64,000 nucleotides of DNA, taken from NCBI RefSeq assembly GCF_003319095.1, contig NZ_QOHI01000006.1, forward strand, positions 62,001 to 126,000, given 5' to 3'. The DNA is from Blastococcus sp. TBT05-19. GTDB lineage: Bacteria > Actinomycetota > Actinomycetes > Mycobacteriales > Geodermatophilaceae. Numbering within the stretch: position 1 is the stretch's first letter; each line of letters begins with the position of its first letter. Of this stretch, positions 1 through 64,000 are shown one piece after another. Below the pieces are notes generated by a model that was not told where the DNA came from, did not search any database, and saw only the letters and a program-made list of their open reading frames with translations. A program made the translations under genes and the position numbers.

Positions 1-333
1 GCTGCCGGTGATGAGCTTGCCGGTCGGCGTGCGCCGGCGCAGTCCGATGACGATGAGGCTCGCCTTGACCCGGTCGGCTGCGTCCACGACCTCCTCGGCG
101 GCCTCGTGGCCGCGCACCTGCTGCTCGATCTCGTAGACGACGCCGGTGCCGTCGAGCCGCTCGCGCAGCTGCGCCAGCCGGTCCTCCGACACGTACCGGC
201 TGTCGACGAAGGCGTCGCCGCGCGAGCTGTTGACGACGTGCAGCGGCTCCTCGCGGCGCTGCGCCTCGGTCACGGCAGCGGTGAGGGCGGCCTCGCCCTC
301 GGGGGTCGGCACGTAGCCCACGACGATCGTCAT
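1..333 (-). CDS. Universal stress protein (UspA family), C-terminus cut off by window edge
   Basis: Reading down from ATG at 333 gives 111 codons with no stop before the left edge. The N-terminus MTIVVGYVPTPEG fits the first strand of a UspA fold. Near the edge, VIGLRRRTPTGKLITGS matches the ATP-binding signature G-2X-G-9X-G(S/T) in loose form. USPs are small cytoplasmic nucleotide-binding dimers linked to stress survival. Only about 20-30 residues should be missing. The gene is followed on the same strand by nothing visible here; upstream lies the end of a response regulator gene, 70 bp away, so it probably has its own promoter. Confidence 0.85.
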   Translation of the reverse strand, partial: MTIVVGYVPTPEGEAALTAAVTEAQRREEPLHVVNSSRGDAFVDSRYVSEDRLAQLRERLDGTGVVYEIEQQVRGHEAAEEVVDAADRVKASLIVIGLRRRTPTGKLITGS

Positions 334-403
334 GCGGGCAGCCTCGCCGATGGCTCCTCGACCGTCAGCATTGCGCGCCTAACGGTCGTATCGGTCCTTG
401 CGG

Positions 404-1093
404 TCACCGGGACGCGGTCCGGAGGGTGAACCGTCGCTCCGGGCGCCCGGCCGTGCCGTACCGCTGCCGCACGTCGGCCTGCTCCTGCGCGACCAGCTGC
501 TCCAGGTAGCGCCGCGCGCTCACCCGGGCCAGGCCGGTCCGCTCGCTGCACTCCGAGGCGGAGAGCCCGTCGCCGGCCGCCGCCGCGAGCGCCTCGCGGA
601 CCAGCTCGAGGGTCTGCGGGGTGATGCCCTTGGGGGTCGCCACCGGTGCCGGTGCGCTGCCGCGGACGCCCGCGAACACCCGGTCGACGTCGCGCTGCCC
701 GGCGACGTCCAGCTCGGCCAGCTCGCCGCGCAGGGCGGCGTACTGCCGCAGCCGGTCCTCGAAGGTCCGCCGGTCGAACGGCTTGACCAGGTAGTGCAGG
801 ACCCCGCCGTGCAGGGCGCTGCGGATGCTGTCGACGTCGCGGGCGGCGCTGATCACCACGACGTCGGCCGTCGAGCCCTCCGCCCGCAACCGGCGCAGCA
901 CCTCCAGCCCGGTCATGTCGGGGAGGTAGATGTCGAGGAGGACCAGGTCGGGCCGCAGCCGCCCCACCGCGGAGAGCGCCTCCGAGCCGCTGGCGGCGGT
1001 GCCGACCACCTCGAAGCCGTCGAGCGCGGCCACGAAGGCCGAGTGCACCTTCGCCACCATGAAGTCGTCGTCGACGATCAGGACGCCGATCAC
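404..1093 (-). CDS. CitB/DcuR-type response regulator
   Basis: A 229-residue protein. An N-terminal receiver domain begins VIGVLIVDDDF, with acidic residues D8-D10, the phospho-acceptor D54 (LLDIYLPDMTG) and the conserved Lys in YLVKPF. The C-terminal part carries a helix-turn-helix (SASECSERTGLARVSARRYL) typical of the CitB/DcuR/DctR group rather than OmpR or NarL types. The start is GTG at 1093, whose bases overlap the TGA of the sensor kinase (GTGA), so the pair is translationally coupled. It sits divergent from tctCBA, so control of tricarboxylate uptake is the likely role. The specific inducer cannot be read from sequence. Confidence 0.9.
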   Translation of the reverse strand: MIGVLIVDDDFMVAKVHSAFVAALDGFEVVGTAASGSEALSAVGRLRPDLVLLDIYLPDMTGLEVLRRLRAEGSTADVVVISAARDVDSIRSALHGGVLHYLVKPFDRRTFEDRLRQYAALRGELAELDVAGQRDVDRVFAGVRGSAPAPVATPKGITPQTLELVREALAAAAGDGLSASECSERTGLARVSARRYLEQLVAQEQADVRQRYGTAGRPERRFTLRTASR

Positions 1094-2691
1094 GAGCTCA
1101 CCAGCGCCGGATCGGCGGGCATGCGCGCCACGAACGTGGAGGCGCCCTGCGAGGAGACGGTCACGTCCCCGCCGCGGCGCGTGCAGAGCAGGTGCACCAG
1201 CGACAGGCCGATCCCGTGCTCGCCCGCGGACCCCTGGCCGGCGACGGCGCCCTTGGTGGAGACCCCGCGCCGGAACACCTCGCGCTCCATCCCCGCCGGC
1301 ACACCGGGCCCCGAGTCGCGCACGACCACCTCCACCTCTCCGTCGACCAGTCCCAGCGACACCTCGACCCACCGCTGCGGGGCGGCCGACGCCGCGTCCA
1401 GCGCGTTGTCCACCAGGTTCCCGACGACCGTGGCGACGTCGGTGCTCAGCTCGCCCGGGAGCACCGGGAGCGACGAGTCGGGGGCCACGCGCAGGTCCAC
1501 GCCCAGCTCGTCGGCCTGGCTGCCCTTGGCGATGAGCAGGGCGGCGATCGAGGGGTCGCGCACCGCGGAGGTGACGTGGGCGGTGAACTCCGAGCGGCTG
1601 GAGCTCACCCGGTGCACGAACCGCACCGCCTCGTCGGCCTCCCCGATCTCGATGAGGCCCGCGATGGTGTGCAGCCGGTTGCTGAACTCGTGCGCCTGCG
1701 CCCGGAGGGTGTCGGTGACGTGCCGGGTGAGGTCCAGCTCGCGGCGCAGCTCCAGCAGCTCGGTGCGGTCGCGCAGCGTCGTCACCGACCCGATCGGCCG
1801 GCCGCGGCTGGCGATCGGCAGCCGGTTGACGACCAGCACCCGCCCGGCGCTGGCGACGGCGCGGTCGCGCTCCACGTCGCCGGAGAGGAAGGCGTCGAGC
1901 AGCTCCTCCCCCACGCCCAGCTCGGCGAGCGTGCGGCCCAGCGCGTCACCGGGGATGCGCAGCAGCCGGATCGCCTCGTCGTTGATGAGCGTGACGCGCC
2001 CGCGCAGGTCCAGTCCGACGACGCCCTCGCGGATGCCGTGCAGCATCGCGTCCCTGTGCTCCACCAGCCCGGTGATCTCCGCCGGCTCCAGGCCGAGCGT
2101 CTGCCGCTTCACCCGCCTCGCCACCAGCAGCGACCCGCCGACGCCGAGCACGCTGGCCAGCCCGAGGTAGGTGAGCAGGTTCGGCGCGGCCTCCTCGAGC
2201 CCCTCGATCACGCCGGGGTAGCTGCGCTGCACCGCGACGAAGCCGATCACGTCGTCGTCGCGCGGGACCAGGATGGGCGCCATCGCGACGGCTGCCCGGC
2301 CACCGCCCACCTCGGTGTCCCCGAGCCACGACCGGCCCTCCAGCACGGTGCTGCCCCCGAGGTCGTACCGGCTGTCGATCTCCCCCGGGACCGCGCTGGC
2401 CACGATGGTGCGGTCGGCGAGCGCCACCACCACCGAGTCCGACCCCGAGACGCTGCGCGCGCTCTCCGCGGCCACCCGGACGTAGATCGGCTGGTCCTCC
2501 AGCAGCGCCTCCCGCGTGGAACCGGCGTTGGCCAGCGTCTCCGCGATCGCCTGCGCCCGCCGTCCCTCGACGTCCTCGGCGCGCTCGGTCGACTGCGCCA
2601 CGGAGATCGCGGCGACGCCGACCAGCACCACGCAGATGATGACCACCTGCAGGGCCAGCAGCTGGCCGGCCAGCGAGAGCCGCCGCGACAC
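1090..2691 (-). CDS. CitA/DcuS-type membrane sensor histidine kinase
   Basis: A 533-residue kinase. TM1 is near residues 10-33 (LLALQVVIICVVLVGVAAI), followed by an extracytoplasmic sensor region of about 130 residues (single-Cache type expected), TM2 (LLTYLGLASVLGVGGSLLVA) and a cytoplasmic PAS (LRGRVTLINDEAIRLL). The H-box is LRAQAHEFSNRLHTIAGL with His334. The ATPase has the N box (VGNLVDNALDAAS) and G boxes (DSGPGVP, GEHGIGL). The H-box form is diagnostic of the CitA/DcuS family, which senses citrate or C4-dicarboxylates. GTG at 2691 is chosen because AGGAGG lies four bases before it. It is co-transcribed with the regulator downstream. Confidence 0.92.
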   Translation of the reverse strand: MSRRLSLAGQLLALQVVIICVVLVGVAAISVAQSTERAEDVEGRRAQAIAETLANAGSTREALLEDQPIYVRVAAESARSVSGSDSVVVALADRTIVASAVPGEIDSRYDLGGSTVLEGRSWLGDTEVGGGRAAVAMAPILVPRDDDVIGFVAVQRSYPGVIEGLEEAAPNLLTYLGLASVLGVGGSLLVARRVKRQTLGLEPAEITGLVEHRDAMLHGIREGVVGLDLRGRVTLINDEAIRLLRIPGDALGRTLAELGVGEELLDAFLSGDVERDRAVASAGRVLVVNRLPIASRGRPIGSVTTLRDRTELLELRRELDLTRHVTDTLRAQAHEFSNRLHTIAGLIEIGEADEAVRFVHRVSSSRSEFTAHVTSAVRDPSIAALLIAKGSQADELGVDLRVAPDSSLPVLPGELSTDVATVVGNLVDNALDAASAAPQRWVEVSLGLVDGEVEVVVRDSGPGVPAGMEREVFRRGVSTKGAVAGQGSAGEHGIGLSLVHLLCTRRGGDVTVSSQGASTFVARMPADPALVSS

Positions 2692-2764
2692 GGTGCCTCC
2701 TGAGGGGGTCGACGGGGAGCGAGGGCGCCCAGCAGAGCACGGTCCGAGGGGCCCCGGAGCGTGG

Positions 2765-2814
2765 ACACAAGGAACACAAAGCTCAATGCGCACTCAAGGG
2801 TGACACGGGTCACC
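2765..2814. promoter_or_regulatory. Candidate operator between sensor kinase and tctC
   Basis: The 181-bp divergent gap holds a direct repeat ACACAA-GGA-ACACAA (2765-2779, about 0.9 turn apart). It also holds a perfect inverted repeat GGTGAC-ACGG-GTCACC (2799-2814). Its A+T content is higher than the flanks. CitB-type regulators usually bind such intergenic sites. That the regulator at 404-1093 binds here is inference. Confidence 0.4.
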
Positions 2815-2872
2815 GGCGCGACGATCTTCCCTGTCACGAGGTGGTCATCCACCCCAGACCCAGGAGGACAAG

Positions 2873-3877
2873 ATGCGCACTGCTTCCGTGCGGAAGCTCA
2901 CCGTCGGCGCCCTCGCCGCGGGGCTCGTGCTCACCGGCTGCGGCACCACGGCCGACGGCGGCTCGGCGTCCGGCGGCGGCGCCGACGGCCCGATCAGCGG
3001 CCTGCGGCTGCTGGTCCCGAACTCCCCCGGCAGCGGCTACGACACCACCGGTCGCGCCGTCGCCCAGGTGATGGAGGACGAGGAGCTGGCGTCGGGCATC
3101 GAGGTCTTCAACCTGGAGGGCGCCGGCGGCACCGTCGGTCTCCAGCGGCTCGTGAACGAGGACGGCAACGCCAAGATGCTCATGCAGATGGGCCTCGGCG
3201 TCGTCGGCGCGCAGTTCAGCAACCAGTCCGAGGCGACCCTCGACCAGACCACTCCGATCGCCAAGCTGATCGAGGAGGCCGAGGCGATCGTCGTCCCCGG
3301 CGACTCCCCGTTCCAGTCGATCGACGACCTGGTGGCGGCGTGGAAGGCCGACCCGGGCGGCACCCCGGTCGGCGGCGCCTCCAACCCCGGTGGCCCCGAC
3401 CACCTGACCCCGATGCTGCTCGCGCAGGAGACCGGCGTCGACCCGACCGAGGTCAACTACGTGTCCTACGACGGCGGCGGCGAGCTGCTCGCCGGGATCC
3501 TCGGCGGCGACGTCGCGTTCGCGGCGACCGGCGTCGGCGAGGTCACCGAGGCCGCCGAGGCCGGGGACGTCCGCATCCTGGCGGTCACCAGCGAGGAGGC
3601 CGTGGAGGGCGTCGACGCCCCCACGCTCACCGACGAGGGCATCGACCTGGTCTTCGCCAACTGGCGCGGCATCGTGGCGGCCCCGGGGATCTCCGACGAC
3701 GAGAAGCAGGCCTTCGTCGACGCGGTCACCGAGATGCACGACAGCGAGGCGTGGCAGCAGGTGCTCGAGGACCAGGGCTGGACCGACGCCTTCGTCGTCG
3801 GTGACGACTTCTCCTCGTTCCTCTCCGAGGAGAGCGACCGCGTCGAGCAGGTCATGAGCGAGCTGGGCCTGGCATGA
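2873..3877 (+). CDS. tctC: Tripartite tricarboxylate transporter substrate-binding lipoprotein TctC
   Basis: A 334-residue protein. It has a lipoprotein signal peptide ([19 protein letters not shown], then LTGC) followed by a BUG/TctC-type periplasmic fold. Family marks include [12 protein letters not shown] at the start of the mature domain and [12 protein letters not shown] in the ligand loop. It would capture a tricarboxylate such as citrate outside the membrane and hand it to TctAB. AGGAGGAC precedes the ATG. The stop overlaps the tctB start (ATGA), so tctCBA is one coupled operon. The ligand is not certain, since BUG proteins also bind other carboxylates. Confidence 0.92.
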
Positions 3878-4389
3878 GCTCTGCCGCTCCCGGCGGCACG
3901 ACGACGGAACAGGGCCGCTCCGAGTACGGGGTGGCCCTGTTCCTCGCAGCCCTCGGTGTCCTCGTCATCGTGCAGGCGCTCCTCATCCCGGAGAGCCGGA
4001 TCGCCCGTGGGCCGGTCGGCCCGGCCACGGTGCCCCTCGTCGTGGGCGGCCTGCTGGTCGTCGTCGCCGGTTTCCTCGCCCTCGACGTGTTCCGCGGTGG
4101 TCGCGGCGAGCCGGAGGCCGGCGAGGACGTCGAGCTCACCGGCAGCAGCGACTGGCGCACGGTCCTCCTGCTGGCCGTCGCCTTCATCGCCAACGCGCTG
4201 CTGATCGAGTCGATGGGCTGGTGGTTCTCCGGCGCCGTGCTCTTCTGGGGAGCGGCGTTCGCCCTCGGGAGCCGGCACTACGTGCGCGACGCGCTCATCG
4301 CCTTCGCGCTCTCGTTCGGCTCGTTCTACCTGTTCGCCCTCGGGCTCGGCGTCGTGCTGCCCCCCGGCATCCTGGACGGGATCCTCTGA
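3874..4389 (+). CDS. tctB: Tripartite tricarboxylate transporter small membrane subunit TctB
   Basis: A 171-residue protein with four hydrophobic segments, near residues 15-35 ([19 protein letters not shown]), 48-70 ([20 protein letters not shown]), 92-125 and 140-168. This matches the size and layout of TctB/DUF1468 proteins. ATG at 3874 overlaps the tctC stop and its own TGA overlaps the tctA ATG at 4389. It partners the large TctA subunit in the membrane; by itself it has no known catalytic residues. Confidence 0.88.
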
Positions 4390-6014
4390 TGGACGCCTTC
4401 ACCGAGCTGATCGGCGGGTTCGGCACCGCGCTGACCCCCACGAACCTGCTGTACGCCTTCATCGGCGTGCTCCTGGGCACCGCGATCGGCGTGCTCCCCG
4501 GCATCGGGCCGGCCATGACGGTCGCGCTGCTGCTGCCGCTCACCCGCGGCCTGGACGTCACCGGCGCGCTGATCATGTTCGCCGGCATCTACTACGGCGG
4601 CATGTACGGCGGGTCGACGACGTCGATCCTGCTCAACACCCCCGGTGAGAGCGCCTCGGTGGTCACCGCCATCGAGGGCAACAGGATGGCGAAGTCGGGC
4701 CGTGCCGCCCAGGCGCTGGCGACCGCGGCCATCGGCTCGTTCGTCGCCGGCACCATCGCCACGCTGCTGCTCGCCCTCGTGGCGCCCACGGTCGCCGACC
4801 TGGCGGTCGAGGTCTCCCCCGCCGACACCTTCGCGATCATGGTGCTGGCCTTCATCGCCGTGACCTCGGTGCTCGGCAGCTCCCGCATCCGCGGTCTCGC
4901 CGCGCTCGGCATCGGGCTGACCATCGGTCTCATCGGCATCGACCCGACCTCCGGGCAGCAGCGCTTCACCTTCGGCATCGGCGAGCTCGCCGAGGGCATC
5001 GACGTCGTCGTCGTCGCGGTGGGCCTGTTCGCGGTCGGCGAGTCGCTGTGGACCGCGGCGCACCTGCGCCGCAAGCCGATCGACGTCATCCCGGTGGGCA
5101 GCCCGCGGATGAGCCGCAAGGACTTCCGCCGCTCCTGGAAGCCGTGGCTGCGCGGAACCGCCATCGGCTTCCCGTTCGGCGCCGTCCCCGCCGGCGGCGC
5201 GGAGATCCCGACGTTCCTCTCCTACGTCACCGAGAAGCGGCTCTCCGAGCACCCCGAGGAGTTCGGCAAGGGCGCCATCGAGGGCGTGGCCGGCCCGGAG
5301 GCGACCAACAACGCCTCCGCCGCCGGTGGTCTGGTGCCGCTGCTGACCCTCGGCATCCCGACGACGGCCACCGCCGCGGTCATGCTGGCCGCGATCCAGA
5401 GCTACGGCATCGAGCCGGGCCCGCAGCTGTTCGACAACGAGCCCGAGCTGGTCTGGGGGCTGATCGCCAGCCTCTTCATCGGCAACGCGGTGCTGCTGCT
5501 GCTCAACCTGCCGCTGGCCCCGGTGTGGGCGAAGCTCCTGCGGATCCCCCGCTCGTACCTGTACGCCGGGATCCTCTTCTTCTCCAGCCTCGGCGCGTAC
5601 GCGGCCAACGCCAACACCTTCGACCTGTTCCTGCTGCTGGCCATCGGTGCGCTCGGCTTCATGATGCGCCGCTACGGCCTGCCGATCCTGCCGGCGATCA
5701 TCGGCGTCATCCTCGGCCCGTTCGCGGAGCAGGAGATGCGCCAGGCGCTGCAGATCAGCAACGGCGACCTCGGCGGGCTGATCGACCCGATGTCCGTGGT
5801 CGTCTACGCGATCGTCGCGCTGATCCTGCTGTGGCCGCTGGTCCGGCGGTTCGTCCCGCGGAAGGTGGTCCCCAGCGTGCTGGAAGAGGCCACGCACGAG
5901 ATCGAGGAGGCCCACTCCCACCACGGCCTCACCGACTCCGTGTCGGTCTCCGGGACGACCGAGGCCCGGCGGCGGTTCGACCGTGCGAACGACACCGAGG
6001 CCGGCGACGGCTGA
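4389..6014 (+). CDS. tctA: Tripartite tricarboxylate transporter large permease TctA
   Basis: A 541-residue polytopic membrane protein, slightly longer than the usual 500 residues. The extra length is a charged C-terminal tail ([15 protein letters not shown]). The family signature is clear: [17 protein letters not shown] near residue 38, [20 protein letters not shown] near 70, and a second half with [20 protein letters not shown]. It should form the ion-coupled translocation channel for the substrate captured by TctC. ATG at 4389 is used because it overlaps the tctB stop; a longer upstream reading would run through tctB. The operon ends at the hairpin at 6032. Confidence 0.93.
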
Positions 6015-6031
6015 CCGCACCGCACCGACCG

Positions 6032-6088
6032 GGGCCCCGCGTCCCCGTCCGCGCCGCTCCACCGGCGCCGGACGGGAGCGCGGGGCCC
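6032..6088 (+). terminator. Long GC-rich hairpin after tctA
   Basis: The arms 6032-6051 and 6069-6088 are 20 bp each and complementary at 18 or more positions, with a 17-base loop. No T-run follows, as is usual in high-GC actinobacteria. It lies 17 bases after the tctA stop, so it probably ends the tctCBA transcript. It also argues against the next gene starting inside tctA. Confidence 0.65.
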
Positions 6089-6156
6089 TCGTCCGTCGGG
6101 GGCCGTGGAGGGGCCGGTCACGTTTGCCCGCTCCCCGCACCGACAATCCCCCCTGG

Positions 6157-7446
6157 GTGCCAGGCGAGCAGACCCCCGAGGCCGAGCAGGCCCCCACGAT
6201 CGGCTTCCGCGACGGCAGCTCCGACGTCCGCGAGCAGAGCCTCGGCGAGCGGGTCATGGGCTCGCTGCTGGACCGCGCCCACCTCATCCCACCCCGGCTG
6301 GTGGGCCCGCTGGTGGCGCAGGAGCTGGCGGCCATCGGGTGCCGGAGGGTCGCCATCCACCTGCAGGACGTCGAGCAGCAGTCGCTGCGCCCGCTGCGCG
6401 GCGAGGGGCTCGAGGCCGAGGTCCTGCCGACCGACGAGAGCGCGGCCGGGCGGGCGTTCGCCACCGACAGGCTGGTCGAGGTCGAGGACGGCGACGGCGT
6501 CCGGCTGCACCTGCCGATGCTCGACGGCTCCGACCGGGTCGGCGTCCTCTCCTTCACCCTGGACCGGCTGAACGAGCACGACCGGCGGCTGGCGCAACGG
6601 CTGGCGGGGCTGGTCGCCGACCTGGTCGTCACCAAGTCCGCCTACACCGACACCTTCACCCGCGTGCGCACGACGAAGCCGATGAGCCTCGCCGCGCACC
6701 TGCAGTGGAACACCCTGCCGCCGCTGTCGATGACCACGCCGGAGGTGGAGCTCGCCGGGATCCTCGAACCGGCCTACGAGGTCGGTGGCGACTGCTTCGA
6801 CTTCGCCTACGACGAGCACGTCCTGCACCTGGCCGTCTTCGACGCGATGGGTCACGGCCTCGAGGCGGCCACCATGTCGACGGTCGTCGTCGCCGCCTAC
6901 CGGCACGGCCGGCACGCCGACGCCGACCTCGGCCGGTTGTGCCGCGACATGGACGAGGTGATGGCGACCGCTTTCCCCGGTCGCTTCGCCACCGCGCACC
7001 TGGGCCGGCTGGACACCACCACCGGTGTCCTCAGCTACATCAACGCCGGGCACCCCGCCGCGCTCCTGGTCCGCGACGCACGCGTGATCGAGGAGCTGCC
7101 CGGCCCGACCACCCGCCCGCTGGGGCTGGGCGAGGGCGAACCGGACGTCCGGACCGTCCAGCTGGAGCCCGGCGACCGGGTGCTCTTCTTCACCGACGGC
7201 GTCGTCGAGGAACGCTTCGACGACGGCGAGCAGTTCGGCGAGGAGCGGCTGCGCGAGCTGATCGAGCAGACGACCGCCGAGCAGCTGAAGGTCGCCGAGA
7301 CCGTCCGGCGCCTCTCCCACGCGCTGATGGCCGCCCGCCGCGGCCGCACCACCGACGACGCCTCGCTGCTCGTGGTCGAGTGGAAGCAGCCCCCGCACGA
7401 CGACGAGCTCTCGCCGTCCATCCCGGAGGCCACTCCCACCGGCTGA
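6157..7446 (+). CDS. GAF domain plus PP2C-type (SpoIIE/RsbU) phosphatase
   Basis: A 429-residue protein from GTG 6157. Residues about 40-165 form a GAF-like sensor (VMGSLLDRAHLIPPRLV through LRLHLP and VGVLSFTL). Residues 195-410 are a SpoIIE/PPM phosphatase with metal-binding motifs EVGGDCFDFA, FDAMGHGLEAA and FFTDGVVEE, and a TDDASLLVV end. Such phosphatases dephosphorylate STAS anti-anti-sigma proteins. The start is uncertain: the frame is open back to 5983 inside tctA, but a terminator hairpin lies between. ATG at 6256 is another option, and no strong Shine-Dalgarno sequence is seen. It could act on the STAS protein at 33.6-33.9 kb or on another one outside the window. Confidence 0.85.
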   Translation: MPGEQTPEAEQAPTIGFRDGSSDVREQSLGERVMGSLLDRAHLIPPRLVGPLVAQELAAIGCRRVAIHLQDVEQQSLRPLRGEGLEAEVLPTDESAAGRAFATDRLVEVEDGDGVRLHLPMLDGSDRVGVLSFTLDRLNEHDRRLAQRLAGLVADLVVTKSAYTDTFTRVRTTKPMSLAAHLQWNTLPPLSMTTPEVELAGILEPAYEVGGDCFDFAYDEHVLHLAVFDAMGHGLEAATMSTVVVAAYRHGRHADADLGRLCRDMDEVMATAFPGRFATAHLGRLDTTTGVLSYINAGHPAALLVRDARVIEELPGPTTRPLGLGEGEPDVRTVQLEPGDRVLFFTDGVVEERFDDGEQFGEERLRELIEQTTAEQLKVAETVRRLSHALMAARRGRTTDDASLLVVEWKQPPHDDELSPSIPEATPTG

Positions 7447-7457
7447 GCGTGCCGGGC

Positions 7458-8354
7458 TCAGATGCTGCGCCAGCGCCCCTCGGTGGCGTTGCCCGCGGGC
7501 CTGGACTCGAAGACGTTGCCCTCCGTGGGCCCGACCTGGTCGTCGGCCAGCGCCAGCCGCTGCAGGAGCGGTCCGACCAGCAGGTCGTAGACGCCGGGCA
7601 GCAGCCGGAACCCGGCGGTGATCACCGGGTTGAAGATCCCGGCCTGGACGACCCGCACCGGGGTGTCCAGGGTGGAGAGGACCCGGCGGGCCACGCGCTG
7701 CGGCGAGTAGACCGGCGGCGGCGGGCGGCCGGTGCTGCCGGCCCAGGACGCGCCCTGCATGTAGATCGGGGTGTCCACTCCCCCGGGCTGGACGATCGAC
7801 ACCGAGATGCCGGGGACGTCGCGCACCTCCAGCTGCAGCGTCCGCGCCAGGCCCAGCTGCCCCCACTTGGCCGCGACGTAGCTGCCCATGAGCGGCGTCG
7901 CGACGTTGCCCAGCAGCGAGTTCACGATGGCCAGGTGGCCCGCGCCCTGGCGGCGGAAGACCGGCAGCACGTGCCGGGCCACGTTCGCGGTCCCGTGCAC
8001 GGCGGTGTCCACGACCCGCTCGTACACGTCCTTGGGCACGTCCTCGACCTTGCCGTAGGCCATCACCTGCGCGGCGTGGACAACGGTGTCGAGCCGGCCG
8101 AACCGCTCCACGGTGGACCGGACCACGGCGGCGATGCCGTCGTCGTCCAGCACGTCGGCGGGGCACACCACGACGTCGGCCGCGCCGGCGGCGCGCACCT
8201 CGGTGGCCGCCTCCTCCAGCGACTCCCGCCCGCGCGCGACGAGCACCACCCGGGCGCCCCGCTCACCGAGCTGGACGGCGGTCGCGCGGCCGATGCCGCT
8301 GGACGCGCCGGTGACCAGCGCGGTGATGGGTCCGGATCCCTCGGGTAACGGCAC
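7458..8354 (-). CDS. Short-chain dehydrogenase/reductase
   Basis: A 298-residue classical SDR. The cofactor motif is TGASSGIG near residue 15, with the ribose-binding region VARGRESLEE suggesting NADP(H). The catalytic set is N (AIVNSLLG), S, and Y-x-x-x-K in SYVAAKWGQ. A C-terminal stretch of about 100 residues is longer than the core fold and may cover the substrate. GTG at 8354 has GGAGAG upstream. It converges on the GAF-PP2C gene with only 11 bp between stops. The substrate is unknown; similar actinobacterial SDRs act on ketones, sterols or lipids. Confidence 0.88.
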   Translation of the reverse strand: MPLPEGSGPITALVTGASSGIGRATAVQLGERGARVVLVARGRESLEEAATEVRAAGAADVVVCPADVLDDDGIAAVVRSTVERFGRLDTVVHAAQVMAYGKVEDVPKDVYERVVDTAVHGTANVARHVLPVFRRQGAGHLAIVNSLLGNVATPLMGSYVAAKWGQLGLARTLQLEVRDVPGISVSIVQPGGVDTPIYMQGASWAGSTGRPPPPVYSPQRVARRVLSTLDTPVRVVQAGIFNPVITAGFRLLPGVYDLLVGPLLQRLALADDQVGPTEGNVFESRPAGNATEGRWRSI

Positions 8355-8435
8355 GGGCTCTCCTCGCCAGTGGGGGCGGACGGCGTCGTCGACTCCGTCC
8401 GGTGTCCGGGGTGCGCTACCCGGTGCTCCGCGGGA

Positions 8436-8825
8436 TCACGCGTCCAGCCGCTCCCGCAGCCAGCCCGGACCGGCGCAGCGCACCCCGTCCGGCAACCGCG
8501 TCCGGAGCCCGCGGTCGGCGGTCACCACGAGCACCTGCTCCCCCGCGGCGGTCAGCTCGACGACGGCGGCGACCAGCGCGTCGTCCCCGCTGCCGGGCGC
8601 GCGCACCAGCCTGACGCCGTCGGGCGCCGGCACGTCCCGGGCGGCGCCCTCCACGACCGCGACCGGAGCGCCGAGCTCGAGCACCCCGCCGTCGGGGCCG
8701 GGCACCTCGGCGGGGAGCGCGGCCAGCCGCCCGAGCAGCCGGGTGGCCGCACCGGCCCGGTCCCGCCACCACCCGTCCGGGCGCGCTCCCACGACGTTGG
8801 CCAGGTCCACCACCAGCACGGTCAC
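8436..8825 (-). CDS. Small PIN/NYN-like nuclease-fold protein
   Basis: A 129-residue protein. The start VTVLVVDLANVVGARPDGWW carries the D-x-x-N pattern found at the first strand of NYN/PIN ribonucleases. The middle has GSGDDALVAAV and the end VVTADRGLRTRLPDGV, which fit the other acidic positions of that fold. A Mg-dependent RNase role is therefore plausible but unproven. GTG at 8825 was chosen because GAAGGG lies about eight bases before it. The frame is open further upstream but that part is low-complexity and overlaps the divergent gene's leader. It is divergent from the membrane protein at 8947. Confidence 0.7.
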   Translation of the reverse strand: MTVLVVDLANVVGARPDGWWRDRAGAATRLLGRLAALPAEVPGPDGGVLELGAPVAVVEGAARDVPAPDGVRLVRAPGSGDDALVAAVVELTAAGEQVLVVTADRGLRTRLPDGVRCAGPGWLRERLDA

Positions 8826-8946
8826 GCGTTCACCCTTCCCGGCACGTCCGGGCCCGCGTCGTTTCCCCGCCGGACCCCTCGGGCATGCAACCCGATCACC
8901 GCCCGGGGGGACACAGGCGGCTTCCGTCCGGACGAAGGGAACCACC

Positions 8947-9597
8947 ATGGCCGGGAACGACCACACCAGGCACGACCACGACGCGACCGTCGGTGCTCAC
9001 TCCGCCGGCGCCACCGAGGGCGCCTCGGTCAGCCGCGGCGCCGCACGGGACGCGGTCAGCGCCCAGCACGCGCGCTTCGGTGGCATCAAGTGGGGTGCCG
9101 CCTTCTTCGGCTGGCTGTCGGCCAACGGTCTGGCGGTCATCCTCATCGCGCTGCTGTCGGCGGCCGGTGTCGCGCTGGGCCTGTCGCAGGGCGTCAGCTC
9201 CGCCGACGAGGCGGCGGACGAGGTGACCACCGGCATCGGCATCGGCGGCGGCATCGCCGTCCTCGTCGTCCTCTTCCTCGCCTACCTGGCCGGCGGGTAC
9301 GTCGCCGGCCGGATGTCCCGCTTCGACGGAGCCCGCCAGGGCATCGCGGTGTGGGTGATCGGCCTGCTCGTCGTGCTGGCCCTCGCCGCCGCCGGTGCCA
9401 TCCTCGGCGCGCAGTACAACGTGCTGCAGCAGCTCAACCTCCCGCGCATCCCGGTCGACGAGGGCACCGCCACCACCGCGGGCATCATCACCCTGGTCGC
9501 GATCCTGCTGATCACGCTGCTGGGCGCGATCCTGGGCGGCAAGCTCGGCGAGCGCTACCACCGCAAGGTCGACCGCGCGGGCTTCGAGATCGCCTGA
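8947..9597 (+). CDS. Four-helix integral membrane protein of unknown function
   Basis: A 216-residue protein with a His- and Asp-rich soluble start (NDHTRHDHDATVGAHSA). It then has four hydrophobic segments near residues 60-82, 101-122, 136-158 and 177-200, and ends with a charged tail. The small-residue pairs (AGGYVAGRMSRFDGARQGI) resemble actinobacterial TIGR04086/YrzE-like proteins, but no catalytic motif is visible. ATG at 8947 has GAAGGGA before it. The His/Asp-rich N-terminus could bind metal, but this is only suggested by composition. Confidence 0.8.
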   Translation: MAGNDHTRHDHDATVGAHSAGATEGASVSRGAARDAVSAQHARFGGIKWGAAFFGWLSANGLAVILIALLSAAGVALGLSQGVSSADEAADEVTTGIGIGGGIAVLVVLFLAYLAGGYVAGRMSRFDGARQGIAVWVIGLLVVLALAAAGAILGAQYNVLQQLNLPRIPVDEGTATTAGIITLVAILLITLLGAILGGKLGERYHRKVDRAGFEIA

Positions 9598-9661
9598 ACC
9601 GCGGCCCCGTTCAGGGGCCCGCCCGAGCGTGCGAGGGGTGGGGGGAACGGGGTCCTCTACC

Positions 9662-9667
9662 TACGCT
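9662..9667 (+). promoter_or_regulatory. Leaderless -10 box (TACGCT) for the DUF2277 gene
   Basis: TACGCT ends seven bases before the ATG at 9675 and no Shine-Dalgarno sequence is present. This TANNNT spacing is the hallmark of leaderless actinobacterial genes. Confidence 0.55.
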
Positions 9668-9674
9668 GCGGGGC

Positions 9675-9944
9675 ATGTGCCGGAACATCCGCCCCCTGGC
9701 CAACTTCGAGCCGCCCGCCGCGGACGACGAGATCGCGGCCGCCGCGCTGCAGTACGTCCGCAAGATCAGCGGGACGGTCAAGCCGTCCCAGGCCAACACC
9801 GAGGCGTTCGACCGTGCTGTCGCCGAGGTGAGCGCCGCGTCGGCCCGGTTGCTCGAGTCGCTGGTGACCTCCGCTCCGCCGAAGGACCGCGAGGTGGAGG
9901 CCGCCAAGGCCCGGGCCCGGGCCGCCGCGCGCTACGGCACCTGA
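9675..9944 (+). CDS. DUF2277 family protein
   Basis: An 89-residue protein. It starts MCRNIRPLANFEPPA and continues ALQYVRKISG and KPSQANTEAFDRAV, which is the DUF2277 signature almost along its whole length. The family is small, mostly helical and found across actinobacteria and proteobacteria; no function is established. The invariant MCRNI start fixes the start codon. A -10 box is spaced for a leaderless transcript. It stands alone between two small membrane-protein genes. Confidence 0.92.
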   Translation: MCRNIRPLANFEPPAADDEIAAAALQYVRKISGTVKPSQANTEAFDRAVAEVSAASARLLESLVTSAPPKDREVEAAKARARAAARYGT

Positions 9945-10001
9945 CCGTCCGATTGCGCGCAACCGGAATGATCCGGCGGTCCGGCGGGTAGTGGACCCGC
10001 C

Positions 10002-10511
10002 ATGTCCGCACCGCAGAGCACCCGTACCGCCGAGTACCGCGTCACCGGCAACCGCGCCGCCGACCAGGACGCCCGGCTGTCGGAGGGGAACGGCTCCACG
10101 GTCTGCGCCGACTGCACCGACGGGCTGGGGAAGCCCCGCGAGATCGAGCCCGGGTCCTTCCGCGAGCGCGTGCACAAGAACCGGGGCCTCGCGCTCACCT
10201 GGCGGATCGGCGTCTTCACCGTCGGGTTGCTCCTGGTCATGCTGGGCATCGCGCTGACCGTGCTGCCCGGGCCGCTCACCATCCCGCCGGTGCTCGCGGG
10301 CCTGTGGGTCTGGTCGACCGAGTTCGACTGGGCCCGCCGCTTCTTCGCCGTCTTCCGGCGCAAGGCCGTGGCCGCCTGGCGGCACGCCAAGCAGCACCCG
10401 GTGAGCTCGCTGGCGGTCACCGTCGGTGGTCTGGCCGCGGCCGGTGCGGTCTTCTGGGCGGTCGGCCACTTCCAGCTGGTCGACAAGGCCACCGCCGCCC
10501 TCGGGCTCTGA
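10002..10511 (+). CDS. PGPGW-type (TIGR02611-like) transmembrane protein
   Basis: A 169-residue protein. A hydrophilic N-terminal 60 residues is followed by a segment GVFTVGLLLVMLGIALTVL and then the family motif in reduced form, LPGPLTIPPVLAGLWVWSTE. Two conserved amphipathic turns (FDWARRFF) and a final hydrophobic segment (VTVGGLAAAGAVFWAV) complete it. The usual motif reads PGPGW; here GW is replaced by L, a small departure. The function of the family is not known. It runs in the same direction as the glycosyltransferase gene 43 bp downstream, but that gene has its own -10 box. Confidence 0.8.
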   Translation: MSAPQSTRTAEYRVTGNRAADQDARLSEGNGSTVCADCTDGLGKPREIEPGSFRERVHKNRGLALTWRIGVFTVGLLLVMLGIALTVLPGPLTIPPVLAGLWVWSTEFDWARRFFAVFRRKAVAAWRHAKQHPVSSLAVTVGGLAAAGAVFWAVGHFQLVDKATAALGL

Positions 10512-10542
10512 TCCGCCGGAGCCCGGGGCAGGGAGGGTCGCC

Positions 10543-10548
10543 TAACCT
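10543..10548 (+). promoter_or_regulatory. Leaderless -10 box (TAACCT) for the GT39-like gene
   Basis: TAACCT ends six bases before the GTG at 10555 and there is no ribosome-binding site in the gap. The spacing matches leaderless actinobacterial transcripts. Confidence 0.55.
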
Positions 10549-10554
10549 GACCCG

Positions 10555-11988
10555 GTGAGCACGGTCGCGCTGGAGCAGTCCCCCGCGCCGTCGGCACCCC
10601 GCCCGGTCCCCTGGTCGCCGGCGGAGCTGCTCCCGCCCCTGCTGCTGGTCGCGTTCGGCGTCGTCCTGCTCCTGCCCGGGCACGGGCTGTGGTTCGACGA
10701 GCTGTTCACCGCCGAGGTCGCCCGCCGGCCGCTGGGCGACGTCCTGGCCGCGATCGGCTCCGGCCAGGGCACCACCAGCTACCTGGCGAACGTCCCGCCG
10801 GCCTACAACGCCCCGTACTACCTCGTCGTCAACGCCTGGATGGCGCTGCCCGGGCTGGGCGGCGACACGTCGTTGCGGGTGCTCTCGCTCCTGGCCGCCG
10901 CCGGCGGGGTCGCGCTGGTCACCCGCGCCACCGGCCGCCTCGCCGGCCGCGCGACGGGCGTGCTGGCCGGGGTGCTGCTCGCCTGCAGCCCGCTGCTGAT
11001 CGAGCAGGCGGTCGAGGCACGCAGCTACGGGCTGGCGGTCCTCGCGACCGGCGGCGCCGCGCTGGGGCTGGTCCGCTGGCTGCAGGAGCCGCACCGGGGG
11101 GTGCTGCTCCTCGGTGCGGCCGGCGCCGGGATGGGCCTGGCGCACTGGTACGCGGTCACCGTGCTCGCCGCCTTCGTCACCGCGGCGGTGCTGCTCCGCG
11201 GTCGCCGGGCCCTGCCGGTGGTCCTCGCCGGGTTCCTGGGTGCGCTCCCCGCGGTCGGCTTCGTCGGCCTGGCCGTGCTCAACGGCACCGGGTCCAGCAA
11301 CGCCGAGCACCTCAACGACACCGACGGCCGCCTGGTCGGCCTGGCGCTGGAGGCGTGGGCGGGCGGGCGCACGCCGATGCTCTGGGTGCTCCTCGGCCTC
11401 GCGGTGGTCGGCGCCGTCCGGGGGGCCGGGGTGCGCGTCGTCGGCTCCTGCTGGGTCGTCGTCCCGCTGCTGCTGCTGGTGACCGCCGAGCTGGTGCGGC
11501 CGGTGTTCCTGCCGCGGTACCTGGTGGCCGGCCTGCTCGGGCTCGCGGTGCTGGCGGCGGCCGGCGCGATGGCGCTCCCCCGCGCGGCCCGCGTGCCGGC
11601 CGCGGCCGTGCTCGTGGGCTGCTCCCTGCTCGCCTGCGTGCCGCTGACCGACCGGGGACCGCGCGAGCGCGCCGACGACGCCGTGCGGCTGCTCGCCGAG
11701 GAGCACCGCAGCGGTGAGCCGGTCGTGGCCGCCGACCAGCGGTCGGCCCTCGGCCTCGACCACTACGTGAGGGTCCTGGCCCCGCAGCTGCGCCCCGACG
11801 TCGTCCTGCCCCCGGAGGACGCCCCCGCCGACGCCGACCGGGTCTGGCTGGTCCGCCGGGTCATCGACGGCGAGCCGGTGCCCACCGACGACGACGGCAT
11901 CCTGCTCGACGCCGGCCTGCGGATCGCCCAGGAGCACGAGTTCGTCGGCAGCAAGACGCGGCTGGTCGTCCAGCTCTGGACGCGCTGA
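10555..11988 (+). CDS. Polytopic membrane glycosyltransferase (GT39/ArnT-like)
   Basis: A 477-residue protein with about ten hydrophobic segments, starting near residue 22 (LLPPLLLVAFGVVLLLPG). Straight after TM1 comes GHGLWFDELFTAEVARRP, where the DE pair matches the catalytic acidic residues of GT-C polyprenyl-phosphate sugar transferases. A further loop has TTSYLANVPPAYNAPYYLVV, as in the PMT_2 family. It would move a sugar from a polyprenyl carrier to a lipid or protein on the outer face of the membrane. It converges on the leftward GT2/epimerase operon (8 bp between stops), so the two may share a surface-glycan setting. Acceptor unknown. Confidence 0.82.
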   Translation: MSTVALEQSPAPSAPRPVPWSPAELLPPLLLVAFGVVLLLPGHGLWFDELFTAEVARRPLGDVLAAIGSGQGTTSYLANVPPAYNAPYYLVVNAWMALPGLGGDTSLRVLSLLAAAGGVALVTRATGRLAGRATGVLAGVLLACSPLLIEQAVEARSYGLAVLATGGAALGLVRWLQEPHRGVLLLGAAGAGMGLAHWYAVTVLAAFVTAAVLLRGRRALPVVLAGFLGALPAVGFVGLAVLNGTGSSNAEHLNDTDGRLVGLALEAWAGGRTPMLWVLLGLAVVGAVRGAGVRVVGSCWVVVPLLLLVTAELVRPVFLPRYLVAGLLGLAVLAAAGAMALPRAARVPAAAVLVGCSLLACVPLTDRGPRERADDAVRLLAEEHRSGEPVVAADQRSALGLDHYVRVLAPQLRPDVVLPPEDAPADADRVWLVRRVIDGEPVPTDDDGILLDAGLRIAQEHEFVGSKTRLVVQLWTR

Positions 11989-11996
11989 CCCGCAGG

Positions 11997-12686
11997 TCAG
12001 CGACGCGAGCGGAACGCCCAGTACAGCGACCGCACCGACTGGCGCACCCGTGCGCCCGCGGTCCAGGCCGACCGCCCGACCGGACGGCGGTCCCGCTCGA
12101 CCGGCACGCTGGTCACCGGGCGGCCCGACCGGCCGACGGCGAGGACGACGCTCGGCGCGCCACCCTCGGCCACCGCCGTCACCACCGCATCGCGCACCGC
12201 CGGCCCCATCGCGAGGAAGGCACCCGCGTCCGGCGGCAGCCCGGTGAGCCGTGCGGCCACCCGGCGGTGCGCGGTACCGGTCAGCCGGCGCAGCGCCGAC
12301 TCGTAGCTGCCCCGGCGGCCGGCGAACACCGCGTCCACGTCTCCGGCGGCGAGCCGGTCGAGCAGCACCGGCACCGCCTCCGGCGGGTCCTGCAGGTCGG
12401 CGTCCAGGCAGACCCAGACGTCGGCGTCGGGCTCGTCGGCCAGCCCGCGGGCGAGCGCCGCGTGCTGGCCGCCGTTGACGGTCAGCCCGGTGACCGAGAG
12501 GTGCGGCCGCTCGTCGGCCAGGGCCAGCGCCACGGTCGCGCTGTCGTCCGGCGAGGCGTCGATGACCAGCCGCAGCCGCCAGTCCCGCCCGGACAGGGCC
12601 GCCGCCAGCCGGTCGGCGAGCTCGGCCAGCGTCGCCTCGTTGCCGTACACCGGCACGACGACGGCGATCCGCGGCCCGGAGGTCAT
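11997..12686 (-). CDS. Family 2 glycosyltransferase
   Basis: A 229-residue GT-A enzyme beginning MTSGPRIAVVVPVYGNEATL. The DAD-type metal motif is CLDADLQDPPEAV, and the loop TVNGGQHAALARGL is typical of DPM/GtrB-like enzymes. It lacks the C-terminal membrane helices of GtrB, so it is soluble or peripheral. It uses a nucleotide sugar, and the acceptor could be a polyprenyl phosphate. ATG at 12686 overlaps the stop of the epimerase gene (ATGA), so the start is fixed by coupling. It is third in the HpcH-epimerase-GT2 operon. Confidence 0.88.
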   Translation of the reverse strand: MTSGPRIAVVVPVYGNEATLAELADRLAAALSGRDWRLRLVIDASPDDSATVALALADERPHLSVTGLTVNGGQHAALARGLADEPDADVWVCLDADLQDPPEAVPVLLDRLAAGDVDAVFAGRRGSYESALRRLTGTAHRRVAARLTGLPPDAGAFLAMGPAVRDAVVTAVAEGGAPSVVLAVGRSGRPVTSVPVERDRRPVGRSAWTAGARVRQSVRSLYWAFRSRR

Positions 12687-13534
12687 CCGGCCGCCCACGT
12701 CCGCGCCAGCCCTTCCGCGAGGTCGACCGTCGGCGTCCAGCCGAGGAGCTCGCGCGCCCGGGTCGGGTCGCACACCCAGTCGGCGGTGTCCCAGCTGCGG
12801 CCGGGGTGGGCGCCGGGCACGGTCGCGATCGGCCGGCCGGTGACCCGCTCGGCGGTGGCCACGAGCTCCTCGGTGCTGGTCTGCACGCCGGTGCCGATGT
12901 TCAGCACGACCCCCGACGGCAGGTCCGCGTCCGTGGCGGCGCGCACGCAGGCGTCGACGACGTCGCCCACCCACACCCAGTCCCGGCGGCTGATCCGCGC
13001 CGGGAGCGGCACGGGAGCGCCGGTGCGGGCCGCCGCGAGCACGGTGGGCACCAGGCGGGTGTCGTGGTCGCCGGGGCCGTAGACCTGGAAGGCGCGCAGC
13101 ACCGCGGCCCGCACACCGCGCTCCGCGGCGGCGGCCTGAAGCAGCAGGGAGCCCGCGGCCTTGGTCGCGCCGAAGAAGCCCCGGGGCTCGAGCGCCGCGT
13201 CCTCGGCCAGCGGGTGCGGCGCGGCCGCGTACTCGGTGGAGGACCCCAGGCGGACCACGGCGCGGCAGGAGTCGGGCAGCGCGTCGACCAGCCACGGCGT
13301 GGTGTTGACCGCGGTGGTGGCCGCGCGCTCGGCCGGGGTGGCCTTGGCCCGGCCCGCGACCAGACCGAAGACGACGTGGGGGGCCGCGGCCCGCACCGCC
13401 GCGGCACCGGCGACCGGGTCGGCCAGGTCCACCTCCCGCCGGGTCAGCGCGGTGACCTGCCAGCCGTCCGCCTCCAGCCGCGCCACCAGGTGCCGCCCGA
13501 CGAAGCCGCCGGCACCGGTCACGAGCGCTCTCAC
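12683..13534 (-). CDS. NAD-dependent epimerase/dehydratase (extended SDR) with Tyr replaced by Phe
   Basis: A 283-residue protein. The cofactor motif GAGGFVGRHL lies at residues 7-16. The middle has VRLGSSTEYAA and the SDR active-site region reads FFGATKAAG where YxxxK is expected. The codon at 13172-13174 is TTC, so the catalytic Tyr position is Phe. The C-terminus (WDTADWVCDPTRARELLGWTP) is typical of nucleotide-sugar epimerases and reductases. Loss of the Tyr hydroxyl suggests a changed reaction, a neighbouring residue taking over, or a binding-only role. The GTG start overlaps the previous stop (GTGA). Confidence 0.87.
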   Translation of the reverse strand: MRALVTGAGGFVGRHLVARLEADGWQVTALTRREVDLADPVAGAAAVRAAAPHVVFGLVAGRAKATPAERAATTAVNTTPWLVDALPDSCRAVVRLGSSTEYAAAPHPLAEDAALEPRGFFGATKAAGSLLLQAAAAERGVRAAVLRAFQVYGPGDHDTRLVPTVLAAARTGAPVPLPARISRRDWVWVGDVVDACVRAATDADLPSGVVLNIGTGVQTSTEELVATAERVTGRPIATVPGAHPGRSWDTADWVCDPTRARELLGWTPTVDLAEGLARTWAAG

Positions 13535-14328
13535 GCGGGCTGGGCCACCGGGACCCGGCCGGACGCGGCCTCCACGGCGGCGACGAACTCCTCGCGCGCC
13601 GCGGCGACGCCGGACCCGTCGGCGGCGCGGAACCGGTCGAGGCAGGCCAGCAGCCGGGGCACCTCGACGAACGGGTCGCGGCCGGCCATGTCGGCGATGA
13701 ACGACCGCCGCAGGAACGTGAAGTCGGTGCGCATGCGGACCAGCTCGGCGGCCAGCAGGTCACCGGGCACCGGGAAGCCGCCGCCGGGGAGGGTCAGCCC
13801 GCCGACGCCGAAGGGCATCCGCACCTCCGCCCGCACCCGCTCCACCGTGCCGTCGACGAGCGGGCGGAACAGCTCGGTCGAGCGGCGGTCGATCCGCAGG
13901 TCGTTGAGGCCCACGTAGATGCGGGACAGCGGGCGCGCGGCGAGATCGGCCGCCCGGTCCACGGCGTCCTGCGTCTCGATCAGGATCCCCAGCCCGCAGC
14001 GCCCGGCCACGGCGTCCAGCGTCCGGTCGACCTCCTCGACCGAGCGGACCATCGGCAGCAGGATCTCGTCGGCGCCGCGTCGGACGGCGTCGTCGACCTC
14101 GTCGGCGGTCCACGGCCCGGCGCCGTTGATCCGGCACACCACGCGGCCGGGGGTGGCGGCGCGCACCGCGGAGAGGTCCTCGGGGGTGTCCGAGTTGATC
14201 TGCGTCCCCTCGCCCGCCTGCCGGCGCAGCTTTCCGCGGCGCTCCCAGTCGACGACGATGCCGGCCGCCCCGGCGGCGACGACGTCGGCGCCCCACCTCG
14301 GGTCGACGGTGAAGAGGAACAGGTCCAT
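13531..14328 (-). CDS. HpcH/HpaI (CitE-like) aldolase family protein
   Basis: A 265-residue TIM-barrel protein. Seen motifs are LFLFTVDPRWG at the start, EILLPMVRS, LGILIETQDAV (metal-binding Glu) and YVGLNDLRIDR (Asp). These fit the pyruvate/oxaloacetate or acyl-CoA lyase superfamily, but the chain is not standard CitE. It is first in an operon with the epimerase and GT2 genes. It may therefore supply or break a keto-acid sugar (inferred from neighbours only). The ATG at 14328 lies seven bases after a TAAGCT box, consistent with a leaderless start, and an iron-box-like sequence overlaps that box. Confidence 0.82.
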   Translation of the reverse strand: MDLFLFTVDPRWGADVVAAGAAGIVVDWERRGKLRRQAGEGTQINSDTPEDLSAVRAATPGRVVCRINGAGPWTADEVDDAVRRGADEILLPMVRSVEEVDRTLDAVAGRCGLGILIETQDAVDRAADLAARPLSRIYVGLNDLRIDRRSTELFRPLVDGTVERVRAEVRMPFGVGGLTLPGGGFPVPGDLLAAELVRMRTDFTFLRRSFIADMAGRDPFVEVPRLLACLDRFRAADGSGVAAAREEFVAAVEAASGRVPVAQPA

Positions 14329-14333
14329 GCGGG

Positions 14334-14352
14334 GCAGCTTAGGCTTTCCTAA
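14334..14352 (-). promoter_or_regulatory. Iron-box-like (DtxR/IdeR) site over the HpcH-operon promoter
   Basis: On the minus strand the site reads TTAGGAAAGCCTAAGCTGC, with the perfect dyad TTAGG-aaag-CCTAA at its core. Counting by eye against the IdeR consensus gives 13 of 19 matches. It overlaps the TAAGCT -10 box (14336-14341) of the HpcH gene. Iron-dependent repression is inferred from this and from the fbpABC genes just upstream. Confidence 0.5.
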
Positions 14353-14383
14353 CCCGACTGCTCCGGTGGGGTTCGGCGCGCCG

Positions 14384-15442
14384 TCAGACCGCGGGTTCGG
14401 GCACCGGCCCGGCCGCCGGGAAGGCCAGCGCGGAGCCGGTCACCTCGATGGCGACCTGCTCCCCCACCGCGGGCAGGTCGACCCCGCCGAGCCGCGCGGC
14501 GACGGTCCCCCCGCCGGGCAGGTCGAGCCGCACCCGGGAGTCGTGGCCGTAGAAGTCGACGGCGCTGACGCGGGCGGTCAGGGCGGTCGGCGAGGGCGCG
14601 CTCAGCCGCAGCTGCTCGGGCCGCAGCAGGATCCGCGCCGGGCCGTCCGGCTGCTCGCCCGCCACGGCGAGGCGGCCGAGCACGCAGGAGGCCACCCCGT
14701 CCCGGACGTCGGCGTCGAGCACGACGGCGTCGCCGACGAACGCGGCCACGTCGAGGTCGGTCGGTCGCCGGTAGAGCGTGCGCGGGTCGGTGAGCTGCAC
14801 CAGGCGGCCGCCGCGCAGCACCGCCACCTGGTCGGCCATCGACAGCGCCTCGGCCTGGTCGTGGGTGACCAGCACGGCGGTGGCGCCGGTCGCGGCCAGC
14901 GCCGTCGACACCGCCTGCCGGGTCTCCTCGCGCAGGCCGGCGTCGAGGGATGAGAACGGCTCGTCGAGCAGCACGATCGAGGGCTCGGGCGCGAGCGCCC
15001 GGGCCAGCGCGACGCGCTGCTGCTGGCCGCCGGAGAGCTGGTTCGGGGAGCGGTCGGCCAGGTCGCCGTCCAGCCCGACCAGGGCCAGGAGCTCGCGCAC
15101 CCGCGCGCGGTCGGCGCGCTGGCGCCGCGGCAGCCCGAAGGTGACGTTGCCGGTGACGCTCAGGTGCGGGAACAGCCCGCCCTCCTGCGGCACGAACCCG
15201 ATCCCCCGCTTCGGCGCCGGCACACCGCGACCGGCGCCGACCACGATCCGGTCGCCGAGGGCGACCACGCCGCGATCGGGATCGTCGAAGCCCGCGACCA
15301 GCCGCAGCAGCGTCGTCTTCCCGCAGCCCGAGGGCCCGAGCAGCGCCGTCAGGCTGCCGGCGGGCACGTGCAGGTCGACGCCGTCCAGCACCTGGGTGGC
15401 GCCGAATGCCTTGGTCAGGCCGGTCACGGTCAGGGAGCTCAT
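14384..15442 (-). CDS. fbpC: Fe(III) ABC transporter ATP-binding protein
   Basis: A 352-residue ATPase. Walker A is GPSGCGKTT, the signature is LSGGQQQR, Walker B is VLLDEPFSSLD and the switch is LVTHDQ. A C-terminal TOBE-like domain of about 110 residues follows (LLRPEQLRLSAP, VDFYGHDSRVRL), as in the FbpC/PotA group. It powers iron import through FbpB. The ATG overlaps the fbpB stop (ATGA). Binding-protein and permease partners lie directly upstream in the same operon. Confidence 0.92.
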   Translation of the reverse strand: MSSLTVTGLTKAFGATQVLDGVDLHVPAGSLTALLGPSGCGKTTLLRLVAGFDDPDRGVVALGDRIVVGAGRGVPAPKRGIGFVPQEGGLFPHLSVTGNVTFGLPRRQRADRARVRELLALVGLDGDLADRSPNQLSGGQQQRVALARALAPEPSIVLLDEPFSSLDAGLREETRQAVSTALAATGATAVLVTHDQAEALSMADQVAVLRGGRLVQLTDPRTLYRRPTDLDVAAFVGDAVVLDADVRDGVASCVLGRLAVAGEQPDGPARILLRPEQLRLSAPSPTALTARVSAVDFYGHDSRVRLDLPGGGTVAARLGGVDLPAVGEQVAIEVTGSALAFPAAGPVPEPAV

Positions 15443-17046
15443 GGGGTCAGACCTCGTCGGGTGTCGCGGGAGAGCAGCACGGTGGCAGGCGCCGACAGCA
15501 GCACCATCACCAGGGCGTAGGGAGCCGCCGCCCCGTACTCCAGGGCGCTGCTCGCCGACCAGAACGCGGTGGCCAGGGTGGCCGTTCCCGTGGGTGCGAG
15601 CAGCAGGGTGGCGGTCAGCTCGGTGACCACGGCCAGGAAGACGAGCGCGGCCCCGGCGCCCAGGCCGGGGGCCAGCAGCGGCAGCGTGACGCGGCGCAGC
15701 CGGTCCGCGCCGGAGGAGCCGAGCGAGGCGGCGACGTCGTCGTAGAGCGGCGGGGACTGCTCGACGGCGGCCCGCACGGTGACGATCGCCCGGGGCAGGA
15801 AGAGGATCGCGTAGGCGGCCAGCAGCACCGGCACGGTCTGGTAGAGCCAGGGCGTGGCCCGGATGCTCAGGGTCACCAGCGCCAGGGCGACGACGATGCC
15901 CGGTACCGAGCTGCCCACGTACGCGGCCCGTTCCAGCAGGGTGGCGATCCGGCCGCGGGCCCGTACCGCGAGCCAGCCGACCGGCAGCGCCATGGCGGTC
16001 GTCAGCGCCGCCGCCGCGGCGGCCAGCGCGAGCGTGCTGCCGGTGGTGACGGCGAGGTCCGCGCCGTCGAGGCCGGCCGAGGCGCCGCTGCCCAGCCAGT
16101 ACGCGAGGCTGCCGAGCGGCACCAGCAGGGCCAGCCCGACGAGCGCGGCGAGCACGAGCAGCGCCGGGGCCGTCCAGCCGCGCAGCGCGACCGGGCGGAC
16201 CGGCCGGGCGGCCCCGCGGCCGCTGCCGGCGTAGCCCCGCGATCCGCGCAGCCGGAGCTCCGCCAGCAGCAGGAGCAGGCAGAGCAGCACGAGCACGCCG
16301 GCGAGCATGGTGGCGCCGGGCCCGTTGAAGGTGGAGCGGTACTGGTCGTAGATGGCCGTGGTGAACGTCGGGTAGCGCAGCATCTGCAGCGCGCCGAACT
16401 CGGCGAGCAGGTGCAGCGCGACCAGGAGGCTGCCGCCGAGCACCGCGACCCGCAGCTGCGGCAGCTGCACCCGCCGGAACACCGCCCAGCCCGACAGCCC
16501 CAGCCCCCGGGCGGTCTCCTCCAGCGCCGGGTCCAGCCCGCGGAAGGCGGCCACCGCGGGCAGGTAGACGAACGGGAAGTAGGACAGCGACACGACCAGC
16601 AGCGCGCCGGCGTAGGTGTCCAGACCGGGCAGCAGCGAGATCCAGGCGTAGCTGTTCACGAACGCCGGCACGGCCAGCGGCGCCACCAGCAGCACGTGCC
16701 AGAGCCTCCGGCCGGGCACCGAGGAGCGCTCCACCAGCCAGGCGGCCCCCACGCCGAGGACGGCGCAGACCGCGACCGTGCCCAGCACCAGGCGGGTGGT
16801 GTTCCACAGCAGCTCGCCGACGCGGGGCCGCAGCACGAGCTCGCGGATGCCGGTCCACCCGACGTCGAGGGTGTACCCGGCGATGTAGCCCAGCGGCAGC
16901 AGCGCCAGCGCGGCGACGCACGCCGCCAGCGCCAGGGTGACCGGAGCCCGTCCCGGCCGCCGCCGTCCCGCGGGCGCGCCGGAGCCCCGGGACTCCGGCG
17001 CGGCCGGCGTCCCGGGGCTCGGGGGGCGGAGGACGGGAGCGGTCAG
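15439..17046 (-). CDS. fbpB: Fe(III) ABC transporter permease (fused double domain)
   Basis: A 535-residue protein with about twelve membrane segments and two copies of the permease EAA-type loop: ETARGLGLSGWAVFRRVQLP in the first half and DVAASLGSSGADRLRRVTLP in the second. This is the usual FbpB/SfuB duplication. No ATG, GTG or TTG is in frame ahead of the first helix (TLALAACVAALALLPLGYIA). The only start giving the normal 4-bp overlap with the fbpA stop is CTG at 17046 (CTGA), which is annotated here as inference. A GTG further in would remove TM1. Confidence 0.85.
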   Translation of the reverse strand: MTAPVLRPPSPGTPAAPESRGSGAPAGRRRPGRAPVTLALAACVAALALLPLGYIAGYTLDVGWTGIRELVLRPRVGELLWNTTRLVLGTVAVCAVLGVGAAWLVERSSVPGRRLWHVLLVAPLAVPAFVNSYAWISLLPGLDTYAGALLVVSLSYFPFVYLPAVAAFRGLDPALEETARGLGLSGWAVFRRVQLPQLRVAVLGGSLLVALHLLAEFGALQMLRYPTFTTAIYDQYRSTFNGPGATMLAGVLVLLCLLLLLAELRLRGSRGYAGSGRGAARPVRPVALRGWTAPALLVLAALVGLALLVPLGSLAYWLGSGASAGLDGADLAVTTGSTLALAAAAAALTTAMALPVGWLAVRARGRIATLLERAAYVGSSVPGIVVALALVTLSIRATPWLYQTVPVLLAAYAILFLPRAIVTVRAAVEQSPPLYDDVAASLGSSGADRLRRVTLPLLAPGLGAGAALVFLAVVTELTATLLLAPTGTATLATAFWSASSALEYGAAAPYALVMVLLSAPATVLLSRDTRRGLTP

Positions 17047-18062
17047 AGCAGGCCCGCTTCCTGCATCAGCTCGGTGACCTTCGGGGCGTCCAGGCCACCG
17101 GGGTCGACGACGGGGGCACCGAGCTCCTCCAGCGGCGGGAGGTCGCTCGCGGAGGCGGTGCCCGTGCCGACGGCGTACTCGAGGGCCTTGCTGCCGGCCA
17201 GCTGCTCCTGCGCCTTGGCCGCGGTCAGGTAGGCCACGAGCCGCTGGGCCTGCTCCTTCTTGTCGGAGGAGGCGAGCACCCCCGCGCCGGAGACGCTGAC
17301 GAAGGCACCCGGGTCCTGGTTGCCGAAGTAGTGCAGCCGGGCGTCGTCGCCGATCAGCCCGTTCTCGGCCTGGTCGCGGAACCAGTAGTAGTGGTAGGTG
17401 ATCCCGACGGGGACCTCGCCCTCGTCGACGGCCTTCATGATCGCGGTGTTGCTCGCGTAGATCTCGGCGTTGCGCTGCAGCCCGGCGAGCCACTCGCGGG
17501 TGGCGTCCTCGCCCTCGAGGGCCAGGACCGCGCTGACGATCGCCTGGAAGTCGGCGCCGCCGGCGGCGATGGCCACCCGCCCCTCCCACGCCGGGTCGGC
17601 GAGGTCGAGCATCGAGGCGGGGAGCTCCTCCTCCGGGATCTCGGAGGGGTTGTAGATGAGCGCCGTGGAGCGGGCGGCGAAACCGACCCAGTTGCCCGAC
17701 GACGGGCGGTAGGCCTCCCCCACCTGGTCCAGCGTCGACTGCTCCAGCGGGGCCAGCAGGCCCTCGCGGTCCAGGACGCCGATGGCGGGGCTGTTCTCGG
17801 TGAGGAAGACGTCGGCCGGCGAGGCCTCGCCCTCCTCGATGATCTGGTTCGCCAGCTCGGAGTCGTTCGCGTCGCGGAACTCCAGCTCGATGCCGGTCTC
17901 CTCGGTGAAGTCCTCGAGCATGGTGCGCACCAGGCTCTCGTGCTGGGCGCTGTACACGGTGAGCGTGTCGGCGTCCGAGCCGGCGGAGCCGCACCCGGCG
18001 AGAGCCGTGGCGAGGACGAGGGTGGAGACGACGCCGGCGGCCGCGCGCCCGGACCTGGTCAC
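17043..18062 (-). CDS. fbpA: Fe(III)-binding lipoprotein of ABC transporter
   Basis: A 339-residue protein. It has a lipoprotein signal (VTRSGRAAAGVVSTLVLA, then ALAGC) and a type II periplasmic-binding fold beginning TLTVYSAQHE. The ligand region GITYHYYWFRDQ has the adjacent tyrosines that bind ferric iron in FbpA/FutA proteins. ADVFLTENSPA is a second family mark. GTG at 18062 follows AGGAGG. An iron box sits 20 bp upstream of the Shine-Dalgarno region. It is first in the fbpABC operon, so expression should rise when iron is scarce. Confidence 0.93.
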   Translation of the reverse strand: MTRSGRAAAGVVSTLVLATALAGCGSAGSDADTLTVYSAQHESLVRTMLEDFTEETGIELEFRDANDSELANQIIEEGEASPADVFLTENSPAIGVLDREGLLAPLEQSTLDQVGEAYRPSSGNWVGFAARSTALIYNPSEIPEEELPASMLDLADPAWEGRVAIAAGGADFQAIVSAVLALEGEDATREWLAGLQRNAEIYASNTAIMKAVDEGEVPVGITYHYYWFRDQAENGLIGDDARLHYFGNQDPGAFVSVSGAGVLASSDKKEQAQRLVAYLTAAKAQEQLAGSKALEYAVGTGTASASDLPPLEELGAPVVDPGGLDAPKVTELMQEAGLL

Positions 18063-18081
18063 GTGGGCAATCCTCCTGGGA

Positions 18082-18100
18082 GTAGGCAAGGCACACCTAA
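18082..18100 (-). promoter_or_regulatory. DtxR/IdeR iron box upstream of fbpABC
   Basis: On the minus strand the site reads TTAGGTGTGCCTTGCCTAC, matching the consensus inverted repeat at 13 of 19 positions by eye, with intact TTAGGT and CCTA ends. It lies between the fbpA ribosome site and the likely promoter. Iron-dependent repression of the ferric uptake operon is the expected effect. Confidence 0.7.
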
Positions 18101-18152
18101 GCATGCCTCGCCCGAGCCACCCGCGGCGGTGGCCCCTCCCCTCCGGGGGCCC

Positions 18153-18380
18153 TCAGTCCGTGTCGGGCTGCAGCTCGGCCGGCTCCGGCGTCGGGAACGG
18201 CGGGTCCCCGGCCTCCTCGGCGGCGGGTTCCGGTGCGCCCGTCTCCTCCGGCCGGTCGGGTTCCTCACCGCCCACCCCGAAGCCCTCGGCCGGCGGTGGG
18301 GCACCCGCGCCGGGGTCGGCGGCCGGGATGCCCTCGTCGGGGCGGCCGAGGTGTGGTTCGAAGGGGCTCGACATCGACAT
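18153..18380 (-). CDS. Small acidic, proline-rich hypothetical protein
   Basis: A 75-residue frame from ATG 18380, with GAGGCGG about five bases before it. The product is rich in Pro, Glu, Ala and Gly (EEPDRPEETGAPEPAAEEAGD) and lacks Lys, Cys and Trp, so it is probably disordered. No family is recognised. It lies between fbpA and the divergent ElaA-like gene. It could be a chance frame in high-GC DNA; the good ribosome site is the main support. Confidence 0.45.
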   Translation of the reverse strand: MSMSSPFEPHLGRPDEGIPAADPGAGAPPPAEGFGVGGEEPDRPEETGAPEPAAEEAGDPPFPTPEPAELQPDTD

Positions 18381-18458
18381 GCGCCGCCTCTACCCCGTCG
18401 GCCGCCGTCGATGCGGCCCGGCCGACGCCGTCCGAGCGACCTGGGCTAGAACTCCTGC

Positions 18459-18908
18459 ATGACCGCCGCCGAGCCGCTCCTGCGCCGCGCCTCCTTCGCC
18501 GACCTCACCCCGTTCGAGGTCTACCGGCTCTGCCGGCTGCGGGTCGACGTCTTCGTGGTGGAGCAGGAGTGCCCCTACCCCGAGCTGGACGGCCGGGACC
18601 TGGAGCCGGCCACCGAGCACCTGTGGTTCGCCGACGACGACGGCGAGGTCCTGGCCACGATCCGCGTGCTGGACGACGGCGGCAGCCGCGCGATCGGCCG
18701 GGTGGCGACGGCGGTCGGCGCCCGGGGCCGGGGGCTGGCGGCCCGCCTGATCGAAGCCGCGCTGGCGAGCTACGGCGACGGCCCGCTCACGATGGGCGCG
18801 CAGGCCCACCTGGAGAGCTGGTACGCGCGCTTCGGCTTCCGGGTCAGCGGGCCCGGTTACCTCGAGGACGGCATCCCGCACGTGCCGATGCGGCGCGAGC
18901 CGGCGTGA
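18459..18908 (+). CDS. GNAT family N-acetyltransferase, ElaA-like
   Basis: A 149-residue protein. The start region LYRLCRLRVDVFVVEQECPY in loose form (VYRLCRLRVDVFVVEQ) is the mark of the ElaA subfamily. The acetyl-CoA loop is VATAVGARGRGLAARLIEAA, and WYARFGFRVSGPGYLEDGIPH closes the domain. ElaA proteins are small cytoplasmic acetyltransferases whose substrates are not settled. A TAGAAC hexamer six bases before the ATG may be a weak leaderless -10. The stop overlaps the next gene (GTGA). Confidence 0.9.
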   Translation: MTAAEPLLRRASFADLTPFEVYRLCRLRVDVFVVEQECPYPELDGRDLEPATEHLWFADDDGEVLATIRVLDDGGSRAIGRVATAVGARGRGLAARLIEAALASYGDGPLTMGAQAHLESWYARFGFRVSGPGYLEDGIPHVPMRREPA

Positions 18909-19222
18909 CCGCCGACGACGCCCGGACGCTGCGCACCGCGGCCGACCGCCTGGCGGAGCTGGCCGCGCGGACGACGCCCGGCGACTGGCGGGTGGGCGGC
19001 CTGCTCGCCAGCCGCCCCGAGGTGATCGCGCACGGGGTGGACGGCGGCACCGAGCACGTGGCGGAGGCCCGGGCCGCGACGGCGGCCTGGATCACCGCGC
19101 TCTCCCCCGCCGTGGCGGCACCGCTGGCGGCCTGGCTGCGCGAGGCCGCGGGGTCCGGGGCGCCCGACCGGTCGGCCGTGGCGCTGGCCCGGGTGCTGCT
19201 GGGCCGGCTGCCCGGAGGCTGA
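18905..19222 (+). CDS. Small alanine-rich hypothetical protein coupled to ElaA-like gene
   Basis: A 105-residue product from GTG 18905, overlapping the acetyltransferase stop by four bases. It is mostly helical and Ala-rich, with TTPGDWRVGGLLASRPEVIAH as the only distinctive stretch. It resembles unannotated actinobacterial proteins of about 100 residues. No motif for catalysis is visible. The overlap and the terminator just after its stop support it as the second gene of a two-gene unit. Confidence 0.7.
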   Translation: MTADDARTLRTAADRLAELAARTTPGDWRVGGLLASRPEVIAHGVDGGTEHVAEARAATAAWITALSPAVAAPLAAWLREAAGSGAPDRSAVALARVLLGRLPGG

Positions 19223-19228
19223 GACGAC

Positions 19229-19261
19229 GAGTGCCCCGCCGGCAGGACCGGCGGGGCACTC
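19229..19261. terminator. Perfect 14-bp hairpin between convergent genes
   Basis: GAGTGCCCCGCCGG (19229-19242) pairs exactly with 19248-19261 around a CAGGA loop. It sits 6 bp after one stop and 17 bp before the other on the opposite strand, so it may serve both directions. Confidence 0.8.
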
Positions 19262-19277
19262 GGCAGAGCTGGGTGGA

Positions 19278-19808
19278 TCAGACGGGCTCGGCGCAGTAGA
19301 CGGTGCCGTCGGCGTCGTCACCGGCGGGGCCGTACCAGAGCGCGGACATGGCGCTCTCGAACTCGGTGCAGACCTCGTTCTCCATGAACTCGTCGTAGGT
19401 CATCTCGTCCTTCTCGATGCCCACGACCTTGTTCTCGGCCTCGTCCGACCCGCAGTCGACGCTCTCGACCTCGGTGCCGCCGAAGCCGCCCTTCACGCAG
19501 TCGCCGACCTCGGGCTCGCCCATGCCGAACATGCCGAGGGCGCCCGCGCCGATCGCGCCGGCGACGACGACGCCACCGACGATGGGCAGGGCCTTCTTCA
19601 GACCGCTCTTCTTGGCCGGCTCGCCCGTGGGGGAAGCGCCGCCAGGCGGGGTCCAGGCACCGGGCTGCTGGCCGGGCTGCCCGAACTGCTGGTACGGCTG
19701 ACCGGGCTGACCGGGCTGTCCGGGCTGACCGGGCTGGAAGGGCTGGCCGGGCTGACCCGGCTGCTGGCCGGACGGGTTCATGTCCGGGCCGGATCCGGGG
19801 TGGCTCAT
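19278..19808 (-). CDS. Gln/Pro/Gly-repeat membrane protein of unknown function
   Basis: A 176-residue protein. Residues 12-50 are a low-complexity GQPGQP run ending in GAWTPPGG. After a basic patch (KKSGLKKA) comes one membrane segment (LPIVGGVVVAGAIGAGALG). An outer domain of about 80 residues has four Cys (VGDCVK, VDCGS, EVCTEF, VYCAEPV), likely two disulfides. This resembles actinobacterial DUF4333- or septum-formation-like small surface proteins, but none is certain. ATG at 19808 has AGGAG seven bases upstream. The repeat run probably lies inside the cell. Confidence 0.82.
   Translation of the reverse strand: MSHPGSGPDMNPSGQQPGQPGQPFQPGQPGQPGQPGQPYQQFGQPGQQPGAWTPPGGASPTGEPAKKSGLKKALPIVGGVVVAGAIGAGALGMFGMGEPEVGDCVKGGFGGTEVESVDCGSDEAENKVVGIEKDEMTYDEFMENEVCTEFESAMSALWYGPAGDDADGTVYCAEPV
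19691..19770. repeat. In-gene 9-bp tandem repeats encoding GQP units
   Basis: Units of about nine bases (CCGGGCTGA or CCGGGCTGT on the plus strand) repeat in tandem inside the gene at 19278-19808 and encode GQPGQP. Slippage could change copy number between strains without breaking frame. Confidence 0.7.
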
Positions 19809-20009
19809 GGGAACTCCTGAAGTAGCGGGACTGGATGATGAGACGTGGTTCGTTCCCCGCGATCCTGTCCCATGACGAGTGCCGGCGGGCCGTCTTCCAC
19901 AAGAGAAGCGCCTCGTGGAGGTAACGAACGGTTCCGCAGGCACCAGCAGCCCCAGCCGCATCCGTCGTGGTCAGGCGTGCGTGCCGACGCGGTGGGGTAG
20001 GCGCCGGCC

Positions 20010-20393
20010 ATGGGTGACGACATGGCCACGGGCGGGTTCGCCGAGCGACTGGGTGCGCGACCGGAGGCGGCGGAGGACGGCTCCGCCCGGCTGGGGTTCG
20101 AGGCGACCGAGGAGCACCTGAACCCGGCGGGCACCCTGCACGGCGGCGTCCTCGCCACGCTGGTGGACACCGCCATGGGCTTGGCCGTGCGCACCACCAC
20201 CGACGACGGCGAGGTGCCGGCGACCAGTCAGCTGACCGTCACCTACCTGCGGCCGGGCAAGGCCGGGCGGGTGGAGGTCACGGCGCGGCTGCGGACCCGC
20301 GGCGAGCACCTCACGGTCTGCGAGGCCGATGTGGAGCAGGACGGCGAGGCGCTCGTGCACGCCGTCGCCACCTTCGCCCTGCTGCAGCGCTGA
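20010..20393 (+). CDS. PaaI-type hotdog thioesterase
   Basis: A 127-residue single-hotdog protein. The active-site region HLNPAGTLHGGVLATLVDTA contains the HGG motif and the Asp of the long helix. SQLTVTYLRPGKAGRVEVTA is the expected second strand pair. Such enzymes hydrolyse aryl- or acyl-CoA thioesters as tetramers in the cytoplasm. Either ATG 20010 or ATG 20022 could serve as start; the first is annotated. Its neighbour on the other strand ends five bases later. Confidence 0.88.
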   Translation: MGDDMATGGFAERLGARPEAAEDGSARLGFEATEEHLNPAGTLHGGVLATLVDTAMGLAVRTTTDDGEVPATSQLTVTYLRPGKAGRVEVTARLRTRGEHLTVCEADVEQDGEALVHAVATFALLQR

Positions 20394-20397
20394 GCCG

Positions 20398-20553
20398 CTA
20401 CCGGCCCAGCTGGCTGACGAGCACCATGAACAGGACGAGCAGTCCCATCACCAGGACGATCCCTGCGGGGATGAGCACCCGCGCGCGGCGCTTGTTCCGC
20501 TCGTCGGTACCGCCGTCGTCCGGGGTGGAGGAGGTGTGGTCGGGGTCTGCCAT
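20398..20553 (-). CDS. Small single-span membrane protein
   Basis: A 51-residue product. A hydrophilic start (MADPDHTSSTPDDGGTDE) leads to a basic patch (RNKRRAR) and one hydrophobic helix (VLIPAGIVLVMGLLVLFMVLVS) close to the C-terminus. No family is recognised. ATG at 20553 is preferred over a longer reading to 20613, because the extra residues look like leader sequence. It converges on the thioesterase gene. Confidence 0.65.
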   Translation of the reverse strand: MADPDHTSSTPDDGGTDERNKRRARVLIPAGIVLVMGLLVLFMVLVSQLGR

Positions 20554-20619
20554 GTCGCAATCCTGACTGCTGGAGCGGACCGGGGCGCGGGCGCGCGCTC
20601 CGGGGAGGACCATCGGGCC

Positions 20620-20901
20620 ATGACCACCGCTACGTGGAACGGCACCGTGATCGCCGAGTCCGACGACATCGTGACCGTCGAGGGCAATGCCTACTTCCCG
20701 CGCGACTCCGTGCGCGCGGACGTCCTGCGGCCGTCGGAGACGACCTCCGTCTGCCCGTGGAAGGGGACGGCGTCCTACTTCAGCCTCGAGGTCGACGGTG
20801 CGGTCAACGCCGACGCGGCGTGGACCTACCCGGAGCCGAAGGACGCGGCGAAGGAGATCACCGGCCGCCTGGCGTTCTGGAAGGGCGTCGAGGTCCGCTG
20901 A
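20620..20901 (+). CDS. DUF427 family protein
   Basis: A 93-residue protein. The DUF427 marks are all present: WNGTVIAESDDIVTVEGNAYFP, a CPWKGTASY loop and the WTYPEPKDAAKEITGRLAFW end. The family forms a small beta barrel, sometimes duplicated, with no established enzyme role. GGGAGG lies upstream, somewhat far from the ATG. It is flanked by short genes on the opposite strand. Confidence 0.92.
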   Translation: MTTATWNGTVIAESDDIVTVEGNAYFPRDSVRADVLRPSETTSVCPWKGTASYFSLEVDGAVNADAAWTYPEPKDAAKEITGRLAFWKGVEVR

Positions 20902-20904
20902 GCG

Positions 20905-21315
20905 TCAGCGCCCGGGCCGGGCGCCGGCGAGCTCGCGGGCGGTCCGTGCGGCCTCGGCGTCGAGCTGGCGGCCCACCGCCTCGGTGTAGGCGTCCCACGC
21001 CTGCTGCGGGGTGAGCCCGAGCGCGGTGGCGATCTGGTCCCAGCCGGCGCCGCCGCGCAGGGCGGCGCGCATGCCCACCAGCTGGCTGTCGTGCGCCTTG
21101 CGCGCGACCACCTCGCCGAGGGCGAGCAGCTCCAGCGACTCGTGCACGTCGAGCTGGGTCTGGTCCTGCAGCAGCGACGTCCAGGAATCCGCGTCGTCGT
21201 CGTGGACCGTGTTGAGGGCGGTGTCGCCGTTGTCGCGGCGGCTGAGGAAGTCCAGCCGGGTGGCGGCCGTCATCAGCGAGAACTCCGCCTCGAGGGCCTC
21301 GGGTGTGATGCTCAT
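20905..21315 (-). CDS. Helical hypothetical protein with a helix-turn-helix-like segment
   Basis: A 136-residue, nearly all-helical acidic protein beginning MSITPEALEAEFSLMTAATR. Residues about 90-115 (GGAGWDQIATALGLTPQQAW) resemble the helix-turn-helix that closes many actinobacterial regulators of unknown target. It may be a DNA-binding protein or a protein-protein adaptor; no recognisable family name can be given. It ends three bases after the DUF427 stop on the other strand. Confidence 0.7.
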   Translation of the reverse strand: MSITPEALEAEFSLMTAATRLDFLSRRDNGDTALNTVHDDDADSWTSLLQDQTQLDVHESLELLALGEVVARKAHDSQLVGMRAALRGGAGWDQIATALGLTPQQAWDAYTEAVGRQLDAEAARTARELAGARPGR

Positions 21316-21378
21316 GCCCCGGGGCTTCCCCGTCCCGCTCGGCGTGGCAAACCCCGCGGGACGGCGATCCTGCGCACC

Positions 21379-21414
21379 GGAGGGCCCGCACCCCTGATGG
21401 GATGCGGGCCCTCC
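21379..21414 (-). terminator. Perfect 12-bp hairpin after the ferritin-like gene
   Basis: GGAGGGCCCGCA (21379-21390) pairs exactly with 21403-21414, loop of 12 bases. It lies 16 bases past the stop of the leftward gene at 21431-22402. Confidence 0.75.
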
Positions 21415-21430
21415 ATGCGTGGCGGGGGTG

Positions 21431-22402
21431 TCAGCTGGTGACGCCCACGGCCTCCTTGGCGACAGCGGCGAGCGCGACCTGGGCGGCGCTGATGACGCTG
21501 GACCGGTTCTTGTGGGTCTCCTCGTAGCGGATGATCACCCGGATGTCGTGCGGCTCCTTGAGCCCCTTGACGGCCTTGGCGGCGTCCGTGGTGTTCAGCG
21601 AGTCGAAGCCCTTGATCGGCAGCTCGTCGGCGGTCACGTCACCGAGCTCCTCGCGGGCGTTGCGCGCCAGCTCGGCGGCGTCCTTGTTGCCCTCGCGGCG
21701 GGCGATCCGCTCGGCGCGGCGCAGCGAGGCGGCCCGGCCGACGGTCAGCGTCTCGCGAGCGGCGTCGGCCAGCGCGGTGGCGCGGCCCACGACACCCTTG
21801 ACGTTCTCGCTGGTCTCCTCACCGGCGTGCTGCACGGTGTCCACGGCGTTGTTCACCGTGTTGGCGACGAAGCGGACCGGAGCGTTGACGGCCTTGGCGA
21901 CACCGCCGGCGACCTTCTGCAGCGGGGTCGCGACGAGCGCGGCCGGGCCACCGAGGGCCTCCTCGGCCATGACGACGGTCAGCCACTCGACGGTCGCCTT
22001 GTGGGCGTCGATCAGCTTCTCGGCGAGGCGCTCGACGCGCGGCTGCTCGGCGGCCTGGGCGAGGACCTTCACGTAGGTGGCGCGGTCGAGCAGCTGGTGC
22101 TCGAGCTGCAGGTCCGTGAGCAGGGCCTCCTCGATGGGGGTGGCCTGCTCGAAGGTGGCCTTCAGGACGGCGGAGAGGCGGCCGATCGCCGGGGTGACGA
22201 CGTCCGGCACGCCACCGAGCGAGCGCAGCTGCTCGGTGATCTCGAGCGAGCGGGCCGCGGCGTTGTCGGCGTTCTTGGTGAGCTCCCGACGAACGGCGTC
22301 GGTACGGGCCTGGGAGATCCGCGTCCGTGCGACCTGCTCCTCGGTCTGCGTGAGCAGGACGAGGGCGCGCAGCTGGTTGATGATCTTGTTGTTGTCGGTC
22401 AT
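21431..22402 (-). CDS. Ferritin-like helical protein with a long C-terminal extension
   Basis: A 323-residue protein. Residues 1-170 form a predicted four-helix bundle with acidic and His positions spaced as in ferritin-like domains (IEEALLTDLQLEHQLLD, LIDAHKATVEWL, MAEEALGG). The later part is amphipathic and Ala/Arg-rich (AASLRRAERIARREGNKDAA) and ends in KNRSSVISAAQVALAAVA. Metal binding is plausible but not shown. ATG at 22402 begins MTDNNKIINQLRALVLL; a longer frame to 22483 would run through promoter-like DNA. The region upstream has GAGTGC repeats. Iron storage, a stress role or polymer-granule association are all possible. Confidence 0.7.
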   Translation of the reverse strand: MTDNNKIINQLRALVLLTQTEEQVARTRISQARTDAVRRELTKNADNAAARSLEITEQLRSLGGVPDVVTPAIGRLSAVLKATFEQATPIEEALLTDLQLEHQLLDRATYVKVLAQAAEQPRVERLAEKLIDAHKATVEWLTVVMAEEALGGPAALVATPLQKVAGGVAKAVNAPVRFVANTVNNAVDTVQHAGEETSENVKGVVGRATALADAARETLTVGRAASLRRAERIARREGNKDAAELARNAREELGDVTADELPIKGFDSLNTTDAAKAVKGLKEPHDIRVIIRYEETHKNRSSVISAAQVALAAVAKEAVGVTS

Positions 22403-22448
22403 GACGAAGAACAGCTCCAGAGATTTGGGGATGACCTGACGGCTCTGT

Positions 22449-22502
22449 GAGTGCCCCGAAATCCGGAGTGCTAACTCCTGCAAGCAGATTGCTAGCAGTG
22501 AG
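22449..22502 (-). promoter_or_regulatory. Upstream region with a CIRCE-like half site
   Basis: On the plus strand GAGTGCTAA (22466-22474) equals one exact half of the CIRCE heat-shock operator. The facing half nine bases away (22448-22456) matches only 5 of 9. A second GAGTGC lies at 22449-22454, and GCTAGCAGTGAG follows nearby. Control by HrcA or a similar repressor is possible but weakly supported. Confidence 0.3.
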
Positions 22503-22528
22503 GCTCGTCACTCGGGTGGGTGGACGCA

Positions 22529-22563
22529 GAAGGGCTCCGCCCCCGGTGGGAGCGGAGCCCTTC
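22529..22563 (-). terminator. Perfect 12-bp hairpin after the zinc-ribbon gene
   Basis: GAAGGGCTCCGC (22529-22540) pairs exactly with 22552-22563 around an 11-base loop. It lies 13 bases after the stop of the leftward gene at 22577. Confidence 0.75.
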
Positions 22564-22576
22564 GGCCTCCGGTCGT

Positions 22577-22795
22577 TCAGCCGGCGTCGGCCGGCACCCG
22601 GGCCGGCACCATCGGGCGGCGCGGGCGCACGTCGAAGCGCAGCACCGGCTGGGTCATGTCGTCGGTCGTCTCGAAGGTGGGGCGGGGGGCCAGCCGGACG
22701 CGGCGAGGGGGCAGCGGCGACGGGGGCATGAGCTTGCCGCAGCCGATGCAGTAGCGGCCGCGCTGGTGCCCGGTTCCGCAGTGCGCACAGTTCAT
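22577..22795 (-). CDS. Small zinc-ribbon protein
   Basis: A 72-residue product. The start MNCAHCGTGHQRGRYCIGCGK has four Cys as two CxxC knuckles, a treble-clef or rubredoxin-like zinc ribbon. The rest is basic and Pro/Arg-rich (PPSPLPPRRVRLAPRP) and likely unstructured. GAGGAGG lies just before the ATG. It may bind nucleic acid or a partner protein; no family name is assured. The terminator downstream and strong ribosome site support it as a real single gene. Confidence 0.78.
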   Translation of the reverse strand: MNCAHCGTGHQRGRYCIGCGKLMPPSPLPPRRVRLAPRPTFETTDDMTQPVLRFDVRPRRPMVPARVPADAG

Positions 22796-23011
22796 GTCGA
22801 CCTCCTCGGCGCCCCGGGGCCGGGGCGGAGAGGGAACCCTGACAGCTCGGCGCGGCGGCGGGCAGACGCTTCTGGCTGGTGTGGCGAGCCGTTACCCGAC
22901 CGTCATGGAACCGGGCGGTTCCGCTGCCCCGCGCTCGGGCGATGTGCGGCCGTGGCGCAGTCGAGCGTGCTGGACGCGCCGTGGGCGCACATCGCCGGGG
23001 CCCGCACCGGC

Positions 23012-23803
23012 TCAGCGCCCGGTCCACCGCGGCGGGCGCTTCTCCAGCCGGGCCGCGACGCCCTCCGCGCGGTCCTCGCTCAGGTAGGGGTTCGGGCCGA
23101 CGTCGAGCCGCAGCCCCTGCCAGAGCGGCAGCTCCAGCGCCTTGACCGCGGTCTCCTTCATGCGCCGCACGGAGATCGGGGCGTTGGCCGCGATGCGGTC
23201 GGCGAGCTCCAGGGCGGCGGGCAGCACGGCGTCGGGGTCGACGAGGCGGTTGACCAGCCCCCACCGCTGCGCCTCCTCCGCGCTCAGCCGGTCGCCGGTG
23301 AACAGCAGCTCCAGCGCGATGCCCATCGGGATGCGCTTGGGCAGGACGACGGAGCCGAAGTTGGCGCCCATGCCGATCGCGGCCTCCGGCAGCGCGAAGT
23401 GCACCGCGGGCGAGGCCACCCGGAGGTCGCAGGCCAGCGCGAGCTCGAACCCGCCGGCCACCGCCGGGCCGTTGAGGGCGGCGATCACCGGCACGGGCAC
23501 CTCGGTCACCACCTCGAACACCGCGCGGGCGGGCCGGCCCATGGGCGGGCGGAACCGCTCGCCCCGCTCGTCGGCGGCCCGGATCTCCTTCAGGTCGAAG
23601 CCGGCGCAGAACGCGGGGCCGGTGCCGGTCAGCACCACCGCGCGCACGCCGTCCTCGGGGATGCGCAGCAGCTCCTCCACCAGGTCGGCCTGCAGCTCGG
23701 TGGAGAGCGCGTTGCGGCGGTCGGGCCGGTCCAGGGTCAGCACCCGCACGTGCTCCCGGTCCTCGACGACCAGTCCCGACCCGTGCCGTCGCGCGTCCGC
23801 CAT
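23012..23803 (-). CDS. Enoyl-CoA hydratase/isomerase (crotonase) family protein
   Basis: A 263-residue protein with the oxyanion-hole loops FCAGFDLKEIR and NGPAVAGGFELALACD, and FALPEAAIGMGANFG at the trimer interface. The catalytic acidic positions of true hydratases are not both clear: the second is at PEAAIG, while the first loop shows NGPAVAGG with no Glu. It may therefore be an isomerase or another crotonase. ATG at 23803 is chosen, since GAAGGG lies nine bases before it; GTG 23812 is the alternative. It works on acyl-CoA in fatty-acid or aromatic breakdown. Confidence 0.88.
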   Translation of the reverse strand: MADARRHGSGLVVEDREHVRVLTLDRPDRRNALSTELQADLVEELLRIPEDGVRAVVLTGTGPAFCAGFDLKEIRAADERGERFRPPMGRPARAVFEVVTEVPVPVIAALNGPAVAGGFELALACDLRVASPAVHFALPEAAIGMGANFGSVVLPKRIPMGIALELLFTGDRLSAEEAQRWGLVNRLVDPDAVLPAALELADRIAANAPISVRRMKETAVKALELPLWQGLRLDVGPNPYLSEDRAEGVAARLEKRPPRWTGR

Positions 23804-24002
23804 GCCCGGCACCCTTCCGCGCCCGCAGCCGGAGAGGCAAACCGGCGCCGGCGCGGCCTATCGGCAGGACGCGGCGGGACCGGGACCGAGGAGCTGCCGC
23901 GAACGTGTGATCTGCGTTGTCGATCTTGCTCTCCCGTCACATCCGCCCCACCCGTCGGGGACGATGGGAGGACCGCTCCGTCCGACCCGGTAGACAGGTG
24001 AC

Positions 24003-27000
24003 ATGGAGAGCACTGCCGACACCGCGCGCGGCGACGCCGTCGCGCCGGTGCCGACGGTCTCCGTCGAGCTGACCTCCACGCCGGTGCTGAGCTACGCGCT
24101 GGCGCACAACCGCATCCCCGTCGTCTCGCGCCTGGCGCTGACCGGCGACGTGACGCTGCGCGGCGTCACCGTGCGCCTCTCGGTCCGCGACGCCGAGGGC
24201 CCGATCGCGCAGACGGTCGAGCTCCTGGCCGACGTCGACGCCGGGCGCACCACCGTGCTCACCGACCTCGGCCTGGTCATGGACCCGGCCGCGATGCTGC
24301 ACGTCGAGGAGCAGCGCCCCGGCGTCGTCGACGTCGAGGCGTGGCTGGACGAGACGCTCATCGGCGAGGCGACCACGCCGGTGCAGGTGCTCGCCGCCAA
24401 CCAGTGGCTGGCCACTCCCCTGCCCCTGGCGCTGGAGATGCTCGCCGCGCACGTCATGCCCAACCACCCCGCCGTCACGGGGCTGGTGGCCGAGGCCTCC
24501 GAGCTGCTCGAGGAGCGGACCGGCAGCGGGGCGATGGTCGGCTACGCGGCGACCGCCGAGCGCGTGGACGAGGTCGTGCAGGCCCTCGCCGCCGCCCTGC
24601 AGCGCCGCGGCGTCCGCCACTCCGAGCCACCGGCGAGCTGGTCGGACCTCGGCCAGCAGGTCCGCTCCCCCGGCGACGTCCTCACCTGGCGCGTGGGCAC
24701 CCCGCTGGACGTCGTCGTCGTCCTGGCCGCCGCACTCGAGCAGGCCGGCATCCGGCCGCTGCTGTGGCTGGCCGAGGGGCACGCGTTCCTCGGGTACTGG
24801 CGGGAGGAGCGCAGCTCGGAGAGCGCCGCGACCACCGACGCCTCGGCCCTCGTGAACCTGGTCGACCTCGGCCTGGTCGGCCTGGTCGAGACCACGCTGC
24901 TCACCGGCTCGACCGAGCCGGTCGAGGACCTGCACACCCCCGCCTACCAGCGCTGGCTCACCGGCGAGCTCGACCGCGTCATCGGTGTCGCCGACGTGCA
25001 CCGGGCCCGGCGCGACGGCATCGTGCCGCTGCCGGCCCGCGCCCGGACGCCCGAGGGCATCCTGCAGGTGGTCGAGTACCGGCCGGCCGAGCACAGCGTC
25101 GCCGCGTTCCCGGTCGGGACGACGACGCACGCCGGCACGCGGCCCGAGGCGCCCGCGCGGGTGCAGCAGTGGAAGAACGCGCTGCTCGACCTGAGTCTGC
25201 GCAACCGGCTGATCAACTACAGCGAGCGCTCCGGCCTGCCCCTCACGCTGCCCGCCACCGCGCTGCCGATCCTCGACAACCTGGTGCAGGACGGCACGCC
25301 GCTCACCCTGCTGCCCGGCGACCAGCTGGCCGCCGTCCAGAAGGAGCGCGGGCTCACCGGCGCCGCGGAGCTGCCCGCCGAGCAGCTGACCGACCTGCTG
25401 GTCGAGCGGCGCGAGGTGCACGCCGACGTCACCTCCGGCGGTTACCTCCCGCGCCTGCGCAACCTCGCCTACCGGGCGAAGACGGTGCAGGAGGAGACCG
25501 GCGCGAACAACCTGTACCTCGCGCTGGGCTCGCTGGTGTGGGAGCTCGACGGCCGGCCGCTGCGCTCGCCGCTGGTGCTGGTGCCCGTCGTGCTCACCCC
25601 GGTCGGGCGCACCGGCTCCTACCGGCTGGCGCTGGACGAGTCCGGCTCCAGCACCCCGAACTACTGCCTGCTGGAGAAGCTGCGCCAGGTGCACGGGTTG
25701 TCCGTGCCGACGCTCGCGGAGTCCGCCGAGACCACCCTCGACGTCGAGGGCGCCCTGGAGGCGATGCGCGTCGGGCTGGTCGGCCACGGCCTGCCCTACC
25801 GGGTGGAGGCGACGGCGGACCTGGCGATCCTGCAGTTCGCCAAGTTCCGGCTCTGGAAGGACCTCGACGAGCACTGGGCCGACTTCGCCCAGAACCCGCT
25901 GGTGCACCACCTCGTGCACGAGCCGACCGAGCCCTTCGCCGACCCGGCCCGCGACTCCGGCGCCTACGTCGACCTCGACTCCCTGGGCGCGGACCTGCCC
26001 GTGCCGGCCGACGCCTCGCAGCTGCGGGCGATCGCCGAGGCGGGCGCCGGGCGCACCTTCGTGCTGGAGGGCCCGCCCGGCACCGGCAAGTCCCAGACCA
26101 TCACCAACCTGCTGACCCGCGCGGTCGCCGACGGCAAGCGGGTGCTGTTCGTCGCCGAGAAGCGGGCCGCGCTCGACGTCGTCGCCCGGCGCCTGGACGC
26201 GGTCGGGATGGGCATGTTCGCCCTCGACCTGCACGACAAGGGCAGCCGCGCCTCGATGGTGCGCGCCCAGATCCGGCTGGCGATGGAGCACGCCATCGCC
26301 GTCGACGACCAGGGCCTGGCCGCGGAGTCCGAGACGCTCCGCTCGGCCCGCCGGCAGCTGGCCCGCTACGCCGACCGGCTGCACGAGGAGAACGCCGTCG
26401 GCCTCTCCCTGTACTCGGCGCGCACCGCGGAGCTCGCCGCCGGCACCGACGTCGACCCGCTGCCGATGCCGCTGCCGTTCGTGGCCAACGCCCCGACCGA
26501 GGTGCTGACGGCGGTGCGCCGCGCGCTGGCGCTGCTGCCCGACATCGCCGACCTGACCCGCCCCTCGCCCCGGCACCCGTGGGCGTTCGTCGACTCCCCC
26601 GAGATCGACCTGCCCGCGGCCCGCGAGGCCACGACCGCCGTCGACGCCGCCCTGCGCGAGGTCGCCGCCATCGCCGAGCTGGGCGGCGTCATGCGGCACG
26701 CCCGCACGCCCGAGGACCTCGACGCGCTGGCGCACCTGCTGTCCGGCCCGCAGGTCGGCATCGACGTCCTGGACGAGACGTTCAGCGCCCGCTGGACCAC
26801 CGCGACCGGCGCCGTGCTCGGCGAGGTCGCCGCGTTCACCGCCTTCCGCCACCCGGGCCTCGACGTCGCCACCCCCGAGGCGCTCGCGCTGCCGCTGGCC
26901 GACATCTACGTGCGCGCCCAGACCGCTGCGGCGTCGAGCTGGTGGGGTCGCCGCACGCGGCTCACCGCCGTGCGGGACGAGATCGCGTCCTGCCTGCGGC

Positions 27001-29900
27001 CCGGTGCCAAGGTCCGCCCCAAGGACGTCCCGGCCGTCGTGGAGAACCTCTGGCGGGTGCAGACGGCGGTGCAGGCCATCGTGACCCGCGTCGACGCGGT
27101 GCCCGGGCTGTCCGCGCCCGCGGGCTGGAACCCCTTCACCGACCCCGGCCTGCTGGAGCGCGAGGTCGCCTGGTTGCGCGGCGCCGGCACCGCCGTCGAC
27201 GGCCGGTCGGCCTTCCACGTCGCCCTGCGCAAGCTGATCGTCGCCGGCATGCCGTCGGGCCCGGCGACCGCGGCGGCCGTGGCCCGGCTGCGCGACGCCG
27301 TCGTCCACCTCCTGCAGCTGTGCGGCAGCTCCTCGGACCAGCTCGCGGCGTGGGCCGGCGACGACGGCTTCGCGCTGCGCTGGTCGATGACCCGGCCCGA
27401 GCGCGGCGCCGAGGGCACGGTGCTCATGTCGCTGCGCCGCTGGGTCTCCTTCCTCGACACCCTCGAGCCGCTGCGCTACGCGGGCCTGTTCGACGCCCGC
27501 CGGCTGCTGGTCACCGGGCAGATCGCCGCCGACGACGCCGTGCGCGCGCTGGACCGCGGTCTGGCCATCGCCTCGGTGACCGAGCGGCTGGAGGCCTCGG
27601 GGCTGGACACCTTCGACGCGCAGGCGCACGGCCGGGCGATCGACCGGTTCACCGCGGCCTCCCACGCCGTGCGCGAGCACCTGACCGCGGCCCTGCCCGC
27701 CGCGGTGCTCTCCTCCCGGCCGTTCGACGCGACGATGGGCACCGGCCAGGTCGGCGCCCTGCAGCGCGAGCTGGCCAAGCAGCGGCGCGGCCTCGGCGTG
27801 CGGCAGCTGCTCGCCCGGTACGGCGAGCTGATCACCGCCGTCATGCCGTGCGTGCTGGTGTCGCCGGACTCCGTCGCCCGCTTCTTCCCCGCCGCAGCCG
27901 GCCAGTTCGACCTGGTCGTGTTCGACGAGGCCAGCCAGATCCGGGTGGCCGACGCCGTGGGCGCGCTGGGCCGGGCCCGGGCCGCCGTCGTCGTCGGTGA
28001 CTCCAAGCAGATGCCGCCGACGTCGTTCCTCGAGCCGACGACGACCACCACCGACGACTCGGTCGAGGTGGAGACGGCGGTCGAGGACGAGGAGTCGATC
28101 CTCAGCGAGTGCGTGCAGGCGGGGGTGCCGCGGCACTGGCTGTCGTGGCACTACCGCAGCCAGGACGAGTCGCTGATCGCGTTCTCCAACGCCCAGTACT
28201 ACGAGAACCGGCTGTCGTCGTTCCCGGCGCCCACGCACGGCCGGGCGTCGTCGGAGCCCGACGGCCGCGGCGTCTCGCTGGTGCGGGTGCCCGGCACGTT
28301 CCACCGGTCGGGTGCCGGCCGGCTGCTGCGCACCAACCCGATCGAGGCCAAGGCGATCGTGGCCGAGATCCGCCGCCGCTTCGACGCCCACCCGAAGTGG
28401 GACGGCATGAGCGTCGTGCCCTCGATCGGGGTCGTCACCTTCAACGCCCAGCAGCGCTCCTACATCGAGGCGCTGCTGCGCGACGCCGACGACGACCGGC
28501 TGGCCGCCGCCCTGGACCGCTCCGACGGCGAGGGCCTGTTCGTCAAGAACCTGGAGAACGTGCAGGGCGACGAGCGCGACGTCATCTTCTTCTCCACCGG
28601 CTTCTCCCCCGACGCCTCGGGCAACCTGCCGCTGAACTTCGGCCCGCTCAACCGGGTGGGGGGCGAGCGCCGGCTGAACGTGGCGATCACCCGTGCCCGC
28701 CGCCAGGTCGTCGTCTTCTCCTCCTTCGACCCCGACCAGCTGCGGGCCGAGGAGACCTCGTCGGTCGGCATCAAGCACCTGCGCGCCTACCTCGACATGG
28801 CCGAGCAGGGCACCGACGTGCTGCCCCGGTCGGCGCGCTCGGCCGCCGTCGTCGACCGCCACCGGGAGCAGATCGCCGCGGCGCTGCGCGAGCGCGGCCT
28901 GGTCGTGCGCACCGACGTCGGGCTCTCGGAGTTCCGGGTCGACCTGTCGGTCTCCCGGCCCGCCGACCCGGAGACGCCGCTGATGGCGGTGCTGCTGGAC
29001 GGTCCCGCGTGGGCCCGCCGGGGCACCGTCGGCGACCGGGACGCGGTGCCGGTGGAGGTGCTCGGCGGCATGCTGCGCTGGCCCGTGGTCGAGCGCGTGT
29101 GGCTGCCGACGTGGCTGGCCGACGCCTCCTCCGTGGTCGACCGGCTGGCCGAGGCGGTGGACGCCGCCCCGGTGGCGCCGCGCCCGCTCGCGGAGCCGGT
29201 GCAGCTGCCGACGGCGGCGGTCGAGTCGTTCAAGGGCGTGGCGGCGCTGCGCTCGGCGGTGACGGCGTCGGTGGCGGTGCCGGCCGCCCCGTCCCGCCCG
29301 GTGGCGAAGCCCGCCGCACCTCGCAAGCCCGCCAAGCCCGCGGCGCTGGAGGGCGAGGCGCCGTTCGTGCCCTGGATCCCCAAGACCGCCGGCGAGAAGT
29401 CCCTGCTCGACGAGCTGCCCGCGTCGAAGCCGGCCCGCGCCGTGCGCCGGGTGCTGCAGGCCGGGATCAAGGCCGAGGGGCCGATCCACGTCGACCGGCT
29501 GGCCAAGCTGACCGTGGGCGCCTTCGGGCTCAACCGGGCCACCGAGTCGCGCAAGCAGACGCTGCTCTCCCTGCTGCCGCCGTCGGCGGTGGACGGCGAC
29601 TTCCTGTGGCCCGAGGGCACCGACCGCGCCACCTGGACCGGGTTCCGCCGGCAGGTCTCCAGCACCGACCGGCCGATCGACCACGTGGCGCCCGAGGAGA
29701 TCGCGAACGCCATGGTCGCGCTGTCCCGGGCCGCGGCCGGGATGCGCCGCGACGAGCTGCTGACCGCCACCGCCGCGGTGTTCGGCCACAAGCGCCGGGC
29801 CGCGTCGGTGACGCCGGCGCTGGAGAAGGCGCTGGCGTTCGCGCTGGACAGCGGGCGGCTCACCGAGCAGGGCTCGGGCCTGCTCACCGGCGGGGCCTGA
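24003..29900 (+). CDS. Giant DUF4011 / SF1 helicase / nuclease-like / DUF3320 protein
   Basis: A 1965-residue protein. Residues about 385-640 hold DUF4011 (NALLDLSLRNRLINYSE). The SF1 helicase (DNA2/NAM7 type) spans 670-1590, with Walker A EGPPGTGKSQT near 688, Walker B VVFDEASQIR near 1304, and RNVAITRARRQ in loose form as LNVAITRARRQ. Residues 1610-1710 resemble the REase_MTES_1575/Vsr-like domain (VGLSEFRVDLSV, DRDAVPVEVLGGML) but the usual acidic strand reads VLLDGP. DUF3320 follows near 1800 (ARAVRRVLQAGIKAEGPIH). Such proteins are linked to phage defence or DNA processing. It stands alone with no obvious partner genes. Confidence 0.9.
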   Translation: MESTADTARGDAVAPVPTVSVELTSTPVLSYALAHNRIPVVSRLALTGDVTLRGVTVRLSVRDAEGPIAQTVELLADVDAGRTTVLTDLGLVMDPAAMLHVEEQRPGVVDVEAWLDETLIGEATTPVQVLAANQWLATPLPLALEMLAAHVMPNHPAVTGLVAEASELLEERTGSGAMVGYAATAERVDEVVQALAAALQRRGVRHSEPPASWSDLGQQVRSPGDVLTWRVGTPLDVVVVLAAALEQAGIRPLLWLAEGHAFLGYWREERSSESAATTDASALVNLVDLGLVGLVETTLLTGSTEPVEDLHTPAYQRWLTGELDRVIGVADVHRARRDGIVPLPARARTPEGILQVVEYRPAEHSVAAFPVGTTTHAGTRPEAPARVQQWKNALLDLSLRNRLINYSERSGLPLTLPATALPILDNLVQDGTPLTLLPGDQLAAVQKERGLTGAAELPAEQLTDLLVERREVHADVTSGGYLPRLRNLAYRAKTVQEETGANNLYLALGSLVWELDGRPLRSPLVLVPVVLTPVGRTGSYRLALDESGSSTPNYCLLEKLRQVHGLSVPTLAESAETTLDVEGALEAMRVGLVGHGLPYRVEATADLAILQFAKFRLWKDLDEHWADFAQNPLVHHLVHEPTEPFADPARDSGAYVDLDSLGADLPVPADASQLRAIAEAGAGRTFVLEGPPGTGKSQTITNLLTRAVADGKRVLFVAEKRAALDVVARRLDAVGMGMFALDLHDKGSRASMVRAQIRLAMEHAIAVDDQGLAAESETLRSARRQLARYADRLHEENAVGLSLYSARTAELAAGTDVDPLPMPLPFVANAPTEVLTAVRRALALLPDIADLTRPSPRHPWAFVDSPEIDLPAAREATTAVDAALREVAAIAELGGVMRHARTPEDLDALAHLLSGPQVGIDVLDETFSARWTTATGAVLGEVAAFTAFRHPGLDVATPEALALPLADIYVRAQTAAASSWWGRRTRLTAVRDEIASCLRPGAKVRPKDVPAVVENLWRVQTAVQAIVTRVDAVPGLSAPAGWNPFTDPGLLEREVAWLRGAGTAVDGRSAFHVALRKLIVAGMPSGPATAAAVARLRDAVVHLLQLCGSSSDQLAAWAGDDGFALRWSMTRPERGAEGTVLMSLRRWVSFLDTLEPLRYAGLFDARRLLVTGQIAADDAVRALDRGLAIASVTERLEASGLDTFDAQAHGRAIDRFTAASHAVREHLTAALPAAVLSSRPFDATMGTGQVGALQRELAKQRRGLGVRQLLARYGELITAVMPCVLVSPDSVARFFPAAAGQFDLVVFDEASQIRVADAVGALGRARAAVVVGDSKQMPPTSFLEPTTTTTDDSVEVETAVEDEESILSECVQAGVPRHWLSWHYRSQDESLIAFSNAQYYENRLSSFPAPTHGRASSEPDGRGVSLVRVPGTFHRSGAGRLLRTNPIEAKAIVAEIRRRFDAHPKWDGMSVVPSIGVVTFNAQQRSYIEALLRDADDDRLAAALDRSDGEGLFVKNLENVQGDERDVIFFSTGFSPDASGNLPLNFGPLNRVGGERRLNVAITRARRQVVVFSSFDPDQLRAEETSSVGIKHLRAYLDMAEQGTDVLPRSARSAAVVDRHREQIAAALRERGLVVRTDVGLSEFRVDLSVSRPADPETPLMAVLLDGPAWARRGTVGDRDAVPVEVLGGMLRWPVVERVWLPTWLADASSVVDRLAEAVDAAPVAPRPLAEPVQLPTAAVESFKGVAALRSAVTASVAVPAAPSRPVAKPAAPRKPAKPAALEGEAPFVPWIPKTAGEKSLLDELPASKPARAVRRVLQAGIKAEGPIHVDRLAKLTVGAFGLNRATESRKQTLLSLLPPSAVDGDFLWPEGTDRATWTGFRRQVSSTDRPIDHVAPEEIANAMVALSRAAAGMRRDELLTATAAVFGHKRRAASVTPALEKALAFALDSGRLTEQGSGLLTGGA

Positions 29901-29977
29901 GGACTCTGCTGCCGCACCGCTGCCGGGGCTAGCTTCGGCCTCCTCCCACCACCACGGGGGCGGAGAGGAGCGGTCCC

Positions 29978-30928
29978 ATGACGATCTCCCAGGCGGCCGG
30001 CGGTCCCGCGCTCGGGCTGGTCCTCCCACCGGCGGCACCCCCGGACCGCCTCTGGCCCGCGGTCGAGGCCGCCGAGGAGGGCGGCATCGGCTCCATCTGG
30101 GTGACCGACCGGACGCTGTCCGACGTCCCGTGGCTGGAGACGCTGACCTACCTCGGCGCGCTCGCGGCCCGGACGACGCGGGTCACCATCGGCACGTCGG
30201 TCCTCTGCCTGGCACGGCGGAACCCGGTGCTGGTCGCGCACGCGCTGGCCTCGGTCCAGTACCTCTCGGGCGGACGGCTGGTCACCGGCGTGGGTCTGGG
30301 CGGGCTGCGGCCGGGTGAGTACGAGCTGAGCGGCGTCCCGCTGAGCTCCCGGGCGCCGGTGACCGACGAGTACATCGGGCTGCTCCGGCGGCTGTGGTCG
30401 GAGGAGACGGTCGACCACGCGGGCGAGCACTTCACCTGCTCGGGCGTGCAGCTCTCGCCGCGGCCGGAGACGCCGATCCCGATCTGGGTCGGCGGGTACT
30501 CCCCCGGCGCGCTCGCGCGGGCCGGGCGGCTGGGCGACGGCTGGCTGTCGGTCTACGTCGGACCGGACCGGATCGGGGCGCCGCTCGCCGAGGTCCGCCG
30601 GCACGCGACGGAGGCCGGCCGGGACCCGGACGCCCTGACCATGACCGCCTACGTGTTCGCCGCGATCGGCCGCCGCGAGGGCGAGGCCGAGGCCGTGCTC
30701 GGACCGGCGCTGGAGAACATCTACGGCGTCGGGCTGGAGCAGATGAGCGACGCCTGCATGTACGGGACGCCGGACCGCTGGGTCGACACCATCGGCCGGT
30801 TCGGCGAGGCGGGCGCGGACAACGTGAACGTCCTGCTGTTCACGACCGACCTGGCCCGCGACGTCGGCATCGTCGTCGGCGACGTCCTGCCCCAGCTCGC
30901 CGGGCACCGGACGATGGCCGACGCCTGA
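29978..30928 (+). CDS. Luciferase-like (LLM) F420/FMN-dependent oxidoreductase
   Basis: A 316-residue TIM barrel. Family marks are AAEEGGIGSIWVTDR, TTRVTIGTSVL, the QYLSGGRLVTGVGLGGL loop and PIPIWVGGYSPGALARAGRL. These fit the actinobacterial F420-dependent group more than the FMN luciferases, though cofactor choice is inferred. GAGAGGAG precedes the ATG. It is transcribed in the same direction as the giant helicase, 77 bp downstream, and is probably a separate unit. The substrate is unknown. Confidence 0.88.
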   Translation: MTISQAAGGPALGLVLPPAAPPDRLWPAVEAAEEGGIGSIWVTDRTLSDVPWLETLTYLGALAARTTRVTIGTSVLCLARRNPVLVAHALASVQYLSGGRLVTGVGLGGLRPGEYELSGVPLSSRAPVTDEYIGLLRRLWSEETVDHAGEHFTCSGVQLSPRPETPIPIWVGGYSPGALARAGRLGDGWLSVYVGPDRIGAPLAEVRRHATEAGRDPDALTMTAYVFAAIGRREGEAEAVLGPALENIYGVGLEQMSDACMYGTPDRWVDTIGRFGEAGADNVNVLLFTTDLARDVGIVVGDVLPQLAGHRTMADA

Positions 30929-30930
30929 CA

Positions 30931-30966
30931 CGCCCGCCCGGAGGGCGCTCCGACCGCCGGCGGGCG
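30931..30966 (+). terminator. Possible GC-rich hairpin after the LLM gene
   Basis: CGCCCGCC (30931-30938) can pair with GGCGGGCG (30959-30966), with additional pairing inside the 20-base loop. It begins three bases after the stop. It is a modest candidate only. Confidence 0.35.
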
Positions 30967-31050
30967 CCGTGCGAGGCTTGGGGGACGGACTCCGGTCCGC
31001 CCGGCCGCGAGGGCCCGGGGACGACGACGTGCAATCGGGGGGCGACACAC

Positions 31051-31383
31051 GTGCGCATCAGCTGCCGGGCCACGCTGCCCGCGACGGACATCGAGATCGC
31101 GACCGCGGTCCAGCAGCTCCTGGACCGCCGCGGCTCCATGGCGCACGCGCCGGTGACCCTGACGATCCCGGACAACGTGGCCATCGGCATCGCCGGCTTC
31201 TTCGTGAGCCCCACCGACTCCGGGCAGCTCATGGAGCGCTTCTTCCGGGGCGGCGACGTCGACAGCAACGAGATGCTCGAGGCGATCCGGTTCGAGCAGG
31301 GCTACGCCTCCCCCGAGGGGCACGCGGCGCTGCACTGCCTGTCGGGCTGGGTCGCCGCCCAGGTGCACAAGCAGGGCGGCTGA
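31051..31383 (+). CDS. Hypothetical protein, 110 residues
   Basis: Begins VRISCRATLPATDIEIATAV from GTG 31051, after a GGGGGG run about eight bases upstream. The sequence contains TLTIPDNVAIGIAGFFVSP and MLEAIRFEQGYASPEGHAAL and reads as a mixed alpha/beta single domain. No family is recognised and there is no signal peptide or membrane segment. It converges on the phytochrome gene with only three bases between stops. Codon use is like its neighbours, so it is likely real. Confidence 0.7.
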   Translation: MRISCRATLPATDIEIATAVQQLLDRRGSMAHAPVTLTIPDNVAIGIAGFFVSPTDSGQLMERFFRGGDVDSNEMLEAIRFEQGYASPEGHAALHCLSGWVAAQVHKQGG

Positions 31384-31386
31384 CCC

Positions 31387-33576
31387 TCAGGTCCGGGCGA
31401 CCCCGAGCAGGGTGACGTCGTCGGTGCTCGGCGGGTTGAGCGCGGCCAGCACGGCGTCGAGCAGCTGCTGCGGCTCGGCCGGCCCGGCGCCGACGGCGTC
31501 GCGCAGCGCGTCGAGCCCGGCGGCCAGGCCCGCGGCGGACCGCTCGACCAGGCCGTCGCTGAACAGCAGCAGCCGGTCGTCGCCGGCCAGCCGCAGCCGG
31601 GTCTCGCGGTAGGACGGCGCGTCGAGCACGCCGAGCGCGGGCCCGCGGCCCTCCATCACGTACTCCGCGCCGTCGGCCGCGGCGTGCAGCACGGGCAGGT
31701 GCCCGGCGCTCGCGACGACGACGTCGCCGCTGTCGGGGTCCAGCTCGGCGACGACGACGGTCGCCATCTCGCCGGGCAGGAGCGCCCCGATCACCTCGTT
31801 GAGGCCGTCGAGCGCGGCGGCCGGGCCCTCCGCGCGGAGCAGGTGGGCCCGCAGCGCGTGCCGCAGCTGGGCGGTGACCGCGGCGGCGGCCAGGCCGTGC
31901 CCGGCGACGTCGCCGAGCACGATGGACAGCCGGCCGCTGGGCAGCGGCACCAGGTCGTACCAGTCACCGCCGACGACGTCGTCCTGGCTCGGCCGGTACC
32001 GGGCGGCGAGCGCGACGCCGGGCACCTTGGGCAGCTCCTCGAGCAGCAGCGTGCGCTGCAGCGCGCCGGCCAGCCGGTTGTCCTCCTCGGCGCGGTTCAG
32101 CGTGGCCTCGGCGAGGTGACCGGCCAGCGTGCGGGCGGCGGCGATCTCGTGCTGCCGCCAGGGGCGCGAGGTCTCGCGCACCGTCTCGCTCCACGCGGCG
32201 AACGAGCGCCGGGGGCTGAGCCGCGGTCCGTCGTCGGTCTGCGCCGTCTTCGACTGGTACGGGTTGCCGCCCCAGGTGACCTCGCGCAGCGTCTCCGGCC
32301 GGAACCAGGCGAGGAAGTCCTCCCCACCGACCGGGACGGCGAGCACGCCGCTGGCCGTCGACGCCAGGTCGGCGGCCGCGGGGACGACGGTGGAGACGGC
32401 GTCGGTGGCGGTCACACCGCCGTCGAGCAGCGCGCGGACCAGCGGCACGACCCGCTCGGCCGGCGGCGTGGTGCCGAGCAGCATCAGCTGACCGCCCAGG
32501 CGGACGGCGGCACCGGTGGCGGGCAGCAGGTCGAGGGCGCTGGGGTCGTTCCCGGTGAGCGCCGTGCCGAGGGCGCGCGGGGTGCGGCCGACGGCGGCGG
32601 TCAGCTCGGCGGTGCGGCGGGCGACCTCCACCACGCCGTCGGTCACGCCCGCGGCGACCAAGGTGCGCAGCAGCAACGAGGCGGTGCGGCCGAGGAACTC
32701 GGCGGCCACGCGGTCGGGGTAGGACGGGCGGTGCGGGCCGGCGTAGTGGTGGCAGGAGATGAGGCCCCACAGCTTCCCGCGGTCGATGAGCGACACCGAC
32801 ATCGAGGAGACGACGCCCATGTTGGCCAGGTACTCCAGGTGCACCGGCGAGACGCTGCGCAGCATGGCGCCCGAGAGGTCCAGCGGCCGGCCGGTGAGCG
32901 GGTTGACCGGCGGGTCGAGCGGCACCCGCTGGTAGCCGGCGTCGGGGATGATCCGCATCCAGTTGCTCGTGTAGAGGGCGCGGGCCTGGGCCGGGATGTC
33001 GCTGGCCGGGAACCAGAGGCCGAGGAAGGGCTCGAGGTCCGCGCGCCGGTCCTCGGCGATGACCTCGCCGTTCCACGCCTCGTCGAAGCGGTAGACCATC
33101 ACCCGGTCGAAGCCGGTCAGCGTGCGCACGTCGCGGGCGAGCACCTCGCTGAGGTCGTCGAGCGTCGAGCTGGCCGCGAGCCGCTGCAGCACGGTCGGGA
33201 GGCGGGTGTGCCACGCGGCGCCGGCCTCCTCGGCACCGGCGACCGGCTCCCACTCGGTGATCAGCAGCCCGTCGGCGCGGTGCAGGACGAGGTCGACGTC
33301 GGCCCCGCCCACCTGGACGCGCAGCGGGTTGACCTCGGAGAGGTCCCCGGCGAGGGCGTCGCGCAGCCGGGCGGCGTCGTCGTCGGTGAGGTACTGGTCG
33401 AGCGTCCCGCCCACGCGGCCCAGCACCGCCTCGGCGTTGCCGGAGGCGACGACGACGGCGAGGTCGGGCTCGGTGGCCGCCAGCAGGACCCCGTGCGGCT
33501 GGATGGCGCCGGGAACGGCGATGGGCTCGTCGGCGCAGCGGAGCAGCGCGTCCGCGTCGACGGAGGAGGCGGTCAC
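31387..33576 (-). CDS. Bacteriophytochrome fused to a PP2C (SpoIIE-type) phosphatase
   Basis: A 729-residue photoreceptor-effector protein. PAS: residues 10-110, with Cys14 in LLRCADEPIAVPGAIQPHG at the biliverdin attachment site. GAF: about 135-300, with PASDIPAQAR and ISCHHYAG around the chromophore. PHY: 310-480. PP2C: 510-725, with metal motifs VVGGDWYDLV, GDVAGHGLAAA, LFSDGLVE and DDVTLLGV. The kinase domain of usual phytochromes is replaced by a phosphatase. Red/far-red light should control dephosphorylation of the STAS protein encoded nine bases upstream. The start is GTG 33576. Confidence 0.93.
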   Translation of the reverse strand: MTASSVDADALLRCADEPIAVPGAIQPHGVLLAATEPDLAVVVASGNAEAVLGRVGGTLDQYLTDDDAARLRDALAGDLSEVNPLRVQVGGADVDLVLHRADGLLITEWEPVAGAEEAGAAWHTRLPTVLQRLAASSTLDDLSEVLARDVRTLTGFDRVMVYRFDEAWNGEVIAEDRRADLEPFLGLWFPASDIPAQARALYTSNWMRIIPDAGYQRVPLDPPVNPLTGRPLDLSGAMLRSVSPVHLEYLANMGVVSSMSVSLIDRGKLWGLISCHHYAGPHRPSYPDRVAAEFLGRTASLLLRTLVAAGVTDGVVEVARRTAELTAAVGRTPRALGTALTGNDPSALDLLPATGAAVRLGGQLMLLGTTPPAERVVPLVRALLDGGVTATDAVSTVVPAAADLASTASGVLAVPVGGEDFLAWFRPETLREVTWGGNPYQSKTAQTDDGPRLSPRRSFAAWSETVRETSRPWRQHEIAAARTLAGHLAEATLNRAEEDNRLAGALQRTLLLEELPKVPGVALAARYRPSQDDVVGGDWYDLVPLPSGRLSIVLGDVAGHGLAAAAVTAQLRHALRAHLLRAEGPAAALDGLNEVIGALLPGEMATVVVAELDPDSGDVVVASAGHLPVLHAAADGAEYVMEGRGPALGVLDAPSYRETRLRLAGDDRLLLFSDGLVERSAAGLAAGLDALRDAVGAGPAEPQQLLDAVLAALNPPSTDDVTLLGVART

Positions 33577-33585
33577 GCCGTGACG

Positions 33586-33951
33586 TTACGTGCCGGAGTC
33601 CTCGCGGGCGACAGACGTGCCGATCTCCGACGCGGCGGCGACGACGGGCACGGCGGTGCCGAGGTCGAGCAGGTCGATGGGCAGCCGCACCGGGCGGTTG
33701 CCGCGCGGCACGAGGACGTGCAGCTCGACGCCGGCTTCCCGGGCGCTGCGCGCGAGCACCATCAGCGTGCGCGCGCCGGAGGAGTCGAGGAACTGGGTCG
33801 GGCTCAGATCGATGACGAAGCCGTCCGGGGAGGTGCTCATGAGCTCCTCGGCAGCGGCTGCGAGCTGTGGGGCTGTGGCCAGGTCCAGCTCACCCCGTAC
33901 CGTGAGGGCCGCACGTCCGGCGACCGTCGTACGTCCGATCTCGAACAGCAC
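33586..33951 (-). CDS. STAS-domain anti-sigma factor antagonist (RsbV/SpoIIAA type)
   Basis: A 121-residue STAS protein. The phospho-acceptor Ser is in LSPTQFLDSSGARTLMVLAR, matching the DSSG motif of anti-anti-sigma factors. GELDLATAPQLAAA is the expected N-terminal strand. GTG at 33951 has GGAGG six bases before it. It is followed by the phytochrome-phosphatase gene after nine bases and is divergent from an RsbW-type kinase. The unphosphorylated form would bind that kinase and release its sigma factor. Confidence 0.9.
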   Translation of the reverse strand: MLFEIGRTTVAGRAALTVRGELDLATAPQLAAAAEELMSTSPDGFVIDLSPTQFLDSSGARTLMVLARSAREAGVELHVLVPRGNRPVRLPIDLLDLGTAVPVVAAASEIGTSVAREDSGT

Positions 33952-34024
33952 CGTTCCGCCTCCCTCCCTCGTCCTGCCTGGTGAGGAAAGGGTAGGCCAC
34001 GCGGATCCGAGGAGGTGAGCCGCC

Positions 34025-34456
34025 GTGAACATCGAGTTCAGCGTCCGGTTGCCGACAGACGCCCAGAGCGTGCCCCTCATGCGAGGCCTGCTCCGGCAAG
34101 CGCTCGAGCACCTCGGGGTGGCCGAGGCCGGGATCGAGGAGATCGTGCTCGCGCTGACCGAGGCGTGCGCGAACGTCGTCGACCACGCCGGCGAGCACGA
34201 GGAGTACCAGGTCGACGTGTCGATCACCGACGACCTGTGCCGGATCAGCGTGCTCGACGAGGGCCAGGGCTTCGAGTTCGACCAGGCCTCCCACACCTCG
34301 GCCCGCTCTCCGCTGGAGGACCACGGCCGCGGCCTGGTCCTCATGCAGGCCCTGGTCGACAACCTGCAGTTCGTCCAGGCCGAGGACGGCCGGCACCGGG
34401 TCACCCTGGAGAAGCGGCTCTCCCCCCAGCCGCACCTGCGGCTGCTCTCGGACTGA
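34025..34456 (+). CDS. RsbW-type anti-sigma factor serine kinase
   Basis: A 143-residue GHKL ATPase. N box: LALTEACANVVDHAGEH; G1 box: VLDEGQGFEF; G2 box: EDHGRGLVLMQALVD. The length and motifs match RsbW/SpoIIAB kinases, which phosphorylate STAS proteins and hold a sigma factor. GTG at 34025 follows GAGGAGGTGA. It is divergent from the STAS gene by 73 bp. No SigB-type sigma gene lies beside it, so its sigma partner must be elsewhere. Confidence 0.9.
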   Translation: MNIEFSVRLPTDAQSVPLMRGLLRQALEHLGVAEAGIEEIVLALTEACANVVDHAGEHEEYQVDVSITDDLCRISVLDEGQGFEFDQASHTSARSPLEDHGRGLVLMQALVDNLQFVQAEDGRHRVTLEKRLSPQPHLRLLSD

Positions 34457-34498
34457 CCCGCGTCCCTCGCCCCCGCCGTCGTCGACGACGATGAGCGC

Positions 34499-35752
34499 GT
34501 GATCGACGACGCCTTCTCCGCCGAGGTGCGTGCGGCGGTGGACCGGCTGGCCGGTGTCGCCGAGCGGACGCCGCTGCAGCGCAACGCCCGGCTGTCGGCG
34601 CTGACCGGCGCCGACGTGTGGGTCAAGCGCGAGGACCTCCAGGTGGGCCGCTCCTACAAGATCCGCGGCGCCTACAACACGATCAGCCGATTGGGTGACG
34701 CCGAGCGCTCGGCCGGGGTGGTGTGCGCGAGCGCCGGCAACCACGGCCAGGGCGTGGCCTACGCGTGCCGGGCGCTCCAGGTGCACGGCCACGTGTTCGT
34801 GCCCGGGACGACGCCGCGGCAGAAGCGCGAGCGGATCGCCGCGCTCGGCGGCGACATGGTGCAGCTGGTCGTCGTCGGCGACTCCTACGACGAGGCGGCG
34901 GCGGCAGCGGCCGCTCACGCCGCGGGCACCGGGGCGACGCTGGTGCCGGCGTTCGATGCCCTCTCCACGGTCACCGGCCAGGCGACGGTGGCGGTCGAGA
35001 TCCTGGCGCAGCTCGGGTGCGAGCCCGACGTCGTCGTCCTCCCCGTCGGTGGTGGCGGGCTGCTGGCCGGCTGCGCGACCTGGCTGCGGCAGCACTCCCC
35101 CCGCACCCGGCTTATCGGCGTGGAGCCCGCGGGCGCGGCGAACATGGCCGCGGCGCTGGCCGCCGGCGAGCCGGTCGACCTGCCGGAGATGGACACCTTC
35201 GTCGACGGCGCCGCGGTGCGCCGGGCCGGTGCGGTGACCTATCCCCTGGTGCGCGACTCCGGCGCCTCGCTCGTGGCGGTTCCCGAGGGGCAGATCTGCA
35301 CCGAGATGCTGGAGCTGTACCAGGCCGACGGGGTCATCGCCGAGCCCGCGGGGGCGCTGTCGACCGCGGCGCTGAGCGGTGGGCTGGTCAGCGTGGCGCC
35401 GGGTCAGACGGTCGTGTGCCTGCTGTCCGGCGGCAACAACGACGTGAGCCGGTACGCCGAGGTCGTCGAGCGCTCGCTGGTGCACCGCGGGCTCAAGCAC
35501 TACTTCCTGGTGGAGTTCCCGCAGGAGCCAGGCGCGCTGCGGCGCTTCCTCGACGAGGTGCTGGGTCCGGACGACGACATCGTGCTGTTCGAGTACGTCA
35601 AGCGGGACAACCGCGAGACCGGCGCGGCGCTGACCGGCATCGAGCTCGGGTCGGCCGACGGGCTGCCGGAGCTGCTGGCGCGGATCGAGGCCAGCCCGCT
35701 GAAGATCCAGCACGTCGCGCCCGGGTCGACGGCCTACCGCTTCCTGGTCTGA
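34499..35752 (+). CDS. ilvA: Threonine ammonia-lyase (threonine dehydratase)
   Basis: A 417-residue PLP enzyme. The cofactor lysine is in SYKIRGAYN, the loop CASAGNHGQGVAYA binds the substrate carboxylate, and VLPVGGGGLLAGCA binds the PLP phosphate. The C-terminal 80 residues (YFLVEFPQEPGALRRFLDEV) are an ACT-like regulatory domain, as in short-form IlvA. It makes 2-oxobutanoate from threonine for isoleucine synthesis. GTG at 34499 begins the protein. It ends four bases before a convergent response-regulator gene. Confidence 0.92.
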   Translation: MIDDAFSAEVRAAVDRLAGVAERTPLQRNARLSALTGADVWVKREDLQVGRSYKIRGAYNTISRLGDAERSAGVVCASAGNHGQGVAYACRALQVHGHVFVPGTTPRQKRERIAALGGDMVQLVVVGDSYDEAAAAAAAHAAGTGATLVPAFDALSTVTGQATVAVEILAQLGCEPDVVVLPVGGGGLLAGCATWLRQHSPRTRLIGVEPAGAANMAAALAAGEPVDLPEMDTFVDGAAVRRAGAVTYPLVRDSGASLVAVPEGQICTEMLELYQADGVIAEPAGALSTAALSGGLVSVAPGQTVVCLLSGGNNDVSRYAEVVERSLVHRGLKHYFLVEFPQEPGALRRFLDEVLGPDDDIVLFEYVKRDNRETGAALTGIELGSADGLPELLARIEASPLKIQHVAPGSTAYRFLV

Positions 35753-35756
35753 GCTC

Positions 35757-36404
35757 TCAGGCGTTCATGAAGCCGCTCTCGTAGGCGGCGATGACGGCCT
35801 GGGTGCGGTCCCGGGCGCCGAGCTTGAGCAGCACGCTGCTGACGTGGGTCTTCACCGTCTCGCGGCTGAGGAACAGCTCGGTGGCGATCTCGGCGTTCGA
35901 CAGCCCGCCCGCCACCAGTCGCAGCACGTCGGCCTCGCGCCCGGTGAGCGTCGGGAGGGCGGCCGGACCCCGCGCACGGGACGGCGCGTGCGCGGCGATG
36001 AGCCGGCGGGTGAGGTCGGGCAGCACCAGCGACGTCCCCCGCGCGACGACCCGGATCGCGTCCACCAGCTCGTCGGGATCGGAACGCTTCAGCGCGAACC
36101 CGCTCGCGCCGGCCTGCAGCGAGCGGAACAGGTAGTCGTCGTCCTCGAACGTGGTCAGCACGAGCACCCGCGGGCGCTGCGGATCGCGGGCCACCAGCTC
36201 CCGGGTCGCGGCGATGCCGTCCATGTCGGGCATGCGGACGTCCATGAGGACGACGTCGGGGTCGGTCTGCGCGGCGACGTCGAGCGCCTCACGACCGGTG
36301 CCGGCGTCGCCCACGACGGTCAGGTCGGGCTCGCTCTCCAGGATCACCCGGAGCCCGGAGCGGACCAGGACGTCGTCGTCGACCAGGAGCAGCCGCAGGC
36401 TCAC
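35757..36404 (-). CDS. NarL/LuxR-family response regulator
   Basis: A 215-residue regulator. Receiver: LLLVDDDVLVRSGL with D9-D11, phospho-Asp D55 (VVLMDVRMPDMDG) and the Lys in FALKRSDP. Output: LuxR helix-turn-helix LTGREADVLRLVAGGLSN and LSRETVKTHVSSVL. GTG at 36404 overlaps the kinase stop (GTGA). It pairs with that kinase and lies divergent from an ABC exporter, which is the likely target. Confidence 0.93.
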   Translation of the reverse strand: MSLRLLLVDDDVLVRSGLRVILESEPDLTVVGDAGTGREALDVAAQTDPDVVLMDVRMPDMDGIAATRELVARDPQRPRVLVLTTFEDDDYLFRSLQAGASGFALKRSDPDELVDAIRVVARGTSLVLPDLTRRLIAAHAPSRARGPAALPTLTGREADVLRLVAGGLSNAEIATELFLSRETVKTHVSSVLLKLGARDRTQAVIAAYESGFMNA

Positions 36405-37687
36405 GCGGCCCCCGCCAGCGGCAGCGTCACGCACAGCTCGAAGCCGCCCGACGGCGTCGGCTCGGCCGACAGGGTCCCGCCCGCGGCGGTCGCCCGCTCG
36501 CGCAGACCGGCGAGCCCGCGCCCCCCGCCGGGGCCGGGCCGGCTGTCCAGCTGCGAGGCGCGCTCGTTGCACACCCGGACGACGAGGGTCGCACCGCTGC
36601 GCGCGACCTGGGCGACGGTCAGCGGGGTGCCTGCGTGCCGCAGCACGTTCGTCGTCCCCTCCTGGACCACCCGGTAGGCGAGCTCCTGCACGCCCGCCGG
36701 CACGTCGTCGACGTCGCCGTCCACCACCAGGGCGACCGGCAGGCCGCCGTCGCGGAGCCCGGACAGCAGCTCCTCGAGGTCGGCGAGCGAGGGCGCCGCG
36801 AAGGGGGCGGGATCGCGGCCGCCGTCCTCGGCGCGCAGCACGCTGAGCACGCGGTCGAGCTCGGCGAGCGCGGTGCGGGTGTTGGTCTCGATGTGCCCGA
36901 GCGCCTGGTGGGCGAAGTCCGGCTGCAGCGGCCGGTCGCCGGCGGGCGTGAGCGTGCGCCGCGCGGCGCTGGCTTGCAGCAGGCTGGCGGTCAGCGCGTG
37001 GCCGATGGTGTCGTGCAGGTCCCGGGCCAGCCGGTTCCGGTCGGCCAGCCGGCGCGTGCTCTGCTGCAGCGCGGCGATGCGCTGCTCGGGCGCGGTGCCG
37101 AGCAGCCGCGGCGCCACCGAGCCGGACAGCCGCACCAGCCCGTCGAGCACCGCGAGCGTGACGCCGACGACGGCCACCATGAGCGCGAGCAGCGGGAGCG
37201 CGGTGAGCGCGTTCCAGTCGGCACCCCAGCCCAGGTAGGCGAACACGAACCCGCCGAAGAGCAGCGTGGCCAGCGTCGCGATGCCCAACAGCACCCGCGC
37301 CCCGAGCCAGCCCAGCGCCCGCCACGTGTCGGCCGCCCAGACCAGCCGCCGCAGCTTCCGGACGGCACCATGCTGGTCGCGCACCCGTTCCCCGGCCGGG
37401 ATGTCGACGCCGAGCAGCTCGCGGGCCATGCGGCGCTCGAGGCCGGCGAAGCCGCGGGTCGTCGCGAGCACCAGCAGGACGAGCAGCACCCCGACGCCGT
37501 AGATCAGGGCGACCACGGAGCCGACCAACCCGGCGAACAGCGCGAGGTACAGCGCACCGAACGGCAGGCTCGCCAGGGCGTAGAGCGCCCGGCCGGGCCA
37601 GCCGGGGCGGGCGGCGACGAGCAGCGCCCGCAGGCGGGCGGCGATCTCGGCCGCTGAGCCCGGGATGCGGGAGGTCGTCGGGGGCAC
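36401..37687 (-). CDS. HisKA_3-type membrane sensor histidine kinase
   Basis: A 428-residue kinase from GTG 37687. Two hydrophobic hairpins (near residues 28-65 and 110-165) precede the dimerisation H-box LARDLHDTIGHALTASL. The ATPase shows VQEGTTNVLRHA and GGGRGLAGLRERA. The sensor is short and mostly within the membrane, as in DesK or intramembrane-sensing kinases that watch drugs or envelope stress. An ATG at 37822 with a GGAGGG site would add 45 residues but would leave only 27 bp for two divergent promoters. AGGA seven bases before the GTG supports the shorter form. Confidence 0.88.
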   Translation of the reverse strand: MPPTTSRIPGSAAEIAARLRALLVAARPGWPGRALYALASLPFGALYLALFAGLVGSVVALIYGVGVLLVLLVLATTRGFAGLERRMARELLGVDIPAGERVRDQHGAVRKLRRLVWAADTWRALGWLGARVLLGIATLATLLFGGFVFAYLGWGADWNALTALPLLALMVAVVGVTLAVLDGLVRLSGSVAPRLLGTAPEQRIAALQQSTRRLADRNRLARDLHDTIGHALTASLLQASAARRTLTPAGDRPLQPDFAHQALGHIETNTRTALAELDRVLSVLRAEDGGRDPAPFAAPSLADLEELLSGLRDGGLPVALVVDGDVDDVPAGVQELAYRVVQEGTTNVLRHAGTPLTVAQVARSGATLVVRVCNERASQLDSRPGPGGGRGLAGLRERATAAGGTLSAEPTPSGGFELCVTLPLAGAA

Positions 37688-37849
37688 GGGTCGATCCTGG
37701 CCGACCGGCGGGCCGGAGGGATCCCCCTGCCGGGCGCTGTCGATCTCCCCCGCGCGGGGGACCGAGGTCGGCGCTGCGGGGTGATCCGCCGGGGTCCTGC
37801 CGCGCGCCAGGCTCCGTGTCATGACTCCCTCCCTCTCCGGGCGGCTCGC

Positions 37850-38782
37850 ATGATCTCGGTGCGCGGGCTGACCAAGCAGTACGGCGCGGTCACGGCCGTG
37901 GACGACCTGACCTTCGACGTCGCGCCGGGCAAGGTGACCGGCTTCCTCGGCCCGAACGGCGCCGGCAAGTCGACCACGATGCGCATGATCCTTGGTCTGG
38001 ACCGGCCCACGTCGGGCTCCGCCCTGGTCGGCGGCCGGCCGTTCGCGCGGCTGGCCGAGCCGCTGCGCGCGGCCGGTGCGCTCCTCGACGCCGGCGCCGT
38101 GCACCCCGGGCGCAGCGGCCGCGACCACCTGCGGGTGGCCGCCCGGACCCACGGCATCCCGCTGCGACGGGTGGACGAGGTGATCGAGCAGGTGGGGCTC
38201 GGCCCGGCGGCCCGGCGGCGGGTGAAGGGCTACTCGCTGGGCATGCGGCAGCGGCTCGGCATCGCGACCGCGCTGATCGGCGACCCCGGCGTCGTGCTGT
38301 TCGACGAGCCGATGAACGGCCTGGACCTCGACGGCGTCCGGTGGATCCGCCGGCTGGTGCGCGGTCTGGCCGACGAGGGGCGCACGGTGCTGCTGTCCAG
38401 CCACCTGATGAGCGAGATGGAGCAGACCGCCGACCACCTGGTGATCATCGGCCGCGGCCGGCTGATCGCCGATGCGTCCTTCCAGGAGGTCATGCGCGGC
38501 CAGGGTGCCGGCCGCAAGGTCCGGGTGCGCACGCCGTCGACCGACCAGCTCGCGGGGGCCTTGCTGCGCCGCGGCGCGGTGGTGCACCCCGCCGGCGACG
38601 GCGAGCTGCTCGCCGAGGGCGTGTCCGCCGAGGCCGTCGGCGACGTCGCCCTGGAGGAGGCCGTGGCCGTGCACCGGCTGGCGGAGGAGCACAGCTCGCT
38701 CGAGCAGGTCTACCTCGACCTCACCGGCGACAGCGTCCAGTACCGGGTCGCCGGCGCCCCCGAACTGGTGGCGCAGCGATGA
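37850..38782 (+). CDS. ABC-2 exporter ATP-binding protein
   Basis: A 310-residue ATPase beginning MISVRGLTKQYGAVTAVDDL. Walker A: GPNGAGKST; signature: YSLGMRQRLGIA; Walker B: VVLFDEPMNGLD; switch His in SSHLMSEMEQ. The C-terminal 90 residues (VRVRTPSTDQLAGALLRRG) follow the DrrA/BcrA pattern of drug or lipid exporters. The gene overlaps its permease by ATGA. The adjoining two-component system is the probable regulator. Confidence 0.92.
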   Translation: MISVRGLTKQYGAVTAVDDLTFDVAPGKVTGFLGPNGAGKSTTMRMILGLDRPTSGSALVGGRPFARLAEPLRAAGALLDAGAVHPGRSGRDHLRVAARTHGIPLRRVDEVIEQVGLGPAARRRVKGYSLGMRQRLGIATALIGDPGVVLFDEPMNGLDLDGVRWIRRLVRGLADEGRTVLLSSHLMSEMEQTADHLVIIGRGRLIADASFQEVMRGQGAGRKVRVRTPSTDQLAGALLRRGAVVHPAGDGELLAEGVSAEAVGDVALEEAVAVHRLAEEHSSLEQVYLDLTGDSVQYRVAGAPELVAQR

Positions 38783-39552
38783 CCGCCGTCGCCGTCCGGG
38801 AGCCCGGCACCGCGACCGTGCTCGGTCGCGCGGCGGCCGCCGAGTGGCTGCGGCTGCGCACGGTGCGGACGACGTGGTGGTGCCTGCTGGCCGCCACCGT
38901 GACCATCGTCGGCATCGGCGTCATCCTCGCCTACGACGCCGACGACGTGACCGCCAGCGGCGAGCTGCCACCGGCGACGGCGGCCGGCGAGTTCGGCGTC
39001 GTGCTCGGCCAGTTCGCGCTGCTGGTCCTGGTGCTGCTCGCGGTGACGCAGGAGTACGCCAGCGGGGCGATCACGCCGACGCTGCAGTGGACGCCGCGCC
39101 GCGGGGTGCTGCTGGCTGCTCGCCTCGCCGTACCGGTCCTCGCCGCCACCGCGGTCGGCGTGCTGCTGGCGCTCGCCGCCGACATCGCAGCCTGGTTCAT
39201 CGCTGACCTGGCGTTCTCGCCGGGCGACGTGGCCGGCAGCCTCGGCCGGGTCGCCGCTGTCCTGCTGGCCGGCGGGGCGCTGGCGATCGGCGTCGGGCTG
39301 CTCCTGCGCAGCACGGCCGGCGCCCTGGCGACGGTCTTCCTGCTCCAGCTGGTCCTGCCGTTCCTGCTGCCGGCGTTCGGGGTGCAGTGGATGGCCGACC
39401 TCGGCGAGCTCCTGCCCGGCTCGGGCGCCATCTGGACGCTCCTCGGGGAGCCGGAGATGACGGCGGGGCAGGCGACGGCCCTGCTCGTCGGCTGGGCGGC
39501 GGTCGCCGTGGGGCTCGGCGGCTGGTCGCTGCTGCGCCGGGACGCGGGATAG
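38779..39552 (+). CDS. ABC-2 type permease
   Basis: A 257-residue protein with six hydrophobic segments: after the start near 30-50 (WWCLLAATVTIVGIGVILAY), then near 78-98, 118-145, 155-178, 185-205 and 228-250. The conserved start AEWLRLRTVRTTWW is typical of ABC-2 permeases such as those of bacitracin or anthracycline exporters. It forms the channel for the ATPase encoded just upstream. The substrate is not readable; antibiotic or lipid export is the usual guess. Confidence 0.88.
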   Translation: MTAVAVREPGTATVLGRAAAAEWLRLRTVRTTWWCLLAATVTIVGIGVILAYDADDVTASGELPPATAAGEFGVVLGQFALLVLVLLAVTQEYASGAITPTLQWTPRRGVLLAARLAVPVLAATAVGVLLALAADIAAWFIADLAFSPGDVAGSLGRVAAVLLAGGALAIGVGLLLRSTAGALATVFLLQLVLPFLLPAFGVQWMADLGELLPGSGAIWTLLGEPEMTAGQATALLVGWAAVAVGLGGWSLLRRDAG

Positions 39553-39570
39553 CCGGGCCGGGGCTGGTCG

Positions 39571-40524
39571 CTACGGCGTGAGCACGCGGAGCGGGTTCCC
39601 GGCGACGAACGCCGCGACGTCCTCGACCGCCTCGCCGTAGAAGACCTCGTAGGTGCCGCGGGTGACGTAGCCCAGGTGCGGGGTGAGCACCGTGCGCGGC
39701 GACGTCCGCAGGGGGTGGTCGGCCGGCAGCGGCTCCTCGTCGTAGACGTCGAGGGCCGCGCAGGCGATGCGGTCCTCGGCCAGCGCGTCGAGGAGCGGCT
39801 GCTGCTGCACGATCGGCCCGCGGCTGGTGTTGACCAGGACGGCGGTGTGCATCATCAGCGCGAGGTCCTCCGCGCCGATCAGACCGCGGGTCCGCTTGGA
39901 CAGCAGCAGGTGGATCGTGGCGACGTCGGCGGTGGCGAACAGCTCGTCGCGCTCCACCCGGCGCACCCCGACCTCGGCGGCTTGTGCGTCGGTGAGGTTC
40001 TGGCTCCACGCGACGACGTCCATCCCGAACGCCTGCCCGATCGTCGCGACCCTGCTACCGAGCCGGCCGAGCCCGATGACGCCGAGGCGCGCGCCGGCCA
40101 GGTCGGTGCCGATGGTCTGCTGCCACCCCCCGGCGCGCATGCCGGCGTCCTCCTGCGGCACGTGCCGCACGGCAGCGAGGATCAGCGCCCAGGTGAGCTC
40201 GACCGTGGCGGTGGCGCCGGACCCGGTGCCGCAGACGGTGATGCCGCGCTCGGCGGCGGCCTCGACGTCGATGGACTTGTTCCGCATGCCGGTCGTGACC
40301 AGCAGCTTCAGGTTCGGCAGCCGCTCGAGCAGCCCGCGCCGGAACTCGGTGCGCTCGCGCATCGCGACGACGACGTCGAAGTCCTTAAGCGCGGCGGCCA
40401 CGGCGTCCTCGTCGCCCAGGTGCGCGTGGAACTCGACGACGTCGACCTCCCCCGGCACCCGGGACCAGTCGCAGAAGTCGGCGGCGACGGACTGGTAGTC
40501 GTCCAGGACAGCGATGCGGGTCAT
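39571..40524 (-). CDS. D-2-hydroxyacid dehydrogenase
   Basis: A 317-residue enzyme of the phosphoglycerate/formate dehydrogenase group. The NAD motif is GVIGLGRLGSRVA. The catalytic trio sits in NTSRGPI (Arg), DVYDEEPLP (Glu) and LTPHLGYVT (His). The length suits a simple 2-hydroxyacid dehydrogenase without an ACT domain, so it is probably not SerA. It reduces a 2-keto acid or oxidises a D-hydroxy acid in the cytosol. Substrate unknown. Confidence 0.9.
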   Translation of the reverse strand: MTRIAVLDDYQSVAADFCDWSRVPGEVDVVEFHAHLGDEDAVAAALKDFDVVVAMRERTEFRRGLLERLPNLKLLVTTGMRNKSIDVEAAAERGITVCGTGSGATATVELTWALILAAVRHVPQEDAGMRAGGWQQTIGTDLAGARLGVIGLGRLGSRVATIGQAFGMDVVAWSQNLTDAQAAEVGVRRVERDELFATADVATIHLLLSKRTRGLIGAEDLALMMHTAVLVNTSRGPIVQQQPLLDALAEDRIACAALDVYDEEPLPADHPLRTSPRTVLTPHLGYVTRGTYEVFYGEAVEDVAAFVAGNPLRVLTP

Positions 40525-40533
40525 GCGCTGGTC

Positions 40534-41583
40534 TTACCCGACGGCGACCGATCCCGTGCGGTTCGGGACGAGCTCGACCCAGGTGTTCCCCGGCGCGAGC
40601 AGGATCGGCGTGCCGTGGGCGTCGGTGAGGACGACGCGGTCGCTCGCCGAGGCCTTGGTCCAGTTCGCCTGCAGGGTGCGCCCGCCGGTGGCGACGAGCG
40701 CCTGGCCGCCGCCGACCATGTCCGTCTCGGGAACGGGGTTGCCGGCGGGGTCGGTGTAGCGGGTGTTGACGATGTCGACCCGGAGGACGACGACGTTGGT
40801 CGCCTTCAGCTGCTGGCCGTCGGCCTGGGTCGCCGGCGTGCTGCCCTCGAAGCGCATCCACGACTGCTGCGCAGGGTCCCACCCCCAGCTGGGCGTGCTG
40901 ACGCCGGACAGCTTGAGCTTGACGACGGCGGTCGGCGTCCCGGTGCCGAGGGCACTGGGCTGGTCGGCGGCGCTGGCCATGCGGAACTGCTCGATCGGGT
41001 CGGCGAGGTGCGCGGGGTCGGCCTGGGCGATGAAGTCGGCGGGGTTCGCGTAGACGTTGTGCGGCGCGTACCGGCTCTGCTCCCGGTAGAATCCGCCGGC
41101 GCCACCGTCGTGGCTGACCACCTGCAGGCCCGCCGCGGACACCGCGTCGACGAAGGGGCGCTGCCCGCCCGAGAAGGCGAACAGGCCGCGCAGCGGGGCG
41201 GCGATCGCGGCGTCCATGGGGCGCACGGAGCGGATCGGGCCGATCTCCGGCGGCAGGGTGGAGTGGTAGACGGCGACGAAGCGGGTGATGCCGCCCTCGA
41301 CGACCTCCTCCCACACCACGTCGGCGGAGTTGAGGCCGGACTGCGGGCGGGACTCCGGCGAGTTCTCGATCTTCACCGCCAGCGCGGGGCGCTCGACCGG
41401 GTCGGTGGTCGCCACGCCGGTGAGCGGCCACGGGAAGGTCGGCGGCGGAGGCGGCGGCGCGGGCGTCGTCGTCGTCGGGGTCGCGGCCTGGCTGACCTCC
41501 GGGGCGCACCCGGTGGTGAGCGCGAGGCCGGCGGTGACGGCCAGTGCGGCGGCGGCGCGGAGGGTCCGGCGGGATCGGTGCAC
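40534..41583 (-). CDS. DUF3048 secreted lipoprotein
   Basis: A 349-residue protein. GTG at 41583 gives a signal peptide (VHRSRRTLRAAAALAVTAG) ending in a weak lipobox LTTGC. A Thr/Pro-rich linker is followed by the DUF3048 core: RPALAVKIENSPESRPQSGL, VVWEEVVEGGITRFVAVYHS and PIRSVRPMD. The C-terminal part (DUF3048_C) covers KLKLSGV and later strands. AGGAG lies eight bases before the GTG. The family is envelope-bound and widespread in Gram-positives (YerB-like); its activity is not established. Confidence 0.9.
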   Translation of the reverse strand: MHRSRRTLRAAAALAVTAGLALTTGCAPEVSQAATPTTTTPAPPPPPPTFPWPLTGVATTDPVERPALAVKIENSPESRPQSGLNSADVVWEEVVEGGITRFVAVYHSTLPPEIGPIRSVRPMDAAIAAPLRGLFAFSGGQRPFVDAVSAAGLQVVSHDGGAGGFYREQSRYAPHNVYANPADFIAQADPAHLADPIEQFRMASAADQPSALGTGTPTAVVKLKLSGVSTPSWGWDPAQQSWMRFEGSTPATQADGQQLKATNVVVLRVDIVNTRYTDPAGNPVPETDMVGGGQALVATGGRTLQANWTKASASDRVVLTDAHGTPILLAPGNTWVELVPNRTGSVAVG

Positions 41584-41815
41584 GGGCGGGCTCCTGCATC
41601 GGCGGGCCTCGGTCCGCCCGGCGAGCGGCCCCGGGCGACACCGAGGCGTCGCCGCCCTCGTCATCGGCAGACCTGAGCGGAGTCGGGGGTCGGCCGCTGC
41701 GCGTGGGGCGGCTGGGGCTCCAGTGCAGATCGGAGAAGTCGTCGACTCGGAATGCGGGGTCGACAGCCGGGGCGCAGCTAGCTTCCAGGCTCGACCACGT
41801 CGCGAGGGGAACACG

Positions 41816-42586
41816 ATGGCCAGCACACGGGGGACGCACCAGGGAGCCGCAGGTCAGCGGTCGCAGAAGCAGAACGTCGCTCTGCTCGTCGTGGCGGGGA
41901 TGGCGGTGGTGCTGGCCGTCGCCGGGTTCGCGACCGGCGGCATCGGAGCGGGCCTCGTCCAGCTCGGCGGGGTGGCCGTCCTCGTCGCCATCGGCGCACT
42001 GATCGTCGGTCGCGCCCGGTGGGCCTTCCTCCCCGACCGCAGGGCCGCCGGCATCGCGATCGCCGCGGCGCTCGTGCTCAGCGGCATCGGCACGGCGCTC
42101 TCCCCGCAGCCGGAGGAGGAGCCGCTCGCGTCGTCGGGCCAGCAGCTCGTGGCGGGTCAGGAATCCAGCACGCCGACGACGTCGTCGGCCCCGCGTTCGA
42201 CCACGCCGGCACCGGTTCCGACCACGGCGCCGGCGACCACAGCGCCGTCGTCGTCGGCCGTCGCTCCCGCGCCGGCACCGGCTCCTGCCCCGGCGCCGCG
42301 CGCGACCAAGGCGCCGGCTCCGGCACCTCGACCGGCTCCTGCCCCGGCTCCCGCGCCGCGGCCGGCGCCCGCGCCGGCTCCGGCACCCCATCAGGCACCC
42401 GTCCCGGCACCTGCTCCTGCACCCGCCCCGGCTCCGGCGCCCGCGCCCGCCCCGGCACCGAGCGGCACCGTCCACCCCGGTTCCTTCTGCTCCTCGGAAG
42501 GCGCCACCGGCGTCACGACCACCGGCAAGGCGATGCGCTGCACCCTCGTCGCGGGCGAGGAGCGCGCGCGCTGGCGCGCGGCGTAG
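41816..42586 (+). CDS. Membrane protein with Pro-Ala repeat linker and Cys-rich C-terminal domain
   Basis: A 256-residue protein. Two or three hydrophobic segments (ALLVVAGMAVVLAVAGFAT, VQLGGVAVLVAIGALIV, AAGIAIAAALVLSGIGTAL) come first. Next is a Thr/Ser/Pro stretch and about 65 residues of PA repeats (APAPAPAPAP). The end FCSSEGATGVTTTGKAMRC has two Cys and a WRAA tail. This end is shared by many actinobacterial surface proteins. The PA run probably spans the wall. ATG at 41816 follows GAGGGGA. Confidence 0.8.
   Translation: MASTRGTHQGAAGQRSQKQNVALLVVAGMAVVLAVAGFATGGIGAGLVQLGGVAVLVAIGALIVGRARWAFLPDRRAAGIAIAAALVLSGIGTALSPQPEEEPLASSGQQLVAGQESSTPTTSSAPRSTTPAPVPTTAPATTAPSSSAVAPAPAPAPAPAPRATKAPAPAPRPAPAPAPAPRPAPAPAPAPHQAPVPAPAPAPAPAPAPAPAPAPSGTVHPGSFCSSEGATGVTTTGKAMRCTLVAGEERARWRAA
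42262..42462. repeat. Pro-Ala (PAPAP) coding repeat
   Basis: The gene at 41816-42586 carries about 200 bases of CCGGCN/GCTCCN units that encode alternating Pro and Ala. Copy number can vary in multiples of six bases without breaking frame. Such runs serve as stiff spacers through cell walls. Confidence 0.75.
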
Positions 42587-42608
42587 CCGACCCGCTCCGA
42601 ACGCGACT

Positions 42609-42641
42609 GCGCCCCCTCTCCTCGGTGAGGAGAGGGGGCGC
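42609..42641. terminator. Perfect 15-bp hairpin between convergent genes
   Basis: GCGCCCCCTCTCCTC (42609-42623) pairs exactly with 42627-42641 around a GGT loop. It stands 22 bases after one stop and 17 bases before the other stop on the opposite strand, so it can serve both. Confidence 0.85.
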
Positions 42642-42658
42642 TGTCGTCGAGCTGAGGG

Positions 42659-42805
42659 TCAGCGGCGACCGGTCTTGCCGCTGCGGCTCTTCTGGAAGTC
42701 CGCGATGGCCTTCTTGATCTTCGCCTGGTTCTCGGGCTTGCGGGCCTCCTGGACCACCTTCGCCGCGATACCGGACACGATCATCTTCCTGAACATGCCT
42801 GCCAT
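42659..42805 (-). CDS. 48-residue basic hypothetical protein
   Basis: From ATG 42805, with AAGGAGG seven bases before it, to TGA at 42659. The product starts MAGMFRKMIVSGIAAKVVQE and ends KSRSGKTGRR. It is strongly basic, with one amphipathic helix and a Lys/Arg tail. This form suits a small nucleic-acid-binding or membrane-surface protein. The strong ribosome site and bidirectional terminator at its end support it as real. No known family was recognised. Confidence 0.72.
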   Translation of the reverse strand: MAGMFRKMIVSGIAAKVVQEARKPENQAKIKKAIADFQKSRSGKTGRR

Positions 42806-42896
42806 GGTGTTCCTCCTTCGATCGTCGCGTCCTTACCTGCCCTGACGATCGGCAAGTCAATCCCGTGCCCGGCATCGAGCACCCGATGCGGTCGGC

Positions 42897-45800
42897 TCAC
42901 CAGGTGTCGACGTGCGGGCGCACCCGCCCCGGCGGCCGGGGGTTGTCCGCGACTTCGCGGGTGAGCGTGCTGATCCAGCGGCGGGTGTCGACCGGGTCGA
43001 TCACGTCGTCGATCTCCCAGTGCGCGGCCACGTTCAGCCCCCGCCCGTTCTCGTACGCGTAGGCGACGGCGGCGTCGAAGGTCGCGGCCCGCTCGGCGTC
43101 GTCCTCGATGGCCGCGAGCTCGCGGCGCATGCCGAGGCGCACCGCACCCTCCAGGCCCATCGGGCCGAACTCGCTGGTCGGCCAGCCGACGGTGAACCGC
43201 GGCACCTTGGTGCTGCCGCCGGCCATCGCCTGCGCCCCGAGCCCGTAGGCCTTGCGGACGACGACCGTGCCGATCGGCACCGAGAGGTTCGCGCCGATCA
43301 CGAACAGCCGGGAGAAGTGGCGGACGGTCGCCGTCTTCTCCGACTCGACCCCGACCATGAAGCCTGGGGTGTCGCAGAGCGAGACGACCGGCAGCCCGTG
43401 GGCGTCGCAGAGCTGGAGGAAGCGGGCCGCCTTGTCCGCGGCGTCGGAGTCGATGGCGCCGCCGAGGTGGGTCGGCACGTTGGCGATCACGCCGACCGGT
43501 GCGCCCTCGACCCGTGCCAGGGCGGTGATCATGCCGGCGCCCCAGCCGTCGCGGAGCTCGAGCACGCTGTCCTCGTCGGCGAGGGCGTGCAGCACCGCGC
43601 GCATGTCGTAGACGCGCTTGCGGTTCTCCGGGACGAGGTGCCGCAGCGCCCGCTGGTCGGGTGCGGTCCACCTCTGCACCGGGCCCTGGAAGTAGGAGAG
43701 GTACTTCCTGGCCGCGGCGACGGCGGCCGCGTCGTCGGCCACCCGGAGATCGACGACGCCGTTGGCGTGCTGCACGTCGATCGGGCCGATCTCCTCCGGC
43801 GCGACGACGCCGAGCCCGCCGCCCTCGATCATCGCCGGGCCGCCCATGCCGATGTTGGCGTCCTCGGTGGCGATGACGACGTCGCAGGTGCCGAGCAGCG
43901 CGGCGTTGCCGGCGAAGCAGCGGCCGCTGGCGATGCCCACGGTCGGCACCAGCCCGGAGAGCCGGCCGAACAGCGTGAACGCCGCGGTGTCGAGCGCGGA
44001 GACGACCGGGTGGTCGACGTCACCGGGTCGCCCTCCCCCGCCCTCGGCGAAGAGGACGACGGGCAGCCGGCGCTTCTCGGCCAGCTCGAACAGCCGGTCC
44101 TTCTTGAGGTGGCCGCGCATGCCCTGGGTGCCGGCGAGCACCGTGTAGTCGTAGGAGACGACGACGCTCGCGCCACCGCTGATGTCGGCCAGCCCACCGA
44201 TGACGCCGTCGGCCGGGGTCTTCTGCTGAAGCTCCTCCCGGCTGCGGCGGCGTTCCTGGGCGGCGAAGACCAGCGGCCCGTACTCCAGGAAGCTGCCCTC
44301 GTCGACGAGGTCGGCGAGGTTCTCCCGCGCGGTGCGCCGGCCCTGCGCGTGCCGCTTGGCGACGGCCTCGGGGCGGTGCTCGTCCAGGCCGAGCTCGTGC
44401 CGGCGGCGCACCTCGGCGAGGTCGGGCCGGTCGGCGTCGAGGTCGAGGTCGCCGGCGTCCTGCTGCTCCCCGGCATCGTCGTGCTGGACCTCGGCCAGCA
44501 GCTGGCCCTGACGGACGGTGTCGCCGACCCGCACCGCCACCCGCAGCACGGTGCCGCCGGCGGGGAGGGCGACGACGTGCTCCATCTTCATCGCCTCGAG
44601 CACCACCACCGCTCCCCCGGGCTCGACCGCGGTGCCGGGCGTCGCCTCGACGGCGACGACGGTGCCCGGGACGGGTGCGCGGAGCCCCTCGCCGTCCTGC
44701 CCGGGCTCCACGGAGTCGGCCAGCTCGGCGAGGTGGTCGTCGACGAACGTGGTGGTGGCGTGCGATGCCTCCGGGTGCGCCAGCAGCGCGCGGAGGAACC
44801 CGGTGTTCGTGGCGACGCCGCCCACCTGCACCTCGCCGAGCGCCCGGTGCAGGTGCCTGAACGCGGCGGCGAGCCCGCCGTGCCGCTCGTGGACGACGAC
44901 CTTCGCCAGCAGCGGGTCGTAGCGCGGGCTCTGCTCGGCGCCGGTGCGAGCGGCGGTGTCGACCCGCACGCCCGGTCCGCCGGGGAACGCGAGAGCGGTG
45001 AGGGTCCCGGCGCCCGGGACGACGCCGTCGACGGTGATTGTCTCGGCGTTCACGCGCGCCTGGACGGCGACGCCGACCGGCTGGCTCGCGATGGCCAGGT
45101 CGGCCAGTGTCGCGCCGGCCGCGACGCGCAGCTGCAGCCGCACCAGGTCCAGGCCGAGCACCTCCTCGGTGACCGTGTGCTCGACCTGCAGCCGCGGGTT
45201 GCACTCCAGGAACACGAACTGCCCGTCCTGGACGAGGAACTCCACCGTGGCCAGCCCGCGGAGCCCGACGTGCTCGGCCAGCGCCTTCCCCGCGGCGTGC
45301 AGCCGGGTGCGGACGTCGTCGGGCAGGTTCGGCGCCGGCGCGATCTCGACGACCTTCTGCCGGTTCCGCTGCAGCGAGCAGTCCCGGTCCCCGAGGACGA
45401 CGACCTCGCCCCGGACGTCGGCGAGGACCTGCACCTCGATGTGCCGGGCGTGCTCGACGAGCTGCTCGGCCAGCAGGCCGGCGGTGCCGAAGGCGACCTG
45501 GGCCTCCTTGCCGACCGCCTCGACGGCGGCGGCGACGTCGTCGCCCCGGCGGAGGATCCGGGTGGCCCGCCCTCCCCCGCCGAACCGGGCCTTGAGCATC
45601 ACCGCGCCGACGTCGTCGAGGAGTGCGGCGATCCCGTCGCCGTCGGCGGCGCGGAGCACCGGGACACCGGCGGCCTCCGCGGCCTGCCGGGCGAGCGCCT
45701 TGTCCCCGAGCGTCCGCAGGACGGCCGCGCCCGGGCCGACGACGGGGACCGGACAGGCGTCGGGCAGCGCCGGGCTCTCGGAGAGGAACCCGTAGCCGGG

Positions 45801-46031
45801 GTGGACGAGGTCGCAGGTCGTCGCGACGGCGGCCCGCGCGATCGCCGCGGCGTCCAGGTAGGCGGCGGGGCCGCTGCCGGGGAGGACGTGGGTCTCGTCG
45901 GCGGCGGCGAGGTGCGGGGCGTCCGGCTCGTCGGCGGCCGTGACGGCGACGGAGGTCAGGCCTTCGGCGGCCGCGGCGCGGGCGAGGCGGACGGCGATCT
46001 CGCCGCGATTGGCGATCAGCAGGCGAGCCAC
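42897..46031 (-). CDS. Single-chain acyl-CoA carboxylase (biotin carboxylase + BCCP + carboxyltransferase)
   Basis: A 1044-residue protein that joins all parts of an acyl-CoA carboxylase. Biotin carboxylase: residues 1-440, with LLIANRGEIAVRLARA, HPGYGFLSES and CNPRLQVEHTVTEE. Biotinyl domain: around 445-515, with the biotin lysine K482 in EAMKMEH. Carboxyltransferase: 550-1044, with GGLADISGGASVVVSYDYT and DTPGFMVGVESEKT. This is like the long single-chain carboxylases of mycobacteria (LCC type) rather than the usual AccA/AccD pair. It would carboxylate acyl-CoA using ATP and bicarbonate; chain-length preference is unknown. GTG 46031 gives the standard N-terminus; GTG 46058 is possible. Confidence 0.92.
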   Translation of the reverse strand: MARLLIANRGEIAVRLARAAAAEGLTSVAVTAADEPDAPHLAAADETHVLPGSGPAAYLDAAAIARAAVATTCDLVHPGYGFLSESPALPDACPVPVVGPGAAVLRTLGDKALARQAAEAAGVPVLRAADGDGIAALLDDVGAVMLKARFGGGGRATRILRRGDDVAAAVEAVGKEAQVAFGTAGLLAEQLVEHARHIEVQVLADVRGEVVVLGDRDCSLQRNRQKVVEIAPAPNLPDDVRTRLHAAGKALAEHVGLRGLATVEFLVQDGQFVFLECNPRLQVEHTVTEEVLGLDLVRLQLRVAAGATLADLAIASQPVGVAVQARVNAETITVDGVVPGAGTLTALAFPGGPGVRVDTAARTGAEQSPRYDPLLAKVVVHERHGGLAAAFRHLHRALGEVQVGGVATNTGFLRALLAHPEASHATTTFVDDHLAELADSVEPGQDGEGLRAPVPGTVVAVEATPGTAVEPGGAVVVLEAMKMEHVVALPAGGTVLRVAVRVGDTVRQGQLLAEVQHDDAGEQQDAGDLDLDADRPDLAEVRRRHELGLDEHRPEAVAKRHAQGRRTARENLADLVDEGSFLEYGPLVFAAQERRRSREELQQKTPADGVIGGLADISGGASVVVSYDYTVLAGTQGMRGHLKKDRLFELAEKRRLPVVLFAEGGGGRPGDVDHPVVSALDTAAFTLFGRLSGLVPTVGIASGRCFAGNAALLGTCDVVIATEDANIGMGGPAMIEGGGLGVVAPEEIGPIDVQHANGVVDLRVADDAAAVAAARKYLSYFQGPVQRWTAPDQRALRHLVPENRKRVYDMRAVLHALADEDSVLELRDGWGAGMITALARVEGAPVGVIANVPTHLGGAIDSDAADKAARFLQLCDAHGLPVVSLCDTPGFMVGVESEKTATVRHFSRLFVIGANLSVPIGTVVVRKAYGLGAQAMAGGSTKVPRFTVGWPTSEFGPMGLEGAVRLGMRRELAAIEDDAERAATFDAAVAYAYENGRGLNVAAHWEIDDVIDPVDTRRWISTLTREVADNPRPPGRVRPHVDTW

Positions 46032-46084
46032 CCGCCGATGCTCGCACGCTGCCCGCACGGGCTGTGGCGGCGGTCACCAGGCCG

Positions 46085-46090
46085 TACCGT
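46085..46090 (+). promoter_or_regulatory. Leaderless -10 box (TACCGT) for the SMP-30 gene
   Basis: TACCGT ends six bases before the ATG at 46097 and no ribosome site is present. This fits a leaderless transcript. Confidence 0.5.
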
Positions 46091-46096
46091 CCGGCC

Positions 46097-46996
46097 ATGG
46101 GTGATCGACAGTTCCGGACCGTGCTCGAGGGTGGCTCCTACTTCGAGGGGCCGCGGTGGCACGACGGCGCGTGGTGGGCGTCGGACTTCTACCGGCGCAC
46201 CGTCAGCCGGGTGCGGCCCGAGGGCGGCGAGGACGTCGTCCTCGAGGTGGAGAACCAACCGTCCGGGCTCGGCTGGCTGCCCGACGGCTCGCTGCTCGTC
46301 GTCTCCATGAAGGACCACCGCCTGCTGCGGGTGTCCGACGGCGACGTGACCACGCACGCCGACCTGTCCGACGTCTGCGGCGGACACCTGAACGACATGG
46401 TCGTGGACGCGTCGGGCCGGGCGTTCGTGGGTGACTTCGGCTTCGACCTGATGGGCGGCGGGGCGCCGGCCGAGGCATCGGTGAAGCGGGTCGACCCCGA
46501 CGGCACGGTCACCGTGGCCGCCGAAGGCCTGAAGTTCCCGAACGGCTCGGTCATCACGCCCGACGGCGGCACGCTGATCGTCGGCGAGACGTGGGGCAAC
46601 CGGTTCACCGCGTTCGACATCGCCGCCGACGGCTCGCTGACCAACCGGCGGGTGTGGGCCGAGCTCGGCCCGGAGCCGGTGGGCGGGTCGGTCGAGGAGC
46701 TCATCGGTCAGGTCGTCGTCGCACCCGACGGCTGCACCCTGGACGCCGAGGGGCACGTCTGGGTGGCCGACGGGCTGAACTCACGGGTGCTGCGCGTGGC
46801 CCAGGGCGGGTCGATCGTCGACGAGATCGCCGCGCCCGACGGCATGGGCGTCTTCGCCTGCGCACTCGGTGGGGACGACGGCCGGACGCTGCTGCTGTGC
46901 TGCGCGCCGGACTTCTACGAGCACACGCGGGCGCCGGTGCGCGAGGCGGTGCTGGTGTCCACCGAGGTCGACGTCCCGCACGCCGGTCTGCCGTGA
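46097..46996 (+). CDS. SMP-30/gluconolactonase family protein
   Basis: A 299-residue six-bladed beta-propeller. Seen features are EGGSYFEGPRWHDGAWWASD at the start (metal-binding Glu), LNDMVVDASGRAFVGDFGF (Asn/Asp), FPNGSVITPDGGTLIVGETW and VWVADGLNSRVLRV. These give the usual metal site of lactonases that open sugar lactones. The start is fixed by the family N-terminus. It is divergent from the acyl-CoA carboxylase and ends 20 bp before a strong terminator. Confidence 0.9.
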   Translation: MGDRQFRTVLEGGSYFEGPRWHDGAWWASDFYRRTVSRVRPEGGEDVVLEVENQPSGLGWLPDGSLLVVSMKDHRLLRVSDGDVTTHADLSDVCGGHLNDMVVDASGRAFVGDFGFDLMGGGAPAEASVKRVDPDGTVTVAAEGLKFPNGSVITPDGGTLIVGETWGNRFTAFDIAADGSLTNRRVWAELGPEPVGGSVEELIGQVVVAPDGCTLDAEGHVWVADGLNSRVLRVAQGGSIVDEIAAPDGMGVFACALGGDDGRTLLLCCAPDFYEHTRAPVREAVLVSTEVDVPHAGLP

Positions 46997-47015
46997 CCGG
47001 CTGAGCCGGCAACGC

Positions 47016-47055
47016 ACGGAGGGCCCGACCGGATGCGTCCGGTCGGGCCCTCCGT
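47016..47055. terminator. Perfect 17-bp hairpin between convergent genes
   Basis: The arms 47016-47032 and 47039-47055 are exactly complementary (core GGAGGGCCCGACCGG) around a six-base loop. It lies 20 bases after one stop and 7 before the next on the other strand. Confidence 0.85.
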
Positions 47056-47061
47056 CGTCGG

Positions 47062-47598
47062 TCAGGGGCAGGCTTCCTCGCGCTTGACGACGCCGAAGTC
47101 GATGGCGCCCTCGACGTCGCCGGTGACCCGCTGACCCGGCGGGACGTTCTGGTCGCAGACGATCCAGTTCGAGTCCAGCACCTGGTTCCGGCTGCCCAGC
47201 AGGTCGTGCGAGACGCTGAGCCACACGTTGTGCGTCTGCACCGTGTTCTGCGCGGTCTGCAGGTCCGTGCCGACGAGGTCCGGCATGACGAAGTCGACGA
47301 CCGGAGCGGCCGACGTCGGCGCCGGCGTGGGCGTGACCGGCGGTGCGACGGGCTGCGGTGCCGGCGTGGTCGGAGCCGTGGTCGTCGTCGGCGCGGCGGC
47401 CGACGTGCTGGTCGCGGCGGCCTCGGCCGGCTTCTCGTCGGCGCTGCCCGCCGCGTTCCCGATCGCGCCCAGGACGACCACTCCGGCGACGACGGCGAAC
47501 CACGGTCGCTTGTAGAACGGCTTCTTCTCCGGGAGCCCCGGCTTCGTGAACTCGACGAACGGCCCCTGCGACGGCGTCCAGGGAGGTGGCTGAGTCAT
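47062..47598 (-). CDS. Membrane-anchored PASTA-domain protein
   Basis: A 178-residue protein. A Pro-rich cytoplasmic start (MTQPPPWTPSQGPF) leads to one membrane segment (FAVVAGVVVLGAIGNAAG). A Thr/Pro/Ala linker is followed by a PASTA-like domain (VMPDLVGTDLQTAQNTVQ, VPPGQRVTGDVEGAIDFGV). PASTA domains in kinases and penicillin-binding proteins sense muropeptides. Here there is no enzyme domain. ATG at 47598 is preceded by GGGGAT. It may bind peptidoglycan in the wall zone. Confidence 0.82.
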   Translation of the reverse strand: MTQPPPWTPSQGPFVEFTKPGLPEKKPFYKRPWFAVVAGVVVLGAIGNAAGSADEKPAEAAATSTSAAAPTTTTAPTTPAPQPVAPPVTPTPAPTSAAPVVDFVMPDLVGTDLQTAQNTVQTHNVWLSVSHDLLGSRNQVLDSNWIVCDQNVPPGQRVTGDVEGAIDFGVVKREEACP

Positions 47599-47765
47599 GG
47601 TGATCCCCGTGTGCGTGTGCATGCTCCTGCCCGGACGGTTGTCCCGGGCAACCACCGGAATCTGACACGGGGCAGCGCGCGATCGACGGAGGACGGCGCG
47701 GCGCCGTCCCCACGAGCACCAGGAGTGCCGCTGCTCCCAGCGCCCCCAGGCCGCGGGCGCCGTCC

Positions 47766-48329
47766 CTACGCGGCCTGCGGACGGCGAGGCGCGGGCACGA
47801 CCGTGCCGAGCGCGTCCTGGAGCCGGCGCATGCCGAGCATGGTGCGGGTCTTCACCGTGCCCAGCGGCGTCTCGGTGCGCTCGGCGATCTCCCGCTGCGT
47901 GTAACCGCCCCAGTAGGCGAGCACGAGCGCCTCGCGCTGCGCCGCCGGAAGCGTCGCCAGCGCAGCGCGCATCCGGGCGTCGGCGATGCGGCCGACCACC
48001 ACGTCGACGACGTCGGGCGGCGACACCTGGGCGGTGGTGTCGGCGAAGTCGTCGGAGCGCCGGCGCAGCGCCACCTCGCGCCGCAGCGCGTCCACTGCCT
48101 TGTGGTGCACGATCGACAGGAACCAGGAGGCGAAGGCGGCGCGGTCGGCGTCGAAGGCCGCCGGGTTGCGCCAGTACGCCAGGAAGGCCTCCTGGACCAC
48201 GTCCTCGGCCATGCGGTCGCACCCCACGATCCGCCGGGCGACGTGCAGTGCGCGGGCCGTGTGGTCGGCCACCCTGTCGGCGAGGAAGGTCTCGGCCGCC
48301 GTGCTGGACCGGTCCTTGGTGTGGATCAC
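47766..48329 (-). CDS. ECF-type RNA polymerase sigma factor
   Basis: A 187-residue sigma-70 group protein. Region 2: AEDVVQEAFLAYWRNPAAF and ASWFLSIVHHKAVDALRRE. Region 4: LPAAQREALVLAYWGGYTQREIAERTETPLGTVKTR. It has no C-terminal extension, as in typical ECF factors. No anti-sigma gene with a zinc motif lies beside it, which is odd for this group. GTG 48329 is the chosen start; a TTG about 45 bases upstream is also possible. Its regulon is not known. Confidence 0.9.
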   Translation of the reverse strand: MIHTKDRSSTAAETFLADRVADHTARALHVARRIVGCDRMAEDVVQEAFLAYWRNPAAFDADRAAFASWFLSIVHHKAVDALRREVALRRRSDDFADTTAQVSPPDVVDVVVGRIADARMRAALATLPAAQREALVLAYWGGYTQREIAERTETPLGTVKTRTMLGMRRLQDALGTVVPAPRRPQAA

Positions 48330-48489
48330 ACGAGCTAGGTGGGGCGCGATCGAGTTGTGCAAACCGAAAGAGACCGGATCGAGATCCGGGCGGACCTGAT
48401 CCGCCCACCCGGGTGACCGGAACGACGGCCGGCTCCACGCCGGGTCGCCGTACGATGACGGTTCGACGCCGACCGGAGGAGCACCCCTC

Positions 48490-49602
48490 ATGGCCTCCGT
48501 CCCGCCGGACCGCCGGTCCACCCGGCGGTTCCGCCGCCCGACGGCCGCCCCGCCGCCGGCTCCTCCGTCCGGCCGTCCCGCCCACTCCCCGCAGGACCAG
48601 CCCTCACCCGGCCCCCGCTTCGACCGGCCGCCACCGGCCGGCAACGACTGGTACCCACCTCCGGAGCCCGCTCCGCCGCGCGAGGAACCGCGACGTCCGC
48701 GGTCGGGCGACCGTCGTCGGCCGCACGACCGGGACGTCCGGCGCCCGGTCCCGCCCGCACCCCTGCGCGGCCGACGACGCGGCCGGGCCCGCCGCCCCCG
48801 CCGGCTGCTCGCCCGCATCGCCCGGGTGCTGGCCGTCCTCGTCGTCGTCCAGGCGCTGCTCCTGCTCTCCCTGCGGTGGGTCGATCCGCCGACGACCGCC
48901 TTCATGGCGGCCAACCCCGACGGGTCGATCCAGCAGTCGGTGCCGGTCGAGCACGTGTCCCGGACCTTCCTCGCGGCGGTGATCGCGCACGAGGACGCCG
49001 CGCTCCCCTACCGCGCCGGGGCCTTCAACTGGACCGTGCTGTGGAGTCGGGCGTGGTCCCACCTCTCCGGCGAGGAGGACCCTTCGGGTTCCACGATCCC
49101 GCAGCAGGTGGCCAAGAACCTGTTCCTCAACCAGGAGTTGAGCGCCGGGCGCAAGGCGGTCGAGGCGGCACTGGCCGTCGAGCTCGCCTTCGTGCTCGAC
49201 GACCGCCGGATGCTCGAGCTCTACGTGAACTACGCGCAGTTCGGTCCCACGATCTACGGCGTCTGCGCCGCCGGCTGGTACTACTTCGACTCCCCGCCGG
49301 AGTCGCTGTCGCCTGCGGAGTCGGTGCAGCTGGTCGGCCTGCTGCCCTCGCCCGGGCACGTCCGCCGCGCACCGGGCGGTGGGATGGACTTCCAGGTCGA
49401 GGACGGTCTGGGCTGGCTGTCCCGCTCGCACGTGATCAACGCCCAGAACCGGGTGCCCCGGCACCTCGACGCCCTGGGCTTCACGCCCGTCGAGGACGCC
49501 GGGGTCGAGGGGCTCGCCTCCGAGCAGGAGCCGTCGGACGACGACTGCAGCGAACCGCCGCAGGAGGTCACCGACCTCATCGCCGCCGAGGGCACCGGCT
49601 GA
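48490..49602 (+). CDS. Monofunctional peptidoglycan glycosyltransferase (GT51, MtgA-like)
   Basis: A 370-residue protein. Residues 1-105 are Pro/Arg-rich and probably disordered, then comes one membrane segment (IARVLAVLVVVQALLLLSL). The GT51 domain follows with AVIAHEDAALPYRAGAFNW (catalytic Glu region), GSTIPQQVAKNLFLN and MLELYVNYAQFGPTIYGV. There is no transpeptidase domain, so it would polymerise glycan strands only. GGAGGAG precedes the ATG, and a TACGAT box (48451-48456) may be its -10. The long basic N-terminus is unusual for MtgA. Confidence 0.9.
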   Translation: MASVPPDRRSTRRFRRPTAAPPPAPPSGRPAHSPQDQPSPGPRFDRPPPAGNDWYPPPEPAPPREEPRRPRSGDRRRPHDRDVRRPVPPAPLRGRRRGRARRPRRLLARIARVLAVLVVVQALLLLSLRWVDPPTTAFMAANPDGSIQQSVPVEHVSRTFLAAVIAHEDAALPYRAGAFNWTVLWSRAWSHLSGEEDPSGSTIPQQVAKNLFLNQELSAGRKAVEAALAVELAFVLDDRRMLELYVNYAQFGPTIYGVCAAGWYYFDSPPESLSPAESVQLVGLLPSPGHVRRAPGGGMDFQVEDGLGWLSRSHVINAQNRVPRHLDALGFTPVEDAGVEGLASEQEPSDDDCSEPPQEVTDLIAAEGTG

Positions 49603-49606
49603 CGGG

Positions 49607-50665
49607 TCAGCGGGAGCGCAGGGTCCGGCCGGTCGGTGCGCCGTCGGCGCCGTCCTCGAAGAGCTGCGCCCGGTTCCGGCCGAGGATCTTCGCGTCGTAG
49701 AGGGCGCGGTCGGCGCTGCGCATCAGCTGCGAGGCGCTGTCGCCGGGCCGGTACTCGGCCACGCCGCAGGAGAGCGGGACGTCGGGGTGCAGCGCGCACA
49801 CCCGCCGCACCAGGGCGAGGGCGTCGCCGCCGCGCATGCCGGGGATGAGCAGGGAGAACTCGTCGCCGCCGTGGCGGGCGAGGACCGCGATGCCCGGCAG
49901 CTCCCGGTGCCAGACGTCGGCGACCCGGCGCAGCACCCGGTCGCCCTCCTCGTGGCCGTGGGTGTCGTTGACCGACTTGAAGTGGTCGACGTCGAGGAGC
50001 ACCGCCGACAGGGGCACGCGCGTGCGGGTCGCGTCGGCCAGCAACTCGTCGAGGGCCTGGTCGAAGCCACGCCGGTTGGTCAGCCCGGTGAGCGGGTCGA
50101 GGCTGGCGCTGGAGGCCAGGACGACGAGGCGGCGGATCACGATGCCGATCCCGATGAGGACCAGGTCCAGCCCCACGGTGGCGCCGATCGGGACGCCGTC
50201 GGAGAGCAGCAGGGCCGCCGTGATGCCGAGGACGGCGACCGCGAGGTGCGCGAGCGCCTGCGGGCCGTTGAAGAAGAAGTGCGCGTCGACGACGACGAAC
50301 GCGATCAGCACCGCGGCGGCGAAGGAGGTGAGCGGATCGGGGGCGATCCCGACCCCGGTGACGATCAGGACGGTCGCCGCGCCGACCGCGACGTGGAACC
50401 AGCCGCGCGGCCAACGCGCACCCCACAGCCCGACGACGGCGCCCGTGACCAGCGCGGTCGACGCCATGCCGACGAGCAGGGTCTTCTCCGTGCCGGGCGG
50501 AACGTTCGACACGATGAACAGCGCCGCGGTCCCGCCGAACGCGAAGAAGGTGGCCAGCGTGCGCGCCATGACGCGCGTCGTCGCCACCTCGGGCGCTGCG
50601 GACCGGCTCACCTGTAGTACGTCGGCCTTCCGGGCCCACGACTTGACCGCCTGCACCGCTCGCAC
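49607..50665 (-). CDS. Membrane GGDEF diguanylate cyclase
   Basis: A 352-residue protein. About six hydrophobic segments lie in residues 30-180 (ATFFAFGGTAALFIVSNV, ALVTGAVVGLWGARWP, and others). The GGDEF domain covers 190-340, with DPLTGLTNRRGFDQAL, LLDVDHFKSVNDTHGHEEGD and the intact active-site motif RHGGDEFSLL. It should make c-di-GMP. No clear RxxD inhibitory site was noticed. GTG at 50665 is the first start; ATG 50571 is an alternative. A 12-bp palindrome lies just upstream. Confidence 0.9.
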   Translation of the reverse strand: MRAVQAVKSWARKADVLQVSRSAAPEVATTRVMARTLATFFAFGGTAALFIVSNVPPGTEKTLLVGMASTALVTGAVVGLWGARWPRGWFHVAVGAATVLIVTGVGIAPDPLTSFAAAVLIAFVVVDAHFFFNGPQALAHLAVAVLGITAALLLSDGVPIGATVGLDLVLIGIGIVIRRLVVLASSASLDPLTGLTNRRGFDQALDELLADATRTRVPLSAVLLDVDHFKSVNDTHGHEEGDRVLRRVADVWHRELPGIAVLARHGGDEFSLLIPGMRGGDALALVRRVCALHPDVPLSCGVAEYRPGDSASQLMRSADRALYDAKILGRNRAQLFEDGADGAPTGRTLRSR

Positions 50666-50676
50666 CGGGGTGCACT

Positions 50677-50688
50677 ACCCACGTGGGT
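50677..50688. promoter_or_regulatory. Perfect 12-bp palindrome upstream of the GGDEF gene
   Basis: ACCCACGTGGGT lies 11 bases before the GTG of the leftward GGDEF gene. It may be a repressor site for that gene. A TAGTGC hexamer beside it could be the -10 of a leaderless transcript. Confidence 0.35.
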
Positions 50689-50695
50689 GAGGTTC

Positions 50696-51718
50696 TCAGC
50701 CTGCCGGGCGCCAGCCGAGTGCCGGACCGAGGCGCGTGGCGATGTCGGTGAGGATCTGCACGTAGTCCTCGTGCTCGAAGCTGAACGGCAGCGCGAAGAC
50801 CACCTCGCGCACCTCCCGGAAGCCGGCGTGCGCGTAGAGCGCCTCGGCGATCTGCTCGGACGTGCCGAGCAGATCGGGGGCGAACAGCAGCCGGCCCGGC
50901 CCCTGCGGGGTACCGACGCGGCCCGCGCGGCTCTCGACGTAGGCGGCGTACTTCGCGCGCTGCTCGTCGGTGGCCGAGTCGGTGGGGATGACGACGAGGC
51001 CCTGCGAGACCCGTGCCGCCTCCCCCGCCGGGGACGCCTCGCGGAAGGCGCGGATCTGCGCGGCCTGGATCGCGGCGAAGTCGGTCGACTCCCCCTCGGC
51101 CTTGACCACGCTGCTGGTCAGGAAGTTCATGCCGTGCTCGCCGGCCCACTGCGCCGACCGCGTGCTGGCGCCGCCGTACCAGAGGCGGCGCTGCAGGCCG
51201 GGCGAGTGCGGCTCGACGCGGTCGGACCACTCCTCGATGCCCTGGCGTCCGCGGGCCGGGCCCGCCTGGTCGCCGCGGACGAACCGGATCAGCCGCTCGA
51301 CGCGCTCGTAGCTGAAGTCCTCGACGTCGGCGGTGTCCGGGTACAGCGACTGCTTGACGTCGTCCCAGCGCATCGGCGGGCCGACGCTGACGCCCGGGTT
51401 CAGCCGGCCGCCCGAAAGGAGGTCGACGGTGGCGAGGTCCTCGGCCAGCCGCAGCGGGTTCTCCCAGCCGAGCGGGATGACAGCGGTGCCGAGCTCGATG
51501 CGGCTCGTGCGCTGGGTGGCCGCGGCGAGGACGGCGATCGGCGAGGAGATGCCGAACTGCAGGTGGCGATGCCGCAGGTAGGCGCTGTCGAAGCCGAGCT
51601 CCTCGCCGAGGGCGATGACGTCGAGGGTGCTCTCGTGGCCGGCGCGCGGGTCGGCGGGGTCGAAGAGGCCGATGGTGAGGAAGCCGAGCTTCTCCAGCGG
51701 GGTTCCGGGGGCGGGCAT
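50696..51718 (-). CDS. Luciferase-like (LLM) flavin-dependent oxidoreductase
   Basis: A 340-residue TIM barrel. The start EKLGFLTIGLFDPADPRAGH and GEELGFDSAYLRHRHLQFG fit the bacterial luciferase/alkane monooxygenase-like group. Further marks are IELGTAVIPLGWENPLRLAE and LLSGGRLNPGVSVGPP. AAGGAG lies six bases before the ATG. It is a different subgroup from the LLM protein at 29.9 kb. The gene is followed by the GGDEF gene on the same strand, with a 30-bp gap. Confidence 0.88.
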   Translation of the reverse strand: MPAPGTPLEKLGFLTIGLFDPADPRAGHESTLDVIALGEELGFDSAYLRHRHLQFGISSPIAVLAAATQRTSRIELGTAVIPLGWENPLRLAEDLATVDLLSGGRLNPGVSVGPPMRWDDVKQSLYPDTADVEDFSYERVERLIRFVRGDQAGPARGRQGIEEWSDRVEPHSPGLQRRLWYGGASTRSAQWAGEHGMNFLTSSVVKAEGESTDFAAIQAAQIRAFREASPAGEAARVSQGLVVIPTDSATDEQRAKYAAYVESRAGRVGTPQGPGRLLFAPDLLGTSEQIAEALYAHAGFREVREVVFALPFSFEHEDYVQILTDIATRLGPALGWRPAG

Positions 51719-51756
51719 GCTCGGCTCCTTCGGGACGACGTCGTTCGTATGGTCGC

Positions 51757-52218
51757 TCAGGCCTCGGCGAGGTGGGCGGCCAACCGGTCGAGGAACGGCA
51801 GCTGCGCCTTCACGATCTTCGCGCGGGCGGTGTCGAGGTCGAGCCAGGCGGCGCGGTCGATCTCGGGGAAGCTCTGCAAGCGGCCGGAACGCGGCGGCCA
51901 CTCGATCTCGAAGGTGTTGCTGGTGATCGCATCGGCGTCGAGGTCGCCCTCGCCCGCCCAGACGGCGAGCAGCTTGCGGCCCTTCACCTCGCCGAGCGGG
52001 TGCAGGTCTTCTGGCGCTGGTGCACCCAGCTCCTCGGCGAACTCGCGGCGAGCGGCGGCCTCGGCGTCCTCGTCCGGGTCGTGCTCGCCCTTCGGGATCG
52101 ACCAGGCGCCGTCGTCCTTCTTCGCCCAGAACGGCCCGCCCATGTGACCGAGCAGCACCTCGACGCCGTCGTTGGTGCGGCGGTGGAGCAGGACGCCGGA
52201 GCTGCGGACGGGAGGCAC
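51757..52218 (-). CDS. NUDIX hydrolase
   Basis: A 153-residue NUDIX protein from GTG 52218. The box reads GEHDPDEDAEAAARR then EFAEELGA, matching GX5EX7REUXEEXGU. The start SGVLLHRRTNDGVEVLLGHM and WSIPKGEH are typical of a small group that handles nucleotides or capped metabolites. ATG 52272 would add 18 residues but lies only 14 bases from the divergent gene's start; the GTG has a GAGG ribosome site. A partial copy of its 3' end occurs at 56611-56690. Confidence 0.86.
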   Translation of the reverse strand: MPPVRSSGVLLHRRTNDGVEVLLGHMGGPFWAKKDDGAWSIPKGEHDPDEDAEAAARREFAEELGAPAPEDLHPLGEVKGRKLLAVWAGEGDLDADAITSNTFEIEWPPRSGRLQSFPEIDRAAWLDLDTARAKIVKAQLPFLDRLAAHLAEA

Positions 52219-52286
52219 CAGGTGAGCCTCGCAGAGCCGTGGGTGATGATCGGCAGCACTCCCCTTCGCCATCGTCTGGAGCTGCC

Positions 52287-53681
52287 GTGCCGTCGATGCA
52301 CCGCTCGCACCGGGTTGCCGGCGCGCTCGTCGGCTCGGCCGTGGGCGACGCGCTCGGCGCCCCGTTCGAGTTCGGCCCGCCCGGGCAGTTCTCCGCGCGG
52401 TTCCCTTCCCCTGCACGCGGCTCGAAGACCGAGATGTGCGGCGGCGGCTCGCTGGACTGGGAGCCGGGCGAGTTCACCGACGACACCCAGATGGCGCTGC
52501 TCGTGGCCTCATCGCTGGTGGCCTCTGGCGGCCTCGACCCGGCCGACGTCTTCGACCGGTTTCGGGCCTGGGCGGCGGCCGGGCCGCCGGACATCGGCAA
52601 CCAGACCCGCGCCGTCCTCGGCTCGGGCCGCCCCTGGGGCGTCGCCGCGGCCGAGCACTTCGCCGCCTCCGGGCACGCGGCCGGCAACGGCTCGCTGATG
52701 CGGACGACGCCCGCGGCCATCCGGTTCTCCCGCGACGGGCGCGAGGCCACCATGGACGCCGCCCGCCGCCTCTCGATGCTGACCCACGGCGACCCGTCGG
52801 CCGGCGAGGGCTGCGCGATCTATCACGAGCTCATGCGGGTGGCGCTGGACGGCGGGGACCCGCTGGCGGCGATCCCGTCCGTGCTGGACGCGGTGGCTCC
52901 GGAGCACCGCGAGCGGTGGGCCGTGGTGCTGGCCGACGACTGGCAGCCGGCCGACGCGACCGAGTCGAACGGCGCGGTGTGGCCGACGCTCGCCCAGGCC
53001 GTGTGGGCGCTCCGGAACGGGCGCGGCTTCGCCGAGGTGCTGCGACTGGTGATCGACCTGGGCGGCGACACCGACACGGTGGCGTGCGTCGCCGGCGGGC
53101 TCGCGGGTGCGGTGTTCGGCATGGGCGCGATCCCGAGCCGGTGGGCGTCGGTGGTGCATGGCCGCGTGCCCGGGCACGGAGATCGCGTGTGGCGGGTGGC
53201 CGATCTGCAGCAGCTCGCCGCCGCGCTGGACGGCGGGGTGCAGCAGAACTACGACCCCGGCGTAATCCCGCGGATCGGCCCGGCCGAGGTGCTGCCCGGC
53301 ATCTGGGCGGCGAACCTCGACGGCGCCCGGTACAGCGAGGAGGACTTCGCCGTCATCTCGCTGTGCCGGCTGGGCGAGCCGTTCCCGCACGAGCTGCAGC
53401 GGATGGCCTACATCGCCGACAACGAGCACAACGCCGACCTCGACGTCATGCTCGCCGACGTCCTGGACGACATGGCCGCGCTGCAGGCCGAGGGCCACCG
53501 GCTGCTCGTGCACTGCCACGGCGGAGCGTCCCGCACCGGGCTCGTGCTCCGCGGCTGGCTGGTGCGCGAGCAGGGCATGACGGTCGAGGAGGCGACGGCG
53601 CACGTCGCCGAGCGCTGGCCGCACCTCGGGCTGTGGAACGCCAGCTTCACCGCCGCGCTGGAGCGGCTGGAACGGGGCTGA
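52287..53681 (+). CDS. ADP-ribosylglycohydrolase fused to a dual-specificity (tyrosine-type) phosphatase
   Basis: A 464-residue two-domain enzyme. Residues 1-290: DraG/ARH fold, with VGSAVGDALGAPFEFG, the metal-binding EFTDDTQMALL and LGGDTDTVACVAGGLAGA. Residues about 310-464: cysteine-dependent phosphatase with VHCHGGASRTGLVLRGWL, the CX5R loop (C410, R416). The general-acid Asp lies in an upstream loop (likely ADNEHNADLD). It would remove ADP-ribose from a target and phosphate from a second site or substrate. GTG 52287 follows GGAG; ATG 52296 is possible. Divergent from NUDIX, which may degrade the freed ADP-ribose. Confidence 0.9.
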   Translation: MPSMHRSHRVAGALVGSAVGDALGAPFEFGPPGQFSARFPSPARGSKTEMCGGGSLDWEPGEFTDDTQMALLVASSLVASGGLDPADVFDRFRAWAAAGPPDIGNQTRAVLGSGRPWGVAAAEHFAASGHAAGNGSLMRTTPAAIRFSRDGREATMDAARRLSMLTHGDPSAGEGCAIYHELMRVALDGGDPLAAIPSVLDAVAPEHRERWAVVLADDWQPADATESNGAVWPTLAQAVWALRNGRGFAEVLRLVIDLGGDTDTVACVAGGLAGAVFGMGAIPSRWASVVHGRVPGHGDRVWRVADLQQLAAALDGGVQQNYDPGVIPRIGPAEVLPGIWAANLDGARYSEEDFAVISLCRLGEPFPHELQRMAYIADNEHNADLDVMLADVLDDMAALQAEGHRLLVHCHGGASRTGLVLRGWLVREQGMTVEEATAHVAERWPHLGLWNASFTAALERLERG

Positions 53682-53691
53682 CGCCGCCCGG

Positions 53692-54468
53692 TCACCTCGC
53701 GCCGGCGCCCGCGTTCTTCTGCAGCGCCTTGGCCAGCCCGTCGATGGTGACCGACTGCAGGATCACCCGGCCGTTGCCCTCGACCGTCGCCAGGGACATG
53801 CCCTCGCCGCCGAACATCGCGTTCATGACGCCCTGGCGGTTGAGGCCGCCGATGCGCTCGACGCCGTACCGGATGTTCTGGTCCCACGCGACGATGCAGC
53901 CGGTGTCCACGCGGAGCTTGCCGCCGTAGTCGGCCGGGTTGATGTCGATGAAGTCCCCGGCGCCGCCGATCAGCAGGCTGCCGACGCCGGTGAACTTCTC
54001 CAGCACGAAGCCCTCGCCGCCGGCGAAGCCCTGGCGGAGCCCGAAGAAGGCGATGTCGAAGTTCACGCCCGCCTCGGCGGCGACGAAGGCGTCCTTCTCG
54101 GCGAACCAGGTGGTGCGCCCGTCGAGCTCGAGGACCCGCATCTCGCCGGGCAGCACCCCGGCCAGGGCGAGCAATCCATCGCCGCCGCGGGTGGAGAAGT
54201 GGGTGAAGGCGAACGACTCGCCCGCCAGGACACGCTTGCCGGCGTCCATGGCCCCGCGCAGCAACCCACCGAGGGCCCCGGAACCGCCGCCGAACCCGCC
54301 GGCGTCCTGCCCGCCCGATGCGGACGGCGCCGACAGCTTGGTCTCCATGACGACGTCGCCGGAGGAGAAAAGGAACTTCCCCGCCTCGCTGTAGACAACC
54401 TGCCCGGGCTGCAGGCTGACGATCGCCATCTTGGTGGTGGTGCCGACGAGCTGGACGTCGAGCGTCAT
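53692..54468 (-). CDS. AIM24 / TIGR00266 family protein
   Basis: A 258-residue protein. The family pattern is plain: VSLQPGQVVYSEAGKFLF near the start and GGEGFVLEKFTGVGSLLIGG in the middle. The end has VAWDQNIRYGVERIGG, GEGMSLATVEGNGRVILQS. AIM24-like proteins are beta-sandwich folds; bacterial members have no settled role, though some sit near tellurium or stress genes. The inserted GGFGGGSGALGGLLRG stretch is a Gly-rich loop. It converges on the DraG-phosphatase gene. Confidence 0.9.
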   Translation of the reverse strand: MTLDVQLVGTTTKMAIVSLQPGQVVYSEAGKFLFSSGDVVMETKLSAPSASGGQDAGGFGGGSGALGGLLRGAMDAGKRVLAGESFAFTHFSTRGGDGLLALAGVLPGEMRVLELDGRTTWFAEKDAFVAAEAGVNFDIAFFGLRQGFAGGEGFVLEKFTGVGSLLIGGAGDFIDINPADYGGKLRVDTGCIVAWDQNIRYGVERIGGLNRQGVMNAMFGGEGMSLATVEGNGRVILQSVTIDGLAKALQKNAGAGAR

Positions 54469-54582
54469 GAGGACCCCTTCCGGTTCGCCAGGGAGTCTCC
54501 CCTGCCGAACCGGGAACGTCCTACGGCCCCGGCGTGGTCGTCAGACGACGTCGAGCACGGCCGACCAGTGGCCGGCTTCGGG

Positions 54583-54756
54583 TCAGCGGGTGCGGTTGTC
54601 CCGCGGCGGAACGGCCGGCATGCCGGGGCGCGCCGGGGCGAACTCGGGCACGAACCGCTGGGTCAGCTCGAGCTCCGGGGTCGCATCCGGAGCGGCGTGC
54701 CGCGCGATGCGGGGCATGACGAACTCGGCGGTCTCATCGGTGAAGTGCTTGGCCAC
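54583..54756 (-). CDS. 57-residue hypothetical protein
   Basis: From GTG 54756 to the TGA at 54583. The product starts VAKHFTDETAEFVMPRIARH and is Pro-rich at the end (EFAPARPGMPAVPPRD). The only support is a TACCGT box six bases before the GTG, typical of leaderless genes, and codon use in line with flanks. No family is recognised. It could be a short secreted or regulatory peptide, or not a gene. Confidence 0.5.
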   Translation of the reverse strand: MAKHFTDETAEFVMPRIARHAAPDATPELELTQRFVPEFAPARPGMPAVPPRDNRTR

Positions 54757-54762
54757 GGCTCC

Positions 54763-54768
54763 ACGGTA
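54763..54768 (-). promoter_or_regulatory. Leaderless -10 box (TACCGT) for the 57-residue gene
   Basis: On the minus strand TACCGT is followed by six bases and then the GTG at 54756. No ribosome site is present. This is the main evidence for that small gene. Confidence 0.4.
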
Positions 54769-54874
54769 CGAACCGATGCCGACGTTCGCGGGTGACTTCG
54801 GGGCACCACGGACGCGTGGTGCGAATGGTGCGAATGTGGTCGAGAAGTCGACTTCTCCCCTTGTCGCCTCGTCG

Positions 54875-56557
54875 TCAGACGGCTGGCAGCGTGATCGACG
54901 ACGGCGCCGCACCGCCGGAGCAGATCCGGTGGGTGACCGGGACGCCGTGCGTGGCCTCGCCGACCGGCTCGCCGGTGCCGAGGTTGCGGGCGTAGCGCGG
55001 GTGCGCGCCGCCGGAGACCTGCAGCCGGATGCGGTGGCCGGCCCGGAAGCGGTGGGCGGTGTCGGGCAGCGTCGTCTCCACGACCCTCGGCCCCTTACTT
55101 GGCTGCTCAGCCGGCGCCGGATCGAGCCGGACGAGGCGGTCGGTGAGGTTGATCGACTTCCCGTTGGGCTCGACGTCGCAGATGCGGAGGAAGAGGTCGG
55201 CGTACGGGTTGTCCGACTCGATGTGCAGCCGGACCTTGACGCCACCCTGCACCTCGACGGGCTTGCGCAGCGCCGGGGTGGTGAAGGTCCGGACGTCGTC
55301 GCGCGCCTCGAGCTCGCGGTTGTCGCGCTGGCCGGCGCTGCCGGCGAGCACCCGGCCGCCGACCGACGGCGTCGGGTCCATCGGGTCGTAGCGAAAGGTT
55401 GTCTCCCCCGCCTCGGCCGGCGCCTCGTCCGCCAGCCGGCCGTCCGGGGCCAGGTACCAGGTGCGGTCGGCGGTGGCCGGCGGCCAGTCGGGCAGCTTGC
55501 GCCAGGTGCGGGCGCCGGTGACGAAGACCTGGACGCGGGCCTTGCGCGGCTCGGACGGCTCCGCGCCGGCGACGGGCAGGTGGGTGTTCAGCCAGGCGAG
55601 GCTCTCCGGCGTCGTGACCGCCGGATCGATGGCCAGGTGCGCCCACGGGCCGATGGTCATGCCGACGTCGACGCCGCGGTCGCGCAGGGCTGCGTACTGG
55701 TAGAGCGTCTGCTCGACGAACCAGTCCTGCCAGCCACCGATGAGCAGCGTCGGAACGGTGCTCGAGTGGACGGCCGGCGTCGCGCGGTACCGGTCCCAGT
55801 ACGGGTCCTCCAGGTCCGGGTGGGAGAGCCACTCGTCGAACCACGGTGCCGGGTTGCCGCCGAAGCGCTCGGCCAGCCCCTGCAGCGGCAGGTCACCGAG
55901 GAACGGGGTCAGCCGCTGCTCCGCCGTGCCCAGCCGGATCAGGCCGCGGAGGAACCCGACCTGCTCCTGGTGGGCGATGAGGTCGGTCCAGATGGAGAGG
56001 TTGGTGAGCTGGAAGGCGCCGTCGATCATCCCGGCCTGGGCGAGGTCGTGCGGCCCGATGTGCAGCACCATCGCCTTGAGCTCAGGTGGCGGGTCGAGGG
56101 CCAGGGCCCATTGCGTGTAGCCGAGGTAGCTGGGACCCAGGGTGGCGAGCCGGCCGTCGAACCAGGGCTGCTCGCGCAGCCAGACGACGGTGTCCTGCCC
56201 GTCGTGCTCCTCGTGGACCACGGGGCTGAACTCGCCGCCGGAGCCGAACGTGCCGCGCACGCTCTGCATCACCACGGCGTAACCGCGCTCGGCGAATGGC
56301 ACCGCCATCGAGACAGCGAACGCGGCGCCGCGGCCGTACGGCGACCGCAGCAGCACCGTCGGGTGCGGTCCGTCGGTCGAGGGCAGGTAGACGTCGGCGC
56401 GCAGAGTGGTGCCGTCGCGCATCGGGGCGTCCTGGTCGCGCAGCACCTTCACCGGTCCGAGCGGTGCCGGCAGCTTCCACCGGCGCCCGAGCGCCGCTGC
56501 GGCGAGGCGGGCGGCGCGGGGAAGCGGCTCCGCTGACGTACGGTCGAGCCGGGACAC
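54875..56557 (-). CDS. CocE/NonD-family (X-Pro dipeptidyl-peptidase-like) hydrolase
   Basis: A 560-residue alpha/beta hydrolase. The nucleophile lies in LGPSYLGYTQWA (GxSxxG), with the Asp and His later (GWQDWFVEQ, GPWAHLA). The C-terminal jelly-roll (LFLRICDVEPNGKSINLTD and RIRLQVSGGAHPRYARN) is typical of CocE. The N-terminal DAPMRDGTTLRADVYLP is a family mark. Cocaine esterase, acyl or peptide substrates are all possible. GTG 56557 follows GGAGG closely. It is the last ordinary chromosomal gene before the right-hand island. Confidence 0.9.
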   Translation of the reverse strand: MSRLDRTSAEPLPRAARLAAAALGRRWKLPAPLGPVKVLRDQDAPMRDGTTLRADVYLPSTDGPHPTVLLRSPYGRGAAFAVSMAVPFAERGYAVVMQSVRGTFGSGGEFSPVVHEEHDGQDTVVWLREQPWFDGRLATLGPSYLGYTQWALALDPPPELKAMVLHIGPHDLAQAGMIDGAFQLTNLSIWTDLIAHQEQVGFLRGLIRLGTAEQRLTPFLGDLPLQGLAERFGGNPAPWFDEWLSHPDLEDPYWDRYRATPAVHSSTVPTLLIGGWQDWFVEQTLYQYAALRDRGVDVGMTIGPWAHLAIDPAVTTPESLAWLNTHLPVAGAEPSEPRKARVQVFVTGARTWRKLPDWPPATADRTWYLAPDGRLADEAPAEAGETTFRYDPMDPTPSVGGRVLAGSAGQRDNRELEARDDVRTFTTPALRKPVEVQGGVKVRLHIESDNPYADLFLRICDVEPNGKSINLTDRLVRLDPAPAEQPSKGPRVVETTLPDTAHRFRAGHRIRLQVSGGAHPRYARNLGTGEPVGEATHGVPVTHRICSGGAAPSSITLPAV

Positions 56558-56610
56558 AGGACCTCCATGTGAGGGCGGTGCGGACACCGCTCCGGACCCT
56601 AGCCGTGGCT

Positions 56611-56690
56611 TTAGCTCGCGAGGTGTCCGGCCAGCCGGTCGAGGAAGGGCAGCTGAGCCTTGACCAGCTTCGTGGGGGCGGCCACACCCA
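56611..56690 (-). pseudogene. Truncated copy of a NUDIX gene 3' end
   Basis: On the minus strand this stretch encodes KLVKAQLPFLDRLAGHLAS and a TAA at 56611. It matches the C-terminus of the NUDIX protein at 51757-52218 (KIVKAQLPFLDRLAAHLAEA) at 15 of 19 aligned residues, and at the DNA level by about four fifths of bases (by eye). Nothing of the NUDIX box is left; only a Met 7 residues earlier could start it. It is a remnant of a paralogous gene that lost its 5' part, at the edge of the island that follows. Confidence 0.75.
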
Positions 56691-56852
56691 TGCCCACCAA
56701 GGGCGCGTTCCTGGATGCGCATGACCAAGGCATCCCACGTTGCAACGTCGCGCACGGCTCAACCAGGCCGGACCCCAGCCCGACGTGTGGGTAGCGCCTT
56801 ATGCCAATCGAGCCGGCGGGTGCTTATCGACCATCTGTGAGAGCTTCTGTCT

Positions 56853-57146
56853 GTGGCTCTGACACCCGGGCAAGGCGCACAACCGACAAGCGATGCTGAG
56901 GTGAGGGCGCAAGCTCAGCAGCTCTTCGATGACGCTGTTTCGCTCTTCAGCCGGACCGCGTCTCGCGCTATCCGACTAGGTGGCCGGCGGGATCACCCAC
57001 TGGTTCAAGCGGCCGAGGTTGAGATGCGAAGAGTGGAAGCAATCACCGTACAGCTTGGCGGCGGCACGGTGCCGATGAGTGACTTTGTCCGGCTTGTGAC
57101 CCAGATCAACGCCGCGACTGAACGCCTGACTCAAGACCTGCAGTAG
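56853..57146 (+). CDS. Small helical hypothetical protein at the island edge
   Basis: A 97-residue frame from GTG 56853. The product is mostly helical (AEVRAQAQQLFDDAVSLFSR, FVRLVTQINAATERLTQDL) with no known motif. Its bases are clearly less GC-biased than the genes to the left, as in the next three genes. Upstream GAGAG may act as a ribosome site. It points rightward, like the defence-type genes that follow, 162 bases before the helicase start. A link with them is likely but not shown. Confidence 0.6.
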   Translation: MALTPGQGAQPTSDAEVRAQAQQLFDDAVSLFSRTASRAIRLGGRRDHPLVQAAEVEMRRVEAITVQLGGGTVPMSDFVRLVTQINAATERLTQDLQ

Positions 57147-57308
57147 GACACCTGTGTCGCTCCGCTTGCGGTGGCCCTGCACGCACCGTCCGCTGCACGC
57201 CTGCTGCTGACGGGCCGACCGCTTGGAGCGATTGACCCGCGCCATCACCCAAGAAAGTGGTTGCGGTCACCTAGGGTTCCGGTTGTACCAAGCCGACGAA
57301 GGGTGATC

Positions 57309-60300
57309 ATGAGCGAGCACGGGGCACAGACGTCGAGATTTGAAGCGGCGCTGGCTGCGCGCCTAGAGGACCTAGTGCCTGGCGTCCGTGTCGCTGGGGC
57401 CGTCGGCAATACAACAGTCGACGTCGTCTCGACCAAGTGGCAGGGCGGCAACTTCGTCATCCTGACCTACACCGACGCGCATGGTCGCCCCGGGCAGACC
57501 GTGCTGGGTCGCGACCATGAGGCTGGTATGTCCCTGGTCAGCAGCGGTCGTACCCGAGCCTTCGACGGTGATGCCGACGCCTGGCGATTGGCCGCTGAGG
57601 CCCTGCGTATCCGATACGCCGCACTCTTCGACCCCATGCTGGCGATCTCCACGTCGGACCTTCAGGCTCTGCCCCACCAGATCACCGCCGTCTACAACGA
57701 GCTGCTCCCTCGGACGCCACTGCGTTTCCTGCTCGCCGACGACCCGGGCGCGGGCAAGACCATCATGTGCGGGCTCTACGTCAAGGAGCTGCTGCTGCGC
57801 GGCGACCTGGCGCGCTGCCTGATCGTCGCTCCGGGGAGCCTGGTCGATCAGTGGCAGGACGAGCTGTACGAGAAGTTCGGCCTGCACTTCGAGATCCTCA
57901 CCAGATCCCTTATTGATGCCAGCTTGCAGGGCAACGTCTTCGAGAACCAGCCGCTCCTGATCGCGCGGATGGATCAGCTGTCGCGCAGCGAGGACCTGAT
58001 GGCGAGCCTGGAGCGCTCGGACTGGGATCTGGTCGTCGTGGACGAGGCGCATCGCATGTCGGCTCACTACTTCGGCGGCGAGCTGAAGACGACGAAGCGC
58101 TATCAGCTGGGCCAATTGCTCGGCCGCGTCACCCGCCACCTGCTGTTGATGACGGCGACGCCGCACTCGGGCAAGCAGGAGGACTTCCAGCTCTTCCTGG
58201 CACTCCTCGACGGCGACCGGTTCGAGGGCAAGTACCGCGACGGCGTGCACACCGTCGAGCCGGCCGACCTCATGCGCCGCATGGTGAAGGAGGAGCTGCT
58301 CACCATGGAGGGCAAGCCGCTCTTCCCCGAGCGGCGCGCCTACACCGTTCCGTACGACCTCTCGGACGGCGAGGCGGAACTGTACGAGGCGGTCACGCAG
58401 TACGTCCGCGAGGAGATGAACCGCGCCGACAAGCTCAAGGCGCAGGGCGAGGGGCGGCGTGGCAACACCGTCGGCTTCGCGCTCACGGTCCTGCAACGCC
58501 GGCTTGCGTCCAGCCCGGAGGCGATCCTGCGGAGCCTCGAACGCCGCAAGGCGCGCCTGGAGAAGCGGCGCCGCGAGATGGCCAGCGGCGGCGACGACGA
58601 CCGCTCATTCAGGACGCGGGTTGACACGATTCTCGGGCGCGACGACGAAAACTTCGACGACCGGCTTGACGACCTCGGCGGCGGAGAGCTCGAGGAGCTC
58701 GAAGAGGACGTCGTCGACGCCGCCACGGCTGCTCGCACCATCGCCGAGCTCGACCACGAGATCGCCGACCTCGCCGACCTCGTCGAAATCGCCACTCGTG
58801 TCCGCCATTCAGAGACCGACCGCAAGTGGTCGGAGCTACGCGACCTGCTGACGGCGCACGACCTCATTCGCGACGCCAACGGCAGTCCGCGCAAGATCAT
58901 CATCTTCACCGAGCACCGGGACACGCTGAACTACCTCGTCGACCGGATTCGCACCCTGCTCGGCCGTGAAGAGGCCGTGGTCGCGATCCATGGTGGCGTC
59001 GGCCGGGAGCAGCGCCGCGCCGTCCGGGAGCAGTTCACGCAGGACGCCGATGTTCGCGTTCTGGTCGCCACGGACGCCGCGGGCGAGGGCCTGAACCTGC
59101 AACGAGCACACCTGATGGTCAACTACGACCTGCCCTGGAACCCGAACAAGATCGAGCAGCGGTTCGGGCGGATTCACCGAATCGGCCAGACCGAGGTGTG
59201 CCATCTCTGGAACCTGGTCGCGCGCAACACCCGTGAGGGCGAGGTATTCCTCAAGCTGCTGCACAAGATCGACGAGATGCGCCGTGCCTACGCCGGCAAG
59301 GTTTTCGACGTCCTAGGCGACGCCTTCGAGAACAACCCGCTGCGCGATCTGTTGATGCAGGCCATTCGCTACGGCGACCAACCCGACGTCCGGGCGCACC
59401 TCGACACGGTCATCGACGAGAGCGTGGGCCAGGGACTCGACGAGCTGCTCGCCGAGCGAGCGCTGCACCGCCAGGTGCTCGATGGCGGTGACGTCGAGGA
59501 GATCCGGCTACGCCTGGAGGAGGCGCAGGCCCGGCGCCTGCAACCGCACTTCATCGAGTCCTTCTTCTTGGACGCCTTCGCACGGCTCGGTGGCCAGCGG
59601 GCGCGCCGCGAGAGCGGGCGCTACCAGATTTCGCACGTGCCCGGCGCCATTCGCGACCGCGACCGCATGATCGGCATAGCGGCGCCCGTCCTCGCTTCCT
59701 ACGAGCGGGTGACGTTCAGCCGCGACAAGGTCACGGTTCCGGGCACCCCGCCCGCCGACCTCATCGCACCGGGCCATCCACTGCTGGATGCCGTCGTCGA
59801 TCTGACCATCGAGCGGCACCATGACAACTTGAAGACCGGCGCGGTTCTCGTCGATCCGAACGACCAGGGCGAGACGCCGCGGCTGCTGGTGGCGCTGACT
59901 GAGGAGATCACCGACGGTCGGCCGCAACCGCGAACGGTCTCCAAGCGCTTCGATTTCGTCGAGCTGCTGCCCAACGGCCAGGTGCGCCACGCGGGACCCG
60001 CGCCGTACCTGGATTACGAGAAGGTGCCAGACGACGCCCTGGCATCGATCGAGCAGGTCTTCGACCAATCTTGGCTATCTCGTGGCGCTGAGGAGATCGC
60101 CATAGGCTGGGCGATCGAGCACTCGCTGCAGGATCACCAGCGGCAGGTCACCGGGCGCGTGCTGCCGATGGTGGAACGCACTCGCGATCAGGTCCGCCGC
60201 AGACTCGGTGCGGAGATCAATTACTGGGACACCCGGCATGCCGAGCTGCTTGACCAGGAGGCGGCCGGCCGGACCCTAAAGATTCGCCCGGAGACGGCGC

Positions 60301-60866
60301 ACCGACGGGCCCGGGACTTGGAACGGCGGCTCGAGCGCCGACTGGCCGAGCTGGATGACGATGCTCGCCTGTCCGTGCGCCCGCCCACCGTTGCCGGCGC
60401 CGCCCTCGTACTTCCGCAGGGGCTGCTCGACCGGCTCACCGGACGGCGCGAGGAACCGGCGTCGACGTATGCCCAAGAGACGGCGTTCGTCGAGAGGCGC
60501 GCGATAGAGGCAGTCATGGCCGCCGAGCGCGCGCTCGGCCGGGCACCGCAGGAGATGCCGCACAACAATCCGGGCTGGGACATCAGGTCGGTAGCGCCCG
60601 ACGGTCAGGTGCTGCGGATCGAGGTCAAGGGCCGCATCTCCGGCGCCGACGACTTCACGATCACCCACAACGAGGTGCTGACCGCAAAGAATTTGGGTGA
60701 CGACTACCGTCTGGCGCTGGTTGAGGTCAGCCCCGAGGGTCCGGCGCATGACGAGGTTCGGTACCTGCTGCGGCCGTTCGACGGCACGAGCACCGATGAC
60801 TTTCGGGTGACCAAGCTGGTGCTTGGCTGGGCAAAGACGTGGCGGCAGGGCGGGTCGCCTCGTTGA
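57309..60866 (+). CDS. SNF2-type helicase with C-terminal DUF3883 nuclease-like domain
   Basis: A 1185-residue protein. The SF2/SNF2 core has Walker A DDPGAGKTIM near residue 144, DEAH in VVVDEAHRMS near 243, TATPHSGK, ATDAAGEGLNLQRA near 585 and QRFGRIHRIGQT near 617. A charged coiled region lies at 410-520. The C-terminus (about 1055-1165) is DUF3883 with GWDIRS and RIEVKG, a D...ExK pair like PD-(D/E)XK nucleases. Such proteins occur in defence islands next to DNA methylases and may be related to DISARM DrmD. ATG 57309 has GAAGG before it; upstream residues look non-coding. Confidence 0.9.
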   Translation: MSEHGAQTSRFEAALAARLEDLVPGVRVAGAVGNTTVDVVSTKWQGGNFVILTYTDAHGRPGQTVLGRDHEAGMSLVSSGRTRAFDGDADAWRLAAEALRIRYAALFDPMLAISTSDLQALPHQITAVYNELLPRTPLRFLLADDPGAGKTIMCGLYVKELLLRGDLARCLIVAPGSLVDQWQDELYEKFGLHFEILTRSLIDASLQGNVFENQPLLIARMDQLSRSEDLMASLERSDWDLVVVDEAHRMSAHYFGGELKTTKRYQLGQLLGRVTRHLLLMTATPHSGKQEDFQLFLALLDGDRFEGKYRDGVHTVEPADLMRRMVKEELLTMEGKPLFPERRAYTVPYDLSDGEAELYEAVTQYVREEMNRADKLKAQGEGRRGNTVGFALTVLQRRLASSPEAILRSLERRKARLEKRRREMASGGDDDRSFRTRVDTILGRDDENFDDRLDDLGGGELEELEEDVVDAATAARTIAELDHEIADLADLVEIATRVRHSETDRKWSELRDLLTAHDLIRDANGSPRKIIIFTEHRDTLNYLVDRIRTLLGREEAVVAIHGGVGREQRRAVREQFTQDADVRVLVATDAAGEGLNLQRAHLMVNYDLPWNPNKIEQRFGRIHRIGQTEVCHLWNLVARNTREGEVFLKLLHKIDEMRRAYAGKVFDVLGDAFENNPLRDLLMQAIRYGDQPDVRAHLDTVIDESVGQGLDELLAERALHRQVLDGGDVEEIRLRLEEAQARRLQPHFIESFFLDAFARLGGQRARRESGRYQISHVPGAIRDRDRMIGIAAPVLASYERVTFSRDKVTVPGTPPADLIAPGHPLLDAVVDLTIERHHDNLKTGAVLVDPNDQGETPRLLVALTEEITDGRPQPRTVSKRFDFVELLPNGQVRHAGPAPYLDYEKVPDDALASIEQVFDQSWLSRGAEEIAIGWAIEHSLQDHQRQVTGRVLPMVERTRDQVRRRLGAEINYWDTRHAELLDQEAAGRTLKIRPETAHRRARDLERRLERRLAELDDDARLSVRPPTVAGAALVLPQGLLDRLTGRREEPASTYAQETAFVERRAIEAVMAAERALGRAPQEMPHNNPGWDIRSVAPDGQVLRIEVKGRISGADDFTITHNEVLTAKNLGDDYRLALVEVSPEGPAHDEVRYLLRPFDGTSTDDFRVTKLVLGWAKTWRQGGSPR

Positions 60867-60959
60867 GTGCGGTGGCCAGGGTCGCGGATCTGGTGCTGCG
60901 GCTCATGGGTAGTCCCCAAACCAGCCGGAGCCACCCCGGCGGCTGCGCGGTTTACACGA

Positions 60960-60999
60960 AGTTTTGCGTTACCCTGAGCCCTCAGACTTACGCAAAACT
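60960..60999. promoter_or_regulatory. 40-bp dyad upstream of the AlbA_2 regulator gene
   Basis: AGTTTTGCGT (60960-60969) pairs exactly with ACGCAAAACT (60990-60999). An inner pair CTGAG/CTCAG (60974-60985) shares the same centre. It ends 12 bases before the GTG at 61012, in a 145-base gap after the helicase. It may be an operator bound by the regulator itself, or a hairpin in its mRNA leader. Confidence 0.65.
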
Positions 61000-61011
61000 C
61001 GGGGGAAACTT

Positions 61012-62751
61012 GTGACGCTTAAACCGTGGGTTGCAGGTGCCCTCCAGTCGGTGGAAGACGGCGCTCGAGCGAGCTCGGCGGAGTCCCCCACGCTGGATTT
61101 CAAGACGGACGGCCGATCTCCTGGGGACACCGCAGAGAACCTTGCGGAGGCAGCCGCCTGCTTCGCGAACGCGGCCGGCGGCTGCATCGTCGTTGGCGTC
61201 GCGGACCGGAAGGCAGGCCGCGATGCCTTCGTCGGAACGCAGCTCGACCCCAACCGACTGCAGCGGCGCATCTACGAGGTCACCTCCCCGCCCCTCATCG
61301 TCACGGTTGAGGAGCACAATTGGGCCGAGCAGCGGCTACTGGTGATTACCGCGCCGCGCAGTCCGGACGTTCACCAGGTGAAGGGCAAGGCCACCGAACG
61401 CGTCGGCACCGCATGCGAGCCAATGTCCGCGGTCCGGATCGCTGCGGTCGTGGCCGAACGGCGCGGCGACGACTGGTCTGCCGCCGATTCAGGAGTTCCT
61501 CGTTCGGCCGTCGTTGCCGGCACCCTGACAGAGGCACGACGGCTTCTGGCTGAGGCTCCAGATGCGGAGCGCCGCCGCTGGGCCGACAGCTCGGACCGGG
61601 ACATGCTCCGCCGCCTGGGTCTGCTCGCTACGGCGGGGACGCTGACGAACGCCGGAGCGCTGCTTCTGGTCGCGAACGAAGCAAGCCCCCTCATCTCATA
61701 CGTCCATCGCCGCTCTCGGTCCGGAGAGCTCTCGACGAACCAGCAGCTGTCTGCGCCGGGGCTTACCGCGCTGCTTCGGACCTTCGAGCTGATCGAGAAC
61801 CGGGTCGATCGCACACCGGTCAACCTGCCCAACGGCCAGCAACTCTTCATTGCCGACCTTCCCGACCTGGCGGTCCGCGAGGCAGTCGTCAACGCCTTCA
61901 TGCACCGGGACTACCAGTCGACCGGCATGGTGCAGATCGAGCACTCCAGCACGCGCCTCGCCGTGACCTCTCCAGGGGCGTTCGTGCTGGGTGTGACGCC
62001 CGAGAACATTCTCACCGTGAGCTCGCGGCCAAGAAATCCAGCGTTGGCTGGCGTGATTCGCCAGCTCGGCCTCGCCGAGACCGCTGGCGTGGGCGTGGAC
62101 CGCATGTACGCCGAGATGGTGAAGGTCGGTCACCAGCCACCGACATTCACAGGCGACCAGTTTCGAGTGGCCGTCACGCTGCATGGCGGAGCGCCCAATA
62201 CGGCGGTAACCCGGTTCGCCACGACCCTTCCCGAAGACCGACGATCCGATCCAGACACGCTGCTAGTCATGCTCGCACTGCTGGGAAAGCGCAATGTCAC
62301 AGCGTCCGAGCTAGCGCCCACGCTGCAGAAGGACGATGACGAGGTGGAGGCCATCCTCTTGCAGCTCGCAACCCCGGCGGTCGGCTTCATTGAGCGGACC
62401 CGCGAGTCAGCCAACGCACGCGCCGGCATCTACCGCTTGCGCGACCAGGCTGTCGCCGCCCTCGGACCAGCGGTTACTTACCGACGGCGGGTCAGCGACG
62501 ACACTGACCGCAAGGTCATCGAGATCGTCCGCGAAGCCGGACAGGTCAACGGCCGCATCGTGCGAACGCTCGTGGACGTAGACACGCCGACCGCCTCTCG
62601 CATTCTCGCCGATCTGGTGGACCGGCAGATCCTCGTTAAGACGTCCGAGGCGCAGCGCGGACCGTCCGTCACCTACGGCCCCGGCCCGCAGTTCCCTTCC
62701 TCCCGACCACGCAAGCGCAGCGCCAAGAAGCAGGAGTCCCGCAATGACTGA
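61012..62751 (+). CDS. AlbA_2 (Schlafen-like) DNA-binding / GHKL-like ATP-binding protein
   Basis: A 579-residue protein. AlbA_2 domain: residues 20-130, with PTLDFKTDGRS and FANAAGGCIVVGVADR. GHKL-like (HATPase_c_4) domain: about 280-380, with LAVREAVVNAFMHRDYQS, TSPGAFVLGV and TAGVGVDRMYAEM. A winged-helix segment ends the chain (TASRILADLVDRQILVK), followed by a basic tail. Proteins of this type act as ATP-sensing regulators or occur in defence clusters. GTG 61012 is preceded by GGGGGA. Its last eight bases overlap the next gene (ATGACTGA). Confidence 0.87.
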   Translation: MTLKPWVAGALQSVEDGARASSAESPTLDFKTDGRSPGDTAENLAEAAACFANAAGGCIVVGVADRKAGRDAFVGTQLDPNRLQRRIYEVTSPPLIVTVEEHNWAEQRLLVITAPRSPDVHQVKGKATERVGTACEPMSAVRIAAVVAERRGDDWSAADSGVPRSAVVAGTLTEARRLLAEAPDAERRRWADSSDRDMLRRLGLLATAGTLTNAGALLLVANEASPLISYVHRRSRSGELSTNQQLSAPGLTALLRTFELIENRVDRTPVNLPNGQQLFIADLPDLAVREAVVNAFMHRDYQSTGMVQIEHSSTRLAVTSPGAFVLGVTPENILTVSSRPRNPALAGVIRQLGLAETAGVGVDRMYAEMVKVGHQPPTFTGDQFRVAVTLHGGAPNTAVTRFATTLPEDRRSDPDTLLVMLALLGKRNVTASELAPTLQKDDDEVEAILLQLATPAVGFIERTRESANARAGIYRLRDQAVAALGPAVTYRRRVSDDTDRKVIEIVREAGQVNGRIVRTLVDVDTPTASRILADLVDRQILVKTSEAQRGPSVTYGPGPQFPSSRPRKRSAKKQESRND

Positions 62752-64000
62752 GCAGGTCCGCCGCAAGCTCATCGAGGTTGCCCTGCCGCTCGAAGCGATC
62801 AACCGTGAGTCCGCGCGCGAGAAGTCGATCCGGCACGGCCACCCCTCCACGCTGCACCTTTGGTGGGCCCGCCGGCCGCTGGCCGCCGCGCGAGCCGTCC
62901 TATTTGCGCAGCTCGTCGACGATCCGTCGGCCCGACCCGACGAGTTCCCAACGCAGGAGGCGCAAGACACCGAGCGGCAGCGCCTGTTCGCGCTAATCGA
63001 GGAACTCGTGAAGTGGGACAACTCGACCAATGAGAAGCTGCTAGCCGAGGCGCACGCCGAGATTCTCAGGTCGACGGACGGTAGCCCTCCGCCGATCCTC
63101 GATCCGTTCGCCGGCGGCGGCTCGATTCCGCTGGAAGCGCAGCGCCTCGGCTTAGACGCGCACGCGAGCGACCTTAACCCCGTAGCTGTGCTGATCAACA
63201 AGGCCCTTATTGAGATCCCGCCTAAGTGGGCGGGACGGCCGCCTGTCTTCCCCGGCGCGGCGGACGACGCCGCCGGCTACTGGCCCCGCGCTACCGGACT
63301 CGCCGAGGACGTGCGCCGCTACGGCGCCTGGATGCGCGACGAGGCGGAGAAACGAATCGGGCACCTGTATCCGAAGGCGACGCTCTCCGACGGGACCAGA
63401 GCAACGGCGATCGCGTGGATCTGGGCGCGAACCGCAATATGCCCGAACCCTGCCTGCGGCGCGGAGATCCCTCTGGCAAGCACGTGGTGGCTAGCCAAAA
63501 GCAAGGACCGGCGCGCGTGGATTCAGCCCGTCGTGGCTGATGGTCGGGTCGATTATGACGTAAGGACCGGCAACGGTGGGCCTGACGACCCGCCTAAGCA
63601 AGGACGTGGCGCTCGATTCACTTGCCTGGTGTGCCGAGACACAACCACTGACGCATACGTGAAAACGGAAGCGGCGGCGGGAAGAATGGGGGCGCGCCTG
63701 ATGGCGGTAGTTGCCGAGGGCGAACGGCAACGCGTCTACCTTCGTCCCGACGAGATTCATATGGGCGCGATCAACTTAGAACGCCCCGAGAACGCCCCCG
63801 ACGGGGAGATCTCAAGAAATGGCCGCTGGTTCTCCCCGCCCGCGTTCGGTCTGGCCAGGTTCGCTGACCTATTCACGAATCGCCAGCTAGTTGCGCTAAC
63901 GACATTTAGCGACCTCGTAGGAGACGTCCACAGTCTTGTCGAGTCGCACGCCTCGAACGCTGGGCTTGCCGCCACCGAGGCGCGCGCTTACGCGGATGCG
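62744..64000 (+). CDS. DUF1156 (COG1743-type) DNA methylase, cut off by window edge
   Basis: At least 419 residues, still open at 64000. The N-terminal DUF1156 pattern is RRKLIEVALPLEAINRESA and HPSTLHLWWARRPLAAARA. The S-adenosylmethionine motif I is ILDPFAGGGSIPLEAQRLG, then SDLNPVAVLINKAL. A zinc-ribbon insert has CPNPACG and CLVCRD pairs. The catalytic NPPY-type motif is not yet reached. It would methylate adenine (or cytosine) in DNA as the self-marking part of a defence system. Two TTA leucine codons (63152 and 63776) are rare for this genome. ATG 62744 overlaps the previous stop. Confidence 0.9.
   Translation, partial: MTEQVRRKLIEVALPLEAINRESAREKSIRHGHPSTLHLWWARRPLAAARAVLFAQLVDDPSARPDEFPTQEAQDTERQRLFALIEELVKWDNSTNEKLLAEAHAEILRSTDGSPPPILDPFAGGGSIPLEAQRLGLDAHASDLNPVAVLINKALIEIPPKWAGRPPVFPGAADDAAGYWPRATGLAEDVRRYGAWMRDEAEKRIGHLYPKATLSDGTRATAIAWIWARTAICPNPACGAEIPLASTWWLAKSKDRRAWIQPVVADGRVDYDVRTGNGGPDDPPKQGRGARFTCLVCRDTTTDAYVKTEAAAGRMGARLMAVVAEGERQRVYLRPDEIHMGAINLERPENAPDGEISRNGRWFSPPAFGLARFADLFTNRQLVALTTFSDLVGDVHSLVESHASNAGLAATEARAYADA

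What the first reader, a model, noticed from the sequence alone, without database searches (positions are those of the whole stretch)
56853..64000. Right-edge putative defence island: SNF2-DUF3883 helicase, AlbA_2 regulator and DUF1156 methylase
Four rightward genes with less GC bias than the rest pair a DNA helicase carrying a nuclease-like end with a DNA methylase and an ATP-binding regulator. Helicase plus COG1743-type methylase is a known defence-island pairing; class 1 DISARM is one possible relative. The AlbA_2/GHKL-like protein, placed between them and overlapping the methylase by 8 bp, is not a standard DISARM part and may define a distinct variant. The rest of the system is outside the window.
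Basis: partly seen in the sequence, partly recalled or inferred. Interest (0 to 1): 0.75.

Follow-up and report, generated by a model that had tools for sequence, protein, structure and literature searches.

The report
Hma defence operon with self-controlled Schlafen
The window's right edge is the start of a known kind of bacterial anti-virus gene cluster (Hma: helicase, methylase, ATPase) that carries extra genes inside it, one of them a Schlafen-type gene that seems to bring its own on/off switch.

Summary
The genes are real, and the contig beyond 64000 supplies the missing part: a DUF499 ATPase with an N-terminal HEPN domain. Helicase, DUF1156 methylase and ATPase score 1483, 1088 and 866 bits with PADLOC's HmaA, HmaB and HmaC: an Hma system (renamed Type-1 BREX-related), not DISARM. 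Two modules are embedded: the AlbA_2/GHKL/winged-helix gene between hmaA and hmaB, and a GmrSD-like nuclease plus a HEC-07-like protein between hmaB and hmaC. Such embedding is published. New here: the AlbA_2 gene probably starts at GTG 61012, not TTG 60964, behind a perfect 10+10-base inverted repeat (60960-60999). Repeats of that strength precede 23 of 36 scorable family genes outside a second embedded clade (own included), 0 of 5 in that clade, and 47 of 285 other genes. An 84%-identical copy stands alone, without hmaB, near the matching right-flank gene in another genus. Its carboxylates align with Schlafen RNases. I read it as a mobile, self-regulated Schlafen RNase lodged in an Hma operon, itself in an insertion hotspot. 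System known; self-regulation is a testable new reading.

The parts
57309..60866 (+). hmaA: SNF2 helicase with C-terminal NOV_C (PD-(D/E)XK-type) domain, 1185 aa
   Evidence: PADLOC HmaA 1483 bits over nearly the whole profile; Pfam SNF2/Helicase_C/NOV_C; DEAH, QRFGRIHRIGQ and D...ExK motifs present; start ATG 57309
60960..60999 (+). 40-nt perfect inverted repeat (10+10-base arms), operator- or hairpin-like, ending 12 bases before the Schlafen start
   Evidence: found once in the window, and its left half once in the whole genome; repeats upstream of relatives
61012..62751 (+). embedded Schlafen-type gene: AlbA_2, HATPase_c_4 and C-terminal part described as winged-helix in published relatives, 579 aa
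   Evidence: Pfam SLFN_AlbA_2 56.4 bits and HATPase_c_4 61.7 bits; PDB 3lmm match; family profile matches animal Schlafens, triad E24/D29/D65; start corrected
62744..64000 (+). hmaB: DUF1156 adenine-type methylase; continues to 65503 outside the window (919 aa)
   Evidence: PADLOC HmaB 1088 bits for the full protein; DPFAGGG and DPPY motifs. The operon goes on outside the window (same numbering): GmrSD-like 65500-67428, HEC-07-like 67428-69293, HEPN-DUF499 hmaC 69306-72650, SNF2 helicase 72653-75397, HNH nuclease 75435-76340

Best explanation
This is a complete Hma system, which a 2026 paper renames Type-1 BREX-related: a restriction-modification-like defence. The methylase marks the cell's own DNA, the DUF499 ATPase complex inspects incoming DNA, and the helicase-nuclease destroys unmarked DNA, with the HEPN end of the ATPase as a possible suicide RNase. 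Inside it sits a Schlafen-type gene that probably arrived as a separate unit with its own promoter/operator. Its winged-helix part probably binds the 40-base inverted repeat before its own start and holds expression down; when triggered, its AlbA_2 part probably cuts tRNA or other RNA. Because it overlaps hmaB and all genes to the second SNF2 gene are tightly packed, release of this inner promoter would also raise hmaB and the downstream genes. Shown: the parts, order, homology, motifs, repeat, hotspot and stand-alone relative. Inferred: self-DNA marking, operator binding, RNase activity, the trigger and the effect on downstream genes.
For: HmaA/B/C profile scores 1483/1088/866 bits. 59 of 60 loci holding all three genes keep the order A-B-C on one strand. 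HEPN_Swt1+DUF499 in hmaC. Defence role of the family and its Type-1 definition from passages and one section of PMC12839542 and passages of PMC8565338. Schlafen: the triad lines up with E205/E210/D248 of rat SLFN13 (residues from passages of PMC5862951; the numbering match is mine). Operator-like repeat: 16 of 24 family genes (window's own included) reach IR score 8 and 7 of 12 more scored afterwards, against 47 of 285 other genes in the same loci. In seven 40-nt elements 16 cells change on both arms together, 0 of 500 shuffles. Packing: overlaps of 8, 4 and 1 bases, then gaps of 12 and 2.
Against: No function was tested. 8 of 24 and 5 of 12 scored family genes, including the embedded gene of G336 (L118) and more distant stand-alone genes, fall below the repeat cut-off, and none of 5 scored genes of the second embedded clade has the repeat, so self-regulation is not general. 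The seven elements were picked because they are 40-nt inverted repeats, so their pairing is partly by selection; near-copies are among the scored genes. The second carboxylate is Asp where SLFN13 has Glu, and alanine there abolishes SLFN13 cleavage. The AlphaFold model was too poor to use (mean pLDDT 49). The full repeat occurs once in the window and its left half once in the genome, not before hmaA, so control of the whole system is not indicated. PMC8565338 predicts HmaB as an m5C enzyme, whereas PADLOC and PMC12839542 call it an adenine methylase.
Confidence: 0.72

Rival explanations
1. The Schlafen-type protein is only a suicide RNase effector of the Hma/BREX-related system; the inverted repeat is an RNA leader hairpin or promoter feature, not the protein's operator.
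For: PMC12839542 treats Schlafen-kinase-wHTH genes (at least 1017 taxa) as backup RNases of BREX/BR loci (passages). Carboxylate triad kept. The leader folds as a hairpin.
Against: Repeats of different sequence at a similar place in different subfamilies fit paralog-specific binding sites, though covariation alone cannot tell a DNA palindrome from an RNA hairpin.
Confidence: 0.3
2. The AlbA_2 protein is purely a transcription regulator without nuclease activity.
For: Operator-like repeat before many members; Asp for Glu in the triad of most of the actinobacterial group; no hmaA, hmaB or hmaC beside the gene in 39 of 40 loci fetched for Schlafen relatives (five of those loci gave no match to the window's Schlafen protein).
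Against: E, [E/D], K and D are kept in at least 15 of 16 rows and the profile matches animal Schlafens (E 1e-13 for SLFN14).
Confidence: 0.25
3. Class 1 DISARM or a DISARM-like variant.
For: DrmD-type profile matches to both SNF2 helicases and a DrmA match of hmaA, and an adenine-type methylase.
Against: No DrmB or DrmC listed and no PLD or DUF1998 domain among the proteins scanned; HmaA/B/C fit far better.
Confidence: 0.02
4. The order is a chance pile-up of unrelated genes in an insertion hotspot.
For: The site is a hotspot with changing cargo; the HNH gene at its end has strong relatives in other cargo at this site.
Against: A-B-C order in 59 of 60 loci, overlapping genes, and A-Schlafen-B again in G336. 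It may hold for the HNH gene and perhaps the second SNF2 gene.
Confidence: 0.05

Closest known systems
Hma system (PADLOC; PMC8565338) = Type-1 DUF499-centred BREX-related system (PMC12839542)
   Same: Helicase with C-terminal nuclease, DUF1156 methylase and HEPN-DUF499 ATPase in that order
   Different: Here with a Schlafen-type gene between A and B and a GmrSD-like/HEC-07-like pair between B and C at once; none of the 59 census loci has this set (no HEC-07-like gene inside any)
Hma-embedded candidates HEC-05/06/07 (names in PADLOC; Payne et al. 2024 preprint seen only as cited in PMC11411939 and PMC12988326)
   Same: GmrSD-like and HEC-07-like genes lodged in an Hma operon
   Different: Scores are weak (51 and 67 bits); here both are adjacent, and the HEC-07-like protein ends in a stretch resembling NsnC
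Schlafen-kinase-wHTH genes of BREX/BR loci (PMC12839542); PDB 3lmm
   Same: Same architecture linked to core loci; 3lmm matches residues 21-458 of the 595-aa reading
   Different: The window gene has its own inverted-repeat leader and a stand-alone near-copy; neither point appears in the passages I read
Defence regulators BrxR/CapW, C proteins, RptR (passages of PMC12255303)
   Same: A DNA-binding regulator coded inside or beside a defence operon
   Different: Those are not described there as carrying an RNase-like domain

Membership tests
Hma / Type-1 BREX-related | SNF2 helicase HmaA with C-terminal REase | tested here: met
   1483 bits HmaA; NOV_C with D...ExK
Hma / Type-1 BREX-related | DUF1156 adenine-type methylase HmaB | tested here: met
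   1088 bits, DUF1156, DPPY
Hma / Type-1 BREX-related | DUF499 ATPase HmaC, often with HEPN | tested here: met
   866 bits HmaC, HEPN_Swt1 and DUF499
Hma / Type-1 BREX-related | No DUF3780 gene (marks Type-2) | tested here: met
   none in Pfam among the proteins scanned
Hma / Type-1 BREX-related | Phage defence | not testable with these tools
DISARM class 1 | drmB (DUF1998) and drmC (PLD) | tested here: not met
   no DrmB/DrmC listed and no such Pfam domain among 11 distinct proteins, 57.2-82.3 kb; the rest of the genome not searched
Schlafen AlbA_2 RNase | AlbA_2 domain | tested here: met
   PF04326 56.4 bits, cut-off 25.3
Schlafen AlbA_2 RNase | Three catalytic carboxylates E..E..D | tested here: met
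   E24, D29 (Asp for Glu), D65
Schlafen AlbA_2 RNase | RNA cleavage | not testable with these tools
   needs a biochemical assay
GmrSD type IV enzyme (protein at 65500-67428) | DUF262 motifs QR, DGQQR, FxxxN and an H..N nuclease end | tested here: met
   GmrSD_N 95.5 bits; QR 28, DGQQR 87, FEKVN 238, IHHVFP 502; Pfam found no DUF1524, the nuclease end is read from the motif
HEC-07 (protein at 67428-69293) | Match over the whole HEC-07 profile | tested here: inconclusive
   67 bits over residues 77-302 only

The most novel reading that the evidence does not exclude
The AlbA_2-GHKL-winged-helix family is a mobile, one-gene 'toxin and its own repressor': each subfamily binds its own inverted repeat (about 40 bp in the window's group) in front of its start, which keeps a Schlafen RNase silent until infection. 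In actinobacteria such units have entered Hma operons with their switch, creating an inner promoter that couples Schlafen release to higher methylase and ATPase expression; a second clade has lost the switch and become fused into the hmaA transcript.
Probability: 0.4. Interest if true: 0.62.

Novelty: new member of a known kind. Interest (0 to 1): 0.42.

Why it matters
It settles that the edge cluster is an Hma system and turns the odd gene in it into a concrete question: whether prokaryotic Schlafens regulate themselves through a repeat before their own start. One gel-shift would test that, and a positive answer would explain how a cell carries an RNA-cutting gene safely and how it can move into other defence operons.

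Tried and rejected
DISARM (see membership test). A conserved upstream small protein: no clear relative among 71 small ORFs from 25 loci (best E 0.17). A viral-contig source for the Schlafen or HEC-07-like proteins: none found with the patterns used. An AlphaFold model of the Schlafen protein: mean pLDDT 49, not used for fold searches. A solved-structure relative of the HEC-07-like protein: only coiled-coil-type chance matches, best E 0.42; of the GmrSD-like protein: none at E 0.1.

An early reading that Hma-embedded Schlafens form Hma-only clades (2 changes against 8.1 in shuffles) was dropped for the window's clade when G809 was found: the stand-alone copy lies inside it (100/99), and an embedded-only clade is rejected (p 9e-55).

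Whether G809 is the relic of a lost Hma operon stays open: after the shared stop codon only 12 bases agree (10 of 12) with the start of hmaB.

In the census, L062's A-B Schlafen and L020's Gmr gene were missed by the script's overlap rule and are visible; the six loci counted for AlbA_2 are the script's own. Four hits of the wider Schlafen profile (one each in L050, L065, L070, L073) carry a different N-terminal domain and are not counted as AlbA_2; L007 has only the C-terminal part.

Repeat test: one search took 34 genes; one was dropped for N bases and four for lack of the E-x4-[DE] motif, leaving 24 plus 5 of the second embedded clade. It had left out 18 loci in hand (near-copies or weaker matches). 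I scored these afterwards: 6 lack the motif, 12 were scored, 7 pass (L174, L181, L183, L184, L185, L209, L263), 5 do not (L198, L203, L204, L206, L207). The control uses mechanical gene starts.
Full report
What is there. The window is G000:C18:62001-126000. Reading on past 64000 gives, in window numbering: hmaA 57309-60866; Schlafen-type gene 61012-62751; hmaB 62744-65503; a GmrSD-like gene 65500-67428; a HEC-07-like gene 67428-69293; hmaC 69306-72650; a second SNF2 helicase 72653-75397; an HNH nuclease 75435-76340. All have intact frames on the + strand. From the Schlafen gene to the second SNF2 gene the spacing is -8, -4, -1, +12 and +2 bases; from hmaA to the Schlafen gene it is +145. Enoyl-CoA hydratase (named from its sequence and neighbours, not from a family scan) and other genes follow on the other strand. 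GC is 66.1% for the block, 73.9% to its left and 71.6% to its right.

What system it is. The three core proteins score 1483, 1088 and 866 bits with PADLOC HmaA, HmaB and HmaC; the ATPase has HEPN_Swt1 and DUF499 domains. NCBIfam's own antiphage DUF499, DUF1156 and DrmD models match too, but below their cut-offs. Payne et al. 2021 (PMC8565338, passages) named Hma: 1,638 instances, 26 phyla; they predicted HmaB as an m5C enzyme. [quoted passage not shown] DISARM's drmB and drmC, and DUF3780, were not found among the proteins scanned. GenBank plasmids show the bare three-gene form in [Kitasatospora] papulosa, the three genes in broken annotation in Rhodococcus opacus PD630, and, in Gloeocapsa, other genes including an AAA ATPase/DUF4435 pair between A and B.

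Census. One search returned the 80 loci most like the window's HmaB out of 381. Of the 80, 60 hold A, B and C (over 300 bits each), and 59 keep A-B-C on one strand; in L026 the helicase is turned round. A gap over 600 bases lies between A and B in 39 of 59, between B and C in 23 of 59, in both in 16, in neither in 13. So embedded genes are common. AlbA_2 genes lie inside 6 of 59: L051, L052, L079 (A-B) and L017, L044, L062 (B-C). Gmr-like genes found by the script lie in L029, L030, L069 (A-B) and L017, L018, L027 (B-C). A HEC-07-like gene is inside none of the 59. The gaps total 178,610 bases. In 60 relatives' genomes AlbA_2 matched 19 times, which at 4-5 Mb each is about one per 13 Mb. Those genomes are not the census genomes, so this is only a rough sign that embedding is not chance. 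Outside the census, G336 (same order) has hmaA-Schlafen-hmaB with a 57%-identical Schlafen; its hmaB is split over two contigs and hmaC lies on the second.

The Schlafen-type gene. Pfam gives SLFN_AlbA_2 and HATPase_c_4; the C-terminal winged helix is taken from the published description of the architecture, no domain model hit it here. The best solved relative is 3lmm, an uncharacterized protein (E 1.2e-40). A profile of 16 AlbA_2 domains matches SLFN14, 5yd0 (listed as Schlafen 8) and SLFN11 (E 1e-13 to 3e-11). Counting from GTG 61012, E24 is in 16 of 16 rows, position 29 is E or D in 15 of 16 (Q in L052), and D65 is D in 15 of 16 (E in L041). By the printed alignments they fall on the triad that Yang et al. 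2018 (PMC5862951, passages) call E205, E210 and D248 of rat SLFN13, where mutation of any of the three diminishes cleavage; that 5yd0 is this protein with a shifted numbering is my inference. The window has Asp at the second place, as do most members of its actinobacterial group.

Its own switch. Aligning the window with its 84%-identical relative in G809 showed that the shared stretch begins about 15 bases before TTG 60964 and holds an inverted repeat ending 12 bases before GTG 61012; the G809 frame opens only at the matching GTG, with a stop in the leader. Repeats with other arm sequences lie before many relatives. A repeat score of 8 or more was reached by 16 of 24 (3 embedded of the window's clade, its own gene included, and 21 stand-alone) and by 0 of 5 of the other embedded clade, by 7 of 12 further genes scored later, and by 47 of 285 other genes in the same loci (Fisher p 3e-7 for 16 of 24, relatedness ignored). 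Below the cut-off were L118, L178, L186, L189, L200, L260, L261, L266 and L198, L203, L204, L206, L207. Of the 23 that pass, 15 end 68-89 bases before the E codon and 8 end 109-132 before it. Seven elements of exactly 40 bases, chosen for that, have 95.7% of cells paired, 6 of 10 pairs changed on both sides and 16 such cells; shuffles reach this 0 of 500 times (further pair types 20 of 500) and slid versions fall to 22-46% paired. The left half occurs once in the genome at up to 3 mismatches, none in the control. In the second embedded clade, L051 and L079 overlap hmaA by 4 bases instead.

Mobility. Trees put the window gene with G336, L007 and L017, all Hma-embedded, and with G809, which stands alone. 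The data reject an embedded-only clade. G809 gave no match to HmaB, although the same query found 10 of 60 genomes including the window's own. Its Schlafen lies about 8.5 kb from the gene that also flanks the window's island on the right. Homology runs from 60949 to 62782, hardly beyond the gene and its leader.

Hotspot. The left flank (hydrolase 54875-56755, -) and right flank (enoyl-CoA hydratase near 77.1 kb, -) lie on one contig, with a long hydrolase match of at least 68% identity, in 12 of 23 genus genomes, 0.6 to 50 kb apart: G298 0.6 (empty), G314 10.9, G297 12.9, G308 15.4, the window 20.4, G304 24.2, G316 28.6, G317 36.5, G305 38.9, G299 41.9, G311 44.2 (hydratase only 67% identical), G306 50.0. 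Several genomes have further hydratase copies; distances use the best one. Left out are G307 (39% identity, some 350 kb apart) and 10 genomes with the two on different contigs or with only partial or distant matches. G308 carries another hmaB-hmaC there, next to C5-methylase, GHKL, DUF4420 and Z1 genes; G314 a type ISP enzyme; G297 an N4/N6 methylase and an AAA_5 ATPase. So the island is variable, largely defence-type cargo at a fixed site, in the three islands whose genes I identified.

Mechanism and limits. I commit to the restriction-modification-like Hma model, with a self-controlled Schlafen RNase lodged inside. Identity of the system is close to certain; self-regulation is likely but untested; coupling of the inner promoter to hmaB is inference from spacing. 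No paper with this repeat turned up in the one search aimed at it (listing of 12 of 435) or in the other Schlafen searches (listings). The library holds almost no preprints; the Payne 2024 and Taboada 2025 preprints were seen only as citations.

Noticed in passing
window 56760 to about 77100 (beyond 64000 outside the window): Insertion hotspot between a hydrolase and an enoyl-CoA hydratase gene: 12 of 23 genus genomes have both on one contig, 0.6 to 50 kb apart, with R-M-type cargo in the three islands looked at.
   Followed up: partly
65500-69293 (outside the window); L010:16044-20184; L110: The GmrSD-like and HEC-07-like genes recur as neighbours (L010 after hmaC; L110 in reverse order). The HEC-07-like protein ends in an NsnC-like stretch and the GmrSD-like one begins NsnA-like, hinting at a link with PADLOC's Nsn system (Menshen, name recalled).
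   Followed up: partly
L211-L218: Relatives of the HEC-07-like protein occur on 9 actinobacterial plasmids (8 viewed), in at least two cases near replication or helicase genes; function unknown.
   Followed up: partly
72653-75397 (outside the window); L021, L026, L027: A second SNF2 helicase follows hmaC; relatives with 506-565 bits lie directly beside hmaA in 3 of 80 census loci.
   Followed up: no
L065:5246-6781, L070:8150-9709, L073:8139-9725: Same GHKL and C-terminal parts but a different N-terminal domain (LRIFVSSVQKE type; DUF4062 by recall) in place of AlbA_2, also between hmaA and hmaB.
   Followed up: no
L050:3154-9936: Four genes of this kind (three with AlbA_2) stand in a row just before hmaB; no hmaA in the 10 kb seen.
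   Followed up: no
L223 (G308): hmaB and hmaC at the same hotspot with no hmaA detected, beside C5-methylase, GHKL, DUF4420 and Z1 genes.
   Followed up: partly
75435-76340 (outside the window); L225, L230: The HNH nuclease has relatives with over 500 bits in other cargo at the same hotspot and resembles a phosphorothioate-DNA restriction enzyme only in its HNH half; probably not part of Hma.
   Followed up: partly
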